Shown piece by piece: positions 1 through 64,000 of a stretch of 64,000 nt of DNA. Source of the stretch: an uncultured Pelagibacteraceae bacterium (GTDB lineage: Bacteria; Pseudomonadota; Alphaproteobacteria; Pelagibacterales; Pelagibacteraceae); NCBI GenBank assembly GCA_902613915.1, contig CACMJB010000006.1, positions 1-64,000 of the forward strand, written 5' to 3'. Position 1 is the stretch's first letter, and each line of letters begins with the position of its first letter. The notes below the pieces were generated by a model. The model did not search any database, was not told the origin of the DNA, and saw nothing but the letters and a program-made list of their open reading frames with translations. The position numbers were made by a program, and so were the translations under genes.

Positions 1-438
1 AATCTCGTTTCTCTTATTAAAAAAATAATCTTTATAAAAATTTTTAAATTTTTTTATGACTTTTTTTTTTACAGTTATAGATCTTTTTTTTAATATTTTT
101 TTTGCTTTTTTAAATGTTCTCTTGTCAGGATCTTCAAAAGAGAAAAAGACTTCACTAATTTTTTTTTTTATTAATAAACTAGTACATGGGGGCGTCTTAC
201 CATAGTGAGAGCAAGGTTCTAAAGTTGTATATAATTTAGCTCCTGCAAAATTAATTCTTTTTTTTAAAGCGTTTTGTTCAGCATGAGGTCTACCTCCATA
301 AGAAGTTGCTCCACTTGAAATAATTCTATTATTTTTAACAACAACACAACCTACAGAAGGGTTTGTGCCAGTTTTACCTAGATTTTTTTCTGCTAGTTTG
401 AAAGCTTTTTTTAAAAAATAACTATGATTTTTTCTCAT
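1..438 (-). CDS. ribD: RibD, N-terminal deaminase part (3' end outside window)
   Basis: Riboflavin biosynthesis deaminase, which deaminates the pyrimidine produced from GTP; full-length proteins also carry a C-terminal reductase domain, which would lie beyond base 1. The 146 codons present cover the zinc deaminase domain: HAE at residues 52-54 and Cys76 and Cys85 in PC..GKTPPC supply the zinc ligands and catalytic Glu. The ATG start overlaps the end of nrdR by 17 bases, so the two are probably cotranscribed (glyA-nrdR-ribD). The frame is open to the window edge. Identity is secure; the reductase half cannot be seen. Confidence 0.9.
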
Positions 439-883
439 TTAAATTGCCTACAAATTGTTCAAAATCTTTTGCTTCTTTAAAATTTTTATATACAGAAGCA
501 AAACGAACATAAGCAACTTTATCTAATGAAGAAAGACCTTCCATAATAAACTTACCTATGGTAGGTGTCGGAATTTCACTTTCACCAAGACCCTCAAGAT
601 TTCTTACAATTTTAGAAATAAATTTTTCTATTGTTTCGCTATCAATAGGTCTTTTTCGCGTGGCTATTCTAATTGATTTTGAAATTTTATCTCTATCAAA
701 TGGTTCTCTTTTACCGTTACCTTTTATAACTGTTAATTCTTGAAACTGAACTCTCTCAAAAGTCGTAAATCTCTCTTTTCTCTCGCACCCACAAAGTCTT
801 CTTCTTCTTATAGCTGTGCCATCTTCTGTAGGTCTTGAGTCTACAACTGACGTATCTTTTTCTCTACAAAAAGGACAAAGCAT
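422..883 (-). CDS. nrdR: Transcriptional repressor NrdR
   Basis: ATP/dATP-sensing repressor of ribonucleotide reductase genes. An N-terminal zinc knuckle is followed by an ATP-cone domain from about residue 46. I start it at the ATG giving MLCPFC, the normal family start, not at an upstream in-frame codon that would overlap glyA. The first Cys pair is normal (Cys3, Cys6), but the second reads C-G-C (Cys31, Cys33) followed by four residues before RFTTFE, where relatives have C-x-x-C and two residues. It lies 8 bases downstream of glyA and overlaps ribD. The family assignment is firm; zinc binding by the second pair is uncertain. Confidence 0.93.
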
Positions 884-891
884 AAATTTAT

Positions 892-2190
892 CTAATTTCC
901 ATATATAGGAAAAGAGGAACAAAGATCAATAATTTCTTTTTTTACTTCATTTTCTATTTTCGAATTATCTGATTTGTTCTCACTTAAGCCTTTAATTACT
1001 TTGTGTATTAGGTCTGCAATTAATTTAAATTCTTTTTCTTTGAAACCTCTTGTTGTGCAGGCTGGTGTACCTAATCTAATTCCAGAAGTTATGAATGGGC
1101 TCTCTGCATCAAATGGAATTCCATTTTTGTTACATGTTATGTTTGCTCTTCCTAATGAAGCTTGAGCGTCTTTTCCAGTAACTTTGAATGATCTTAAATC
1201 AATAAGCATTAAATGTGTATCTGTTCCACCAGAAAAAATTTTAAAGCCATTTTCAGATAAGCTCTTTGATAAAACTTTTGCATTATTAATTACATTCTGA
1301 GTATAAATTTTAAAATCTTCAGACAAAGCTTCCTTAAAGCAAACTGCTTTAGCTGCAATTACGTGCATTAGTGGTCCACCTTGTAAACCTGGAAAAATTG
1401 CACTATTAAATTTCTTAGCTAGTTCCTCGTTATTTGTTAAAATAATTCCACCTCTTGGTCCTCTTAAAACTTTATGTGTTGTTGATGTTACAACATCAGC
1501 ATATTTAGTAGGATTAGGATAAGCTCCTCCAGCTACTAACCCAGAAAAATGTGCCATATCAACTAGAAGATATGCTCCAACTTTGTCACTAATTTCTCTA
1601 AATTTTTTAAAATCAATTATTCTTGAATAAGCACTACCTCCTGCAATAATTAGTTTTGGTTTATTTTCTACGGCAAGTTTTTCTACAGCTTTATAATCAA
1701 TTAAACCTGTCTCTTTATCAACTTCGTAATGAAGTGCATTAAACCACTTGCCAGATTGAGCCGGTTTTGCTCCATGAGTTAAGTGTCCACCAGAATTTAA
1801 ACTCATCGCTAATGTTGTGTCTCCTGGTTTCAATAAAGCTAAATAAACTGCACCATTAGCTTGAGCACCGGAATGTGGTTGCACATTTGCAAACTTACAA
1901 TCAAATAATTTCTTTGCACGTTCAATAGCTAAATTTTCTGAAATATCAACGTGCTCACAACCGCCATAATATCTTTTTGAAGGATAACCTTCTGCATATT
2001 TATTTGTTAAAACTGAACCTTGTGCTTCAAGTACAGCTCTTGATACAATATTTTCTGATGCAATTAGTTCAATATGATTTTGCTGCCGTGTAAACTCATC
2101 TCTAATTGAGTTGTAAAGCTCTTTATCTGCATCTTGTAGTTTTAATTTAAAAAAACTATTTAAATATTTATCTAATTTAATAACCGACAT
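892..2190 (-). CDS. glyA: Serine hydroxymethyltransferase
   Basis: PLP enzyme that interconverts serine and glycine while charging tetrahydrofolate with a one-carbon unit; cytoplasmic. The length of 432 residues is typical. The N-terminal HIELIASEN block and the Schiff-base lysine in STTHK (Lys240), followed by LRGPRGG, are intact. Its ATG shares one base with the rpiB stop codon (TAATG), indicating translational coupling, and nrdR follows 8 bases later. SAR11 bacteria depend heavily on glycine/serine metabolism, so the enzyme is probably central; that last point is inference from known physiology. Confidence 0.98.
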
Positions 2191-2627
2191 TATATCTTTC
2201 TTACTCTTTTTAAGTGCCTGCCGCCTTCAAATTTAGTTTTTAAAAATAATTCTACTAATTTTAACGACAAGTTTTTTTTTGTTAATCTGGCACCCAATGC
2301 GATTATATTAGCATTATTGTGCTGCCTAGACAATCTAGTCGATTTTTGATTGTAGCATACTGCCGCTCTAATATTTTTGATTTTATTGGCACTTATAGCC
2401 ATACCTGTGCCAGAACCACACACAAGTATACCTACATCGCTTTTTTTTGCTTTAATTCGATTAGCAAGTTTTTTGGCATAATCAGGATAATCAACCGATT
2501 TGTCTTCAAAAGGACCTAGGTCGATTATTGAAACATATTTATCAATAAGAAAATCTTTGATCTTTTCTTTAAGATCAAAACCTGCATGATCTGAGGCAAT
2601 ACAAATCTTTTTAAATAAGAAGCTCAA
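2190..2627 (-). CDS. rpiB: Ribose-5-phosphate isomerase B
   Basis: Interconverts ribose 5-phosphate and ribulose 5-phosphate in the pentose phosphate pathway. The RpiB/LacAB family hallmarks are present: SDHAG near the N terminus, the [13 protein letters not shown] active-site loop with its Cys, and [11 protein letters not shown]. No ATG lies ahead of the first conserved strand; the apparent start is TTG at 2627, two to four residues longer than most homologues. It is first in the rpiB-glyA-nrdR-ribD run and overlaps glyA by one base. Confidence 0.95.
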
Positions 2628-2663
2628 AATTTTATTTTTAATTTATAAATTTATTTACGTAAG

Positions 2664-2692
2664 TTGTTATTTAACGATTTGTACTATATATT
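2664..2692 (+). promoter_or_regulatory. Candidate sigma70 promoter of hemB
   Basis: TTGTTA at 2664-2669, 17 bases, then TATATT at 2687-2692. The predicted transcription start lies about 29 bases before the hemB ATG. The DNA is very AT-rich, so chance matches are common. Confidence 0.45.
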
Positions 2693-2727
2693 TGAATATA
2701 ACATTTGTCGCATTATATTTTATTTAC

Positions 2728-3714
2728 ATGATTACTGGAAAATTCCCAAATTTGAGACTTAGAAGACTAAGAAAATTTAATTGGTCTAGAAAATTAGTTC
2801 AAGAGAACAACCTTTCTTCAAGCGATTTGATATATCCATTGTTTCTTATTGAGGGTAAAAACAAAAAAAAACCAATAAAATCTATGCCTAATGTTTATCA
2901 GTACTCTATTGATAAATTAGGAGGTATTGTGAATACAGTCATAAGTAATAAAATACCAATGATCGCTTTGTTTCCATCAACACCTGGTAATAAAAAAGAT
3001 CCTTTTGGAAAAGAAGCTTTAAATGAAAATAATTTAGTGTGCAAGGCAATAAGATTTATAAAAAAAAGATTTAAAAATGATATTGGATTGATGTGTGATG
3101 TTGCTTTAGATCCTTATACGTCACATGGTCATGATGGAGTTTTAAAAAAGAACTATGTTTTAAATGATGAGACAGTTAACATTTTAATGAAACAAGCTTT
3201 ATTGCAAGCTCAAATGGGTTGTGATGTTATTGCTCCATCAGACATGATGGATGGAAGGATAGGTAAAATAAGAAAACATTTAGATAAAAATAGATATCAT
3301 GATGTTCAACTTCTTTCATATGCAGTTAAGTATGCATCAAATTTTTACGGACCTTTTAGAGATGCTGTTGGTTCCAAAAAAACATTAAAAAGTAATAAAA
3401 AAAATTATCAAATGGATTTTGCTAATATTAATGAAGCCCACAGAGAAGTTGCTTTAGATATTAAAGAAGGTGCTGATATGGTAATGGTAAAACCAGGTAT
3501 GCCATACCTAGATGTCATTAAATCAATTAAGGAAAATTTTAAAATCCCTGTTCTAGCTTATCAAGTTTCTGGAGAATATAGCTTAATAAAAAATGGTATT
3601 AAAAATAATCTTGTAAGCAAAGAAGCAATACTAGAAAGCTTAATGAGTTTTAAAAGAGCTGGCGCTTCAGCTATAGTTACTTATTTTGCATTAGAAATTG
3701 CTAAAAATTTTTAA
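2728..3714 (+). CDS. hemB: Delta-aminolevulinic acid dehydratase (porphobilinogen synthase)
   Basis: Condenses two 5-aminolevulinate molecules to porphobilinogen in heme synthesis. I use the ATG at 2728 (328 residues); an upstream non-ATG codon would add 12 unsupported residues and overlap the candidate promoter. The catalytic lysine sits in VMVKPGMPYLD, and APSDMMDGR is intact. The metal loop reads DVALDPYTSHGHDG, with Asp/Ala instead of the Cys of zinc enzymes, so it is the magnesium-type HemB common in alphaproteobacteria. The stop abuts that of convergent recO with no spacer. Confidence 0.97.
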   Translation: MITGKFPNLRLRRLRKFNWSRKLVQENNLSSSDLIYPLFLIEGKNKKKPIKSMPNVYQYSIDKLGGIVNTVISNKIPMIALFPSTPGNKKDPFGKEALNENNLVCKAIRFIKKRFKNDIGLMCDVALDPYTSHGHDGVLKKNYVLNDETVNILMKQALLQAQMGCDVIAPSDMMDGRIGKIRKHLDKNRYHDVQLLSYAVKYASNFYGPFRDAVGSKKTLKSNKKNYQMDFANINEAHREVALDIKEGADMVMVKPGMPYLDVIKSIKENFKIPVLAYQVSGEYSLIKNGIKNNLVSKEAILESLMSFKRAGASAIVTYFALEIAKNF

Positions 3715-4395
3715 TTAGTTAAAATAATTCTCTAAAACAACTCTGGATTTTGGAAATAAAAGATTGTTTGGAATAAAAAATTTATTTTGTAAAACATTAC
3801 GTGTAAAATAAAGCGATTTCCGGATTAAAGTTTTATTTAATTCTACAGGAATTTTTTTGAATATTAAAAAATTTGGAACCTCGTAAATATAACCATCAAT
3901 TTTAATTTTTGATATATCATCGTTTTTAATTTGATCAGTGGAATATTGTTCTAAGTTGGTATCATAACCTAAATCTTTAATTAAATTTAATTCAAAAAAT
4001 ATATAAATAAAAAACCAATTTTCTAAATTAATAGAATTAATTAACTTTTCAAAAGAGTTATAAATTTTCTTATTTTGTTGTGCTTCAGGTAATAAAGTGT
4101 TTAATAAAGAGCATATTGAGATTAACGCGGAAGTTCTTTCTTTGTCATTAAAATATAAAGGGGAAATGGGTTTAATCAATTCAGTTTTAAAGTATCCAAT
4201 TTTATTCTCATTTTTAGAAGAATGAGAAACAAAAAGTTTATTTGATATTTGTAAATAATTTCTTATTTTTCGGGAGGTTCCTCCATAAACTATACCATCA
4301 ACTTTCCCTTTTTCCTTAGTAAAAATATTAATAATATTTGCATTCTCTCTAAATTTTCTTTTAGATAATAAGTAACATTCATCTTCCCAAATCAT
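3715..4395 (-). CDS. recO: DNA repair protein RecO
   Basis: Loads RecA on SSB-coated DNA with RecF/RecR. The 226-residue protein starts with the typical OB-fold opening (MIWEDECYLLSKRKFRENANI) and continues with KGKVDGIVYGGTSRK, then a helical C-terminal part; the Cys-rich zinc knuckle of some RecO proteins is not visible. The ATG overlaps the rnc stop by four bases (ATGA). In most alphaproteobacteria era lies between rnc and recO; here it does not. The end is flush with the end of hemB. Confidence 0.85.
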   Translation of the reverse strand: MIWEDECYLLSKRKFRENANIINIFTKEKGKVDGIVYGGTSRKIRNYLQISNKLFVSHSSKNENKIGYFKTELIKPISPLYFNDKERTSALISICSLLNTLLPEAQQNKKIYNSFEKLINSINLENWFFIYIFFELNLIKDLGYDTNLEQYSTDQIKNDDISKIKIDGYIYEVPNFLIFKKIPVELNKTLIRKSLYFTRNVLQNKFFIPNNLLFPKSRVVLENYFN

Positions 4396-5057
4396 ATCTT
4401 TAATATTTTAATAAGTTTGGATGCTGCATTTTGCTGGGAATTTTTTTTCGAAGATCCGATACCTGTAATTTTTTTGGAATTAGGAATTTGAACCTCTGTC
4501 ATAAATAATGGTTTATGTTGTGGCCCTGTTTTTTTAGAAAAAATATATTTTGGAAGTTCTTTAAATTTTTTTAAGCTATATTCTTGGAGCTTAGTCTTAG
4601 AATCTATAAGTGTTATTGTTGAATTTAAAATGTGCTCTTCCCAGAACTGCAAAATAAACTTTTCAGCAAATTTAAATCCATTATCTATGTAAATTGCCCC
4701 TATAAGAGCTTCTAAACAATCGCTACTAATCTTATCTGATGACCTATCTAATTTTTTATGTGATGAGCCTAAAAATATAAAATTACTTAAATTCAACTTT
4801 TTTGCTATTAGGCTACATGTTTTTTTATTAACTAAATTGGCATATTTTTTATCTATTATGCCTTCTTTTTCGTTCGGGTATTTTGTTAATAAAGTTTGAG
4901 AAATAACTAGTCCTAATACTCTGTCACCTAAAAATTCTAACTTTTCATTATTATCAATATTATTAAAGCTTTTGTGTGTTAATGCCTGCTGTAACAATTC
5001 AGTTTTTTTGAAATTATAATTAATTATTTTTTCAAAATCTTTTATTTTATTTTTCAT
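4392..5057 (-). CDS. rnc: Ribonuclease III
   Basis: Double-strand-specific endoribonuclease for rRNA and mRNA processing. The signature NEKLEFLGDRVL (residues 37-48) carries the catalytic acidic residues, and a second acidic site is in DCLEALIGAIYID. A double-stranded RNA binding domain covers roughly residues 150-221, ending in the Ala-rich helix SQQNAASKLIK. It overlaps lepB upstream and recO downstream by four bases each, consistent with one coupled message. Length (221) is normal. Confidence 0.97.
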   Translation of the reverse strand: MKNKIKDFEKIINYNFKKTELLQQALTHKSFNNIDNNEKLEFLGDRVLGLVISQTLLTKYPNEKEGIIDKKYANLVNKKTCSLIAKKLNLSNFIFLGSSHKKLDRSSDKISSDCLEALIGAIYIDNGFKFAEKFILQFWEEHILNSTITLIDSKTKLQEYSLKKFKELPKYIFSKKTGPQHKPLFMTEVQIPNSKKITGIGSSKKNSQQNAASKLIKILKI

Positions 5058-5797
5058 TTTAACTTATTAAATAGCCTGCTAAATCTAAATGAGTCCCCCA
5101 AATTCCAAAATTTCAATAAACTACTTATATTAGTATCATTAGAAAAAAATATTAATTTTGCCTCACCAACTAGATTTAATTCTTTAACATATCCTACGCT
5201 ATCTAAATATCTGCTATCTTTAGAACAGTCTCGATTGTCACCTAATAAAAAAAAATGACCTTTTGGTACTTTAAATTTTTTAGTATTTTGTAAACTACCT
5301 CTTTTTTTATACGAAACAAAATGTGTAATACCATTAGGTAAAGTCTCAATAAAAATATTAGCTTCTAATAAAAAACTTCCACATCTAATCTTTTCATTAA
5401 TTTTTGTTGGTTCCCTTTTTGTTTTTTGGTCGTTTATATATAGATCTCCATTTATAAATTGGATCGTATCATCTGGTAGACCAATCAATCTTTTTATATA
5501 ATCAGTCCTATTGTCAGCTGGTGTTTTAAAGACAACTAAATCACCTCTTTCAGGTTTTTTTGAAAAGAAACGTTTATTTGAAAAATTTGGACTAAAAGGA
5601 AAAGAATGTTTGCTATATCCGTATGTGTATTTTGAAACAAATATTCTGTCTCCGACTAATAAAGTTGGCTCCATAGAAGATGAAGGTATGTAAAATGGCT
5701 GAAACAGTAAAGATCTAATTAAAATAGCAATAAATAATGCTCCTAATAAGGTTTTTACATTATCGTAAATTACTAAAAAAATTTTATTTTTTTTCAT
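5054..5797 (-). CDS. lepB: Signal peptidase I
   Basis: Inner-membrane serine protease that removes signal peptides on the periplasmic side. An N-terminal membrane segment (about residues 14-32) is followed by the catalytic Ser41 in SSSMEPTLLVGD and the catalytic Lys102 in DYIKRLIGLPDD; the C-terminal GDNRDCSKDSR box is also present. The 247-residue length fits alphaproteobacterial LepB with one clear transmembrane anchor. Start and stop overlap acpS and rnc by four bases. Confidence 0.97.
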   Translation of the reverse strand: MKKNKIFLVIYDNVKTLLGALFIAILIRSLLFQPFYIPSSSMEPTLLVGDRIFVSKYTYGYSKHSFPFSPNFSNKRFFSKKPERGDLVVFKTPADNRTDYIKRLIGLPDDTIQFINGDLYINDQKTKREPTKINEKIRCGSFLLEANIFIETLPNGITHFVSYKKRGSLQNTKKFKVPKGHFFLLGDNRDCSKDSRYLDSVGYVKELNLVGEAKLIFFSNDTNISSLLKFWNLGDSFRFSRLFNKLK

Positions 5798-6177
5798 AAA
5801 CTTATAGTTACAAATGCTACAGCATATTTATTTTCATCTGAAAGAGATAATGAAGTTTTGATTTCTTTGTTTTTAAATTTTTTTTTTAATAATTTTTTTG
5901 TATTTCCTTCAAAATTTAAATAAGGTTTACCCGAAATATTGTTTTTAACAATAATTTCATTTAAGTTAATGCCATTAGATACTCCAGTGCCTAAAGCTTT
6001 CGAAAATGCTTCTTTTGCAGCAAATCTTTTTGCAAAACAGTTCTCAGACTTGATAAGTTTTTTACATTTAGAAATTTCCTTAGCATTATAAACTCTGCTT
6101 ACAAATCTTTTATTTTTAATTGATTTTTTGATTCTAACTATACTTACAATATCAGTTCCTATACCAAAAATTTTCAT
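5794..6177 (-). CDS. acpS: Holo-[acyl-carrier-protein] synthase
   Basis: Transfers 4'-phosphopantetheine from CoA to the acyl carrier protein. The 127-residue protein has GIGTDIV near the start (magnesium-binding Asp) and FAAKEAFSKALGTG, the second metal and CoA motif. It sits in the conserved pdxJ-acpS-lepB order with four-base overlaps on both sides. Confidence 0.96.
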   Translation of the reverse strand: MKIFGIGTDIVSIVRIKKSIKNKRFVSRVYNAKEISKCKKLIKSENCFAKRFAAKEAFSKALGTGVSNGINLNEIIVKNNISGKPYLNFEGNTKKLLKKKFKNKEIKTSLSLSDENKYAVAFVTISL

Positions 6178-6899
6178 GATTTTAGAATTTTTTTAAAAGT
6201 TTTAATTACTGAACTCATACCTTCAAAAATTGACTCTCCTATTAAAAAATGACCAATATTGAATTCTTCTATTCCTTTAATTCTTTTAAGTATTTGTGCC
6301 GATTTAAATGTAAGGCCATGTCCCGCATGAACTTCTAAACCTAATTTATTTCCTTCTTTGACAGCTTTTTTTATTCTTTTTAATTCATTAGTAAAACTTT
6401 TATTCATATTAATTAAATTACAAATTTTTCCAGTATGTATTTCTATGCAATCTGCGTTTAAATTCTTTGCTTCATTTATATCTTTTAAGTTTGGTTCAAT
6501 AAATAAGCTAATTCTAATTTTTCTTTTTTTAAGATTATTGATCAATTTTTTTAAGAAAGGTCTATTATGATTTAAATTTAAGCCGCCCTCTGTAGTAATC
6601 TCTTTTCTTTTTTCAGGTACTATACAAATAAAAGGTGGTCTACTTTTAGTAGCTATTCTCAACATTTCCTTTGTTGCAGCTATTTCTAAGTTTAATGGTA
6701 TTTTGATTTTATTCTTAATTTTTTTTAGATCATTTTCATTAATATGTCTTCTATCTTCTCTTAGGTGAATTGTAACTGAGTCTGCACCATTTTTTTGAGC
6801 TAGTAATGCAGCCCTTAAAGGACTTGGATAATTTTCACCTCTTGCATTTCTAACAGTTGCCACATGATCAATATTTACACCCAGTCTAATTCTTTTCAT
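6174..6899 (-). CDS. pdxJ: Pyridoxine 5'-phosphate synthase
   Basis: Last step of the DXP-dependent vitamin B6 pathway, joining deoxyxylulose phosphate and aminoacetone phosphate. The opening RLGVNIDHVATVRNARG, the HLREDRRHI loop and the late GLEVHAGHGL block are all characteristic. At 241 residues it is normal. Its ATG shares a base with the pyrE stop, and it overlaps acpS by four bases. Confidence 0.97.
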   Translation of the reverse strand: MKRIRLGVNIDHVATVRNARGENYPSPLRAALLAQKNGADSVTIHLREDRRHINENDLKKIKNKIKIPLNLEIAATKEMLRIATKSRPPFICIVPEKRKEITTEGGLNLNHNRPFLKKLINNLKKRKIRISLFIEPNLKDINEAKNLNADCIEIHTGKICNLINMNKSFTNELKRIKKAVKEGNKLGLEVHAGHGLTFKSAQILKRIKGIEEFNIGHFLIGESIFEGMSSVIKTFKKILKS

Positions 6900-7480
6900 T
6901 AAAGATTTCTGCTTCCAGGTTTAATGGGATTTATAGACTTCAATTCTTTAGGTAAATTTTCTTTTTTGTAAGTGGGTATATTTAGTTTTACCTGAGAGAC
7001 AATTTTATCCTTTATATTAGACTGTCCATTAGATCTATCAATTATACAAGCATATCCAATTATTTCAGCATTATTTGAACTCACTAACTTTGAGCACTCT
7101 AAACTTGATTTTCCTGTAGTAATAACATCTTCAACAATTAAAACTTTATTACCTTTTTCAATTTTAAAATCCCTTCTTAATTTAAACTCACCATCAACTC
7201 TTTCAGAAAAAATTGTTCTTTTGTTTAGTAATTTACCTAATTCATATCCTACGATAATCCCACCCATTGCAGGAGATAAAATGATGTCAAAATCAGTAAA
7301 TTCTCTCTTTATTTTACCTGCCAGTGATTGGCATATTTTAATAGCCTCATTAGGGGTGCTCATTAATTGTGCACACTGAACATACTTCGGACTATGCAAA
7401 CCAGAAGAAAGTATAAAATGTCCTTCGATTAAAGCGTTAGTCTTTTTTAAAATTTTCAAAGATTCTTCTAATGAAAGCAT
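6899..7480 (-). CDS. pyrE: Orotate phosphoribosyltransferase
   Basis: Attaches PRPP to orotate to give OMP in pyrimidine synthesis. The PRPP-binding motif VLIVEDVITTGKSS and the N-terminal GHFILSSGLHSPKYVQC are clear. The 193-residue length fits the shorter class found next to rel in alphaproteobacteria. It overlaps the 3' end of rel by 44 bases in another frame; no later Met precedes the conserved first helix, so the overlap looks real. Confidence 0.95.
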   Translation of the reverse strand: MLSLEESLKILKKTNALIEGHFILSSGLHSPKYVQCAQLMSTPNEAIKICQSLAGKIKREFTDFDIILSPAMGGIIVGYELGKLLNKRTIFSERVDGEFKLRRDFKIEKGNKVLIVEDVITTGKSSLECSKLVSSNNAEIIGYACIIDRSNGQSNIKDKIVSQVKLNIPTYKKENLPKELKSINPIKPGSRNL

Positions 7481-9185
7481 TTTTCTTTTTTTTATGTCTT
7501 ATTATTTTAAAATTTAAATTATTTTGTTTAATTTGACTTATCAAGTTAGTAAAATTTTTCAAATCTTTAATTTGTAAGTCAAAAGAAAATTTAAGGTATT
7601 CTTTGTTTCGCTTTAAAATATCAACATTTATTATATTCCCTTTGTTCAAACCAATTAAAGAACAAATGTCTCCTAATGCACCAGGTTTATGAGGTAGATC
7701 TACCTCAATTGTGCTTGAGTAGTTCTTTTCATTCTTTTTATCTATTTCAGTTGATTTATCTTGCCAATATCTTCTAATTGCAGCTCTAGCTTTTCCAGTT
7801 TTTGCAGAACTTAACCAATGTAATGACGGGGATGCATTTTTAGAAGTTTGGATATTTACCATATCTCCGTTTTTTAGAATTGTTTGTAATGTAACTTCTC
7901 TGCCATTTACAAGAGATCCAATTGCACTATTGCCAATTTTTGTATGAACTGCGTAAGCAAAGTCCACTGGTGTAGCTAATTTAGGAAGTTTTATTACAGA
8001 TCCTTTAGGGGTGAAACAAAAGACATTTTCTTGAAACATTTGTAATTTTGTTAATTCATAATAGTGCTCTGGGCTGTTTCCAGTTTCAATAATCTCAACT
8101 AGGTCTCTTAACCAATCATATTCTTTCCATGAAAGATCTGAAAATTTTTCTGAGGATTTGTATTTCCAATGAGATGCTATACCTCTTTCAGCAAATTCAT
8201 GCATTTCAAAAGTTCTTATCTGAATTTCAATTCTATTTTTTTTTGGTCCTATTACTGATGTGTGAATAGATTTGTAATTATTAATTTTTGGTGTCGATAT
8301 ATAGTCTTTAAATTTACCTGGTATCGTAGAGAACTTACTATGAAAAATTCCAAGCGTTTTATAACATTCTTCGACGTTTTTAACTATGACTCTAAAACCT
8401 ATAATATCTGTTAGTTGTTCTAACGAAATTTTTTTGTTTTGAATTTTTCTCCATATTGAAAAAGGTGTTTTCTCTCTTCCAGCTATTGTCGCCTCAATTC
8501 CATTTTTTTTTAATAAATCAATCAACTCTATTGAAATTGATTTAAATGTGTCATCACGATTATTTTTTATAAAATTTAATCTTTCATTAATTAAATCTCT
8601 AGCTTGTTGGTTTAGTACTGAAAAAGATAAATCTTCTAACTCGTCCCTAATTCTATTCATTCCCATTCTGTCAGCAAGAGGAGCATAAATTTCCATTGTT
8701 TCTTTTGCTTTTCTGATAATTTTGTCTTTATCTTTTACAAATTGAATTGTTCTCATGTTGTGTAATCTGTCTGCTAATTTAACTAATAGAACACGTATAT
8801 CTTTTGATGTTGCTAAAATTAATTTTCTAAAATTTTCAGCTTTTGAGTCACTAGCTGCTTTATTTTCCAAAGCAGAGATTTTTGTTACCCCATCTACCAA
8901 ATTGGCAACTTCTTCTCCGAATTCTTTTTTCACACTCTCATAAGTTACTTTAGTATCTTCGATAGTATCATGGAGTAAGCCTGTTGTGATTGTTGCGCTA
9001 TCAAGTTTCAATTCAGTTAAAATTTTTGCTACAGCAATTGGATGAATTATGTAAGGGACCCCTTCTTCTCTTTTTTGATTTTGATGAGCTTCTAAAGCAA
9101 AATTATAAGCCTTATTTACAGTTTCTATATTTAAAAATTTATTATAACTTTTAATTTGATCAATTAATTCATTATTATTAATCAT
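7437..9185 (-). CDS. rel: Bifunctional (p)ppGpp synthetase/hydrolase, shortened Rel/SpoT
   Basis: Stringent-response enzyme making and degrading (p)ppGpp. Domains in order: HD hydrolase (His48; HDTIED at 72-77), synthetase (about 200-330, with KFKDYISTPK at 271-280 and the EIQIRT strand), TGS (about 368-437) and ACT (about 481-572). Only about 40 residues separate TGS from ACT, where SpoT/Rel proteins of about 700 residues hold a helical and a zinc-finger/RIS domain, so at 582 residues it lacks that ribosome-contacting part. Hydrolase and synthetase motifs look intact. It overlaps folK by four bases and pyrE by 44. Confidence 0.95.
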   Translation of the reverse strand: MINNNELIDQIKSYNKFLNIETVNKAYNFALEAHQNQKREEGVPYIIHPIAVAKILTELKLDSATITTGLLHDTIEDTKVTYESVKKEFGEEVANLVDGVTKISALENKAASDSKAENFRKLILATSKDIRVLLVKLADRLHNMRTIQFVKDKDKIIRKAKETMEIYAPLADRMGMNRIRDELEDLSFSVLNQQARDLINERLNFIKNNRDDTFKSISIELIDLLKKNGIEATIAGREKTPFSIWRKIQNKKISLEQLTDIIGFRVIVKNVEECYKTLGIFHSKFSTIPGKFKDYISTPKINNYKSIHTSVIGPKKNRIEIQIRTFEMHEFAERGIASHWKYKSSEKFSDLSWKEYDWLRDLVEIIETGNSPEHYYELTKLQMFQENVFCFTPKGSVIKLPKLATPVDFAYAVHTKIGNSAIGSLVNGREVTLQTILKNGDMVNIQTSKNASPSLHWLSSAKTGKARAAIRRYWQDKSTEIDKKNEKNYSSTIEVDLPHKPGALGDICSLIGLNKGNIINVDILKRNKEYLKFSFDLQIKDLKNFTNLISQIKQNNLNFKIIRHKKKKNAFIRRIFENFKKD

Positions 9186-9697
9186 AATTTTATATTAACA
9201 TTTTTACCTAATCTTGTAATCTCTATCCTTGATTTAAAATCTAGTTTTTTAATTAAATAATTTATATTTTGCTTTAAAACAGGATGTATCCAATTAGGAT
9301 CAATTTCTTTAATTGGATATAAAACAAAATTCCTCGTATGACATCTCAAATGTGGCAAAGTAATAGAAGCTTTTTTTACTATATCTGAGTTATAATCAAT
9401 TATATCTATATCACATACACGTGGATCATTTTTTTTGGTCTTAAAGCGTCCTATTTTTTTTTCTATTGATTTAATTATTCCAAATAAAATTTCAGGATTT
9501 CCATTAAATGAACATAAAATACCTACATTAAGATAATTTGGAAATTTTTTGTTTGGATAAGAGGGAGTTTCATAAAAATTAGAAATTTTTTTTATTTTTA
9601 CTTTGGCAGATAATAATAAATCAATTGCAATTGTAATATTATCAAACCTACTCCCAAATTTAGAATTAAGATTTGATCCAATATTTAAATGTATCAT
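9182..9697 (-). CDS. folK: 2-amino-4-hydroxy-6-hydroxymethyldihydropteridine pyrophosphokinase
   Basis: Activates the pterin for dihydropteroate synthesis in the folate pathway. The start [10 protein letters not shown], the FYETPSYPN strand and the [12 protein letters not shown] signature, then [16 protein letters not shown], identify HPPK. At 171 residues it is a stand-alone enzyme. It fills the place between smpB and rel where many alphaproteobacteria carry rpoZ, overlapping both neighbours by four bases. Confidence 0.95.
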
Positions 9698-10167
9698 TTA
9701 TTATTTTTACTTAATAATCTTGCTTTTTCTCTATTCCAATCTCTTGTTTTTTTTACTTGTCTTTTGTCGTAAAGTTTTTTTCCCTTAGCGACTGCAATTT
9801 CTACTTTAACTTTTCCCTTAGAAAAATATAATTTGGTTGGAATAAGTGTTAATCCATCTTGGTTAATTCTTCCAATTAATTTATTAATTTCCTTTTTTTT
9901 AAATAGAAGTTTTCTATCTCCTTTTGGATCATGATTATTGTAAGATGATTGACGGTATAACGGTATATGTGAATTAACTAAGAACATTTCACCATTATTA
10001 TCTACAGCGTAAGAGTCAGCTATACTGCCCTTGCCGTCTCTTAAAGATTTAACTTCTGATCCTTTCAAAACTATACCAGCTTCCAAAAGTTCTAAAAAAA
10101 AATAATTAAAACTCGCTTTTCTATTAAGGCAGATAATTTTTTGACCAGGTGCTAATTTTTGTTTCAT
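9694..10167 (-). CDS. smpB: SsrA-binding protein SmpB
   Basis: Binds tmRNA and brings it to stalled ribosomes for trans-translation. The core [26 protein letters not shown] and the later [11 protein letters not shown] segment are typical, and a Lys/Arg-rich tail ([18 protein letters not shown]) follows. Length is 157. The start shares one base with the dapA stop. The tmRNA gene itself is not in this window. Confidence 0.97.
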
Positions 10168-11036
10168 TAAAGCAACTTAGCTACTTTAAGTGCCTCTGAG
10201 ACTTTTTTTTTGGTTTCTTCTCTAATTTCAACTAATGGCAATCTAACAGTTGGTTTACACATTCCAAGTAAAGACGCAGCATATTTGACTGGCGAAGGGT
10301 TACTTTCAATAAACAATGAAGTGTGAAGAGGTTGAAGAAGTTTATCTAGCTCTTCAGCTTTCTTTTGGTCACTCACACATGCTTTTTGAAAATCAGAGGC
10401 GAGTTTTGCTGCAACGTTAGCAGTGACTCCAATAGCACCAACACCGCCACGTTTGTTAAATTCTAAAGCATTGTCATCATTACCAGTTAACTGAATAAAT
10501 TCTTTTCCCATAGCTTTTAATTGTTGATCTACTCTATCAAGATCTCCTGTTGCGTCTTTAACACCCTTAATATTTTTTAATTCATAAAGTTTAGCCATAG
10601 TATCAACTTCCATATTAATAACTGATCTTGAAGGAATGTTGTAAATAATAATCGGAATGCCAACATTGTTATTAATTTTTTTATAATGTTGATACAAACC
10701 TTCTTGTGTTGGTTTGTTGTAATAAGGAGTAACAACTAATAATGCATCGGATCCTGCTTTTTCTGCAAATTTTGATAATTCAATCGCTTCCTCTGTGGAG
10801 TTAGAGCCGGTGCCAGCTACAACTGGAATTTTTCCCTTACATTCTTTAACAGCTATTTCGATAATTTTTTTATGTTCATTATGAGATAATGTTGGCGACT
10901 CACCTGTGGTACCACCTGGAACTACTCCATTAGTACCATTTTCTAAATGATAATTAATTAATTTTACATACTCTCCTTCGCTAAGATTCTCATCTTTAAA
11001 CGGTGTGATTAAAGCTACAATTGATCCTTTAAGCAT
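10167..11036 (-). CDS. dapA: 4-hydroxy-tetrahydrodipicolinate synthase
   Basis: Condenses pyruvate with aspartate semialdehyde in lysine and diaminopimelate synthesis. The Schiff-base lysine is Lys160 in GVKDATGD, with Tyr132 in IYNIPSRS and Thr43-Thr44 in GGTTGES completing the site. At 289 residues it is standard. It heads the long minus-strand run to recO and diverges from slt across 31 bases. Confidence 0.98.
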
Positions 11037-11046
11037 ATAATAATAT

Positions 11047-11075
11047 AAGATATTTAATTCTTAACCTATGATCAA
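11047..11075 (-). promoter_or_regulatory. Weak candidate promoter of the dapA run
   Basis: Read on the minus strand: TTGATC, 17 bases, TATCTT (-35 at 11070-11075, -10 at 11047-11052). Transcription would start within a few bases of the dapA ATG, giving an almost leaderless message. The -10 is poor, so this is tentative. Confidence 0.3.
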
Positions 11076-13326
11076 TAAATTAATTAGTCTAGCTATATTA
11101 ACGTTTTTTTTATTAATTGGTCAAAGTTATTCAGAAACACAATTCTTATATCCTAAAAAAAAACCATCTATTTTTAAGCCGATAGATAAAACCGGTGAAC
11201 AAAAAATTCAAACCAATCTACCTCAAAAAAAACCTATAATTCAGAATAATGAGACTCAAGAAAAACAAGTCTTAAAAAAAGAAAAGATAATTGAAAAAAA
11301 GGCAGTTGAAGTAAAAACTGAACAGCAAAAAAAGACAGAAGAAAAAATTAAAGTAGGATTTGTTTTTCCTCAAAAAAAACCATCTATCTATAGATCTAAA
11401 ACAAAAGAGGTTAAGAAGTCATCAATCTTAAAGCAAAAAGATTTTGAGCAAGCTAAAAAAACAATAGAATTTATAAAACAAAAAAAATGGAACAGTGCTT
11501 TAAAAAGTGCTGCAAAAGTAAAAGATAAAGAATTTAGAACTTTAATTACATGGATGCATCTTAAAACAACAAGAAATGGAGCTTCATTTAATGAATACAA
11601 GAAATTTATAGACCAAAACGAGGACTATCCAAGAATTAATAGAATAAAATATTTAGCAGAGGAAAAAATCTATTTAAGAAATAATTCACCATCATCGATA
11701 ATAAGTTGGTTTGAAAAAAACCCCCCATTAGGTGGTCTCGGTAAAGTTAAACTAGCTGAAGCTTACCTTGAACAGAAAAAATTTGATAAAGTTGAGGAAC
11801 TTATTAAAGATGGGTGGATTACGGCGCAAATTAGAAAAAATGATTTAGGATATTACAGAGCTAAGTTTAAAAAATTTATATCCTCAGATGATCATATTAA
11901 ACGAGCTGATTATTTAGCATGGGAAAGAAAATATTGGGACTTGAAGAGAATGCTAAAGTACTTACCAAAAGATCAACGAGCTTTATACAATGCACGTCAA
12001 ATATTAATGAGTAACTCTTATGGAGTAGATAATGCAATAAATAAAGTCCCTGAATATTTAAAGCAAGATCCTGGATTAGAATTTGACAGATTAAGATGGA
12101 GAAATAGAAGAGGTAGATTAGATGGATCTTTAGAAATTTTATATAGAAATTCTTTAAAAACAGAAACTCAAATGGTACGACCGGATAAATGGTGGGAACA
12201 AAGAGAGAGTGTTGTAAGAAGTTTAATTTACAAAAAAAGGTATAAAACGGCATATAAAATTTCAAGTGAACATGCACTTTCAGCTGGCCCTTCGTTTGCA
12301 GAGGCAGAATGGTTATCTGGCTGGATAGCTATAACTTTTTTAAATTCACCTGAATATGCTATCAGCCATTTTCAAAATTTTTATAATAATGTTAGCTATC
12401 CAATTAGTTTAGCTCGAGGTGCTTATTGGTTAGGTCAATCCTACGAAAACTTGGGTGAGAAAGATTTTTCAAATAAGTTTTACGCAGAAGCTGCTAAGTT
12501 TCCCATGACTTACTATGGTCAATTAGCTTTTAACAAAATAAATCCCGGTGGAAACTTTGAGTTAGTAGATCAATCATCTTTTAGTAAAGAATATGAAAAA
12601 GAATTTAAAAAGAACAAGCTTATTAGGCATATCATTTTATTAAAAGAATTAGATGCAACTCAACTAGGTAAAGATATTTTTAAACATTTAGCAGAATTAA
12701 ATATAGAAAGTGGCAGTGAAGTTTTAGCTGCTGATTTAGCAACAAGCGTTGAAAGATATGATTTTGCAATTCAAATTTCTAAAAAAGCCTCATATCAAAA
12801 AAGATTTTATAACAAATTTAATTATCCAATTATTGAAACACCAAAAATTGTAAATAATAAAGTTATGCCTAAACAAGAAATAGTATTAGCAATTATCAGG
12901 CAAGAAAGTGAATTTGATAAAAAAGCAAACAGTTGGGCTGGAGCAAGAGGAATGATGCAGTTAATGAAACCAACTGCAAAAATTGTAGCAAAACAAGCTA
13001 AGCTTCCCTACAGTATAAGCGGTTTAACTCAAGATCCTGAATATAATATCAAACTTGGATCATATTATTTTAATGGTTTGCTCGAAGATTATAATGGAGT
13101 ATTTCCTTTCGCTATTGCGGCTTATAATGCCGGACCAAATAGAGTTAAAACTTGGAGAAGAGTAAACGGAGATCCGTCTAAGGGGCAAATCTCATATATT
13201 AATTGGATTGAACAAATTAGATTTGAAGAAACTAGAAATTATGTTCAAAGAGTTTTAGAAAATATTAATGTCTATAAATATATCTTAAGAAAAGAGCCTG
13301 TTCAGATAGATAGTTATTTCAATTAA
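11068..13326 (+). CDS. slt: Soluble lytic murein transglycosylase, exported
   Basis: Cleaves peptidoglycan glycan strands to 1,6-anhydro ends. A signal peptide spans about residues 1-22. Residues 28-99 are Lys-rich with three copies of a P-K/Q-K-K-P-x-I motif. A long helical superhelix follows, then a lysozyme-like SLT domain from about 600: catalytic Glu613 in RQESEFD, then GARGMMQLMKPTA and AIAAYNAGPNRVKTW. At 752 residues it is close to E. coli Slt70 plus the extra linker. It diverges from dapA. Confidence 0.93.
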   Translation: MINKLISLAILTFFLLIGQSYSETQFLYPKKKPSIFKPIDKTGEQKIQTNLPQKKPIIQNNETQEKQVLKKEKIIEKKAVEVKTEQQKKTEEKIKVGFVFPQKKPSIYRSKTKEVKKSSILKQKDFEQAKKTIEFIKQKKWNSALKSAAKVKDKEFRTLITWMHLKTTRNGASFNEYKKFIDQNEDYPRINRIKYLAEEKIYLRNNSPSSIISWFEKNPPLGGLGKVKLAEAYLEQKKFDKVEELIKDGWITAQIRKNDLGYYRAKFKKFISSDDHIKRADYLAWERKYWDLKRMLKYLPKDQRALYNARQILMSNSYGVDNAINKVPEYLKQDPGLEFDRLRWRNRRGRLDGSLEILYRNSLKTETQMVRPDKWWEQRESVVRSLIYKKRYKTAYKISSEHALSAGPSFAEAEWLSGWIAITFLNSPEYAISHFQNFYNNVSYPISLARGAYWLGQSYENLGEKDFSNKFYAEAAKFPMTYYGQLAFNKINPGGNFELVDQSSFSKEYEKEFKKNKLIRHIILLKELDATQLGKDIFKHLAELNIESGSEVLAADLATSVERYDFAIQISKKASYQKRFYNKFNYPIIETPKIVNNKVMPKQEIVLAIIRQESEFDKKANSWAGARGMMQLMKPTAKIVAKQAKLPYSISGLTQDPEYNIKLGSYYFNGLLEDYNGVFPFAIAAYNAGPNRVKTWRRVNGDPSKGQISYINWIEQIRFEETRNYVQRVLENINVYKYILRKEPVQIDSYFN

Positions 13327-13327
13327 A

Positions 13328-13422
13328 TGGCGGTGAGAGAGGGATTCGAACCCTCGGTAGCATAGTTAAATACTACGGAAGTTTAGCAAACTCCTGGTTT
13401 AAACCAACTCACCCATCTCACC
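13328..13422 (-). tRNA. tRNA-Ser (anticodon GCU)
   Basis: Class II tRNA of 95 nt including an encoded CCA (13328-13330). The acceptor stem GGTGAGA pairs with TCTCACC, the discriminator is G, the anticodon loop is TTGCTAA with GCT in the middle, a long variable arm follows, and the T arm contains GGTTCGAATCC. It reads AGC/AGU serine codons. It lies alone between slt and rarD. Confidence 0.96.
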
Positions 13423-13439
13423 GTGAAGTAAGTATCTTT

Positions 13440-13468
13440 ATAATAAAAATTAAACTATATTGCATCAA
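13440..13468 (-). promoter_or_regulatory. Promoter of tRNA-Ser(GCU)
   Basis: On the minus strand TTGATG (13463-13468), 17 bases, TATTAT (13440-13445). Transcription would begin about 10 bases before the tRNA 5' end, as expected for a tRNA gene. It covers the non-ATG upstream extension of rarD, which supports the ATG start of rarD at 13478. Confidence 0.6.
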
Positions 13469-13477
13469 ATTTCTCAA

Positions 13478-14350
13478 ATGAAACAAGCAAAACTAAGTGG
13501 TATTTTTTATGCGGCATTTGCCTCTTTATGGTGGGGCATATTAGGAACTTTGTATTTTAAATTTGTATCATTCGCAACACCTATAGAATTAACCGTTCAC
13601 AGAACAATTTGGACAGCTATCTTATTAATTATTGCAACAGGAATTTTCTCAAAGTGGGGAGAATTTACAAAAATAATTAAAAATAAAAAAAATATTATTC
13701 TTTTATTTGTTTCAGGATTACTCGTCAGCATAAATTGGACTGCATGGTTATATGCAGTAAGTATTAATAAACTTCTAGACGCAAGTCTCGGTTATTATAT
13801 TTATCCTATTATAAGTGTCTTTTTAGGAAAAATATTTTTAAAGGAAAAACTAAACTTAAATCAAACTATTTCTGTTATATTAGTTGGATTATCATTAATT
13901 TATTTTTTAGTTAAATTAAATGAACTACCTTGGATTGGTTTAACCGTTGCAATTACATTTAGTCTATATGGTCTTATTAGAAAGAAAATAAAAGTTTCAT
14001 CAGATATAGGGTTATTAATTGAAACACTTTTAATCTCTCCTCTAGCAGTAGGAATATTTATATATCTTGTTAATATTGACATTAATATTTTTTCTCCAAG
14101 AGAACCATTATTGTCATTTTATTTATTTTGGGCAGGTTTTATGACTTTAGTGCCATTGTTTTTATATACGCTTGGTTTTAAGTTAATAGGAATAGGTCCA
14201 GCAAGTATGATACTTTTTTTAACACCTACCTCTCAATTTATTTTAGGAGTATTTTTCTTTAATGAAATATTAACTTTTGAAAAACTTCTTGGGTTTATAA
14301 TTATTTGGTTAGCTGTAATTATTTATCTAAATGAATTACGAAAAGAATAA
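13478..14350 (+). CDS. rarD: RarD-like EamA/DMT-superfamily transporter
   Basis: Inner-membrane protein of about ten hydrophobic helices, drug/metabolite transporter superfamily. The RarD type is shown by LWWGILGTLYFKFV, ELTVHRTIWT and NWTAWLYAVSINKLLDASLGYYI. I start at ATG 13478 (290 residues); an upstream TTG at 13460 would overlap the tRNA promoter. The substrate is not known for this family. Its last 28 bases overlap the 3' end of convergent thiV. Confidence 0.85.
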   Translation: MKQAKLSGIFYAAFASLWWGILGTLYFKFVSFATPIELTVHRTIWTAILLIIATGIFSKWGEFTKIIKNKKNIILLFVSGLLVSINWTAWLYAVSINKLLDASLGYYIYPIISVFLGKIFLKEKLNLNQTISVILVGLSLIYFLVKLNELPWIGLTVAITFSLYGLIRKKIKVSSDIGLLIETLLISPLAVGIFIYLVNIDINIFSPREPLLSFYLFWAGFMTLVPLFLYTLGFKLIGIGPASMILFLTPTSQFILGVFFFNEILTFEKLLGFIIIWLAVIIYLNELRKE

Positions 14351-15771
14351 TAAAAAATCACAAAAAATTGAGTTAAAATTGAAATTGCAAATGAAATAAA
14401 AAGCAAGTTATTTGCAATTAAACTGCTGAAAAGATCTAAAGGTAAAATTATTCCTACCAATAAACTTTTTTGAAAATCAATAGATGGAAAAAATAAAAAT
14501 CCACTAATCAAACCTAGTGATATTGATAAACGAGCTAATTTAAATTCAATTTTTTTTCTAAAGAATCCATAGAAAATAGTTATTACAGCTGCACAACATA
14601 ATAAGTCTGCTAGAAGAAATAAATATAAAATACTGTATCCTTTAGAGGAGATTAGAAAAACTATTGAACTAAGTAATAAGATTATAAAATTTACTTTTGT
14701 CTTCAATTCTTTACCAGAAAGGCTTTTATTAATTTGTTTCCCGTTAAGCATTAGCAAACTTGAAATCGCGTTAATCAAAGTATCAATTGTACTTAGTGTT
14801 AATGATAAAGCTAAAATTAATATTCCTAAAATAATATACAAATCTTTATTTTTGAGAAGAAGATCAAAAAATGCCAAATCAGGATTCACTTCTTGATTTA
14901 ATGAATAGGATATTAATCCAGTATATCCCATCCAAAATACGATTAAGAAAATTATTATTGAAGAAAATAATAAACTGTTTTTCAATTTATTATTATCTCT
15001 AGCAGCAAATACTCTTTGCCAATTTCCTTGATGAAAAAGATTTGTAGCAGCTACAGCAATAAAAAACGTCAGACCAGATGTGTAATTAGGTAAATATTTC
15101 GTATCTAATAAATTTGGTGAATTTATTTTTATTATTTCAAAGCTACTTATATCTAAACTTTCTAAAATAAGTGTGAATGAAATTAAAATAATTACTGAAA
15201 CTATAATAAATTGATATTTATCTGTTATCACAGACAACTTAAATCCACCTCTTAATATATAAAGTAAACAAATAATTAGTGTTATTGCTGATGTTGCCCA
15301 TAAAGGAGTTTTTGAAATTAAATTTAACAATGATGCAATAGCTGTTATCTCTGCTATCAAAAAAATAGTTAAATAGAATAAAATTAGAAATAAGCTAAGC
15401 TTTAATATTCCTTCTCCGAATCTTTTTTTAATGAATTCAGTAAGAGCTAGTCCCTTAGGAAATTCTTTCCTAATTTTAGGACCAAAGTTATACAAAAAAA
15501 GCATAGGTGCAGCTGTTCCTAAAGCATACCCAATAACAGCTCCTAGACCGCCCCAAGTTGCGGCAGATGCAGGACCAAATAAAATCCAGGCCCCAAGAGC
15601 AGACGCGGTTAAACTTGCGGTTAATGTGAAAGTGTTTTCATCTCTATTTCCAACAATATAATCTTGAGTACTTACGTTTTTTTTTGAATTTAGATAACCA
15701 AGAGCTACAAAGAAAAGTCCTGTAATAATTACTATTATTAATGAAAATTGTATCGAAATAGTTGTTATCAT
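14323..15771 (-). CDS. thiV: Solute:sodium symporter, probable HMP (thiamin pyrimidine) transporter ThiV
   Basis: Na+-coupled symporter of the SSS family with about 13 membrane segments over 482 residues. Family features include GWxLFGPASAATWGG-like sequence near residues 60-75 and NLFHQGNWQRVFAARD in the middle. A TPP riboswitch immediately upstream ties it to thiamin supply; the same arrangement was described in Pelagibacter, where the gene was named thiV and proposed to import 4-amino-5-hydroxymethyl-2-methylpyrimidine. A strong Shine-Dalgarno (AAGGGAGA) precedes the ATG and lies within the aptamer. The substrate rests on that published context, not on sequence alone. Confidence 0.85.
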   Translation of the reverse strand: MITTISIQFSLIIVIITGLFFVALGYLNSKKNVSTQDYIVGNRDENTFTLTASLTASALGAWILFGPASAATWGGLGAVIGYALGTAAPMLFLYNFGPKIRKEFPKGLALTEFIKKRFGEGILKLSLFLILFYLTIFLIAEITAIASLLNLISKTPLWATSAITLIICLLYILRGGFKLSVITDKYQFIIVSVIILISFTLILESLDISSFEIIKINSPNLLDTKYLPNYTSGLTFFIAVAATNLFHQGNWQRVFAARDNNKLKNSLLFSSIIIFLIVFWMGYTGLISYSLNQEVNPDLAFFDLLLKNKDLYIILGILILALSLTLSTIDTLINAISSLLMLNGKQINKSLSGKELKTKVNFIILLLSSIVFLISSKGYSILYLFLLADLLCCAAVITIFYGFFRKKIEFKLARLSISLGLISGFLFFPSIDFQKSLLVGIILPLDLFSSLIANNLLFISFAISILTQFFVIFYYSFRNSFR

Positions 15772-15774
15772 ATC

Positions 15775-15837
15775 TCCCTTACTGAATTACCGGTCAGGTT
15801 CTACGGGTATAATCTCAGTCTCTCAGACACCCCTTAT
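15775..15837 (-). promoter_or_regulatory. TPP riboswitch (THI element) controlling thiV
   Basis: On the minus strand, in order: GGGGTG (15828-15833), a small GTCT-GAG-AGAC hairpin, the invariant CTGAGA (15813-15818), ACCC closing P2, GAACCTGA (15794-15801), GGTAAT, a CTGA/TCAG stem, and GTAAGGGA (15775-15782). This is the full thi-box consensus in shortened form. The GGGA end is also the Shine-Dalgarno of thiV, whose ATG begins four bases later, so TPP binding should block translation initiation directly. I cannot see a convincing P1 stem. Confidence 0.93.
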
Positions 15838-15841
15838 TTAA

Positions 15842-15871
15842 ATTATATACTTATCTTTGGAAGAGAGTCAA
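15842..15871 (-). promoter_or_regulatory. Promoter of thiV inside the umuC 3' end
   Basis: On the minus strand TTGACT (15866-15871), 18 bases, TATAAT (15842-15847); an alternative -10, TATATA, gives a 16-base spacer. The start would fall around 15834-15836, at the first bases of the riboswitch. The -35 lies in umuC coding sequence and the -10 overlaps its stop codon. Confidence 0.65.
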
Positions 15872-17120
15872 ACGATGCTGTATCTATTTTTGAAGAGTGT
15901 TCCCTTCTCATTTTCCAATCATTATTAATTCCAGCTTGAGCTATACTTATTGCGTTACGTCCATATTTAGCATTAGTGAAATCAATTGCTTTCATTAATG
16001 TTTTTGATTTATTTTCTAAAATAGGTGCTAATAAATTTAATTCTTTTTCAGATGCATTTTTAAGTTTTGATAAGATGACACCAGCTTTTTGATATAAGTA
16101 TCCGTATTTATAAATTTTATTTAATCCATTTATACAAGTTTTAACTAGTTCTAGACTATTATTAGTTTCAACTGGTAATTCAATTGTAATTGAATTTGAA
16201 TAATATTTCTTATTCTTATCAAAAGGACTTGTTCTAATGAATACAGTTATCGCTCTTGTTGTTTGTTTGTCTGTCCTAATTTTTTCAGCAGCATTCAAAC
16301 AATGAGTAGTTATAGACTCTTTTAATTTATCTAAACTTTGCACTTTTTTTCCAAATGATCTTGATACACAACAACTTTTTCTTTTTGTTTCTTCTATTTC
16401 TAAATCAATACATGGAATGCCTCTTAGTTCCATTACTGTTTTAGCACCCAAAACATTTGTGCTTTTTTTCACCCAGCTGTTTGAAATGTTTTTTAATTGG
16501 TAGGCGTTATTAATTCCATTTTTTATATATAATTTTGATAACTGACGTCCCACTCCCCATATATCTGATATTTCAAATTTTTTTAAAATTTCATCTATAT
16601 TTTCTTTTAGAAATATTACCCCCGCTTTATTTTTTTTTGCCACATGGTTAGCAACTTTACTTAAAGTTTTTGTATTCGATATTCCAACACTTGTTGGTAT
16701 ACCTGTCCATTTTAAAACTCTTTCGCGTATTTTTTTTCCATATTCTTCAGTCATTTCATCTTTTACATTTGATAAATCTATAAAAGCTTCATCTATAGAA
16801 TAAATTTCAACTTTATCAGAAAACCCTTTCAATACTTTCATTACTCTTCTAGAGATATCTCCGTATAAAGCATAATTTGATGAAAAAATTTGAACATTAT
16901 TTTTCTTTACTAATTCTTTTACTTTAAAATAAGGCTCTCCCATTTTAATTCCAATTTTTTTTGCTTCTGCAGATCTTGATATCACGCAACCATCATTATT
17001 TGATAAGACTACAACTGGAACATTTTGGATCTTTGGATTAAATAATCTCTCACATGATACGTAAAATGAATTACAATCAACTAGAGCAATTTTTTTTTTA
17101 TTACTGTTTATGAATGACAT
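15843..17120 (-). CDS. umuC: DNA polymerase V catalytic subunit UmuC (Y family)
   Basis: Error-prone translesion polymerase. The palm motifs are intact: DCNSFY (Asp15) and SIDEAFID (Asp110, Glu111). Fingers, little finger and a C-terminal UmuC-type tail follow; 425 residues is full length. It overlaps umuD by 20 bases and would be made with it after DNA damage (LexA box upstream). Its last codons hold the thiV promoter. No beta-clamp motif could be assigned confidently. Confidence 0.95.
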   Translation of the reverse strand: MSFINSNKKKIALVDCNSFYVSCERLFNPKIQNVPVVVLSNNDGCVISRSAEAKKIGIKMGEPYFKVKELVKKNNVQIFSSNYALYGDISRRVMKVLKGFSDKVEIYSIDEAFIDLSNVKDEMTEEYGKKIRERVLKWTGIPTSVGISNTKTLSKVANHVAKKNKAGVIFLKENIDEILKKFEISDIWGVGRQLSKLYIKNGINNAYQLKNISNSWVKKSTNVLGAKTVMELRGIPCIDLEIEETKRKSCCVSRSFGKKVQSLDKLKESITTHCLNAAEKIRTDKQTTRAITVFIRTSPFDKNKKYYSNSITIELPVETNNSLELVKTCINGLNKIYKYGYLYQKAGVILSKLKNASEKELNLLAPILENKSKTLMKAIDFTNAKYGRNAISIAQAGINNDWKMRREHSSKIDTASFDSLPKISI

Positions 17121-17493
17121 ACGTTACCACTCCCCAAATTATTATCTCTGGATTATCTGTTAAATTAATTTTATCCGACGCATTTTTGGATCCGGATGTT
17201 AAATAATTAGCTTCCTTACTTTTAACTAAAGTTTTGACAACAAGTTCTTCATTAACGTTTGCTATTACAGTTGAAAAATTTTTTGGATTTAAGCTTTTAT
17301 CTACTATTAATAAATCTCCATCATGTATGCCTACGTTTGTCATGGACTTACCTTGAACTCTTATAATAAACGTGGCTGGCGCATTTGTTATAAGATGTGA
17401 GTTTAGATCTATGTCATCCTCAATATAATCTGTTGCTGGTGACGGAAATCCAGCCCCTACTTTGTGTAGATAAAAAGGTATTGTTAGCTTCAT
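17101..17493 (-). CDS. umuD: DNA polymerase V subunit UmuD (self-cleaving S24 peptidase)
   Basis: RecA-stimulated self-cleavage converts it to UmuD', which activates UmuC. Ala14-Gly15 in VGAGFPSP is the expected cleavage site. The catalytic dyad is Ser50 in QGKSM and Lys87 in ELVVKTL, the spacing known for LexA-fold peptidases. At 130 residues the length fits UmuD and is too short for LexA, since it lacks a helix-turn-helix domain. The start is only five bases from a LexA box, leaving little room for a Shine-Dalgarno. Confidence 0.94.
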   Translation of the reverse strand: MKLTIPFYLHKVGAGFPSPATDYIEDDIDLNSHLITNAPATFIIRVQGKSMTNVGIHDGDLLIVDKSLNPKNFSTVIANVNEELVVKTLVKSKEANYLTSGSKNASDKINLTDNPEIIIWGVVTYVIHKQ

Positions 17494-17497
17494 AAAT

Positions 17498-17512
17498 GTT
17501 CTTGTTTTGTTC
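17498..17512 (-). promoter_or_regulatory. LexA (SOS) box of umuDC, alphaproteobacterial type
   Basis: Direct repeat GTTC-N7-GTTC on the plus strand (17498-17501 and 17509-17512), the LexA operator known in alphaproteobacteria. It is flush with the -10 hexamer of the umuDC promoter and would cover the transcription start. Confidence 0.85.
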
Positions 17513-17542
17513 TTTATAGATGATAATATCCTATTTAGTCAA
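17513..17542 (-). promoter_or_regulatory. Promoter of umuDC
   Basis: On the minus strand TTGACT (17537-17542), 18 bases, TATAAA (17513-17518). The predicted start lies inside the LexA box, about 12 bases before the umuD ATG. Confidence 0.7.
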
Positions 17543-17617
17543 CCTTTTTAATTTCCAACAATTAAGTGGGGCAAATTGCAATTCGAAAAAAATAGAGAGA
17601 TTAGGTAATAAGAATAA

Positions 17618-18388
17618 ATGATCAAAAAAATATATACAATTCTATTTATATTATTTGTTGCAACAAGCGTACAAGCAGCTTCAAAATTAGACGCAATCAA
17701 AAAAAACGGCGAACTAAGAGTTGGAACCACAGGTGATTGGGATCCAATGTCTATGAAAGATCCAGCAACAAACAGATACAAAGGATTTGATATAGATGTA
17801 ATGAATGAGTTAGCTAAAGACTTAGGCGTGAAAGTAAAATTCGTCCCCGCTGAATGGAAAACTATCGTAGCTGGAATAACAGCGGATAGATACGATATTT
17901 CTACAAGCGTAACTAAAACTCCTAAAAGAGCTGAGGTAGCAGGTTTTACAGCAACTTATTATAAGTACGGTACTGTTCCTTTAGTTCTTAAGAAAAATTT
18001 AAAAAAGTTTCCAACTTGGGACTCTTTAAATAATAAAGATGTAAAAATAGCTACTACTTTAGGTACGTCTCAAGAAGAAAAAGCAAAAGAATTTTTTCCA
18101 AAATCAAAATTACAATCAGTAGAAGCGCCTGCTAGAGACTTCCAAGAAGTGCTTGCTGGTAGAGCTGATGGAAATATTACAAGTTCAACAGAGGCAAATA
18201 AATTAGTTATAAAGTATCCTCAACTAGCAATCGTTCCTGATGGAGAAAAAAACCCAGCCTTCTTAGCAATGATGGTTCCAAAAGGTGATAAAGTCTGGAA
18301 TGATTATGTAAGTAATTGGATTAAAAAAAAACAATCGTCAGGATTTTTTAAAAGATTGTTGTCTAAGTATAACCTAAAGAGCTTATAA
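17618..18388 (+). CDS. Periplasmic solute-binding protein, family 3 (amino-acid ABC or cyclohexadienyl-dehydratase-like)
   Basis: Exported protein of 256 residues with a signal peptide ending near VQAA (about residue 20). The SBP family 3 fold shows in [28 protein letters not shown] and [13 protein letters not shown]. An ABC permease follows 41 bases later, arguing for an amino-acid uptake role. However, the pattern TTGDW..GFDID..W..DRxDI..YxxxGxxPL, and a Glu in SSTEANKL where transport proteins usually have Asp, also fit the PheC type of secreted cyclohexadienyl dehydratase. Function is therefore open between the two. Confidence 0.8.
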
Positions 18389-18429
18389 TTTAAGTTTCTT
18401 TACCTTCAATTTATAATTATAGTTAGTTA

Positions 18430-19164
18430 GTGAAGTTTTTAAAAATAATCTCTTTATTATTTTTACTACAGGGGTGTAGTTCAAATTATGAGTGGGGCTG
18501 GTACATATTAAGTCCAGAAAATATAGAGGGATTAACAAATCTTAAATTTTTAATAAGCGGGATAACAACCACTATTTATATTTCTGTGGTATCAATAATT
18601 TTAGCAATGATTATTGGTTTAATAATTGCTCTTCCTTCACTTTCAAATAACAAATTTTTAAGTTACTTCAATATAGCTTATGTGGAAATCGTCAGAGCTA
18701 TTCCGCTGTTAGTTTTAATTCTTTGGATCTATTATGGCTTGCCTATTATGATGGGAGTGAGTTTCTCACCATTCGTATCAGGTATAATTGCTTTAACTAT
18801 AAGTGAAAGTGCTTTTCAAGCAGAAATATTTAGAGCTGGTATTAATTCAATATCAAAGGGTCAACATGAAGTATCAGAATCTTTAGGGATGGATTTTTGG
18901 AGAAAAATGAGATTAGTAATCTTGCCACAAGCAATAAAAGTTGTGTTGCCAGCAATGGGAAATCAATTTGTATACGTTTTAAAAATGTCTTCCTTGGTTT
19001 CTATAATCGGAATTGGAGATTTAACAAGAAAAGCAAATGAGCTTGTTACAACTACTTATAGACCTTTAGAGATTTACACTTTTTTAATATTAGAATACTT
19101 AGTATTAATCCTAGTTGTTTCATACTTTGTAAGAAAATTAGAAAACAAACTTAAATATAAATAA
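18430..19164 (+). CDS. Amino-acid ABC transporter permease (HisM/GlnP type)
   Basis: Inner-membrane subunit with about five to six membrane segments. The binding-protein-dependent transport motif is near residues 140-165 (ESLGMDFWRKMRLVILPQA), the contact site for an ATPase, and VEIVRAIPLLVLILWIYYGLP marks the polar amino-acid class. The start is GTG; no in-frame ATG precedes the first membrane segment. The N terminus carries a lipobox-like LLQGCSS (Cys16). It pairs with the preceding binding protein, but no ATPase gene is adjacent. Confidence 0.88.
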   Translation: MKFLKIISLLFLLQGCSSNYEWGWYILSPENIEGLTNLKFLISGITTTIYISVVSIILAMIIGLIIALPSLSNNKFLSYFNIAYVEIVRAIPLLVLILWIYYGLPIMMGVSFSPFVSGIIALTISESAFQAEIFRAGINSISKGQHEVSESLGMDFWRKMRLVILPQAIKVVLPAMGNQFVYVLKMSSLVSIIGIGDLTRKANELVTTTYRPLEIYTFLILEYLVLILVVSYFVRKLENKLKYK

Positions 19165-19174
19165 ATTTAAGTTT
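19147..19174. terminator. Candidate bidirectional terminator between convergent genes
   Basis: Perfect 10-base inverted repeat AAACTTAAAT / ATTTAAGTTT with an 8-base loop, formed by the last codons of the permease and of the MATE gene. The stem is AT-rich and thus weak; runs of T flank it only briefly. Confidence 0.45.
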
Positions 19175-20525
19175 TAACCGTTCTTAAAAATAGTTTCTTT
19201 GTATAATATTTTGCGAACAAAAAGACTAAAATTCCAAATGTCCAATTAATAAAGAAAAGCCCAAGAAATAAATCTCTAAAATTACCCTCAAATAAGAAAA
19301 CAACAGTCCACATTGCAGCGAAAGGTAAAAGAACTAATCTTAAAAACGTCATTAAAACTGTATAGATTGGTTTCTTAATTGCTTGAAATAATGCGTTAGT
19401 GATAAAAAAAACGGGGTAGATAGGCCCTATAAATGCAGCAATTTTCAGGTAATCGGCTCCATAATTAATGGCATCCTGATTATCTGTAAAAATTGATACA
19501 ATGTTATCTGCTAATAAAAAAATTACTACGCCTGCTAAAATCATAAATGATGAACCAATAATAATTGCTTTTGTATAGACTTCTTCAACTCTAGGAAATA
19601 ATTTCGCTCCAAAATTTTGTCCAGCAATTGTTAGTACGGCTGTATTTAGCCCGATCACTGGTAGAAGTAGTATTTGTTCTATTCTTAAAGCTGAACCATA
19701 TCCTGCAGCAGCTAAATAACCAAATTTGCTTACAAAAAATAAAATATTATAAATACCTAACCCAATCATAAACATGCTCATCATAATTGGCACTGACTGA
19801 TTAGTAAGATTTTTTATTAAATCAAATTTTGGCAGAAAACATTCTAATTTTAAATATTGTTTTAGTTCACAACAATAAACTTTATAAGCTAAGTAAAATA
19901 ATCCTATTAATTGAGCAATCACAGTTGCTATTGCTAAACCTGCAATTCCAAAAGCTGGTATGGGTCCAAAACCAAATATAAATAAAGGGTTGAGTCCGAT
20001 ATTTAAAAAGAAAGTTACAATTAAAACATTTCTATAGCTTTTAGTATCTCCTTGAGCATTTAAAGTTCCATTTAAAGAAATTTGTATTAAAAAAATGAAA
20101 GTTGCAAAAAATATTACATCTAAATAATTGGTAGCAAGATTTATTGTTTCTTGATCTGATCCCATTAAACGCAATAGATCATCAGATAAAGATAAACCAA
20201 TTATAGTAACAAAAATTGAAACTATTACAGAATAAAGAAGCGATTGAGCAACATACAGTGATGCTTTGCGATCCTCTTTCGCGCCCAATGAATTACTAAT
20301 AAGTGCGTTAGATGCAGCTACTATTCCAACACCTGTTGCTATAATAATAAAATAAAGCGGAAAAGATTTTGCTATGGCCGCTAATGCATTAGGAGAAATT
20401 TTTCCAGCAAAATAAGTGTCTACAACATTATATAAAGTTTGAAAAAGTGTGCCTGTGCTTGCAGGAATAGCAATTTTTTTTAATAAAGTTGTAATCGGAT
20501 CCCCAACTAAGTTCATTGATTTCAT
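19167..20525 (-). CDS. MATE-family multidrug/metabolite exporter
   Basis: Inner-membrane antiporter of 452 residues with about 12 helices in two homologous halves. Family marks include IAIPASTGTLFQTLYNVVDTYFAG near the start, LAAIAKSFPL, and GGxNxGAKL-like IAGQNFGAKLFPRVEE in the second half. The ATG overlaps the trhO stop (ATGA). Substrates and coupling ion cannot be told from sequence. It converges on the permease two bases away. Confidence 0.9.
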   Translation of the reverse strand: MKSMNLVGDPITTLLKKIAIPASTGTLFQTLYNVVDTYFAGKISPNALAAIAKSFPLYFIIIATGVGIVAASNALISNSLGAKEDRKASLYVAQSLLYSVIVSIFVTIIGLSLSDDLLRLMGSDQETINLATNYLDVIFFATFIFLIQISLNGTLNAQGDTKSYRNVLIVTFFLNIGLNPLFIFGFGPIPAFGIAGLAIATVIAQLIGLFYLAYKVYCCELKQYLKLECFLPKFDLIKNLTNQSVPIMMSMFMIGLGIYNILFFVSKFGYLAAAGYGSALRIEQILLLPVIGLNTAVLTIAGQNFGAKLFPRVEEVYTKAIIIGSSFMILAGVVIFLLADNIVSIFTDNQDAINYGADYLKIAAFIGPIYPVFFITNALFQAIKKPIYTVLMTFLRLVLLPFAAMWTVVFLFEGNFRDLFLGLFFINWTFGILVFLFAKYYTKKLFLRTVKT

Positions 20526-21433
20526 GCTTTGTATTCCCTTTGAAACATATGCTTGTTTCCTTTGCTTTTAGCAAGATTAATTTGTTTTTGTCTCATTCTA
20601 AATCTAGCTTTTTGACTTTCTGTTAGTTTTTCATAACAATTTGGACAAGAAACTCCTTTTTCATACATATTTGATTTTTTTTCTATTGATGAAACTGGTG
20701 TTCGACAACCACTACAAATAGAAAAAGATCCTTGTTTTAATTTGTGTTTTAGTGAAACCCTGTTATCAAAAACATAACATTCACCTTTCCACAAACTATC
20801 TTTTTTTTCTACACCATCTAAGTAATTAAGGATGCCACCTTTTAATTGAAAAACATTTTTAAAGCCCTTTTGTTTTAAATAAACAGAAGCTTTCTCACAC
20901 CTAATACCTCCTGTGCAGAACATGGCAACTGATTGTACTTTACTAATCTTTTTAAGATATTTTGGAAAATCTCTAAAGTTAGTAATATTTGGATTGATAG
21001 CTTTTTTAAAAGTACCGACTTTAAATTCAAATGGTTTTCTAGCATCAACTACTAGAGTATCTTTTTTAGATATAAATTTATTCCAAGATTTTCCTGATAA
21101 ATATTTATTTTGTCTTATTGTCTTATTGTTGATCTTTAAACCAATTGGCACTACCTCTTTTTTTACCTTAACTTTACCACGATGAAACGGTTGAAATTTA
21201 CTTATTGAATAATTGCTACTATCAAACTTAGAAAATTTAAGTTTTTTCTTTAAAAAATTTTTTATCTTTAAAATAGATTTTTTTTCACCTGAAATCGTAC
21301 CGTTAATACCTTCAGGGGAAAGAACTAATGTCCCTCTGACCTTATTATTAAGAAATTCAGATTGGAAAAATGCTTTATGTTTCTTTAATAATGATATTTT
21401 TTTAAATTTATAAAATCCAAAGACAGAAAACAT
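20522..21433 (-). CDS. trhO: tRNA uridine-5-oxyacetic-acid pathway hydroxylase TrhO (rhodanese family)
   Basis: Oxygen-dependent hydroxylation of wobble U34 in certain tRNAs. An acylphosphatase-like N-terminal domain (GTLVLSPEGINGTISG) precedes a rhodanese domain with the catalytic loop FCTGGIRCEKAS. After WKGECYVFDNRVS come two CxxC pairs (CSGC, CPNC) of a likely zinc-binding tail. The 303-residue length is normal. It abuts the O-methyltransferase start. Confidence 0.93.
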   Translation of the reverse strand: MFSVFGFYKFKKISLLKKHKAFFQSEFLNNKVRGTLVLSPEGINGTISGEKKSILKIKNFLKKKLKFSKFDSSNYSISKFQPFHRGKVKVKKEVVPIGLKINNKTIRQNKYLSGKSWNKFISKKDTLVVDARKPFEFKVGTFKKAINPNITNFRDFPKYLKKISKVQSVAMFCTGGIRCEKASVYLKQKGFKNVFQLKGGILNYLDGVEKKDSLWKGECYVFDNRVSLKHKLKQGSFSICSGCRTPVSSIEKKSNMYEKGVSCPNCYEKLTESQKARFRMRQKQINLAKSKGNKHMFQREYKA

Positions 21434-22086
21434 TATTTTTTAATACAAATTGTTAAACCATCTCCAATTGGAATAATATTTTTTGAGACTCTGTTATCTT
21501 TTTGAATGTGCTTGTTAAAATCTCTTATTATATTAGTAAATTTGTCGTTTTTTGATTTATCAGCCACTTCGCCATGCCATAAAACATTATCAATTATAAT
21601 AAGTCCATTTTTATTAACTAAATCCATACATTTTTCATAATAATTTATATAATTTTCTTTATCAGCATCAATAAATATTAGATCAAATTTTTTTTTTGAA
21701 TTTTTTAATTCATCTAAACTTTCAATTGCTGGTTTAATTATTTGTGTAATTTTATTTTCATTAGCCTTTTTATAAAAAGATTTTGCTTTATTGCTAAATT
21801 CAGAATTTTTATCGAGGCTAATTAGAGATCCATCTTTTGGTAAAACCAAAGCCATAGATAAAGCGCTAAAACCAGTAAAACTTCCAATCTCTAAAACTCT
21901 TTTGATGTTAGAGGTCTTAATTAGTGTTTGAAGAAATTGAGCTTGTGAAATTGATATTTGTAATTTTTTTTGATCTCCAAGACTTGAGTTGTAATTAATA
22001 ATTTCTTTTTGAATATCATTTAAATTTTCTGAATGATCAATTATATATTTCTCAAGATTATCAGTTAAATCTAAATTTTTAGGCAT
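21433..22086 (-). CDS. SAM-dependent O-methyltransferase (COMT/YrrM family)
   Basis: Class I methyltransferase of 217 residues resembling bacterial caffeoyl-CoA-type enzymes. QAQFLQTLI precedes the SAM motif RVLEIGSFTGFSALSMA, then FDLIFIDADKENYINYYE with the metal-binding Asp, and LIIIDNVLWHGEV. Family members methylate catechol-like compounds or the tRNA hydroxyuridine (TrmR). Being next to trhO, a tRNA hydroxyuridine-forming enzyme, a TrmR-like role is an attractive inference, not proven. Confidence 0.85.
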   Translation of the reverse strand: MPKNLDLTDNLEKYIIDHSENLNDIQKEIINYNSSLGDQKKLQISISQAQFLQTLIKTSNIKRVLEIGSFTGFSALSMALVLPKDGSLISLDKNSEFSNKAKSFYKKANENKITQIIKPAIESLDELKNSKKKFDLIFIDADKENYINYYEKCMDLVNKNGLIIIDNVLWHGEVADKSKNDKFTNIIRDFNKHIQKDNRVSKNIIPIGDGLTICIKK

Positions 22087-22088
22087 AA

Positions 22089-23558
22089 TTAGCCCTTTAA
22101 AAGTTTTTTTAAAATCTCATTTGTTAATTGTGGATTTGCTTTTCCACCAGAAGATTTCATTACCTGACCGACAAAAAAACCAAATAATTTTTCTTTTCCA
22201 GATTTATATTGATCAACTTTATCTTTATTCTTAGATAAGATTTCGTTAATCATTTTTTCCAGTTCTTTAGGATCGCTTTGTTGTTTTAATCCTTTTGTTT
22301 CTATAATTTTTTTAGGACTATCTCCACTCTCTATCATTATTTCAAAAACTTCTTTTGCTATTCTTCCAGAAATTTCACCTGATTTTATTGCCTGTACTAA
22401 TTCTGCAAAATCTACAGCTGAGATAGGTGAATTAGATATATTCAAACCTTTGTCATTTAGCATTGCAAATAAATCACCCATCATCCAAGTGGCTGCAAGT
22501 TTATTATCTGAAAGTTTTGCGACTTCTTCATAGTAATCTGAGATTTCTTTTTCTGAGACAAGGACGTTAGCTTCGTATGCGTTTAAACCATAATCTTTAA
22601 TAAATCTCTCTTTTTTCTTATCTGGGAGTTCTGGCAGAGATTTTTTTAAATCATCTACTAACTTTTGATCAAGTTTCAATGGAAGTAAATCCGGGTCAGG
22701 AAAATATCTATAATCATGTGCGTCTTCCTTAGATCTCATTGATCTTGTTTCATTTTTTTTTGTATCAAAAAGTCTAGTTTCTTGGTCAATTTCTTTTCCA
22801 CTTTCCAACAATACAACTTGTCTACTAGCTTCATATTCAATAGCCATTTGCATGAATTTAATAGAATTTACATTCTTAATTTCACAACGTGTACCAAATT
22901 CTTTGTCACCTACTCTTCTCACTGATACATTTACATCAGCTCTAAGCGAACCTTCTTGCATATTTCCATCACATGTTCCTAAATATCTCATAATAGTTCT
23001 TAACTTTTTAATATAAGCATTTACCTCATCTGGCGATCTCAGATCGGGTTTGCTTACTATTTCCATCAGAGCGATACCGGATCTATTAAGATCTACGTAA
23101 GTATTATATGGATCCATGTCATGTATACTTTTGCCTGCATCTTGTTCTAAATGAAGTCTTTCTATTCCAACTTCTTTAGATCCATAAGGCATATCCAATA
23201 AAACTTTACCCTCTCCTACTATTGGGTTTTTATATTGAGATATTTGATAACCTTGAGGTAAATCAGCATAAAAGTAGTTTTTTCTATCAAAGACAGAATA
23301 ATTATTAATTTTTGCATTTAAACCTAAACCGGTTCTAACTGCTTGTTTTACACATTCTTCGTTTATTACCGGCAACATGCCAGGAAATGCTGAGTCTATT
23401 AAGCTTACATGTTCGTTTGGTTCAGCTCCAAATTTTGTTGGAGACCCAGAAAAAAGTTTAGAGTTAGATAAGACTTGAGCATGCACTTCAAGGCCGATTA
23501 CAACTTCGTACTTACCATTATCTCCATTAATAAAATAATCAAATTTTTCTGATTTCAT
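22089..23558 (-). CDS. gatB: Asp-tRNA(Asn)/Glu-tRNA(Gln) amidotransferase subunit B
   Basis: Kinase/tRNA-binding subunit of GatCAB. The signature [32 protein letters not shown] and a C-terminal YqeY-like tail (about 345-489) are present. I start at the ATG forming an ATGA overlap with the gatA stop; an ATG nine bases upstream is possible. GatCAB is needed where AsnRS or GlnRS is missing, so this organism probably makes at least one of these aminoacyl-tRNAs indirectly. Confidence 0.96.
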
Positions 23559-25012
23559 GACCACCATTTCTTTATTTCATTTTTGAATTCACAATTTTTT
23601 TCAAAAGCATAGCCAATATTAAGTATTTTTTGCTCATCTAAAGGTTTGCCAATTAATTGAAGTCCTAAAGGAAGACCTTGTTTATCAAGACCAGCTGGTA
23701 AAGATAAAGCTGGAAGGCCTGCTAAATTTGTTGGAACGGTAAAAATATCATTCAAATACATTGAAACTGGATCGTTAGTTTTCTCACCAATTTTAAAAGC
23801 TGAACTTGGTGTAGATGGTGTAAGAATTGCATCAACTTTAGTAAAATTATCATCAAAATCTCTTTTGATTAGTTGTCTTACCTTTTGGGCTTTTAAATAA
23901 TAAGCATCATAATAACCAGATGATAGTACATAAGTTCCTATTAATATTCTTCGTTTAACTTCATCTCCAAAACCTTCAGATCTAGTATTTTCGTACATCT
24001 CTATTAAATCTTTTCCTTTTTCTGACCTGAAACCATATCTAACACCATCGTACCTTGCTAAATTTGAAGACGCTTCTGCAGGAGCAACAATATAATAAGT
24101 TGGTAAAGCATATTTTGTGTGTGGTAGTGAAATATCAATTAGTTCTACGCCTAAATCTTTTAATATTTTTTTTCCTTTTTCCCAAAGTTCATCTATTTCC
24201 TTGGGCATGTTATCAACTCGATACTCTTTAGGGATTCCAATTTTTAAACCTTTAATGTTATCTTTTAAATTTTTTGAATAATTTTCTTTCTTTTTATTAA
24301 TTGATGTAGAATCTTTTTCGTCAAAACCTGACATAGCCTCTAACATAATAGCACAATCAGTAATATCTTTTGTCATTGGGCCAGCCTGATCTAGAGAAGA
24401 TGCAAAAGCTACTATACCCCATCTAGAACATAAACCATAAGTTGGCTTTAAACCGACTGTGCCTGTGAATGAAGCTGGTTGTCTAATTGAACCACCTGTA
24501 TCAGTTCCAATAGTTGCTGGAGTTAAGTCAGCAGCTAATGCAGATGAAGATCCTCCTGAAGAACCACCTGGAACTAGTTGGTCACCAACTGGATTAATTA
24601 CATTACCAAAATAACTTGTCTCATTAGATGAGCCCATTGCAAACTCATCACAATTTAGTTTACCTAATAAAAAAGAACCATTGTCCCAAAGATTTTTAGT
24701 AACTGTAGACTCGTATGATGGAACAAAATTATTTAAGATATTGCTACCAGCCGTAGTTTTAAAATTTTCTGTGCAAAATAAATCTTTAACAGCGAGTGGG
24801 ATACCTGGTAGCAGTTGATCAAAATTTGGTTTGTTATCAAACTGTTTAGCTTTATCTAAAGCATAATCAAAAGTAGTTGTAACAAAAGCATTAAGTTTTT
24901 TTGCGCCCTCAATATTTTTGATATAAGCTTTTGTTAAGTCAGTTGAAGAGATTTCTTTTGTTTTAATTCTTTTGATAATTTGATTTAAACTTTGATTAGT
25001 AATATCGCTCAT
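23555..25012 (-). CDS. gatA: Asp-tRNA(Asn)/Glu-tRNA(Gln) amidotransferase subunit A
   Basis: Glutaminase subunit that releases ammonia for the transamidation. The amidase catalytic triad is visible: Lys76 in AVKDLF, cis-Ser151 in [10 protein letters not shown] and nucleophile Ser175 in DTGGSIRQP. At 485 residues it is full length. Its start shares one base with the gatC stop, and its end overlaps gatB. Confidence 0.98.
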
Positions 25013-25299
25013 TATTCAACTACCTTAGGTACTACAAAAAACTCTTCGCTATCTTTTGGTGAATTTTTTAAAACTTTTTCTCTTATTTTCCCATCATTAA
25101 TTTCATCTTTTCTTGATCGTAACGATTGATTGAGAATTGACGTTAATGGCTCTACTTTATTAGTATCAAGTTCATTTAATTGCTCTATAAATTTAAAAAT
25201 AGAGTTTAAGTCTTTTGTCAAACTATCAACTTTAGCTTCATTGACTGAAATTCGAGCTAATTTTGCAACATGCTTAATTTTTTCTTTATCTAGAGACAT
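25012..25299 (-). CDS. gatC: Asp-tRNA(Asn)/Glu-tRNA(Gln) amidotransferase subunit C
   Basis: Small 95-residue subunit that clamps GatA and GatB together. The family pattern is [10 protein letters not shown] near residue 10, a central amphipathic helix, [11 protein letters not shown], and RxDE-like SRKDEIND. It heads the gatCAB operon and diverges from ruvX across 52 bases. Confidence 0.95.
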
Positions 25300-25351
25300 T
25301 TGTGAAATAAGTTAATTTTAAATGTGTTTTATCACAAATTAGGTAAATTTC

Positions 25352-25816
25352 ATGCTTGATATTGAGTTATTTATTCAGAAAATTAATAAAAAATCCAGAT
25401 TAATTGGTATTGATCCAGGTGGAAAGAGAATTGGTATTGCTATATCTGATGAAAACAAAATTATAGCTACACCCTATACTACACTTGTTAAAGAAAATTA
25501 TTCAAAACTACTCTTAGAGATAAAAAAAATATTCAAAGAAAATGAAATCGATGGAATAGTTGTGGGAAACCCATTAAATATGGATGGTTCACCAGGTCCC
25601 TCCTCTCAATCTGCTAGGGATTTTGCTAAAAATCTCTCAAAAGATATTTCAGAAAATATCACTTTGTGGGATGAAAGATTATCTAGCCAAGGAGCATTTA
25701 ATTTAAGTGGTGAAATGTCAATTAATACATCAAAAAAGAAGAGTAAATTAGATGAAAATTCAGCTCAATTCATTTTACAAGGATTTTTAGATTTTTATCA
25801 TAAAAATAATACTTGA
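25352..25816 (+). CDS. ruvX: RuvX/YqgF, Holliday-junction-resolvase-like pre-16S rRNA nuclease
   Basis: RNase H-fold protein of 154 residues, implicated in 16S rRNA 5' maturation. The first strand is LIGIDPGGKRIGIAISD with the catalytic Asp; VVGNPLNMDGSPGP and LWDERLSSQ complete the site, and a late DENSAQFILQGFLD supplies the last acidic residue. It lies opposite gatC, as in many alphaproteobacteria. The pyrB promoter overlaps its stop codon. Confidence 0.95.
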   Translation: MLDIELFIQKINKKSRLIGIDPGGKRIGIAISDENKIIATPYTTLVKENYSKLLLEIKKIFKENEIDGIVVGNPLNMDGSPGPSSQSARDFAKNLSKDISENITLWDERLSSQGAFNLSGEMSINTSKKKSKLDENSAQFILQGFLDFYHKNNT

Positions 25817-25841
25817 TATAAAATAGTAAAACGCCTATAGA
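25813..25841 (+). promoter_or_regulatory. Candidate promoter of pyrB
   Basis: TTGATA (25813-25818), 17 bases, TATAGA (25836-25841). The -35 includes the ruvX stop codon, and the predicted start is only a few bases before the pyrB ATG, so the message may be almost leaderless. Confidence 0.5.
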
Positions 25842-25851
25842 GTTGATTTTA

Positions 25852-26796
25852 ATGGCAACTGTAAAAAAAGTTTCAGCTATTAAAAATACACCCAAACATC
25901 TTTTAGGTATTCAAAATCTATCAATTATAGAAGCTAAAAATATATTAAACGAAGCAAAGACTTTTATTAAACTAAATAGAAGTAGCTCAAAAAAATTAGA
26001 TATCCTTAGAGGTAAAACACAAATAAATTTATTTTTTGAACCATCTACAAGAACTCAGAGTTCTTTCGATCTTGCAGGTAAGAGATTAGGTGCAGATGTA
26101 ATGTCAATGAATATGGGTAATTCAGCTCTCAAAAAAGGTGAAACGCTAATTGATACAGCTATGACTTTAAATGCAATGCATCCAGATATAATTGTCATAA
26201 GACACCAAGACTCTGGAGCCCCAAATTTATTATCTCAAAAAGTTAATTGCACAGTTATAAATGCTGGAGATGGCAGAAGAGAACATCCTACACAAGCTCT
26301 GCTTGATGCTTTGACTATAATTAATAGAAAAGGAAATATTGAAGGTTTAAAAATTGCAATATGTGGAGACATACTTCATTCAAGGGTAGCAAGATCAAAT
26401 ATTTATTTAATGAATATGTTAGGTGCTGAGGTGAATGTCATTGCACCGAAAACTTTAATGCCTGTAGCAATTGAAAAACTAGGTGTCAAAGCGTTCACTG
26501 ATATGAAAAAAGGTTTAGACGGTTGTGATATTGTAATGATGTTAAGATTACAAAACGAAAGAATGCAAGGATCATTCCTACCTTCTAAAAGAGAGTATTA
26601 TGAATTTTTTGGTCTTACACCAGAAAAACTTAAGCTTGCAAAAAAAGATGCATTACTTATGCATCCAGGACCTATGAATAGAGGTGTTGAGATCGATACT
26701 AAATTAGCTGATGATATAAATGTTAGTCTTGTGAAAGAACAAGTTGAACTAGGAGTTGCTGTAAGAATGGCTTGCTTAAAATTATATTGTAAATAA
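25852..26796 (+). CDS. pyrB: Aspartate carbamoyltransferase, catalytic chain
   Basis: Makes carbamoyl-aspartate, the committed pyrimidine step. The carbamoyl-phosphate site [19 protein letters not shown] and [10 protein letters not shown] are intact. I use the ATG at 25852 (314 residues); the in-frame TTG nine bases upstream sits just past the -10. The dihydroorotase-like pyrC' follows two bases after the stop, as in organisms where the two proteins form one complex. No regulatory chain pyrI is nearby. Confidence 0.97.
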
Positions 26797-26798
26797 AA

Positions 26799-28085
26799 AT
26801 GGAAAAAATTTTAACAAATGTAAGAATTATTGATCCTTCCCAAAAAATAGATGAGATTGGAAACATAATTATTGATGAAAAAGGTAAAATTAAATCAATA
26901 GGAAAAAAAACAAAACCCTCTGATGCTTCAAAAACAGCAGAAAAAATAGATTTACAAGGCAATATTGCTATTCCTGGAATAGTAGACATGAAAGCTTTTG
27001 TTGGTGAACCAGGATTTGAATATAAAGAAAATTTCAGGACACTTAGTCAAGCTGCTTTAGCAGGTGGAGTAACTTCGATTGTGACTATGCCAAATACTAA
27101 ACCAGTTATAGACAATGTATCAATGGTTGATTTTATAATTAGAAGAGGAAGAGATAAGGCCAAAGTTAACTTATACCCTTGTGCTGCTATAACAAGACAA
27201 TTAGAGGGGCAACAAATGTCAGAGTTTGGATTGTTAAAAGAAAGAGGAATAATTGGTTTTTCAGATGTAAATAAAACAATTCAAAATACAGAATTGATGT
27301 CTAGAATAATGAATTACGCTTCGGACTTAGATACACTCATTATGCAGCATGCAGAAGATTATGAGTTAGCAAAAAATTCTTGTATTAATGAAGGAGAAGT
27401 GGCAACAAGACTAGGTCTGCAGGGTGTATCTGATATAGCTGAAAGAATAATAATTGAAAGAGATCTTTCGTTATTGAGTGAGTTTCCTTGTAGGTATCAT
27501 ATAAATCAAATTTCTTCTAATAACTCTTTAAAAGTAATTGAAAAAAATAAATCTAACGGAATTAGATTTAGCACTGGGGTTTCAATCAATAACTTATCCC
27601 TTAATGAAAATGATATTGGAGAATTCAGAACATTCTTAAAGCTCTCACCTCCTCTAAGAACTGAAGATGATAGACTTTCATTGATAGATGGAATTAAGAA
27701 AGACCTAATAGATGTAATAGTCAGTGATCATACGCCTGAAGATGAAGAAAGTAAAAGGTTGCCTTTTGCACAAGCTGCGACTGGATCTATTGGTATTGAA
27801 ACATTACTTCCTCTCTCCTTAGAACTTTACCATAACAAGTCATTAACTCTGGAAAAAATAATTAAATGCTTAACAATTAATCCTGCAAAAATTTTAAAGA
27901 TAAATAAAGGAACTTTAAAAAAAGGATCTGATGCTGATATATGTATTTTCGATTTAGAAAAACCATGGATAGTTAAAGCAGAAGAATTAAAATCAAAATC
28001 TAAGAATACAGCAATAGAAAATAGAAAACTACAAGGTAAAGTAAAAATGACTTTTTTAAATGGAGAATTGGTTTATTTAAATTAA
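26799..28085 (+). CDS. pyrC: Dihydroorotase-like protein PyrC', probably non-catalytic
   Basis: Member of the cyclic amidohydrolase superfamily, 428 residues. The metal-binding HxH that normally lies in DxHxHLREPG is replaced: DMKAFVGEPG has Lys65 and Phe67. Later positions are partly kept (QHAED, YHINQ, SDHTPED). Pseudo-dihydroorotases encoded after pyrB are known, for example in Pseudomonas, where they support the aspartate carbamoyltransferase assembly; a similar FVGEPG form is common in alphaproteobacteria. I infer a structural role, with an active dihydroorotase elsewhere. Its stop overlaps the plsY start. Confidence 0.88.
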   Translation: MEKILTNVRIIDPSQKIDEIGNIIIDEKGKIKSIGKKTKPSDASKTAEKIDLQGNIAIPGIVDMKAFVGEPGFEYKENFRTLSQAALAGGVTSIVTMPNTKPVIDNVSMVDFIIRRGRDKAKVNLYPCAAITRQLEGQQMSEFGLLKERGIIGFSDVNKTIQNTELMSRIMNYASDLDTLIMQHAEDYELAKNSCINEGEVATRLGLQGVSDIAERIIIERDLSLLSEFPCRYHINQISSNNSLKVIEKNKSNGIRFSTGVSINNLSLNENDIGEFRTFLKLSPPLRTEDDRLSLIDGIKKDLIDVIVSDHTPEDEESKRLPFAQAATGSIGIETLLPLSLELYHNKSLTLEKIIKCLTINPAKILKINKGTLKKGSDADICIFDLEKPWIVKAEELKSKSKNTAIENRKLQGKVKMTFLNGELVYLN

Positions 28086-28660
28086 TGGATATAAATTTAA
28101 TTATAGTTGCTGGTTATTCATATTTACTTGGTTCAATACCGTTTGGATTAATACTTACTAAATTATTTTTAAAAAAAGATATTAGAGATGTTGGGTCTGG
28201 TAACATTGGAACAACAAATGTTTTGAGAACAGGAAAAAAATCTTTGGCTGCTACCACTCTTCTCTTAGATGTGCTTAAAGGTTATTTGTCAGTTGTAATT
28301 ACTTTTCATTATTTCGAAGATTTGATTTCTTATTCAGCTCTTTTATGTTTTGTGGGACATATTTTTCCGATTTGGTTGAAGTTTAAAGGTGGGAAAGGTG
28401 TAGCAACTTATCTTGGAGTAATATTAGCTCTATCATATAAATTCTTTTTAATTTTTGGCATCAGCTGGTTAATTTTAACTTTTCTTTTTAGACTTGTTTC
28501 ATTGTCTTCGATTGTTTCAACATTAATAATTTTTTTATATTCATACTTTTTTGAAAACAATAATTCTTCTTTAATACTTTTTATCTTTTTTATAATAATT
28601 CTTTATACTCATAGAGAAAATATAGTCAGATTAAAAAACTCTTCGGAAAATAAAATTTAG
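28085..28660 (+). CDS. plsY: Acyl-phosphate:glycerol-3-phosphate acyltransferase
   Basis: Membrane enzyme starting phospholipid synthesis. At 191 residues with about five helices, it shows the three PlsY loops: YLLGSIPFGLI, DVGSGNIGTTNVLR and GHIFPIWLKFKGGKGVATYLG. It overlaps the preceding gene by one base. In many alphaproteobacteria dprA comes next; here only 75 bases separate it from topA. Confidence 0.96.
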   Translation: MDINLIIVAGYSYLLGSIPFGLILTKLFLKKDIRDVGSGNIGTTNVLRTGKKSLAATTLLLDVLKGYLSVVITFHYFEDLISYSALLCFVGHIFPIWLKFKGGKGVATYLGVILALSYKFFLIFGISWLILTFLFRLVSLSSIVSTLIIFLYSYFFENNNSSLILFIFFIIILYTHRENIVRLKNSSENKI

Positions 28661-28735
28661 TTATAATCATTGTCTTTTTTCATTTTTTAAATAAAAAAAT
28701 TGACAAACTCATTTTATTTTGAAAATAAACAATTA

Positions 28736-31303
28736 ATGAATTTGGTTATTGTTGAAAGTCCAGCTAAAGCTAAAACTATAAATAAATATTTAGGAAAAGA
28801 TTATTTAGTTTTAGCAAGTTATGGTCACATAAGAGATCTGCCATCAAAGAATGGTTCTGTTGATCCTGAAAACAAGTTTCAAATGGAATGGGAAATAGAT
28901 TCTTTTTCAAAAAAATATTTAAAAGAAATTACTAATGCAGCTGAAGACTCAGATAAAATTATATTAGCTACTGACCCTGATCGCGAAGGAGAAGCAATAG
29001 CTTGGCATGTAAAGGAAGTTTTAGAGAAAAAAAAACTATTAAAAGATAAAAATTTAGAGCGAGTTGTTTTTAATGAGATAACAAAGAATGCAATCCTTGA
29101 TGCGATTAAAAATCCACGAGATATTCATTTGCCTTTGGTTGAAGCTTATCTTGCTAGACGAGCATTAGACTATTTAGTTGGTTTTAATATCTCTCCTATT
29201 TTGTGGACAAAATTACCAGGATCAAAATCAGCAGGAAGAGTTCAATCTGTAGCTTTAAAATTAATTACAGAAAGAGAAAAAGAGATTGAATTATTTAAAC
29301 CTGAGGAATATTGGACACTCACTTCAGATTTTACAAATAAAGATAATAAAAATATTTTTTCTAAATTAAGTTTATATAATGGTGAAAAAATAGAAAGATT
29401 TTCTTTTAAAAATAAAGATGAGATTCAACAGGCAGTAGATGTAATCAACAAAACTAAATTTAAAATTGCTGATGTTAATACAAAATTATTTAGAAGAAAT
29501 CCTATAGCGCCTTTTACTACCTCGACTTTGCAACAGACTGCTTCTGGTAGATTTGGATTTGGTGCATCTAGGACAATGCAAATTGCCCAAAGACTTTATC
29601 AAGGAGTTGATATCGAGGGAGAAACAACTGGATTAATCACTTACATGAGAACAGACGGAACTAACATTTCAAAAGAAGCAATAAGTGATTTTAGAAAATT
29701 CATAGAAAAAGATTATGGAAATAAATATTTACCTGAAACTCCTAATAGTTTTACAGGAAAAAAAGCAAAAAATGCTCAAGAAGCTCACGAAGCTATTAGA
29801 CCTACAGATGTAAAGAGAAAACCGTCAGATATAAAAAAATATGTTAATGCTGATCAATTTAAACTTTATGAATTAATTTGGTCTAGAGCCTTATCGTCTC
29901 AAATGACGCCAGCAGAATTTGATAGGAATACAATAATAATTTCTTCCGCAGATAATAAGATAAATTTTAGAGCAAGCGGGTCAGTAATTAAATTTGATGG
30001 TTTCCTCAAAGTTTATCAAGTTCAAGAAACGGATGAGGATGCAAAAAATATTTTACCAGAGGTAAAAGTTGGGGAAGAAATAAACATACTTAAATTAAAC
30101 GATGAGCAACATTTCACTGACCCTCCTCCACGATATTCTGAAGCGAGTTTAGTAAAGAAAATGGAAGAATTGGGTATCGGTAGACCATCCACTTACGCCA
30201 GTATTATATCGGTTTTATCAACTAGAAATTACGTAGAACTAATGAATAAAAGATTTCATCCAACTGATAGAGGAAAGTTAATATCAGCTTTTTTAGAGAA
30301 ACTATTTTCTAAGTATGTTGACTATAATTTTACAGCAGATCTAGAAAATCAACTTGATGAGATTACTAGCGGAAAGATTGAATGGGTTGAGGTTTTAAAC
30401 AATTTTTGGAAGGATTTTTACGAAAATGTGGGAAAAGTTAAAGAAAAAAGGACTAGAGAAGTACTTGATTTATTAAATGAAAGCTTAGGAGCATTAATTT
30501 TTGAAAGAGATGAAAAAGATGCAATAGATAGAAAATGTAAGCTATGTTCTGATGGTCAATTAAGTCTAAAGAATAGCTTTAGAGGTGGAGCTTTTATTGG
30601 TTGCTCAAACTATCCTGATTGTAAATTTACGAGACCGCTATCTAAAAGTAAAGCAGCTACGCAATATAACTTAGCTGAACCAAAACTTTTAGGCCAAAAT
30701 GAAAAAGGGAAAGATATTTATTTAAAAAATGGAAGATTCGGACCCTACCTTCAGTATGAAAAGGAAAAAGAGGAATTAGAAACAAAAAAAAAGAAAGGTA
30801 GAAAGAAAAAAAGTGAGAACGAACATTTAAAAAACGTGTCTATACCAAAAGGAATTGAAGTCGATAGTGTTGACTTAGATAAAGCTAAATATTTATGCTC
30901 ACTTCCAAAAGTTTTGGGACAGCATCCTGAAAACGGACAAGATATAACATTAAATTCTGGAAGATTTGGTCCTTATCTTAAATGTGAAAATAAATCAGCA
31001 AGACTTGAAAATGTGGAAGATCTTTTCTCAATTGGTTTGAATAGAGCCATTACATTAATTGCTGAAGCAAAACCAGGTCGAATATCATCTTCATTAATAA
31101 AAGATCTTGGAGAACATCCAGAGGATAAAAAACCAGTAAGAATTATGAAAGGTCAGTACGGTCCTTATATAAAATATAAATCTTTAAACGCAACAATTCC
31201 AGAAGAGAAAGATCCAAATGAGTTAACTATGGAAGAGGCTTTAATTTTAATAGAAAAAAGAAGAGAATACGATAAAGCTAAAAAAAAAGGTAAAAGAAAA
31301 TGA
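28736..31303 (+). CDS. topA: DNA topoisomerase I
   Basis: Relaxes negative supercoils through a 5'-phosphotyrosine. I start at the ATG giving MNLVIVESPAKAKTI (855 residues), not an upstream TTG. The Toprim acidic triad is in TDPDREGE, the nucleophile is Tyr303 in ITYMRTDG, and one C4 zinc motif lies in CKLCSDG...CSNYPDC. Three C-terminal repeats with the core RFGPYL or QYGPYI follow, separated by Lys-rich linkers. A TTGACA lies 36 bases upstream, without a good -10. It overlaps ridA by four bases. Confidence 0.97.
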   Translation: MNLVIVESPAKAKTINKYLGKDYLVLASYGHIRDLPSKNGSVDPENKFQMEWEIDSFSKKYLKEITNAAEDSDKIILATDPDREGEAIAWHVKEVLEKKKLLKDKNLERVVFNEITKNAILDAIKNPRDIHLPLVEAYLARRALDYLVGFNISPILWTKLPGSKSAGRVQSVALKLITEREKEIELFKPEEYWTLTSDFTNKDNKNIFSKLSLYNGEKIERFSFKNKDEIQQAVDVINKTKFKIADVNTKLFRRNPIAPFTTSTLQQTASGRFGFGASRTMQIAQRLYQGVDIEGETTGLITYMRTDGTNISKEAISDFRKFIEKDYGNKYLPETPNSFTGKKAKNAQEAHEAIRPTDVKRKPSDIKKYVNADQFKLYELIWSRALSSQMTPAEFDRNTIIISSADNKINFRASGSVIKFDGFLKVYQVQETDEDAKNILPEVKVGEEINILKLNDEQHFTDPPPRYSEASLVKKMEELGIGRPSTYASIISVLSTRNYVELMNKRFHPTDRGKLISAFLEKLFSKYVDYNFTADLENQLDEITSGKIEWVEVLNNFWKDFYENVGKVKEKRTREVLDLLNESLGALIFERDEKDAIDRKCKLCSDGQLSLKNSFRGGAFIGCSNYPDCKFTRPLSKSKAATQYNLAEPKLLGQNEKGKDIYLKNGRFGPYLQYEKEKEELETKKKKGRKKKSENEHLKNVSIPKGIEVDSVDLDKAKYLCSLPKVLGQHPENGQDITLNSGRFGPYLKCENKSARLENVEDLFSIGLNRAITLIAEAKPGRISSSLIKDLGEHPEDKKPVRIMKGQYGPYIKYKSLNATIPEEKDPNELTMEEALILIEKRREYDKAKKKGKRK

Positions 31304-31764
31304 ATAAGATTGAAAATAAAATTAAAGAGTTAAATATAAAATTGCCAGATCCCAAACCGCCAGTTGGAGCTTACGTTGCGACTAAAATTGTTGGTAATTT
31401 ACTTTTCATTTCCGGACAAATCTCAGCTGATGAAAATATGAATTTAATAAAAGGTAAAGTTGGAGAAGAATTAACTTTAGATCAAGCTTATAAGGCAGCA
31501 GAACGATGTGGTTTAAGCCTTTTAGCACATGCAAAAAAAGCTTGCGATGGTGATTTAGAAAAAATTAAATCTTGTGTAAAATTAACAGGATATGTGAATT
31601 CTTCAAATAATTTTAATGACCAACCAAAAGTAATAAATGGAGCATCAGATATTATAGTAAAAATTCTTGGCGATAAAGGTATGCACACAAGAGCCGCGGT
31701 AAGTGTAAACAGTCTACCTTTAGGAGTAGCTGTAGAGGTTGATGGAGTTTTTGAAATTAATTAG
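31300..31764 (+). CDS. RidA-family (YjgF) enamine/imine deaminase-like protein
   Basis: Protein of 154 residues with the YjgF/RidA fold: FISGQIS, QAYKAAERCGLSLLA and HTRAAVSVNSLPLGVAVEVDG, which holds the conserved Arg of deaminating members. It is longer than canonical RidA and belongs to a different subgroup, so the reactive-enamine deaminase activity is likely but not certain. It is coupled to topA, an unusual partner; rnr often sits there in relatives. Its end overlaps convergent ugd by eight bases. Confidence 0.85.
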   Translation: MNKIENKIKELNIKLPDPKPPVGAYVATKIVGNLLFISGQISADENMNLIKGKVGEELTLDQAYKAAERCGLSLLAHAKKACDGDLEKIKSCVKLTGYVNSSNNFNDQPKVINGASDIIVKILGDKGMHTRAAVSVNSLPLGVAVEVDGVFEIN

Positions 31765-33061
31765 TATTTGGTCTTCCAATAGAGAAATATTCAATCTTTT
31801 TATTTAACATTTCTTCAGGGTTGTAAAGATTTCTTAAATCATAAACCTTAAAATTCTTTTTTTTATTCAATTTTTTGAAGTCTAAAGACTTAAATTCATC
31901 CCATTCTGTCAAAAGAATAATTAAGTCTGAGTCCTTGCATGTATCTTTAATATTTTTCTTAAATTCACAATTTTTAAGTTTTTTAAATTCTTCTTTTTCT
32001 CCTGATGGATCGTAATAAGTTACTATTGCACCTTTCTTGCAATAATAAGGAATCATTTTTAAACTTGTGGAATCTCTCATATCGTCAGTATTAGGTTTAA
32101 ATGTTACGCCTAAAATAGATATTTTCTTGTTCTTTAAATTATTTCCCAATATTTTATGAACTCTTTTTGTGAGTAAATTTACTCTCTCTTGATTAGATTT
32201 AATTACAGATTTTACGATTGATAAATCTATTTTAAATCTTTCTGCAGCTGAAACTAGGCCTTTTGTGTCTTTAGGAAAACAAGAGCCACCATAAGCTGGT
32301 CCGGCTCTTAAAAATCTGCTGCCAATTCTGGAGTCTGATCCAATACCTAAAGCTACATCTTCAATATCTATACCTGATTTTTCGCAAAGATTTGCTAATT
32401 CATTTATAAAAGTTATTTTAGTTGCTAGAAAAGCATTAGCTGCATACTTAATTAATTCTGCACCTCTTCTAGACGTGGTAAAAAATTTAGCGCCTTTACT
32501 TATTAAAGGTGAGTAGAGCTTTTTCATTATGTTAAATTCACTTTTACTATTTGAACCAATTACAATTCTATCAGGATATCTAAAATCTCTAATAGCTTCA
32601 CCCTCTCTTAGAAATTCTGGGTTAGATATTATTGAGAAAAGTTTTTTCTTTTTTTTAAGTATTTTTTCTATCTCGTCGCCAGTTCCGACTGGTACGGTAG
32701 ATTTAGTCACAATAATTTTCTTTTTTTTAGAATATGAAAGTATTTCTCTTACACATTTATAAACAAAAGATAAATTAACTTTAAGTGTTCCTTTTTTATT
32801 TGGTGTTCCAACACAAATAAAAATTATATCAGATGCATTTATTGCTTTTTTTAAATCAGTTGTAAAAATTAAACGTTTAGCATTAAAATTTTTTTTTATT
32901 AATTCATCTAAACCTGGTTCATAAATAGGTGAAATTCCTGAGTTTAGTTTTTTTATTTTATTTATATCTTTATCTACACAGTAAACTTGATTTCCAATAT
33001 CAGCAAAACAAGTTCCACTAACTAAACCAACATATCCTGTTCCAATCATGCATAATTTCAT
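31757..33061 (-). CDS. ugd: UDP-glucose 6-dehydrogenase
   Basis: Oxidises UDP-glucose to UDP-glucuronate with two NAD+. The N-terminal Rossmann motif GTGYVGLVSG, STVPVGTGD, ISNPEFLREG and catalytic Cys261 in AYGGSCFPKD are intact across 434 residues. It lies three bases after galU, which supplies UDP-glucose, so the pair feeds nucleotide sugar for surface polysaccharide. No glycosyltransferase genes are adjacent. Confidence 0.97.
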   Translation of the reverse strand: MKLCMIGTGYVGLVSGTCFADIGNQVYCVDKDINKIKKLNSGISPIYEPGLDELIKKNFNAKRLIFTTDLKKAINASDIIFICVGTPNKKGTLKVNLSFVYKCVREILSYSKKKKIIVTKSTVPVGTGDEIEKILKKKKKLFSIISNPEFLREGEAIRDFRYPDRIVIGSNSKSEFNIMKKLYSPLISKGAKFFTTSRRGAELIKYAANAFLATKITFINELANLCEKSGIDIEDVALGIGSDSRIGSRFLRAGPAYGGSCFPKDTKGLVSAAERFKIDLSIVKSVIKSNQERVNLLTKRVHKILGNNLKNKKISILGVTFKPNTDDMRDSTSLKMIPYYCKKGAIVTYYDPSGEKEEFKKLKNCEFKKNIKDTCKDSDLIILLTEWDEFKSLDFKKLNKKKNFKVYDLRNLYNPEEMLNKKIEYFSIGRPNTN

Positions 33062-33064
33062 TAT

Positions 33065-33877
33065 TTACCTTTTATTTATTCTTAGACCTGAGTTTATGTA
33101 ACCCTGTAGTGTTCCACAGTCTAAATAAGTACCTTTAAAAATATTACCGTAGAATTTATTATCTTTGTTAATTAAATTTTTTATAGCATCAGTAATATGC
33201 AGCTCTCCTCCTTTACCAGGTTTTAATTTTTTAATTTCATTAAAGATTTTAGAGCTTAGTATATATCTTCCTATTATTGCAAAATTTGATGGCGCTTTTT
33301 TGATACTTGGTTTTTCTACAACATCTTTTATTTCAAAATGACTTTTTTTCTTATTTTTAATTGACAAAATTCCCCATCTAGACACTGTCTTTCTTTCTAC
33401 TTTTTTTGTAGCAATGACAGATCCTTTTGTCTTTTTGTGTAATTTAATCATTTCTTTTGAACAATTTTTTTTAATAATCAGATCATCAGGAAGTAACATC
33501 AAAAAATACTTATCTTTTATAAATCTTTGACACTTTAAAACTGCATCACCAGTTCCTTTAGGCTTGTTTTGGTAAACAAATTTAATCATTTTTTGATACT
33601 TTTTAATTTTTTTATATTCTTCGATTATTCTTTTATCTTTTTTCTTCTTAATAATTTTTTTATAAAAATTATCATTAAAAAAATATTTTTTTATAGATAG
33701 TTTATTTTTAGAGATTATGAATATAAATTCTTTAATACCTGCATCAAGACATTCCTCTAAAATGTATTCTAAATTAGTCTTTCCATTTATTGGTAATAGT
33801 TCTTTAGGCATAACACTAGTTAATGGAAGCATTCTAGTACCTAGTCCAGCTAAAGGAATAATTGCTTGTTTTATCAT
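33065..33877 (-). CDS. galU: UTP-glucose-1-phosphate uridylyltransferase
   Basis: Makes UDP-glucose from UTP and glucose 1-phosphate. The nucleotidyltransferase motif PLAGLGTRMLPLTSVMPKELLPI opens the protein; KPKGTGDAVL, LLPDDL and VEKPSIKKAPSNFAIIGRYIL follow. At 270 residues it is slightly short for GalU, with compact loops. It diverges from panC across 38 bases and heads the galU-ugd pair. Confidence 0.95.
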   Translation of the reverse strand: MIKQAIIPLAGLGTRMLPLTSVMPKELLPINGKTNLEYILEECLDAGIKEFIFIISKNKLSIKKYFFNDNFYKKIIKKKKDKRIIEEYKKIKKYQKMIKFVYQNKPKGTGDAVLKCQRFIKDKYFLMLLPDDLIIKKNCSKEMIKLHKKTKGSVIATKKVERKTVSRWGILSIKNKKKSHFEIKDVVEKPSIKKAPSNFAIIGRYILSSKIFNEIKKLKPGKGGELHITDAIKNLINKDNKFYGNIFKGTYLDCGTLQGYINSGLRINKR

Positions 33878-33891
33878 TAGATTCTTATAAT
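33862..33891 (+). promoter_or_regulatory. Candidate promoter of panC
   Basis: TTGCTT (33862-33867), 18 bases, and a perfect TATAAT (33886-33891). The predicted start lies about 18 bases before the panC ATG, and a Shine-Dalgarno AAAGGA follows. Confidence 0.5.
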
Positions 33892-33915
33892 AGTCATTAT
33901 CATTGCTTAAAGGAA

Positions 33916-34719
33916 ATGAAAATATTTAAAGACAGAAAAAATCTTCAGAATGAAATTCTTAACACAAAAGGTATATCTTTTGTGCCTACTATGGGAGGGT
34001 TACATAAGGGTCATATATCTTTAATTAAAAAATCAAAGAAAACTAAACTTAAAACTCTAGTTTCAATATTTGTGAACCCAAAACAGTTTAATGAAAAAAA
34101 AGACTTTAAATCATATCCAAGAAATCAAAAAAAAGATTTAAAAATATTAAAAAACCTAAAAGTTGATTATTTATATTTACCTTCAATAAAGGACATTTAT
34201 AGTTTTGAGCCAAAAAACAAAGTTTTTTTAGATAAATTTTCAAAACAATTATGTGGAAAATATAGAAAAGGTCATTTTCCTGGAGTTCTAAATGTAGTTA
34301 ATAGATTTTTAGATATTATAAAACCAAAGAAATTATTTATGGGGAAAAAAGATTTTCAACAACTATATTTAGTAAAAAAACACATTATAAAAAGAAAGAT
34401 AAATACAAAGATTGTAGAATGTGAAACTATTCGAGAAAAAAATGGTATCGCATGTTCTTCAAGGAATTATAGATTAAATTTAAAACACAAAAAAGTTGCT
34501 TCAAAAATCTTCCATTACCTTAAAAAAATTAAATACAAATTTAACTTTATCAATCCAAATTTATTGAAAAAAGAGATAATTAAACTAGGTGCTAATAAAA
34601 TTGATTATATTGAATTTTATAATATTAGAAGTTTTAAAAGATCTAAAAAACTAGATAAAAATAATAGAATTTTTATTGCTTATTTTTTAAACAATGTAAG
34701 ACTAATTGATAATATTTAG
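33916..34719 (+). CDS. panC: Pantothenate synthetase
   Basis: ATP-dependent ligation of pantoate and beta-alanine. The nucleotidyl-transferase motifs VPTMGGLHKGH and VSIFVNPKQF, the KLFMGKKDFQQL loop and the SSRNY motif are present. I start at the ATG at 33916 (267 residues), preceded by AAAGGA; the longer frame would run across the galU start. The last four bases overlap convergent mgtE. panB is not adjacent. Confidence 0.95.
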   Translation: MKIFKDRKNLQNEILNTKGISFVPTMGGLHKGHISLIKKSKKTKLKTLVSIFVNPKQFNEKKDFKSYPRNQKKDLKILKNLKVDYLYLPSIKDIYSFEPKNKVFLDKFSKQLCGKYRKGHFPGVLNVVNRFLDIIKPKKLFMGKKDFQQLYLVKKHIIKRKINTKIVECETIREKNGIACSSRNYRLNLKHKKVASKIFHYLKKIKYKFNFINPNLLKKEIIKLGANKIDYIEFYNIRSFKRSKKLDKNNRIFIAYFLNNVRLIDNI

Positions 34720-36095
34720 TTAAGAAAATAATAAGAGCCTAATCCAAGAAATGATAAAAAGCCGATAACATCTGTTATAGTTGTAACAAAAACACTTGAT
34801 GCTAAAGCAGGATCGATATTAATCTTTTTTAATGAAACAGGAACTAAAATTCCAAACAAGCCCGCAACTATCATATTTAATATCATCGAAACCCCAATTA
34901 ATAATGAAAGATTCATATCTTTGAACCAAAGTTGAACAATTACAGCTGTAATAATTGCAAAAATAATTCCATTCAATATACCAATAAGAAATTCTTTTCC
35001 TACAACACGATTAAAGTTACTTTTTGAAAGCTCTTGAGTTGCAATTGCTCTTATAGTTACAGCTAATGTTTGCATTCCAGCATTACCACCCATTGATGCT
35101 ACTATTGGCATTAAAAAAGCAAGTGCCACCATTTGTTCGATTGAAGCACCAAAAAAACTTATTACCCACGTGGCTAATAGAGCAGTAAATAAATTTAATA
35201 GCAGCCAATTAAACCTTCTTTTTGTTTTCAATAAGACGCTATCTGTTATTTCTTCATCACCTACTCCAGCTAAACGTAATGCATCTTCTTCTGCTTCTTC
35301 TTGAACAACTGTCACTACATCATCTGCAGTGATCATTCCCACCAATTTGTTTTCTTTATTAACCACACCTGCAGAAACAAGATTATAGTTTTCAAATGCA
35401 TGACCTACTTCTTCTTTGTCCATATTGACTGAAATTAATACTGGCATCTCAGCCATAATAGAATTCATTTTTGAATCTCTTGGTGTTCTTAAAACTCTTG
35501 ATGAAGGTACGGTTCCTATAGGTTTAAAATCATTATCAACAATAAAAATTTCTAAAAATTCTTCGGGTAAATTTTTGTCTTCTCTTAAATAATCTATAGT
35601 TTGACCAACAGTCCAATTACTCGGAACTGCGGTAAACTCTCTTTGCATTATACGGGCTGCTGAGTCTTCTGGATAACTTAATCCTTCTTGTAATAAAAAT
35701 TTATCTTTAGGAGGTAATTTTTCTAATACTTTTTCTTTAGTATCTTTGTTGATATTTTCTAAAATTTTGATGGCATTATCAGACTCTAATCTTCTTATTA
35801 TTTTTGTTAATGAATCAATTGATAAGTGTTGTAACACTTCACTTTGAACAGACTCATTAAGTTCAATAAATATTTCAGGATCAATATTGAATGATTCTAT
35901 CTCAATTAATTTTGTTCTAGTATCTATATTTAAATTTTCAATTAAGTTAGCAATATCGGCTGCATGTAAATCATTAAGTGTTTGATTAATGAAATCTACA
36001 TTTCTATTTTGAATATTATTGCTAAAAGTGTTTATAAATTCTTTATTAAAATCTAAATTGACTTTCTTATTTCCTGTTGATTTGAGCAAAGCCAT
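34716..36095 (-). CDS. mgtE: Magnesium transporter MgtE
   Basis: Mg2+ channel of 459 residues. A cytosolic N domain of helical repeats (about 20-150) is followed by two CBS domains (about 150-270, including VSAGVVNKENKLVGMITADDV), a connecting helix and five membrane helices with MGGNAGMQTLAV, the pore segment. A Shine-Dalgarno (AAGAGG) precedes the ATG. No M-box-like riboswitch is visible in the short 5' region. Confidence 0.96.
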   Translation of the reverse strand: MALLKSTGNKKVNLDFNKEFINTFSNNIQNRNVDFINQTLNDLHAADIANLIENLNIDTRTKLIEIESFNIDPEIFIELNESVQSEVLQHLSIDSLTKIIRRLESDNAIKILENINKDTKEKVLEKLPPKDKFLLQEGLSYPEDSAARIMQREFTAVPSNWTVGQTIDYLREDKNLPEEFLEIFIVDNDFKPIGTVPSSRVLRTPRDSKMNSIMAEMPVLISVNMDKEEVGHAFENYNLVSAGVVNKENKLVGMITADDVVTVVQEEAEEDALRLAGVGDEEITDSVLLKTKRRFNWLLLNLFTALLATWVISFFGASIEQMVALAFLMPIVASMGGNAGMQTLAVTIRAIATQELSKSNFNRVVGKEFLIGILNGIIFAIITAVIVQLWFKDMNLSLLIGVSMILNMIVAGLFGILVPVSLKKINIDPALASSVFVTTITDVIGFLSFLGLGSYYFLN

Positions 36096-36120
36096 AAATA
36101 CCTCTTAAAATTTTTTTCTG

Positions 36121-36149
36121 AGACTATTAGTCTATTAAATGATAAAATT
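36121..36149 (-). promoter_or_regulatory. Candidate mgtE promoter with a palindrome across its -10
   Basis: On the minus strand TTGAAT (36144-36149), 17 bases, TAATAG (36121-36133 region). The perfect palindrome AGACTAATAGTCT (36121-36133) covers the -10. It lies midway between the divergent mgtE and lipB starts and could be an operator for either. Confidence 0.4.
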
Positions 36150-36157
36150 CAAATTAA

Positions 36158-36769
36158 ATGAGCATAGAAGTTAAAATCAGTAAGAAACCAATAGCATATA
36201 AAAAGGCAATGCTTTTCATGGATAAAAGAGTGGAAGAAGTGAAATTAGGAAAAAATAATGAACTTATATGGCTTTTGGAACATCCAACGACTTATTCAGC
36301 AGGAGTAAGTTTTAACAAAAAAGATATACTTAATAAAAACATAAAAGTAATTAAAACTAATAGAGGTGGCAAAATTACATTACATAATAAAGGTCAGAAA
36401 ATTATTTATTTTGTTATAAACCTAAATAATAGAAAAAAAGATATTAGAAAATTTATATCTGCTTTAGAAAATAGTATTTTACAATTTTTAAATATTTATA
36501 AGATTAAAGCAAAAAGTGATAATAAAAATATTGGTATTTGGGTCAAAGGAAAAAAAATAGCTGCCATTGGTTTAAGAGTTTCAAGATGGATAGCATTTCA
36601 TGGTTGCTCAATTAATATTAACAATAACTTAAAGCAATATTTAAATATTGTTCCTTGTGGTCTAAATAATGAATTAGTTACTTCGATTTATAACGAAAAA
36701 AAAATCAGATTAAAAAACTATGAGAAAAAAATAGTTAATATTTTTATTAAAAATATAAATAAGATTTAA
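36158..36769 (+). CDS. lipB: Octanoyl-[acyl-carrier-protein]:protein octanoyltransferase
   Basis: Moves octanoyl groups from ACP to lipoyl domains, the first step of lipoate assembly. RGGKITLHNKGQ (substrate loop), the active-site Lys in KKIAAIGLR and the nucleophilic Cys in IVPCGLNN are intact over 203 residues. It diverges from mgtE and overlaps the convergent pseudouridine synthase by four bases. Confidence 0.95.
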   Translation: MSIEVKISKKPIAYKKAMLFMDKRVEEVKLGKNNELIWLLEHPTTYSAGVSFNKKDILNKNIKVIKTNRGGKITLHNKGQKIIYFVINLNNRKKDIRKFISALENSILQFLNIYKIKAKSDNKNIGIWVKGKKIAAIGLRVSRWIAFHGCSININNNLKQYLNIVPCGLNNELVTSIYNEKKIRLKNYEKKIVNIFIKNINKI

Positions 36770-37665
36770 AATTTTTCTTTTAAAAGTTGTTCAAAATAAT
36801 TGTTATATCTTGCTTTGAAATTATACTGAATATTGTTAATCATAAACTTTATTCTATATGCATGAAGCATTAAATTTTTTGTTTTTATCTTTCTGAAATT
36901 TGTTAAAAAATATTTATTGTCACCTATAATAGGGTTTCCTATATTTAAGAGCTGTTTTCTTAATTGATGTTTTCTTCCAGTCACTGGATTTAGTTCAACA
37001 AATGATAGTTCATCGTTTGATTTTATGATTTTAACATTGGAAATTGCTTTTTGAATAATTTTTTTTTTATTTTCGTAATAAATAAGATCATCTCTCATAC
37101 TTTTAACAGACTTATTTATTTTACCGTACACTAGAGCTAAATAAGTTTTATGTATTTTTCTTATTCTAAACAATGATGTAAATAATTGTGCATATTTTCT
37201 ATTTTTTGCGATTATTAATATCCCTGATGTTTCTTTATCTATTCTGTGAACTATAAAAGGTTTTGATCCTTCAAAGTATCTAGAATTTTTTAAAAGGTCT
37301 GTTATATTTTTAAATGATTTTGTTCCTGATTGAACTGGTATTCCAGCAGGTTTATTAATTACAATAAAATTATCATTATTCTCAATTATATAATCTTCAT
37401 ATCTGGAAAGTTCTTTTTTTTTTGGCTTATATTTTACCTTTTCAATTTTGTCTTTAACTTTAAATTTTGAAATATCATAAATTTCAATTAAATCACCAGA
37501 TTGAAGGCGATAAGATGATTTAATTTTTTTTTTATTTATTTTAATCTTATTTTGCCTGAGAATTCTCTCTATTAAGGAATGAGGTAAACTAATTACTTTT
37601 TGTTTGAACCATTTGTCGAAACGTGTCTCATGATATTCATCATCGACAATAAAAGTTTTAGGCAT
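36766..37665 (-). CDS. rluC: RluA-family 23S rRNA pseudouridine synthase (RluC-like)
   Basis: Isomerises uridines in large-subunit rRNA. An S4 RNA-binding domain (about residues 10-75) precedes the catalytic domain with VHRIDKETSGILIIAKN, whose Asp is the nucleophile, and LNPVTGRKHQLRKQL. At 299 residues and with this domain order RluC is the likeliest, RluD a possible alternative. It follows rplQ by 10 bases and may be read from the alpha operon. Confidence 0.88.
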   Translation of the reverse strand: MPKTFIVDDEYHETRFDKWFKQKVISLPHSLIERILRQNKIKINKKKIKSSYRLQSGDLIEIYDISKFKVKDKIEKVKYKPKKKELSRYEDYIIENNDNFIVINKPAGIPVQSGTKSFKNITDLLKNSRYFEGSKPFIVHRIDKETSGILIIAKNRKYAQLFTSLFRIRKIHKTYLALVYGKINKSVKSMRDDLIYYENKKKIIQKAISNVKIIKSNDELSFVELNPVTGRKHQLRKQLLNIGNPIIGDNKYFLTNFRKIKTKNLMLHAYRIKFMINNIQYNFKARYNNYFEQLLKEKF

Positions 37666-37675
37666 AGAAACTAAA

Positions 37676-38125
37676 CTATTTGCTTGCTATTTTTGGCTCT
37701 GCTTGAGTTTCTTTTTGTTTATCTTTAGTGCTTGTTTTTTTTGGTTTGTCTACTTTTTTTGCTTCTGGATTTCTATCAACTAATTCAATTACAGCCATAG
37801 GGGCATCATCACCAGTTCTAAAACCTGCTTTTAATACTCTTGAATATCCACCTTTCCGAGAGCTATATCTTTTTGATAATTCACCGAATACTTTGGTAAC
37901 TGAGTTTTTATCTTGCAGTTTAGAAAATAGTCTTTTTTTATTATTTAAAACATTTTTTTTGCCGATAGTAATTACTTTATCAATTTGTGGTTTAAGTTCT
38001 TTAGCCTTTGGAAGTGTTGTAATAATTTGTTCATATTTTATTAAAGAATTAAGCATATTTTTGAATAATGCTTTTCGGTGCTCACTTGTTTTATTTAGCT
38101 TTCTGTAACCTAACCCGTGTCTCAT
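37676..38125 (-). CDS. rplQ: 50S ribosomal protein L17
   Basis: Large-subunit protein at the exit-tunnel side. [24 protein letters not shown] is the canonical start, and TTLPKAKELKP the second block. The core ends near residue 118; a Lys/Thr-rich tail of about 30 residues (VDKPKKTSTKD onward) is an extension common in alphaproteobacteria. Its ATG shares a base with the rpoA stop. Confidence 0.98.
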   Translation of the reverse strand: MRHGLGYRKLNKTSEHRKALFKNMLNSLIKYEQIITTLPKAKELKPQIDKVITIGKKNVLNNKKRLFSKLQDKNSVTKVFGELSKRYSSRKGGYSRVLKAGFRTGDDAPMAVIELVDRNPEAKKVDKPKKTSTKDKQKETQAEPKIASK

Positions 38126-39159
38126 TAGTAATTATTTTCCTCTAATTTTTTTGATAATTCTGCTATATTTTCAGGAGGCCAATTAGGGATTTCCATACCT
38201 AAATATAAAGACATGGTATTTAGAACTTCCTTAATTTCATTTAATGATTTTCTTCCAAAATTTGGTGTTCTTAACATCTCTGGTTCTGTTTTTTGAACTA
38301 GATCCCCTATATAAATTATATTATCATTTTTTAAACAGTTCATAGATCTAACAGATAGCTCAAGTTCTTCCACTCTTTTTAATAAATTTCGATTAAATTC
38401 TGGCTCGGTAGATTTAACTTCCTTAACAACTTCCTGCGGATCATCAAAATTGACAAACATTGATAATTGATCCTGAAAAATTCTAGCTGAATACGCAATT
38501 GCATCTTCTGCATCTACCGTCCCATTGGTTTCTACATTCATAACTAATTTGTCATAATCCAGTGCACTGCCGGCTCTTGTATTTTCAACTGAAAAAGATA
38601 CCTTTTTAACTGGACTGAAAAGTGAGTCTATTGAAATTAATCCAAGTGGGCTATCTTCGGATTTATTTTTTGGCGCTTGTACATAACCTTTCCCTGTGCT
38701 TACTACTAATTCCATGTGAAAGTTTGTTTTTTCGTCTAAATTACAAATAGTTTGCTCAGGGTTAAGTATTTCAACTTCAGGGACTAAAGTAATATCTTTT
38801 GCTTTCACTTCTTTTGGTCCTTTAATATCTAAGATAATTTTTTTTGGAGTTGAAGATGATGATTTAATTGCTAGATTTTTTACATTTAAGACTATATCTG
38901 TAACATCTTCCCTTACACCTTTTATTGAGGAAAATTCATGTAAAACTCCATCTATTTGAATTGCAGTTACTGCTGCACCTTGGATTGAAGATAATAATAT
39001 TCTTCTTAATGAGTTACCTATAGTTTGACCAAAACCTTTCTCTAAAGGTTCCGCTATTACCTTAGCAATTGTTTTGTCCTCGTTACTAGTAATATCTAAT
39101 TTGTTAGGTTTAATTAGTGCTTTCCAGTTTTTATCTATGACGTTAGATGTTGTTTGCAT
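38125..39159 (-). CDS. rpoA: RNA polymerase alpha subunit
   Basis: Assembly and promoter-contact subunit. The N-terminal dimerisation domain shows [17 protein letters not shown], the alpha signature; a linker follows, then the C-terminal domain (about 265-330) with [21 protein letters not shown] and [14 protein letters not shown] for UP-element and activator contact. Length 344. It is coupled to rpsK upstream and rplQ downstream by single-base overlaps. Confidence 0.98.
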
Positions 39160-39614
39160 TATACTCTCCTTCTTTTTGGTGGGCGTGCACCATTATGTGG
39201 CATTGGTGTTGTATCTTTAATTGATAAAATTTTAAATCCTCTTGACTGCAATGAGCGAAGAGCAGTTTCTCTGCCAGACCCTGGCCCTTTAACGTGCACA
39301 GTCAGAGTTCTTAATCCTTGTTCAAAAGCTTTTTCTCCAGCATCATCAGCGGCAACTTGAGCTGCGTAAGGAGTAGACTTTCTTGATCCTTTAAAACCTT
39401 TGGCTCCAGCGGAGGACCACGAAACTACATTTCCATTTTCATCTGCTATCGATATTATCGTATTATTAAATGTTGAGTTAACAAAGGCTATTCCTGAAGT
39501 AATATTTCTTTTTACTTTTTTCTTTTTAAAAGATGATCCTGACTTTTTTACCTCAACTTTTTTAGCTTCCTTTGTATCAATTTTTTTTTCAATTTTTTCT
39601 TTTTTTTTATTCAT
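39159..39614 (-). CDS. rpsK: 30S ribosomal protein S11
   Basis: Platform protein of the small subunit. The core from about residue 34 ([18 protein letters not shown]) to [19 protein letters not shown] is canonical. The first 33 residues are almost all Lys, Glu, Val and Ser, about 20 longer than usual S11 N termini. It lies seven bases after rpsM and overlaps the rpoA start. Confidence 0.97.
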
Positions 39615-39621
39615 TTAAAAT

Positions 39622-40005
39622 CTATTTTTTAAGAGGAGTTAACTTTTTACCGGCTATAGCTATAGCTTTACCTTTTCTTGTTCTTGCGTTACATTGTGTT
39701 CTTTGACCTCTAACTGGTAGTTTTTTTTTATGCCTTGAGCCTCTATAACATGCTAGATCCACTAATCTCTTAATATTGATTGATACTTCTCTTCTTAAAT
39801 CACCTTCAACTTTATGATTAGCGTCAATAAATTCTCTTATCTTCAAAATTTGCTCTTCAGATAACTCATTTACTCTTTTTGATGAGGGTATATTTAAACT
39901 TTCACATATTTTTTTTGAAGAATGCAAGCCAATTCCATGGATATAGGTTAAGGCTATGCTTACAATTTTATTTTGTGGAATATTTATTCCTGCGATACGA
40001 GCCAT
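39622..40005 (-). CDS. rpsM: 30S ribosomal protein S13
   Basis: Head protein touching the P-site tRNA and bridges to the large subunit. [13 protein letters not shown], the helix-two-turn-helix region and the tail [16 protein letters not shown] are canonical; 127 residues. It starts the rpsM-rpsK-rpoA-rplQ group and has its own promoter upstream. rpmJ is not between secY and rpsM. Confidence 0.98.
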
Positions 40006-40031
40006 ATAATTATGAATTTGTTTTCTGCGTA

Positions 40032-40059
40032 TTTATATTGTTCTAAAATTTAAAGTCAA
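40032..40059 (-). promoter_or_regulatory. Promoter of the alpha operon (rpsM-rpsK-rpoA-rplQ)
   Basis: On the minus strand TTGACT (40054-40059), 16 bases, TATAAA (40032-40037). The adk stop codon lies inside the -35. The predicted start is about 20 bases before the rpsM ATG. Confidence 0.65.
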
Positions 40060-40628
40060 CCCTTCTTACCGCTAATTAAACCGCTAATTTCATCACTAAT
40101 TTGCGTTATTGAAGCCTCGCCATTAACCTCTTTTAATAAATCTGAAGCTTTGTAAAAATCTATTATAGGTTTAATATTAGTTTCATAAGTTTCAAATCTT
40201 TTAATTGCAATTTCCTCACTATCATCTTCTCTTTTTTCTAGGAATTTTCTTTCTGATATTCTTTTTTTGATAGTTTCTAAGCTTACAGTTAATTTCAAAG
40301 CAATGTGAATTTTTTGATCATATTTTGATAGAATAAAGTCTAGATTTTTAGCTTGGACTAGATTTCTAGGATACCCATCAAATATTAATTTATTTTTATA
40401 AATCTTATTTGATGCAAACTTTTCAATTAAATTTCCTACAACTTCATCAGAAACTAAATTTCCTAAATTAATTATTGATGATATTTTTTTTCCTAGTTCT
40501 GTATTATTATTTATTTCATCTCTTAATAATTGCCCGGTAGAAACTTGATGCAAATTAAATTTTTTTACTATTAGGCTTGATTGGGTACCTTTACCAGCTC
40601 CTGGTGGTCCAAAGATTACAATATTCAT
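40056..40628 (-). CDS. adk: Adenylate kinase
   Basis: Balances AMP, ADP and ATP. The P-loop GPPGAGKGTQ opens the protein, followed by DGYPRN. At 190 residues it is the short form with a reduced LID lacking zinc Cys. It sits between secY and rpsM, the usual alphaproteobacterial order, nine bases after secY. Confidence 0.97.
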   Translation of the reverse strand: MNIVIFGPPGAGKGTQSSLIVKKFNLHQVSTGQLLRDEINNNTELGKKISSIINLGNLVSDEVVGNLIEKFASNKIYKNKLIFDGYPRNLVQAKNLDFILSKYDQKIHIALKLTVSLETIKKRISERKFLEKREDDSEEIAIKRFETYETNIKPIIDFYKASDLLKEVNGEASITQISDEISGLISGKKG

Positions 40629-40636
40629 TTACTAAA

Positions 40637-41941
40637 TTATTTACCAAATTTTGTTTTTTTAATTAAAGACTCATATTGAGAGCTCATTAATCTTGTTTGA
40701 ACTTGCGTTACTGTGTCCATGGCAACAACCACAACAATTAATATTGAAGTACCTCCTAAATAAAAAGGAATTGGATATTTAGCAATTAAAAATTCTGGCA
40801 TCAAACAAACAAAAGTTAAATACATTGCGCCGACTGTAGTTAGTCTCATCAATATTGTGTCTATATATTCTGCTGTTCTTTCGCCTGGCCTTATACCTGG
40901 TATATATCCTCCATATTTTCTTAAATTTTCAGCCGTTTCCTTAGGATTGAAAACTATTGATGTATAAAAGAATGAAAAGAAAATTATTCCCGATGCATAT
41001 AATAGCATATATAATGGTTGACCTTGAGTGAACATTGAAGAAATTTTTAAAAAGGTATCAGATTCCGCAAAACCAAAATTAGATATTGTTATTGGCAATA
41101 ATAATAAAGCTGATGCAAATATCGCTGGAATTACTCCGGCAGTATTTATCTTTAGCGGAAGATGCGATGACTCTCCACCATACATTTTATTTCCAACTTG
41201 TCTTTTAGGATAATTGATTAATATTTTTCGCATTGCTCTCTCAAAAAATACAATAAATAAAACAGTTAAAATTACCAAAATAAATATTCCTACAATCATT
41301 AATGCTGATAAAGCTCCAGTCCTTCCGAGTTCAAAAGTTGAAGCAAGAGCCCTTGGTATTTCTGCAACAATTCCTGAAAAAATAATAAGAGAAATTCCAT
41401 TTCCTACACCTCTTAATGTTATCTGTTCACCTAACCACATTAAGAAAGTAGTCCCGGCAACTAACGAAATTGTGGTAATGACTCTAAAAGACATTCCGGG
41501 GTCTATAACTAAATTTCCTGCATTTTCTAATCCTACAGATACACCGTAACCCTGAAGACAGGCGATTAGAACGGTACCATATCTTGTTATCTGAGTAATT
41601 TTTTTTCTTCCAATTTCACCTTGTTCTTTAAGACTTTTAAAATAATCTGAAACACCTGTAAGCAGCTGCACAATAATTGATGAAGAAATGTATGGCATGA
41701 TACCGAGTGCAAAAATTGCCATTCGTGTCACAGCTCCACCTGAAAACATATTAAACATTCCAAGTAAACCTTTTTGACTTGATGCCATTATTTCTTTTAA
41801 TGCAAGAGGATCAATACCTGATAAAGGTACATACGTTCCAAGACGATAAATTATTAGTAATAAAATTGTGAATAATATTCTATTTTTAAGATCTTTTGCT
41901 TGGCTAAAAGCTCCTGCAGTATTAATTGTTTCGCTAGACAT
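40637..41941 (-). CDS. secY: Protein translocase subunit SecY
   Basis: Channel of the Sec translocon. Ten membrane helices over 434 residues, with the first at about 22-40 (plug region GIDPLALKEIM after it), the GVGNGISLIIFSGI motif, and the cytosolic loop RQVGNKMYGGESSHLPLKINTAGVIP. It lies six bases after rplO and before adk. Confidence 0.98.
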   Translation of the reverse strand: MSSETINTAGAFSQAKDLKNRILFTILLLIIYRLGTYVPLSGIDPLALKEIMASSQKGLLGMFNMFSGGAVTRMAIFALGIMPYISSSIIVQLLTGVSDYFKSLKEQGEIGRKKITQITRYGTVLIACLQGYGVSVGLENAGNLVIDPGMSFRVITTISLVAGTTFLMWLGEQITLRGVGNGISLIIFSGIVAEIPRALASTFELGRTGALSALMIVGIFILVILTVLFIVFFERAMRKILINYPKRQVGNKMYGGESSHLPLKINTAGVIPAIFASALLLLPITISNFGFAESDTFLKISSMFTQGQPLYMLLYASGIIFFSFFYTSIVFNPKETAENLRKYGGYIPGIRPGERTAEYIDTILMRLTTVGAMYLTFVCLMPEFLIAKYPIPFYLGGTSILIVVVVAMDTVTQVQTRLMSSQYESLIKKTKFGK

Positions 41942-41946
41942 AATTT

Positions 41947-42399
41947 TTATTGTTTGATTATGTTTATTTTTCCACCTGCTTTTTCTATTTTAGTTAATGC
42001 TTGTTTTGAAGCGAAATTAGCAGAAATTTCTATATTTTTTTTAATATCTCCAGTGCCCAAAATTTTTAATTTTAAAAACTTTTTGTTCACTAATTTTTTT
42101 TCTTTTAAAATTTTAAGATCTAATGTGTTTTTTATGTTATTTTTAGTTTTATCTAAAATATTTTGTATTTTAGAAAGGTTTAAAATTGCGGTGCTATTTT
42201 TTTTAAATGATTTGAAACCTCTCTTTGGCAAACGCCTATATAAAGGCATTTGTCCCCCTTCAAAACTTTTTATCGCAACTCCAGATCTTGACTTTTGACC
42301 TTTATGTCCTCTTGATGAGGTTTTCCCTTTTCCAGAACCAATACCTCTTCCAACTCTAATTTTTTTTTTGTTAGTTTTAGTTAGTTTATTTAGTTCCAT
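41947..42399 (-). CDS. rplO: 50S ribosomal protein L15
   Basis: Large-subunit assembly protein. The Gly-rich N terminus RVGRGIGSGKGKTSSRGHKG and FEGGQMPLYRRLPKRGF are diagnostic; 150 residues. Its ATG overlaps the rpsE stop by one base, leaving no place for rpmD, which normally separates rpsE and rplO. Confidence 0.98.
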   Translation of the reverse strand: MELNKLTKTNKKKIRVGRGIGSGKGKTSSRGHKGQKSRSGVAIKSFEGGQMPLYRRLPKRGFKSFKKNSTAILNLSKIQNILDKTKNNIKNTLDLKILKEKKLVNKKFLKLKILGTGDIKKNIEISANFASKQALTKIEKAGGKINIIKQ

Positions 42400-42917
42400 T
42401 ATTTAGCCTCTCTTTTTAAAACGATATCAGATATTTTTTTTCCCCTAATTGCAGACAATATTTTTGGTGAATTTTGAGATTTTAATCCATTTACACAAGC
42501 TTTTAAAACATTGTGAGGATTTGCCGAACCTAGAGATTTTGCTACTACGTCTTGTATTCCTAAAACTTCACAAACTGAACGGATTGCGCCTCCGGCAATT
42601 ATTCCTGTACCAGCTGGAGCCGATCTTAAAAATACTTTTCCTGAACCATTTTTACCTTTGACATCATGATGAAGCGTTCTGCCCTCTTTTAATGGAATTT
42701 TAATTAAATTTCTTTTTGCTACTTCAGTTGCTTTTTTGATTGCGTCAGGTACTTGTTTAGACTTTCCTTGGCCAATACCAATTGAACCTTTCTGGTTGCC
42801 AACTACTACTAAAGCTGCAAACCCAAACCTTCTTCCACCCTTAACAACTTTTGTTATTCTATTAATAGCAACTAGTTTTTCTTTTATATCACTCTCTATC
42901 TTTTTATTTTCAACCAT
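42399..42917 (-). CDS. rpsE: 30S ribosomal protein S5
   Basis: Small-subunit protein in decoding fidelity. The S5 RNA-binding signature [21 protein letters not shown] and the later [19 protein letters not shown] block are clear over 172 residues. Followed directly by rplO. Confidence 0.98.
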
Positions 42918-42918
42918 A

Positions 42919-43272
42919 TTAAAATTTCAATCCATTTTTTCTTAATGAGTCAGCAAAGTTTTTCACTCTTCCATGATATTTATTTTCACCTCGATCAAAA
43001 TAAACTTCACTTATATTTTTTTCTTTAGCTCTTTTGGCTAATATTTCTCCTATTAAACTAGATTTTTCCATTTTTTTTACTTTTCTATCCTTCACTTCTT
43101 TCTCGATAGAAGAAGCTGAAACGAGTGTTTTTTTTAATTTATCATCAATAATTTGTGCAGATAAATTGTTTAAAGATTTAGATACTGAGATTCTGAATCT
43201 ATTTATGTTAACACTTTTTAATTTTTTTCTATTTCTTAGTTTTCTTTTTGTTTTATTATTAATCTTTCTCAT
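42919..43272 (-). CDS. rplR: 50S ribosomal protein L18
   Basis: 5S rRNA-binding protein. The basic N terminus (residues 1-20), [19 protein letters not shown] and the ending [21 protein letters not shown] are typical; 117 residues. It lies one base from rpsE and overlaps the rplF stop by one. Confidence 0.97.
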
Positions 43273-43814
43273 TATTTCTTTTTACCTTCTTTTCTTAAAA
43301 CAAATTGACCTCTTTCTTTGATGCCTTTTGCTTTATAAGGCTCTACTGGTTTTAAGTTTTTTATATCTGCTGCAATTTTAGAGACCAACTCTTTATCTAC
43401 ACCATTAATTTTTATAATTGTTTGTTTCTCAACAGTTATTTTTATATCCTTGGGTATTTTGAAATTCACATCATGACTAAATCCTATTTGCAAATTTAAA
43501 AATTCACCTTTTAAATTAGCTCTAAAGCCTACTCCACTTAACTCCAAAATTTTTTCATGACCTTTTGAAACACCTGTCACTGCATTACTTATTAAACTTC
43601 TATAAGTTCCCCACATAATTGAAGTTTTTTTATCAATCTTTTTTATCAGTGGTTGAATTTTAAACTCGCTGTCATCTAATTTTGAAGAAAATATTTTATC
43701 ATTTATTGTTAAAGTTTTTGTTCCCTTTGGACCAGATATAGTTAAATTTCCACCTTCAATTTTTATTGAAGATTCTTTTGGAATTAAAATATTTTTTTTA
43801 CCTATTTTCGACAT
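43272..43814 (-). CDS. rplF: 50S ribosomal protein L6
   Basis: Protein near the factor-binding site. Starts MSKIGKKNILIP and ends with the L6 signature EPYKAKGIKERGQ; 180 residues with two alpha/beta repeats. Single-base overlaps join it to rpsH and rplR. Confidence 0.98.
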   Translation of the reverse strand: MSKIGKKNILIPKESSIKIEGGNLTISGPKGTKTLTINDKIFSSKLDDSEFKIQPLIKKIDKKTSIMWGTYRSLISNAVTGVSKGHEKILELSGVGFRANLKGEFLNLQIGFSHDVNFKIPKDIKITVEKQTIIKINGVDKELVSKIAADIKNLKPVEPYKAKGIKERGQFVLRKEGKKK

Positions 43815-44212
43815 TAAAACACCCTACAAATTATTTCACCACCAACATTGTTTTTTCTTGCTTCTTCATCGCTCATCACTCCTTTAGGAGTTGATAATAT
43901 TGCTAAACCTAATCCATTCATAACTTTTGGTATACTTGTTGCTCTTGAATAAACTCTTCTCCCAGGTTTTGAAATTCTTTTTATTTCTTTAATTACTGGA
44001 TCACCTTCATAATATTTCAATGTAACTTTCAAACTTGTTTTATTTTTTTCAGTTTTATCAATGAAGTAGTCTTTTATATAACCCTCATTTTTTAATATTT
44101 CTAAAATATTTTTTCTAAAATTTGATGATGGAATTTCAATTGAATTTAATGATCGCATCTGACCATTTCTAATTCTTGAAAACATATCTCCTATTGGATC
44201 TGTAAATGTCAT
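43814..44212 (-). CDS. rpsH: 30S ribosomal protein S8
   Basis: Early-binding small-subunit protein. DPIGDMFSRIRNGQM, RVYSRATSIPKVMNGLG and the end GGEIICRVF are canonical; 132 residues. In enterobacteria it represses the spc operon; whether the site exists here I cannot tell. Confidence 0.98.
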   Translation of the reverse strand: MTFTDPIGDMFSRIRNGQMRSLNSIEIPSSNFRKNILEILKNEGYIKDYFIDKTEKNKTSLKVTLKYYEGDPVIKEIKRISKPGRRVYSRATSIPKVMNGLGLAILSTPKGVMSDEEARKNNVGGEIICRVF

Positions 44213-44219
44213 TTTTCTC

Positions 44220-44525
44220 CTACCAGCTTGATTTAGTTATTCCAGGAATTTTACCAGCAGACGCCAAATCTCGCAGTGCAATTCTTGATATTTTTAATTT
44301 CCTATAAACTCCATGTGGTCTACCAGATACCTCACATCTGTTTCTAATTCTGATTTTTGCAGAATTTTTTGGAAGTTTATTTAACTTTAATTGAGCTTCA
44401 AATCTTTCAGATAACTCGAGTTTTCTGTTATTTATTATTTTTTTCAAAGCAGCTCTTTTTTTTGCATACTTTTTAACTAATTTTATTCTCTTTAAATTTT
44501 TTTGTATCGAACTTGTTTTCGCCAT
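44220..44525 (-). CDS. rpsN: 30S ribosomal protein S14 (zinc-free form)
   Basis: Head protein of 101 residues, the long form without CxxC zinc pairs. The C-terminal block [22 protein letters not shown] is diagnostic. It sits between rplE and rpsH with seven to eight base gaps. Confidence 0.98.
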
Positions 44526-44533
44526 TTATATCC

Positions 44534-45082
44534 TTAGTTTTTTTTCTCATTTATCGGGAAATTAAATTCTTTTAGTAATTCTAATGTTCCCTCTTTGCTT
44601 TTACTAGATGTAACTATTGTCACGTCTAAACCTCTAATTTTATCGACTTTGTCAAAATTTACTTCAGGAAATACAATATGTTCTTTTATACCAAATGAAT
44701 AATTGTATGATTTGTCTATACCTTTGTACGATAGACCTCTAAAGTCTTTAATTCTAGGTAAAGCAATATTTACCAATCTATCAATAAATTCATACATTTT
44801 TTGTGATCTTAATGTAACTTTCACACCTGCATTAGATCCTTTTCTCGTTTTAAAATTAGAGATAGATTTTTTAAATTTTGTAATCACTGGCTTTTGCCCA
44901 GCTATTAATGCCATATCCTCTGAACATGCTTTGAGTTTCTTGCCGTCGGACGCGTCTTCTCCCAATCCCATGTTTAAAACAATTTTTTCAATTTTAGGAA
45001 CGTCATGTTTGTTTTTTAAAGATAGTTTACTCATAAGCTTTGAGACTATTTCTTTTTCGTATGTAATTTTCAATCTAGGCAT
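44534..45082 (-). CDS. rplE: 50S ribosomal protein L5
   Basis: 5S rRNA-binding protein of the central protuberance. KIEKIVLNMGLGE and GVKVTLRSQKMYEFIDRLV are conserved; 182 residues. Its ATG overlaps the rplX stop by one base. Confidence 0.98.
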   Translation of the reverse strand: MPRLKITYEKEIVSKLMSKLSLKNKHDVPKIEKIVLNMGLGEDASDGKKLKACSEDMALIAGQKPVITKFKKSISNFKTRKGSNAGVKVTLRSQKMYEFIDRLVNIALPRIKDFRGLSYKGIDKSYNYSFGIKEHIVFPEVNFDKVDKIRGLDVTIVTSSKSKEGTLELLKEFNFPINEKKN

Positions 45083-45333
45083 TATTTTTTAGTCGTTGTT
45101 TTCTTTTCATTTTTTTTTGTATCTATATTTTTAACATTTGATTGGTGAATAAAATTTTCTTTAGAGATGATGCCACCTTTATTTTCTTTTGTTGGTTTAG
45201 TATGTTTTTTAATCATATTTACCGACTTAATTTTAATTTTTTTTAGTCTTCTGTTTATTTCTAATATTTCTCCTGTTTTTCCTTTGTCTTTACCTGAAAT
45301 AATTTTCACTTGTATACCTTTTTTTAATAACAT
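45082..45333 (-). CDS. rplX: 50S ribosomal protein L24
   Basis: Assembly initiator with a KOW motif (VKIISGKDKGKTGEIL). At 83 residues it is about 20 shorter than usual and ends in a Lys/Thr tail, lacking the normal C-terminal strand segment. It lies directly after rplN with no gap. Confidence 0.95.
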   Translation of the reverse strand: MLLKKGIQVKIISGKDKGKTGEILEINRRLKKIKIKSVNMIKKHTKPTKENKGGIISKENFIHQSNVKNIDTKKNEKKTTTKK

Positions 45334-45702
45334 TTAAAGAACCTCCGGTGCTAAAGAAATAATTTTAGTATGGCCTCTAGTTCGTAATTCTCTTGTGACT
45401 GGGCCAAATATTCTTGTTCCAATTGGTTCACCCTTATCATCTGTTAAAACCACTGCATTTTTATCAAACTGGACTTTTGAACCATCATCTCTATAAATTT
45501 CTTTTCTTGTTCTTACAACTACAGCTTTATGTACAGCACCTTTTTTTACTTTTCCTTTGGGAATTGCATCTTTAACACTTATAACAATTATATCTCCAAC
45601 AGACGCGTATCTTCTTTTTGAGCCACCTAAAACTTTAATACATTCAACTCTTTTAGCTCCAGTATTGTCTGCGACTGTAAGTTCTGTTTGAATTTGTATC
45701 AT
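45334..45702 (-). CDS. rplN: 50S ribosomal protein L14
   Basis: Interface protein of 122 residues. I start at the ATG giving [17 protein letters not shown], which shares one base with the rpsQ stop (TAATG); a six-residue upstream extension would be unusual. [11 protein letters not shown] closes the protein. Confidence 0.98.
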
Positions 45703-45929
45703 TATTCCATTACCTGCCAAGTTTTCTTTTTAGAATAAGGTTTGCATTCGATGATCGAAACTTTTTCGCCTTCTTTAAACTTATTTTTTTCATCATGTGC
45801 GTGGTATTTTTTTGATCTCTTAATAACTTTTTCGTAGAAAGGATGTTTAAATTTCCTAGTAACCTCGACAACCACAGTTTTATTGTTTTTTGCACTTTTT
45901 ACAATTCCTTTTAGTACTTTTTTTGTCAT
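45702..45929 (-). CDS. rpsQ: 30S ribosomal protein S17
   Basis: Small OB-fold protein, 75 residues. [28 protein letters not shown] and [16 protein letters not shown] are conserved. It overlaps rpmC by four bases. Confidence 0.97.
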
Positions 45930-46114
45930 TTTGAATTCTTTATTGTTGTGTATAGTCTAGCTATACTTTTTTTTATCTCATTATATTGAGCTGGATTATT
46001 TATCTGATTGTTCACTTTTTTAAACCTTATATTAAACAAATCTTTTTTAAGCACTAATATTTTTTTCTGCGCTTGATCTTTTGTTAATTTTTTATCTTCT
46101 TTTTTTTTACTCAT
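45926..46114 (-). CDS. rpmC: 50S ribosomal protein L29
   Basis: Two-helix protein near the tunnel exit, 62 residues. [35 protein letters not shown] is the L29 pattern. It overlaps rplP by one base and rpsQ by four. Confidence 0.95.
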
Positions 46115-46518
46115 TATCTTTTTACAAATTTAGTTTTGATCGGTAATTTTGCTGAAGCCTTGTATAGTGCCTCTCTTGCAATTTCTTCACTAACACCATC
46201 AATTTCAAAAATTATTCTTCCTGGTTTTACTCGACAAGCATAATACTCTGGAGAGCCTTTACCTTTACCCATTCTTACTTCAGTAGGTTTTTTTGATACG
46301 GGAATATTAGGAAAGATCCTTGTCCAAACTTTACCAGTTCTTTTCATGTATCTAGTTAAAGCTACCCTCGCTGCTTCGATTTGTTTACCAATAATTCTTT
46401 CAGGTTGAATTGCTTTAAGTCCAAATTGACCGTAGTTTAATTTTACAGCCCTAGCTGCATTTCCATGAATTCTACCTTTAAATGCTTTTCTGTATTTAGT
46501 TCTGACTGGCTGTAGCAT
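46114..46518 (-). CDS. rplP: 50S ribosomal protein L16
   Basis: Protein close to the A site, 134 residues. [40 protein letters not shown] and [12 protein letters not shown] are diagnostic. Its start overlaps the rpsC end by 23 bases in another frame; MLQP is the normal family start, so the overlap is real. Confidence 0.98.
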
Positions 46519-47182
46519 TTTTCACCCTTTCTTTTTTTTCTTTTTCGACATCTTTAGCCATTAATTCACCTTTGTAGATCCAAACCTTAACTCCAATAAT
46601 TCCGTATGTAGTAAGAGCTTCCGCAAAACCATAATCAATATCTGCTCTTAAAGTATGAGAAGGTATGCTTCCCTCTCTTAACCATTCAGTTCGAGCTATT
46701 TCATTTCCTGCTAATCTTCCACTTAGCATTACTTTAATCCCTTTTGCATTTAATCTCATTGCAGATTGCATCGCTCTTTTCATTGCTCTTCTATATGCAA
46801 CACGTTTAACAAGTTGTTGTGCTATATTTTCAGCAACTAAGTTTGAATTTAATTCAGGTTTTTTTATTTCTTTTATATTTACGTTAACGTCACTATCAGT
46901 AATCTTCATTATATTTTTTTTTATTTTTTCTATATCTGCACCTTTTTTACCAATTACAAATCCTGGTCTAGAAGTATGAATTGAGACAGTGCATTTTTTT
47001 GAAGATCGCTCTATAATAATTTCAGACACACCTGAATTAACAATATTTTTTTTAATATAGTTTCTGATTTTGAAATCTTCGATCAAATATCTTCCAAAAT
47101 CTTTCTTTTTAGCAAACCATGTTGAATCCCAGCCTCTGTTGATTCCCAACCTAAGACCTATTGGATTTATTTTTTGTCCCAT
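46496..47182 (-). CDS. rpsC: 30S ribosomal protein S3
   Basis: mRNA-entry protein with a KH domain ([18 protein letters not shown]). The start [13 protein letters not shown] and the C-terminal [22 protein letters not shown] are canonical; 228 residues including a short Lys/Glu-rich tail that overlaps rplP. Confidence 0.98.
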
Positions 47183-47550
47183 TATTTACTCACCTTCTTT
47201 TCTTTTTTTTCTTCTAGAACAATAGTAATTCTACTAAATGGTTTTTTAATTGGACTTGCTCTACCTTTAGCTCTAGGTCTAAATCTTTTCATCACTAAAG
47301 ATTTACCAACATAAGCTTCTTTAACAAATAAATTATCTATATCAAATTGATGATTGTTTTCTGCATTCGAAATCGCAGATTTTACGGTTTTGCTTACATC
47401 TTTTGAGATCCTTTTTCTCGAAAACTCTAAATCTCGGAGTGCTATATCAGCTTTTTTTCCTTTTATAAAATTACAAACAAGTGCTAGTTTTCTAGGACTT
47501 GTTCTTACATTTTTATTTATAGCTTTTACTAAGGAGTTATTTTTACTCAT
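47182..47550 (-). CDS. rplV: 50S ribosomal protein L22
   Basis: Tunnel-lining protein, 122 residues. [19 protein letters not shown] and [22 protein letters not shown] are typical. Single-base overlaps with rpsS and rpsC. Confidence 0.98.
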
Positions 47551-47864
47551 TATTTTTTCTCTCCTTCAGATTTGGCAGCAGGAGCTGCGGCTGCAGCCTT
47601 TTTATCTGCAGGCGTGTGACCTTTAAAAGTTCTTGTGGGTGCAAATTCTCCAAGTTTATGACCAACCATCTCCTCTGAGATAGTTATAGGTATAAAAGAT
47701 TTTCCATTATGAATCATAAAACTATGTCCAACAAAGTCTGGTATAATTGTAGAATTTCTTGACCAAGTCTTTATTGGCTTTTTATTTGGTGCATCTTTCA
47801 GTTTATCAATTTTTTTTAATAAACTTGGATGTACGAAAGGTCCTTTCCAAACTGATCTAGTCAT
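47550..47864 (-). CDS. rpsS: 30S ribosomal protein S19
   Basis: Head protein, 104 residues. [16 protein letters not shown] and [18 protein letters not shown] are conserved. After TFKGHT it carries an Ala/Lys-rich tail of about 20 residues, longer than in E. coli. Confidence 0.98.
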
Positions 47865-48697
47865 TATTTTTTCCTTTTCTTTCTTCTTGTAATAATTAGT
47901 TTATCACTTCTTTTGGGTCTTCTTGTTTTAAGGCCTTTAGCAGATTGTCCCCATGGAGAAACAGGGCTTCTTCCGCCAGATGTTTTTCCTTCACCTCCTC
48001 CGTGTGGATGATCTACTGGGTTCATTGCAACACCTCTTGTTTGAGGTCTTTTACCTCTCCACCTATTTCTTCCTGCCTTACCGATTTTAATGTTTTTTTG
48101 ATCAGGATTAGATACAATTCCAATTGTTGCTGTGCATGCACTGCTCACTTTCCTAGTTTCACCTGAAGAAAGTTTTAAAATTGCATAATCTCCGTCGTAT
48201 CCTGATAAAGTTACTGAAGAACCTGCAGATCTAGCTAATTTTGCTCCATTTCCTGGTATTAGTTCAACATTATGTATAGAAGTTCCTGGTGGAATATCTC
48301 TTAGTTCTAATGAATTTCCAATTTTAATTTCAACGTTCTTACCTGACTCAATAACATCACCTTGTTTTAAACCTTGTGGACTTATAATATAAGCTTTTTC
48401 ATTATCTTTGTAACTAATTAAAGCAATATGTGCAGTTCTATTCGGATCGTATTCTATTCTTTCAACTGTTGCAGTAATATTTTTCTTTTTTCTATAAAAA
48501 TCAATCACTCTATATTTATGCTTTGACCCGCCACCTATGTGTCGTGAAGTTATACGACCATTATTATTTCTACCACCTGTAAAATTTTGACCTTTTGTTA
48601 AAGGTTTATAAGGCGCACCTTTCCAAAGATTGCTCTTATCAAGAACTACTGTTCCTCTAGTTGATTTTGTATATGGTTTAAAAGTTTTTAGTGCCAT
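47864..48697 (-). CDS. rplB: 50S ribosomal protein L2
   Basis: Core protein near the peptidyl-transferase centre, 277 residues. [11 protein letters not shown] and the C-terminal [21 protein letters not shown], with the conserved His, are intact. It lies between rplW and rpsS. Confidence 0.99.
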
Positions 48698-48699
48698 TT

Positions 48700-48993
48700 T
48701 TAAATTCCAGTTGTCAGGTCAATACTCTGACCCTTTTTTAGAGTAATTATTGCTTTTTTATATCCACTTTTTAAAGATTTTTTTCCCTGTTTCATTTTTA
48801 TTTTAGATTTTTGATTAATAATATTTACTTTAATCACATTAACCTTGAAAATTTTTTCTATATTTTTTTTTATAGTTTTCTTGTTTGCCTTTTCATGAAC
48901 CTTAAAAACAGTTTTATTTTGCTCTGATAAAATAGTAGCCTTCTCTGTTATAATTGGGTTTCTAATTGAGTCTATATAATTAATTTTTTTCAT
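48700..48993 (-). CDS. rplW: 50S ribosomal protein L23
   Basis: Tunnel-exit protein docking trigger factor and SRP, 97 residues. [25 protein letters not shown] fits the family. It overlaps rplD by 14 bases. Confidence 0.96.
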
Positions 48994-49615
48994 TTAGCAC
49001 TCTTTCTTGAATTTTTTTTAAAGATGATGATGTCATTATTACGCTCTTATATTTAAACAAATCATAGATATTAGTTCCTTCGTCTTTTATTAATTTAACG
49101 TTTTTAATATTGCGAGCTGACTTATTAATATTTTTCATACTGTCGGTGTCAGAAATTATCAAAACGTTTGCTAATTTATTTTTTAAAAGAAATTTATTAA
49201 ATTCTCTCGTTTTTTTAATCTCTTTTTTTACATCTGCTAATATGTGCAAATTTTTATCTGAATTCTTTTTAGATAAGGTCTGAGCAAGAGCAAGTTTTCT
49301 AACCTTTTTGTTAATTTTTTTTATTTTATATACAGTACCTTTAGGTCCATGAGCTACACCACCGCCAACAAATAAAGGAGCCTTTTTACTAGCATGTCTA
49401 GCTCCACCACCACCTTTTTGTGGAACAATTTTTTTGGTAGAACCTTTTATTTCATTTCTTTGTTTTACCTTAGCGGTTCTTGGTTTTGCATGATTTAATT
49501 GCCAATCTATAACAAATTTAATTAGTTTGTGGTTTACTTTTAATTTAACTAATTTATCAGAGACCTCTATAGTATCTGATTTTGCACCATCTATATTTAA
49601 AAGAGGAAGTTTCAT
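48980..49615 (-). CDS. rplD: 50S ribosomal protein L4
   Basis: Tunnel constriction protein, 211 residues. The extended loop RTAKVKQRNEIKGSTKKIVPQKGGGGARH and a C-terminal Rossmann-like part are present. In enterobacteria L4 represses the S10 operon; no such site was identified here. It abuts rplC. Confidence 0.97.
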   Translation of the reverse strand: MKLPLLNIDGAKSDTIEVSDKLVKLKVNHKLIKFVIDWQLNHAKPRTAKVKQRNEIKGSTKKIVPQKGGGGARHASKKAPLFVGGGVAHGPKGTVYKIKKINKKVRKLALAQTLSKKNSDKNLHILADVKKEIKKTREFNKFLLKNKLANVLIISDTDSMKNINKSARNIKNVKLIKDEGTNIYDLFKYKSVIMTSSSLKKIQERVLNEKN

Positions 49616-50320
49616 TTACTTTTTCCCTTTCTTAGCTGCGGCAGCTTTAATTTTTGCTTCATATTTTTCTTTAATTGTTTTTCTAGTAACATTTTTAACT
49701 GACTCTCTCAAAAATACTGTTGAGTTTTTAGATCCTGGTATTGATCCTTTTAAATACAATAAATTATTTTCTATATCAGACTTTACAACTTCTAGATTTA
49801 ACTTTGTTCTTAATTTGTCGCCCATGTGACCAGCCATTTTTTTTCCTTTAAATACTTTCCCTGGATCTTGTCTTTGTCCAGTTGAACCATGAGATCTATG
49901 AGAAACAGAAACACCATGAGAGGCTCTCAAACCACCGAAATTCCATCTCTTCATTACACCTGCAAAGCCTTTACCTATAGTTTTTGACCTTACATCTAAA
50001 AATTTTTTATCTTTAAAAATTTCTAAACCTAATTCATTTCCCTCTTTATATTCGTCGTTATTTTTAACTCTAAATTCTTTAAGTATTTTTTTTGGCTCTG
50101 TATTCTTTTTTGCAAAATAACCTTTCATCTGTTTCGTTAATTTTGAATTTTTAAGTTTAAAGAAACCAACTTTAACAGCAGAATAGCCCCTTTTTTCATT
50201 TGTTATTAGTTCCAGAACTCTTCCTTTCTCAACTTTTATAACTGTTACTGGCACAGACTGTCCACTTTCCATAAATTCTCTAGTCATACCTATTTTTGTT
50301 CCTATTAATCCAATACTCAT
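49616..50320 (-). CDS. rplC: 50S ribosomal protein L3
   Basis: Early assembly protein, 234 residues. IGTKIGMTREF opens it, and the glutamine-containing loop HRSHGSTGQRQDPGKVFKGKKM is intact. A Lys/Ala-rich tail follows. It abuts rplD and lies four bases after rpsJ. Confidence 0.98.
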   Translation of the reverse strand: MSIGLIGTKIGMTREFMESGQSVPVTVIKVEKGRVLELITNEKRGYSAVKVGFFKLKNSKLTKQMKGYFAKKNTEPKKILKEFRVKNNDEYKEGNELGLEIFKDKKFLDVRSKTIGKGFAGVMKRWNFGGLRASHGVSVSHRSHGSTGQRQDPGKVFKGKKMAGHMGDKLRTKLNLEVVKSDIENNLLYLKGSIPGSKNSTVFLRESVKNVTRKTIKEKYEAKIKAAAAKKGKK

Positions 50321-50323
50321 AAT

Positions 50324-50632
50324 CTAAATTTTTATTTCAATATCTACACCTGAAGCTAAATCTAATTTCATTAATGCTTCCACTGTCTGAGGTGTTGGTT
50401 CTATAATATCAATTAACCTTTTATGCGTTCGAGATTCAAATTGTTCTCTGCTTTTTTTATCAATGTGTGGTGATCTTAAAACTGTATATCTCTCAATTCT
50501 TGTAGGAAGTGGTATTGGACCTTTTACTTGTGCTCCAGTTCTTTTTGCAGTATTAACAATTTCCTCAGTCGATAAATCGAGAATTTTGTTATCGTAAGCC
50601 TTCAAATGTATTCTAATATTTTGATTTTCCAT
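50324..50632 (-). CDS. rpsJ: 30S ribosomal protein S10
   Basis: Head protein and NusE antitermination factor, 102 residues. [14 protein letters not shown] and [29 protein letters not shown] are diagnostic. It follows fusA by three bases, with no tuf gene between. Confidence 0.98.
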
Positions 50633-50635
50633 AAA

Positions 50636-52708
50636 TTAAGCTAGTTTTTTTGTTACCTCATCCTGAACATTTTGAGGCACTTTATCATAATGACTAAATT
50701 GCATCGTGTACTGTGCTCTCCCTTGTGTCGAAGAACGTAAATTATTAATATATCCAAACATATTTGCTAGTGGAACTGTTGCATTAATTGCGGTTGCGTT
50801 ACCTCTAGCTTCTGTTGAAGCAACTTGTCCTCTTCTACTATTTAAGTCACCAATCACGTCGCCCATAAATTCTTCTGGGGTTACAACCTCAACCTTCATC
50901 ATAGGCTCCAGTAATTTTAAAGTTGCTTTAGTGCAAGCTTCTCTAAAACACATTCTTGATGCAATTTCAAAAGCAAGCACACTTGAGTCAACGTCGTGAT
51001 GTAAACCATCTAAAATTGTTACCTTGTAGTCAATAACTGGAAAACCTGCTAAAATTCCACTCTCTGCTACACTTAGAACACCTTTTTCAACACCGGGAAT
51101 AAATTCTTTAGGTATAGCTCCTCCTTTAATTTTATTGTCAACTTCTCTTCCTTTACCTGGTTCTAGAGGTTCTACACTTAATGTTACTTTTGCAAATTGT
51201 CCTGAGCCGCCACTTTGTTTTTTATGAATATAAGTAACCTCTGAAGTTCCAAGAATTGTTTCCCTATATGCTACCTGTGGAGCTCCAACATTTGCTTCGA
51301 CCTTAAATTCCCTTTTCATTCGATCAACAATAATATCTAAATGAAGCTCCCCCATACCTTTAATAATTGTTTGACCGGACTCTTCATCTGAACTAACTCT
51401 AAATGAAGGGTCTTCTTTTGCTAATCTGTTTAGAGCTTCACCCATTTTTTCTTGGTCACCTTTTGTTTTAGGCTCAACTGCAATTTCAATAACTGGATCT
51501 GGAAATTCCATCGGCTCTAGTAATACTGGTTTATTTTCATCACATAATGTGTGGCCTGTGATTGTATTTTTTAAACCTGCCAATGCTACTATATCTCCTG
51601 TATTAGCTTCCTTAATATCTTCTCTAGAATTAGCATGCATTAATAACATCCTACCTACTCTTTCTGATTTTTCTGTAGATGAATTATATACAGCAGTACC
51701 AGCTTGTAATTTTCCTGAATAAATACGGATAAATGTTAATGAACCCACAAATGGATCGTTAGCAACTTTAAAAGCTAGAGCAGAAAAAGGTTCATTATCT
51801 TCAAATTTCATTTGTATTTTTTCGTCAGAACCCAACTTTGTTGCTTCAATTGAGCCTATATCTTTTGGACTTGGCAGATAGTCAATGACCGCATCTAATA
51901 AAGGTTGAACTCCTTTATTTTTAAAAGCTGAACCAGTTAAAATTGGAACAAAATTAAAGTTAAGTGTTCCTTTCCTTATACATTTAATCAGATCTTCTAC
52001 TGAAGGTTCTTTGCCTTCCAAATAAGCTTCCATTAATTTTTCATCCTCTTCTATTGCAGTTTCAACAAGGTTTTGTCTGTACTCCTTCGCTTTATCTTTT
52101 AGATCATCTGGAATATCTACATAATCAAACTTAGCACCAAGATCTTCATTTTGCCAAACAACACCTTTCATCTTAACTAAATCAACAACTCCTTTTAAAT
52201 CAGCCTCTGCACCAATTGGTAGTTGAAGTGGTAACGGTTTACATCCTAAACGTTCCTTAATCATATCTACACATCTATAAAAGTCTGCACCAGTTCTATC
52301 TAATTTATTTACAAAACAAATTCTTGGGACTTTATATTTATCAGCTTGTCTCCATACAGTTTCAGATTGAGGTTCCACACCAGCGACACCATCAAAAACC
52401 GCAACTGCTCCATCTAAAACTTTTAAAGATCTTTCTACTTCAATAGTAAAATCTACGTGACCAGGAGTATCTATAATATTAATTCTATGATCTCTCCAAA
52501 AACAAGTAGTAGCGGCTGAGGTAATTGTTATTCCTCTTTCTTGTTCTTGCTCCATCCAATCCATTGTGGCTGCTCCATCGTGAACTTCACCAATTTTATG
52601 ACTTTTTCCTGTATAATATAAAACTCTTTCAGTTGTAGTTGTTTTACCAGCATCAATGTGAGCCATAATTCCGATGTTTCTATATTTATCTAAAGTATAT
52701 TTAGTCAT
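50636..52708 (-). CDS. fusA: Elongation factor G
   Basis: Translocation GTPase, 690 residues. G motifs: [22 protein letters not shown] and [10 protein letters not shown]; domains II-V follow, with the domain IV loop near [17 protein letters not shown]. It lies six bases after rpsG. Confidence 0.99.
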
Positions 52709-52714
52709 AAATTT

Positions 52715-53185
52715 TTACCATCTAAAATGAGCAAAGGCTTTGTTTGACTCTGCCATTTTATGAGTATCCTCTCTTTTTTTAATTGCTGATCCTTTATTTT
52801 GTGAAGCATCTAAAATTTCTGCATATAATTTTTCTGCCATAGTCTTATTTTTTCTTTTTCTTGTCGCATCCATTATCCATCTTAAAGCTAATGCTTGAGC
52901 TCTTTTAGCCTTCACTTCTACTGGAACTTGATAAGTAGCACCGCCAACTCTCCTTGATCTACATTCGAGATTTGGTTTTACATTACTTATTGCTGTATTA
53001 AATATTTTTAAAGGATCTTCATTATTTTTTGATTTTATTTTATCTAAAGCGTCGTATAAAATTTTTTCTGCAGTTGATCTTTTTCCATCATACATTATTG
53101 AATTAATAAATTTAGAAACTACTTCTGAATGAAATTTGGGATCTGGATAAACTTTTCTTGTTGGAGCTTTTCTTTTTCTAGACAT
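52715..53185 (-). CDS. rpsG: 30S ribosomal protein S7
   Basis: Head-assembly protein, 156 residues. [39 protein letters not shown] and [20 protein letters not shown] are canonical. It can repress the str operon in E. coli. It lies three bases after rpsL. Confidence 0.98.
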
Positions 53186-53188
53186 AAA

Positions 53189-53560
53189 TTATTTAGGTTT
53201 TTTTGCCCCGTAAAGAGATCTTCTTTGTTTTCTATTTGCAACACCTTGTGTGTCTAAGTTACCTCTTAATATATGGTAACGAACTCCAGGTAAATCTTTA
53301 ACACGTCCACCACGTAATAAAACCACAGAGTGTTCTTGTAAGTTATGACCTTCACCTGGTATATAGGCTGTAACTTCAAAACCATTGGATAATCTTACTC
53401 TTGCAACTTTTCTTAATGCGGAATTAGGTTTCTTTGGTGTAGTGGTATAAACTTTTACACAAACACCTCGTTTTAAAGGTTGTTTTTCAAGCGCTGGAAC
53501 TTTATTCCTTGCTAATGGCTTCACTCTACTTTTTTTAATCAACTGATTAATTGTCGGCAT
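53189..53560 (-). CDS. rpsL: 30S ribosomal protein S12
   Basis: Decoding-site protein, 123 residues. [18 protein letters not shown] and [12 protein letters not shown] carry the two conserved lysines of the decoding loops in the usual form. It is first of the rpsL-rpsG-fusA-rpsJ run and has promoter candidates upstream. Confidence 0.99.
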
Positions 53561-53584
53561 AAATATATTTTGAAATTGAAGTAA

Positions 53585-53640
53585 AGATAACCTGGTAGGT
53601 TTATTGTTAGTGTTTAAGGTTATAATCTACCTTACTTCTA
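53585..53640 (-). promoter_or_regulatory. Structured leader of the rpsL operon
   Basis: On the minus strand two small hairpins, AAGGT/ACCTT and AACCT/AGGTT, face an alternative pairing of ATAACCT (minus strand, 53617-53623) with AGGTTAT (53587-53593), a perfect 7-base match, plus GGTAG with CTACC. The structures exclude each other. Confidence 0.4.
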
Positions 53641-53658
53641 ACATTCAAAATTTGCCGT

Positions 53659-53686
53659 AAACTAGCACTGAATTTATAAAAGTCAA
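53659..53686 (-). promoter_or_regulatory. Promoter upstream of rpsL
   Basis: On the minus strand TTGACT (53681-53686), 16 bases, TAGTTT (53659-53664), preceded by TG one base away (extended -10). A second candidate lies downstream: TTGAAT (53643-53648), 18 bases, TATAAC (53619-53624). The rest of the 151-base gap before rpoC shows nothing else except the leader structure. Confidence 0.55.
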
Positions 53687-53711
53687 TAATTTATAAATTT
53701 TAATATTGTAG

Positions 53712-56700
53712 TTAAACTGTTTGTTCAGACGCTTCTGGAGCGGATTCTAGCTCCTGTTTTTTAATCTCTTCTAATCTTGCCTTATCTTGCTCTTTAGCTT
53801 GCTTATCCCACTCAATTTTAGTTAATCCTGTTCCAGCAGGCACAAGTCTTCCAACTATGACGTTTTCTTTTAATCCTTCTAAAGAATCAGTCCTTCCTTT
53901 AATTGATGCGTCAGTCAATACTCTAGTAGTTTCTTGAAATGACGCTGCAGAAATGAATGAATTTGTTTGAAGAGAAGCTTTTGTTATACCTAATAAAATC
54001 CTCTCAAAAGATGCTGGTTTTCTTTTTTCATCTTTTAATTTATCGTTTATAATATTAATATCAAGAAGATCAATCACCTCGCCAATTAATAGCTCTGAGT
54101 CACCAGGATCCTTAACTTCAACTCTTTTCAACATTTGTCTAACTATTGTTTCAATATGTTTATCATTAATTACAACTCCTTGAAGTCTATAAACCTCTTG
54201 AACTTCAGAAACAAAGTATTCTGTTAGTTTCTCAACTCCTAAAATTCGTAAAATATCATGAGGAGCTGGACTGCCATCGAGGAGATATTCTCCTTTTTTA
54301 ATTTTTTCACCTTGATTAAAGTTCACATGCTTACCTTTAGGTATTAAATAGTTGGATGTCTCTCCATTCGAGGAAACAATTGAAATTTTTTGTTTACCTC
54401 TCACCTCTTTTCCGAATTCGATTACTCCATCATTCTCAGCAATTATAGCGCTATCTTTTGGTCTTCTGGCCTCAAATAACTCTGCTACTCTTGGCAAACC
54501 TCCCGTAATATCCTTAGTTTTAGAAGTTTCTTTAGGCAATCTAGCTAAAACATCCCCGGCTGATATCTTTTGTCCATCTTTTACAGATAAAATAGTATCT
54601 GGAACTAAATAGTACCTAGCTTCATTACCATCTGCTTTTTTTATAATTTCACCTTTTTCATTTCTTAAAGTAATTCGAGGTTTTAACTCTGAATTTTTTG
54701 ATGTCGATTTCCAATCTGTAACTGATTTAGATGATAACCCTGTTGCATCATCGAGTGTCTCGGTTAAAGAACTTCCTTCCATTAGGTCCATATAATTAGC
54801 TATACCGCTTGTCTCTGCAATTACTGGCAAAGTATAAGGATCCCATTCAGCAATTTTTTTTCCTTTTTCTATTGTCTCGCCGTCTTTGAAGAATAATTTT
54901 GAACCATAATTAACTTTATAAATTGCAAGTTGTCTTCCATTGTCATCCTCAATGCTTAATTGAGTATTTCTTCCCATAACAATAATATTTTTTTTAGAGT
55001 CCTCAATTAAATTTTTATTTATTATATTCAATTTTCCTTTACTTTGAGAAATTATTTGGGACTCTTCTTTTATCTGAGCTGTTCCTCCCACATGGAAAGT
55101 TCTCATGGTAAGTTGTGTCCCTGGTTCTCCAATAGATTGTGCAGCGATCATTCCTACGGCTTCGCCTACACTTACTAATTTTCCTCTAGCTAAATCTCTT
55201 CCATAACATACTTGGCAAACACCTTTTGTGGAAGCGCAGGTTATAACAGAATAAACATTTACAGATTTAACACCAGCAGCATCAATTTTTTCACAATCAA
55301 ACTCATCAATAAGTTTTCCTTTTTTTATTATAACTTCACCAGTCACAGGATTTTTAATATTTTCAGCGATGACTCTCCCTAGCACTCTTTCTGAGAGACT
55401 TACTAATATATTTCCGCCTTCAATTATTTCTGAAATTAAAACCGACGATCTTTTCTTAGGATCACATTCAGCTTTAGTTATTTGCACATCCTGAGCTACA
55501 TCACACAATCTTCTTGTGAGGTAACCAGAATTTGCAGTTTTAAGTGCGGTATCCGCTAAACCTTTTCTTGCCCCGTGAGTGGAATTAAAATATTCTAGAA
55601 CTGATAAACCTTCTTTAAAATTTGAAATTATGGGTGTTTCAATAATTTCTCCAGAAGGCTTAGCGATTAAACCTCTCATACCAGCTAATTGCTTCATTTG
55701 AGCTTGAGAACCTCTAGCTCCTGAGTCAGCCATCATATACACAGAATTTGTCTCTATTCTATCGTCTTTATTAATTTTCTCAGCAGATGAAATTTCCTTC
55801 ATCATTTCATTTGCAACTGTATCAGTACATTTAGACCAAACGTCAACTACCTTATTATATTTTTCCCCTCTCGTGATTAAGCCATCAGCATATTGCTTTT
55901 CATATTCTTCAATTTGTTTTTTTGTTTTACTAATTAAATTTTCTTTTGTTTTTGGTATAATTAAATCGTCTTTTCCAAATGATATCCCTGCTTTAAATGC
56001 ATGTTTAAATCCTAAAGTTTTTATTCTGTCACAAAAAATTACTGTTTCTTTTTGTCCACAGTATCTAAAAATTGTATCTATGACTTCTGATACATTTCTT
56101 TTTGTTAATAATTTATTAACTAAAGCAAATTTAATATTGTGGTTTTTTGGTAGAATGTTTGCTAACAAAAATCTACCTGCTGTACTTGTGTATTTTTCTT
56201 TAACTAAATCCCCATTTTTATTTATTGTCTCAAAAGTTGACACTATTCTAGTATGCAAACTAATTGATTTATTTTCCAATGCTTGCTCTATTTCTTCAAT
56301 GTTTAAGAAAATGCCTCTAGGTTTACTTTCGTTTTCATTAGCTTGAGAAAGGTAATAAATTCCTAGTACTATATCCTGACTTGGTACTATAATTGGTTTA
56401 CCATTTGATGGACTTAGAATATTATTAGTGGACATCATTAAAACTCTTGCTTCTAATTGAGCTTCCAAACTTAATGGTATATGAACTGCCATTTGATCTC
56501 CATCAAAGTCAGCGTTGAAGGCTGCGCAAACTAAAGGATGTAATTCAATAGCATTACCTTCAATTAATTTAGCCTCGAATGCTTGAACACCTAGCCTATG
56601 GAGCGTTGGAGCACGGTTTAAAAGTATAGGATGCTCTCTTATAATTTGTTCCAATGAGTCCCAAACTTCACTCTTCTCTTTTTCAACTAATCTTTTTGCC

Positions 56701-57899
56701 TGTTTAATAGTTGTTGCTAACCCTAACTTATCTAACCTCGCGTATAAAAATGGTTTAAATAATTCTAAAGCCATTTTCTTCGGTAATCCACATTGATGAA
56801 GCTTTAATTCTGGACCAACAACAATTACAGATCTACCAGAATAATCAACACGTTTACCTAATAAATTTTGTCTAAATCTACCCTGTTTACCTTTCAGCAT
56901 CTCAGCTAGTGATTTTAAAGGCCTCTTGCCAGTTCCAGTTATTACTCTACCTCTTCTACCATTATCGAATAATGCATCTACTGACTCTTGCAACATTCTT
57001 TTTTCATTTCGTACAATAATATCAGGAGCTTTAAGATCTAATAATCTTTTTAATCTATTATTTCTATTTATTACACGCCTATACAAATCATTCAAATCTG
57101 ATGTTGCAAATCTGCCTCCGTCCAAAGGAACAAGTGGTCTTAATTCAGGAGGTATGACCGGAACTGAGGTTAAGATCATCCATTCTGGTTTATTTCCCGA
57201 ATTTATAAATGACTCAATTAGTTTTAACCTTTTGATAGTTCTTTCCTCAGTAACTTTTGATTTTATTTCTTTTAAAGACTCTCTTAGTTTCTGCTGTTCT
57301 TTTTTGAGATCTAAATTAACTAAAATTTCTCTAACAGCTTCAGCACCTATACCTGCTGTGAATGCATCCTCTCCAAATTCATCTTGTGCTTTAATTAAAG
57401 CTTCTTCAGAAATTAATTGACCTTTTTTTAAGGTAGTTAAACCGGGTTCTACTATAATAAAACTTTCAAAATATAATACTTTTTCTACTTCTTTAAGTTT
57501 CATATCAATTGCTAGAGATATCCTGCTAGGTAATGATTTTAAGAACCAAATATGCGCAACAGGGCATGCAAGATCAATATGACCCATTCTTTCTCTTCTG
57601 ACATTTGATTTTGTTACTTCAACACCGCATTTTTCACAAATAATACCCCTAAATTTCATTCTTTTGTATTTTCCACACAAACATTCGTAATCCTTAACAG
57701 GACCAAAAATTCTTGAACAAAATAATCCATCTTTTTCAGGCCTAAAAGTTCGATAATTTATAGTCTCAGGTTTTTTTATTTCACCGTAAGACCAAGATTT
57801 AATTTTTTCAGGACTAGCAAGCGTAATTTTTATACTATCGAAACTGTTTTCTTGAGCTATATTCTGGTTTTCAAAGTTTTTTGTTAAATTTTTTTCCAT
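53712..57899 (-). CDS. rpoC: RNA polymerase beta' subunit
   Basis: Largest polymerase subunit, 1395 residues from the ATG at 57899; a TTG two codons upstream overlaps the rpoB stop. The N-terminal zinc ribbon [19 protein letters not shown], the catalytic NADFDGDQM, the bridge-helix/trigger-loop region [13 protein letters not shown] and a second zinc site with [13 protein letters not shown] are intact. A 151-base gap separates its end from rpsL. Confidence 0.99.
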
Positions 57900-57901
57900 T
57901 T

Positions 57902-60900
57902 TCAATTTAGTTCAATGTTTAATGCTAAAGCTCTTATCTCTTTAACTAGAACGTTAAATGACTCAGGAACTCCTGACTCAAAATTATTGTTTCCTTTTAC
58001 AATAGTTTCATAAACTTTTGTTCTACCGGCAACATCATCAGATTTTACTGTTAATATTTCTTGTAATGTATACGAAGCCCCGTAAGCTTCAAGAGCCCAC
58101 ACTTCCATCTCACCAAATCTTTGTCCGCCTAGTTGAGCTTTGCCTCCCAAAGGTTGTTGAGTTACTAAACTATATGGTCCCGTGGATCTTGCGTGAATTT
58201 TATCTTCCACTAAATGGTTTAATTTTAACATATAAATTATTCCAACAGTGACGGGTCTATCGAACCTCTCACCAGTTTGACCATTCCACAAATATGTTTG
58301 GCCAGAGTTTGGAAGTTTTGCTAAGTCTAACATTTTTGTAATATCCTCTGTGCTCGCTCCATCAAAAACAGGCGTAGCAATTGGAACTCCGTTGGATAAA
58401 TTTTGAACTAATTCTGCGATTTCTTTGTTTGAAAGTTTTGATATAACATCGTCAAAGTACGATTTACCATAAATTTCTTTTAGTTTATCTTTTACTTTAT
58501 CTAATTCTTCGTCAAAATTTTTTAAATATTTTTTTATTTGATCGCCCAATTCAGAACAAGACCAACCCAAATGAGTTTCTAAAATTTGTCCTACATTCAT
58601 ACGACTTGGTACACCTAAAGGATTTAAAACTATATCTACTGGTTTTCCATTTTCCATATATGGCATATCTTCTACTGGCACTATCTTGCTAACTACACCT
58701 TTATTACCATGTCTACCGGCCATTTTATCTCCAGGCATTAGCCTTCTCTTTACTGCAACAAAAACTTTAACTACCTTCATTACTGTTGGCAATAAATCAT
58801 CACCTTGTTGTATTTTTGTAACTTTATCTTCAAATCTTAATTTTATATCCTCAAACGCATTTTCAAATTGTTTTTTCAATTTTTCAAGATCATTATTAAG
58901 ATCCTGTTTTTGTAAAGAAATCTTCCACAGGTCTTTTAATGTTAAATTCTCAAAATCATTAAGATTTAATGTTGTTTCTGGTTTTAAGTCTTTAAATTGT
59001 TTATTTATTCTTTGACCATTTAATAAATCTATTGCTCTTTGTTTTATATTTCTATTTAGAATTTCTTCCTCTACTTTTTTGTCTTCTTGCACTGACTCTA
59101 TTTCAGCTCTTTCTATAGCTATAGATCTCTCATCTTTTTCAATTCCGTGTCTATTGAAAACTCTTACGTCAATTACTACACCTGTACTTCCTGAGGGAAG
59201 TTTAAGAGATGAGTCTCTAACATCTGTAGCTTTTTCACCAAAGATGGATCTTAAAAGTTTTTCCTCCGGGCTCGATGAAGTTTCACTTTTTGGAGTTACT
59301 TTTCCAACTAAAATATCACCAGGTTTTACTTCAGCACCAACATAAACTATACCCGATTCATCAAGATTTCTTAAGCTTTCTTCACTAACGTTAGGAATAT
59401 CTCTAGTTATTTCTTCAGCACCAAGTTTTGTGTCTCTTGCCATAGACTCATATTCTTCAATATGAACCGATGTAAATACATCATCTGTAACACATCTTTC
59501 TGAGATTAATATTGAGTCTTCAAAGTTATATCCTTGCCATGGCATAAAAGCTACGGTTACATTCTTACCTAAAGCTAATTCACCAAGTTTAGTAGCTGGT
59601 CCATCTGCAATTATATCTCCTTTTTTTATCTTATCACCCACTTTTACCAATGGTTTTTGGTTAATACATGTGTTTTGATTTGATCTTTGAAATTTGGATA
59701 AATTATAAATGTCAACAGCTGATTGTGATAAATCTGTAACTTCTGTAGCCTTTACAACAATTCTTTTACCATCTATTTTGTCAACAAACCCGTTTCTTTT
59801 TGCCACAATAGTTACACCTGAGTCTAAGGCTACATCTGACTCAATTCCTGTTCCTACAAGTGGTGAATCTGGTTTCAACAAAGGCACAGCCTGCCTCATC
59901 ATGTTTGACCCCATTAATGCTCTATTAGCATCATCATTTTCTAAAAAAGGTATAAGAGCTGCTGCTACTGATACTAATTGTTTAGGTGAAACATCAATAT
60001 AGTCAATATTATCTTTTGTAGATAATTCAAAATTTAAATTTTTTCTACAAGCTACTAATTCTTCAACAAATGATCCATCATTATTTAAAGCTGAATTAGC
60101 TTGAGCAATTGTGAATTTTTCTTCTTCTATTGCAGAAAGATATTTTATTTCTGAAGTTACTTTACCATTCATTACTTTTTTGTAAGGACTTTCGATATAA
60201 CCAAATTTATTTACTCTACAATAAGTAGCTAAACTATTTATTAATCCAATATTGGGTCCCTCTGGTGTTTCAATAGGACAAATTCTTCCATAATGAGTTG
60301 GATGTACGTCTCTAACTTCAAAACCAGCTCTCTCTCTAGTTAAGCCTCCAGGCCCTAATGCTGAAACTCTTCTTTTGTGAGTGATTTCTGATAATGGATT
60401 GGTTTGATCCATAAATTGAGATAACTGAGAAGTTGCAAAAAAATCTTTTAATGATGTAGTTATTGGTTTGGCGTTAATCAAATCTTGAGGCATAGCTGAC
60501 TCGATTTCTAAAAATGTCGACATTTTTTCTTTTACAGTCCTTTCCATTCTTAAAAGACCAATTCTAAATTGATTTTCTACTAACTCTCCTACGGATCGAA
60601 CTCTTCTATTTCCTAGATGATCAATATCATCTACATCTCCCTTTCCGTCTCTAAGATCTAACATAAATTTAATAATAGCAACGATATCTTCTGTATCTAA
60701 AACTGTTTTCTTTAAGCTTGTTTTAAGATTTAGTTTAGAATTGAGTTTTACCCTTCCAACTTCTGACAAATCATATCTTTCTTTTTTAAAGTATAGATTA
60801 GTAAAGATTTCTTCTGCTATTTCTGTAGACGGAGCTTCACCTGGCCTTAAAACTTTATAAATGTCATTAAGAGCATCAATTTTATTTATATTCTTATCTA

Positions 60901-61993
60901 TTTTGAGACTTTCTAAAATATATGGTCCTTTATTAATTGGATCTATATTAACAATACTTAATTCATTCACATCTTGAGATATAATCTTTTCTAAATGATC
61001 TTCAGTTAAATCGAACCCGGCGCCTACTATTTGCTCCCCATTTTTGTCTTTAATATCTTTACCTAAATATTTTCCCACAATTTGTTCATTGGGGATAGAA
61101 ATTTTGCTTAAACCTTTTTCAATAAGTTTTTTTGCAATTGGTAAATTTAATTTCTCACCCTTTCCTAAAACTTTTTTATTATTATTAGCATCAATTAAAT
61201 CATATGATAATTTAAGAGGTCTTTTAAAATTTTCTAAATTAAAATCTGTAATCCAACTTTTTTTATCTTTGTTATACGAATACTTATTTGTAGAATAAAA
61301 TGTCTCAATAATCTTATCCTTTGAGAATCCTAATGCAAATAATAATGTTGAAATTGGAAGTTTCTTTTTTCTATCAATTCTAAAATATAAAATATCCTTT
61401 GGATCAAATTCAAAATCTAACCAAGAACCTCTTCCTGGAATTATTCTGCAATTAAATAATAATTTTCCACTTGCATGAGTTTTGCCTTTGTCATGATCAA
61501 AAAAAACTCCTGGACTTCTGTGCATTTGATTTACAACAACTCTTTCAACACCATTAGTTATAAAAGTTGCACTTGGAGTCATTAGTGGTAAATCTCCTAT
61601 AAAAACTTCTTGTTCTTTTGCAGAAAGAATTTGTTTTGTATTATTTTCTGAATCTATATCATAAACAACTAATCTAAGGTTTGCTTTAAGAGCTGCAGCA
61701 TATGATAAGCTTCTTTGTTTACACTCAATAACATCAAATTTAGGTTTTTCTAATTTATAAGAAATATACTCTAAGGTTGATTTTTCATTTCCATCCTCAA
61801 TTGGAAAAATGCTTTTAAAAACTTTATCGATACCTTTTGATAAATCACTTAATTGCTCTTTAAGTGATTTGGATTCTAAAAACTCATTATAAGAGTTTTT
61901 TTGGACTTCTATTAAGTTTGGAATAGATAAACCCTCTACTAATTTTCCAAAGTTTTTTCTTATATGTTTCTTTTGCGTAAAAGATAATTGCAT
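57902..61993 (-). CDS. rpoB: RNA polymerase beta subunit
   Basis: Catalytic-cleft subunit, 1363 residues from the ATG at 61993; a TTG 39 bases upstream would add residues without family support. The rif-region sequence [33 protein letters not shown], and [12 protein letters not shown] are typical and look wild type. It is transcribed with rplL upstream and rpoC downstream. Confidence 0.99.
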
Positions 61994-62016
61994 TAAATAT
62001 AAAAAAATCTTATCGC

Positions 62017-62040
62017 AAATTTTACTTTGCAATAAAATTT
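62017..62040 (-). promoter_or_regulatory. Hairpin in the rplL-rpoB intergenic region
   Basis: Perfect 8-base inverted repeat AAATTTTA / TAAAATTT with an 8-base loop, 15 bases after rplL and 24 before rpoB. In enterobacteria this gap holds an attenuator and an RNase III site; here the stem is AT-only with a T run about ten bases later, so partial termination or processing is possible. Confidence 0.35.
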
Positions 62041-62055
62041 AGTCTTTAATTTTGT

Positions 62056-62427
62056 TTACTTTAATTCTACCTTAGCTCCAGCTGCTTCAAGTTTTTTCTT
62101 AAATTCTTCAGCATCTTTTTTAGCCACGCCACCTTTAACTTCTTTCGGTGCAGCTTCAACTAAATCTTTAGCTTCTTTTAAACCTAAACCAGTTATTGCT
62201 CTCACTTCTTTTATAACATTAATTTTTTTATCACCTGCTGATGCTAAGAAAATTGAAAATTCAGATTTTTCCTCACCTGCTGGTGCTGCTGCTCCACCTG
62301 CTGGTGCTGCTGCAACTGGGGCTGCTGCTGTTACTCCCCATTTTTCTTCAAGTTGTTTTGACAACTCTGCCGCTTCAACAACTGTTAAAGTGGAAAGTTC
62401 ATCTATAATTTTATTTAAGTCTGCCAT
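62056..62427 (-). CDS. rplL: 50S ribosomal protein L7/L12
   Basis: Stalk protein, 123 residues, recruiting translation GTPases. An N-terminal dimerisation part, an Ala/Pro/Gly hinge (about 33-52) and the C-terminal domain with [24 protein letters not shown] are in order. It follows rplJ by 15 bases. Confidence 0.99.
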
Positions 62428-62442
62428 TTTTAATCCTGTGAT

Positions 62443-62955
62443 TTAATTTTTTAAACTCTTTGCGCGGGCTAAATTAGCAATTTTTGAGCCAGGTGCAAGC
62501 AAAATACTCACTAATTTTTGAGCTGGTGTAGCTAATATTCCTACAATTTTAGCTCTAGCTTCATCCAAAGATGGGAGTGTGGCAATTACAGACACCTCTT
62601 TTTCATCCAAAACCTTACCATCCATAAATCCAGCTATTATTTTTAGTTTTTCGTTTGATTTTGAGAATTTAGTTAAAATTTTTGCTGTAGTTATGGGGTC
62701 AGAAGAAATCGCTGCGGCTGTTGGACCAATAAAATACTTCTCGAGATCTTTTTTTGATGTTTCTTTTAAGGCAATTTTAGTAATTCTATTTTTTGTTATT
62801 TTGAAAAGAATCCCTTTTTCTCTTAATTCTTTTCTTAAGCCATCTAATTCATTTACATTTAAACCTTGATATTGAGCGATCATTACTGATTCATTGTCAG
62901 TAAAATTCTTTTTCATTTCTTCTATGTAATTTTTTTTTAATTCCTTCGACATCAT
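62443..62955 (-). CDS. rplJ: 50S ribosomal protein L10
   Basis: Stalk base protein, 170 residues. QYQGLNVNELDGLRKELREKG and KNRITKIAL are conserved. Two adjacent ATGs are possible; AGAAGGA upstream fits the first. Only four bases separate it from rplA, so the long L10 autoregulatory leader seen in E. coli is absent. Confidence 0.97.
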   Translation of the reverse strand: MMSKELKKNYIEEMKKNFTDNESVMIAQYQGLNVNELDGLRKELREKGILFKITKNRITKIALKETSKKDLEKYFIGPTAAAISSDPITTAKILTKFSKSNEKLKIIAGFMDGKVLDEKEVSVIATLPSLDEARAKIVGILATPAQKLVSILLAPGSKIANLARAKSLKN

Positions 62956-62959
62956 AAAT

Positions 62960-63646
62960 TTATTTTCCTTCTACTTTGTAAGAAATTCCCATTGTGGAGG
63001 TTAAGTAAGCACCTTTTATAAAATCACCTTTAACAGTATCAGGTTTTTCTTTTTTAACACTTTCAATAAAATGATTGTAATTTTCTAATAGCTTTTCTGA
63101 AGAAAAGCTTTTTCTTCCTATTGTGGATGCAAGATTTCCATCTTTGTCATTTCGAATTTCAACTAAACCAAATTTAATATCTTTAATTGCTTTTGTTAAA
63201 TCAGATGCAACTGTTCCTAATTTCGGATTTGGCATTAAACCTTTAGGGCCTAAAACTTTTCCATGTTTTCCAATTTTACCCATCATAGCTGGAGTACAAA
63301 TAAGTTTTGTAAAATCAAGTTTTCCTATTGCAATTTTTTCAATTAGGTCATCAGATCCAACTACATCTGCACCAGCTTTTTTTGCTTGATCAATTTTCTC
63401 TGGTTCGCATAAAACTGCTACTTTATTTTTTTTTCCAGAACCATTAGGTAAATTAACAACTGTCCTTAAACTAAGATCACCACCTTTTGATTGTTTTAAA
63501 TTTATCTTTAAAGATACATCTACGGACTCGTCAAATTTTGTAGTTGCATTTTTTTTTACTAAAACTAATGCATCTTTAACTGCGATTTTTTTATTTTTAA
63601 TAGAAGTTTTTAAAATTTCTTTGTATCTTTTTGAGTTTTTTTTCAT
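62960..63646 (-). CDS. rplA: 50S ribosomal protein L1
   Basis: L1-stalk protein, 228 residues. The signature GKIGKHGKVLGPKGLMPNPK and TVASDLTKAIKDIKFG are present. Two bases separate it from rplK. Confidence 0.98.
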   Translation of the reverse strand: MKKNSKRYKEILKTSIKNKKIAVKDALVLVKKNATTKFDESVDVSLKINLKQSKGGDLSLRTVVNLPNGSGKKNKVAVLCEPEKIDQAKKAGADVVGSDDLIEKIAIGKLDFTKLICTPAMMGKIGKHGKVLGPKGLMPNPKLGTVASDLTKAIKDIKFGLVEIRNDKDGNLASTIGRKSFSSEKLLENYNHFIESVKKEKPDTVKGDFIKGAYLTSTMGISYKVEGK

Positions 63647-63648
63647 TA

Positions 63649-64000
63649 TTATTCTTTAACCTCTATACCCATAGATCTTGCTGAACCACAAATAATTTTT
63701 GTTGCCTCTTTAATATCAAATGCGTTTAGATCTTTCATTTTCTCTTTTGCTATTGCTTCAGCTTGTTTCATAGTTATGGAGCCTGCAACAATTCTTCCAG
63801 GTTCTTTTGATCCGCTTTTTAATTTAGCTGCTTCTCTAATAAAATGTGAAGCTGGTGGAGATTTTATAATGAAGTCAAATTTTTTATCTTTGTAAACAGT
63901 AATAATTACGGGAACAGGTTTTCCCATGAAAGCTTTTGTCTTTTCGTTAAAGGCTTTACAAAATTCCATGATGTTAATTCCCCTTTGACCTAAAGCAGGA
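63649..64000 (-). CDS. rplK: 50S ribosomal protein L11 (5' end outside window)
   Basis: GTPase-centre protein. The 116 residues visible run from [21 protein letters not shown] to the stop; about 25 N-terminal residues lie beyond base 64000. An internal Met at 63969 is not the start, since PALGQRG upstream is conserved L11 sequence. [22 protein letters not shown] and the C-terminal RNA-binding domain ending [12 protein letters not shown] are canonical. Confidence 0.97.

Follow-up and report, generated by a model that had tools for sequence, protein, structure and literature searches.

SAR11 bacteria count among the ocean's most abundant cells and are noted for carrying few regulators. LexA generally binds at transcription start sites, where it blocks RNA polymerase until DNA damage and RecA bring about its release. 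In E. coli, LexA represses the umuDC operon, and UmuD is itself a self-cleaving relative of LexA. The alphaproteobacterial LexA operator, as given for Caulobacter and others in the parts of PMC3323433 and PMC9578287 drawn on here, is the direct repeat GTTC-N7-GTTC, and the element described below has the same repeat with the same spacing. Our literature search, from which subscription journals were mostly excluded, found no description of LexA boxes in SAR11.

Here we analyzed a window of 64,000 nucleotides (positions 1 to 64,000 of contig CACMJB010000006.1) from an uncultured Pelagibacteraceae bacterium whose genome assembly comprises 1.008 Mb in 21 contigs and is 93% complete. We read the repeat upstream of umuD in this window, with a probability of roughly 0.9, as an operator at which LexA holds down the umuDC promoter, part of a very small Pelagibacteraceae regulon.

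The umuDC operon and its upstream box

The features of the locus are as follows.

15843–17120, minus strand: umuC, 425 aa, a Y-family polymerase (IMS, IMS_C, DUF4113, NF002955)
17101–17493, minus strand: umuD, 130 aa (NF007621, PF00717, alignment to 8gmt_B)
17496–17513, minus strand: extended form of the umuD box, AGAAC-N7-GAACAT (from the sequence)
17498–17512, minus strand: predicted LexA box of umuDC, GAAC-N7-GAAC towards umuD and GTTC-N7-GTTC on the plus strand
17513–17518, minus strand: -10 hexamer TATAAA, flush with the box (from the sequence)
17537–17542, minus strand: -35 hexamer TTGACT, 18 bp from the -10 hexamer (from the sequence)

On the plus strand, GTTCTTGTTTTGTTC at 17498–17512 is an exact GTTC-N7-GTTC. 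Read along the minus strand, TTGACT (17542–17537) is followed by 18 bp, TATAAA (17518–17513), GAACAAAACAAGAAC (17512–17498), 4 bp and the umuD ATG at 17493 (spacings counted by eye). The letters of that strand bear out the sequence-only reading that the repeat begins on the base adjoining the TATAAA hexamer, and a transcription start 6 to 8 nt beyond the -10 hexamer would lie within the box. The TTGACT/TATAAA pair was not reported by an automatic promoter scan of the window because the scan requires T as the final base of the -10 hexamer; TTGAC was also found in umuD upstreams of relatives, among those listed.

Both genes are intact, and umuC shares 20 bp with the end of umuD. UmuD scored 139.6 bits against NF007621 (cut-off, 110), with Peptidase_S24 (PF00717) as the sole Pfam domain detected, and it aligned with the solved UmuD 8gmt_B across residues 3 to 127. 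The predicted cleavage bond is A-G, where 8gmt_B has C-G; the serine is in register with 8gmt_B and 1umu_A, and the lysine with 1umu_A. The best family for UmuC was the UmuC model NF002955 at 405.8 bits, below its cut-off of 431, with IMS, IMS_C and DUF4113 above their Pfam cut-offs and IMS_HHH below its own.

We then read the upstreams of relatives. Among 121 genomes searched, own included, LexA was matched in 84, UmuD in 99, NrdA in 56 and RecA in 95; because many genomes are incomplete, the misses were not counted as losses. Upstreams were read in 50 of the 84 genomes with lexA, 50 of the 99 with umuD and 41 of the 56 with nrdA; each search contributed its 30 best loci, to which stretches picked for divergence were added, and duplicate copies of our own loci were collapsed in the counts of distinct upstreams. 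An exact box was present in every distinct upstream read (umuD, 49/49; lexA, 49/49; nrdA, 41/41), counts that are not independent because many same-genus upstreams are closely related. Lack of conservation upstream of umuD had been named as a possible refutation, and all 49 umuD upstreams carry the repeat; it is kept in a second family, in which UmuD is 46 to 50% identical. In 40 distinct anchored umuD rows, all 8 half-site columns were invariant, compared with a single one of the 45 columns towards the promoter. We regard this conservation as the decisive evidence that the umuD box is real. Altogether, the results confirm the umuD box as a real element and support its reading as a predicted alphaproteobacterial LexA operator.

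Sites at lexA, recA and nrdA

The sequence-only reading had also predicted a LexA protein elsewhere in the genome, with absence of a lexA gene as a possible refutation. The prediction survives: a profile search of the same genome found a single lexA gene (C10:18822–19493) whose 224-aa product scored 166.8 bits against TIGR00498 (cut-off, 110.95). LexA_DNA_bind (PF01726; 54.2 bits in the genome search and 51 bits in the protein scan) and Peptidase_S24 (PF00717) were both over their cut-offs. Alignment with the solved 7b5g_A placed the A-G bond as predicted cleavage site, and the GDSM serine and one lysine as predicted Ser/Lys pair, in register; in the alignment with 3k2z_A, the lysine column is A in that chain. 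The gene itself has an exact GTTC-N7-GTTC box 22 bp upstream of its ATG. A lexA gene together with a boxed umuDC operon in 1.008 Mb supports the further claim that an SOS response with its own mutagenic polymerase is kept in a very small genome.

A second lexA site, GTAC-N7-GTTC, mostly one base ahead of the lexA ATG, was present in 45/45 same-genus loci (own counted three times) and in 0/7 second-family loci. Coding constraint was considered as its cause and rejected: a longer alternative lexA frame spans the site, as listed at L224, but at L152 and L153 an additional base shifts the box out of the lexA frame with GTAC-N7-GTTC retained.

The same variant was found at recA. RecA was matched in 55 same-genus genomes, of which 9 stretches were read; none had an exact box near the recA start, and all 9 carried GAACAAAATGTGTAC (GAAC-N7-GTAC) upstream of the gene. 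Two of these loci (L185 and L191) also contain an exact GAAC-N7-GAAC approximately 234 bp upstream of recA, probably within the preceding gene, judged by position. Among 30 second-family recA loci (L102 to L131), the GTAC form was present in 28 and the exact box also in 28; the two loci without the exact box have too short an upstream, leaving 28/28 otherwise. The second-family recA gene thus has a double arrangement, exact plus GTAC, for which the window's genus showed no counterpart near recA.

Our own sites at lexA (two), umuD, nrdA and recA, of which those at nrdA and recA and the second at lexA are outside the window, beyond the view of the sequence-only reading, all read AGAAC-N7-GWACAT. 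This pattern occurs 5 times in our own genome against 0 for the control, a count that is partly circular because the pattern was derived from those sites. In 73 same-genus genomes it occurs 276 times against 61 for the control, and the intermediate pattern GAACWWWNNWAGAAC 224 times against 100. Among the 69 of these 276 sites that were listed (18 genomes), 65 precede the four genes (lexA, 25; recA, 14; umuD, 13; nrdA, 13) and 4 lie elsewhere, one of the latter matching the letters of the recA site, in a genome that gave no RecA match. In the 48 second-family genomes the pattern showed no excess (81 versus 79). These data suggest that LexA probably accepts both GAAC and GTAC half-sites within AGAAC-N7-GWACAT, with the GTAC variant an unproven candidate LexA site.

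Because the nrdA flank is itself well conserved in the first set (17 of 45 columns invariant), a wider nrdA set was needed, consisting of the best 80 named NrdA matches titled Pelagibacteraceae, Pelagibacter or Pelagibacterales. The exact box was present in 78 of these 80 loci, the exceptions being L346 and L359, and its core takes nine forms. Eleven of the 80 upstreams duplicate the first set; among 67 distinct further upstreams, 65 are boxed. The adjoining nrdB gene (Ribonuc_red_sm) overlaps the nrdA end in L306, the one locus read for that. We also searched 142 genomes from across the class for NrdA, obtained matches in 92 and took the 30 best loci, one of them our own. The box is present at L247, a locus of the same family, and at 5 of the 28 other alphaproteobacterial loci (L248 to L275; exact GTTC-N7-GTTC near the start) against a rough expectation of 0.26; in one of the 5, L267, the box is past the first possible start codon. 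LexA control of nrdA may therefore extend beyond SAR11, and its recurrence in other alphaproteobacteria is possible.

Published expression data come from a relative. In PMC12753301, SAR11 strain HTCC1062 was infected with two phages; according to the parts drawn on here, infection with HTVC027P raised recA, lexA, umuD and umuC, together with the three excinuclease subunits (uvrABC). The rise of nrdA (3.12- to 8.87-fold) and nrdB (2.53- to 5.83-fold) in the same infection is described separately and is taken by those authors as serving phage replication. In PMC2864753, likewise used in part, lexA, recA and mucA share one late iron-stress cluster. Induction of all four operons in one infection backs the proposed regulon, and the predicted LexA box of the nrdA promoter would provide an alternative cause for the nrdAB rise. 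Upstream of uvrA, we found no exact box in 300 bp nor, allowing one mismatch, any GTAC form; a single one-mismatch site, at -120, is inside a neighboring divergent ORF read by eye as ssb. Since uvrABC rose without an exact uvrA box, induction need not mean direct LexA control; either uvrA is induced indirectly, or its site is degenerate. In the phages, the single AGAAC-N7-GAACAT in HTVC027P (bases 1 to 50000 of 57595), at 10400 in gp16, was rejected as a phage LexA box, and in HTVC022P the extended pattern was absent and GAAC-N7-GAAC occurred twice in plain form.

Alternative regulators and the extent of the proposed regulon

The window also encodes NrdR (449–883, minus strand; TIGR00244, 163.2 bits). 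The stretch between the LexA box and nrdA contains the palindrome ACACAACATRTAGTTGT and AT-rich sequence resembling TATATAGTATATTAA (L006, approximately 1530 to 1590); the palindrome is conserved by eye among the leaders listed, and the two resemble by eye an NrdR site pair. With nrdR in the window and an NrdR-like palindrome in the leader, nrdAB may answer to both NrdR and LexA. A narrower arrangement is that LexA is limited to lexA and umuDC, the nrdA site serving NrdR and the GTAC site some other factor; the presence of nrdR, the conserved palindrome beside the box and the deviation of the GTAC half-site from the known motif all fit it. We consider this unlikely, however, since the nrdA half-sites are invariant in all 41 distinct upstreams, the likely promoter's TATAAT falls inside the nrdA box (by eye), a GTAC site with identical spacing is found again at lexA, the exact box stands at every second-family recA locus long enough to judge, and nrdAB and the SOS genes were induced together in one infection (PMC12753301).

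That the box is real and bound by a different regulator, or by UmuD itself acting as a repressor, appears very improbable. UmuDAb is reported to act as a repressor in Acinetobacter, which is without LexA, whereas LexA is present here and its own gene bears the same box, and the UmuD encoded here is a 130-aa protein with only the peptidase domain detected.

The frequency of GTTC-N7-GTTC by itself is weak evidence. The window contains 2 exact GTTC-N7-GTTC sites against 0.74 expected, and 17 of 100 shuffles reached two; the genome contains 10, which is not enriched against 13 for the reversed control, and sites within one mismatch of GAACWWWNNWNGWAC number 151, below the 192 of the control. Counting alone was discarded as evidence for that reason, and the case for the box rests on position and conservation. 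A chance GTTC repeat in an AT-rich promoter, unused by LexA, would suit these counts and is nonetheless hardly credible given the 49/49 conservation at umuD, the 8 invariant half-site columns and the same motif at lexA. Further repeats near gene starts, which the sequence-only reading had suggested seeking, turned up at lexA and nrdA; with umuD, these account for 3 of the 10 genome sites, and the remaining 7 were rejected as lying within long ORFs.

Additional candidates were examined. Among 143 one-mismatch sites, 22 were inspected (L225 to L246), all within ORFs and rejected; we likewise rejected the repeated second-family sites inside ORFs, namely L201 and L220 in what by eye is an ABC transporter ATPase and L203 in what by eye is a repeat protein. 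At L223 of our own genome, position 1501, GAACTAAAAAAGTAC lies outside ORFs of at least 90 aa, approximately 205 bp from the start of a 148-aa ORF oriented away from it; it matches the looser pattern exactly and does not match the extended one.

We favor LexA as the regulator at umuDC. In the proposed mechanism, LexA bound at the box, just beyond the -10 hexamer, would cover the transcription start and block RNA polymerase; DNA damage would lead to RecA filaments, self-cleavage of LexA and release of umuDC, and UmuD would be trimmed by the same chemistry as LexA to give the mutagenic polymerase. The predicted regulon members are lexA (with two boxes), recA, umuDC and nrdAB, which suggests an unusually small SOS network of four operons; being a tally from strict patterns, four is not a proven total. 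The genes, the sites, their conservation and their common geometry are observed; LexA binding, repression, RecA-driven cleavage and the completeness of this set are inferred. We give an even chance to the broader proposal that the whole Pelagibacteraceae SOS regulon has shrunk to these four operons, with LexA reading both GAAC and GTAC. If this holds, ribonucleotide reductase would be part of the SOS response, so that damage raises dNTP supply and mutagenic polymerase together; the nrdAB induction under HTVC027P would then stem from SOS, in place of a separate reprogramming of the host by the phage. A regulon of about four operons would also show which damage responses survive genome reduction.

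Comparison with described SOS systems

The umuD box itself is of a known type; the new element is the predicted regulon of four operons, nrdAB among them. The E. coli operator is the palindrome TACTG(TA)5CAGTA (PMC9578287, in the part used), unlike the direct repeat here. Relative to the alphaproteobacterial operator, the window's genus adds a fixed AGAAC...GWACAT flank and a GTAC variant at recA and lexA. Neither "nrdA" nor "ribonucle-" occurs in the main text of PMC12700426, a study of the Caulobacter crescentus SOS regulon. According to the parts of that paper drawn on here, C. crescentus is likewise under LexA/RecA control through GTTCN7GTTC boxes, with 47 directly controlled genes compared to the four operons predicted here.
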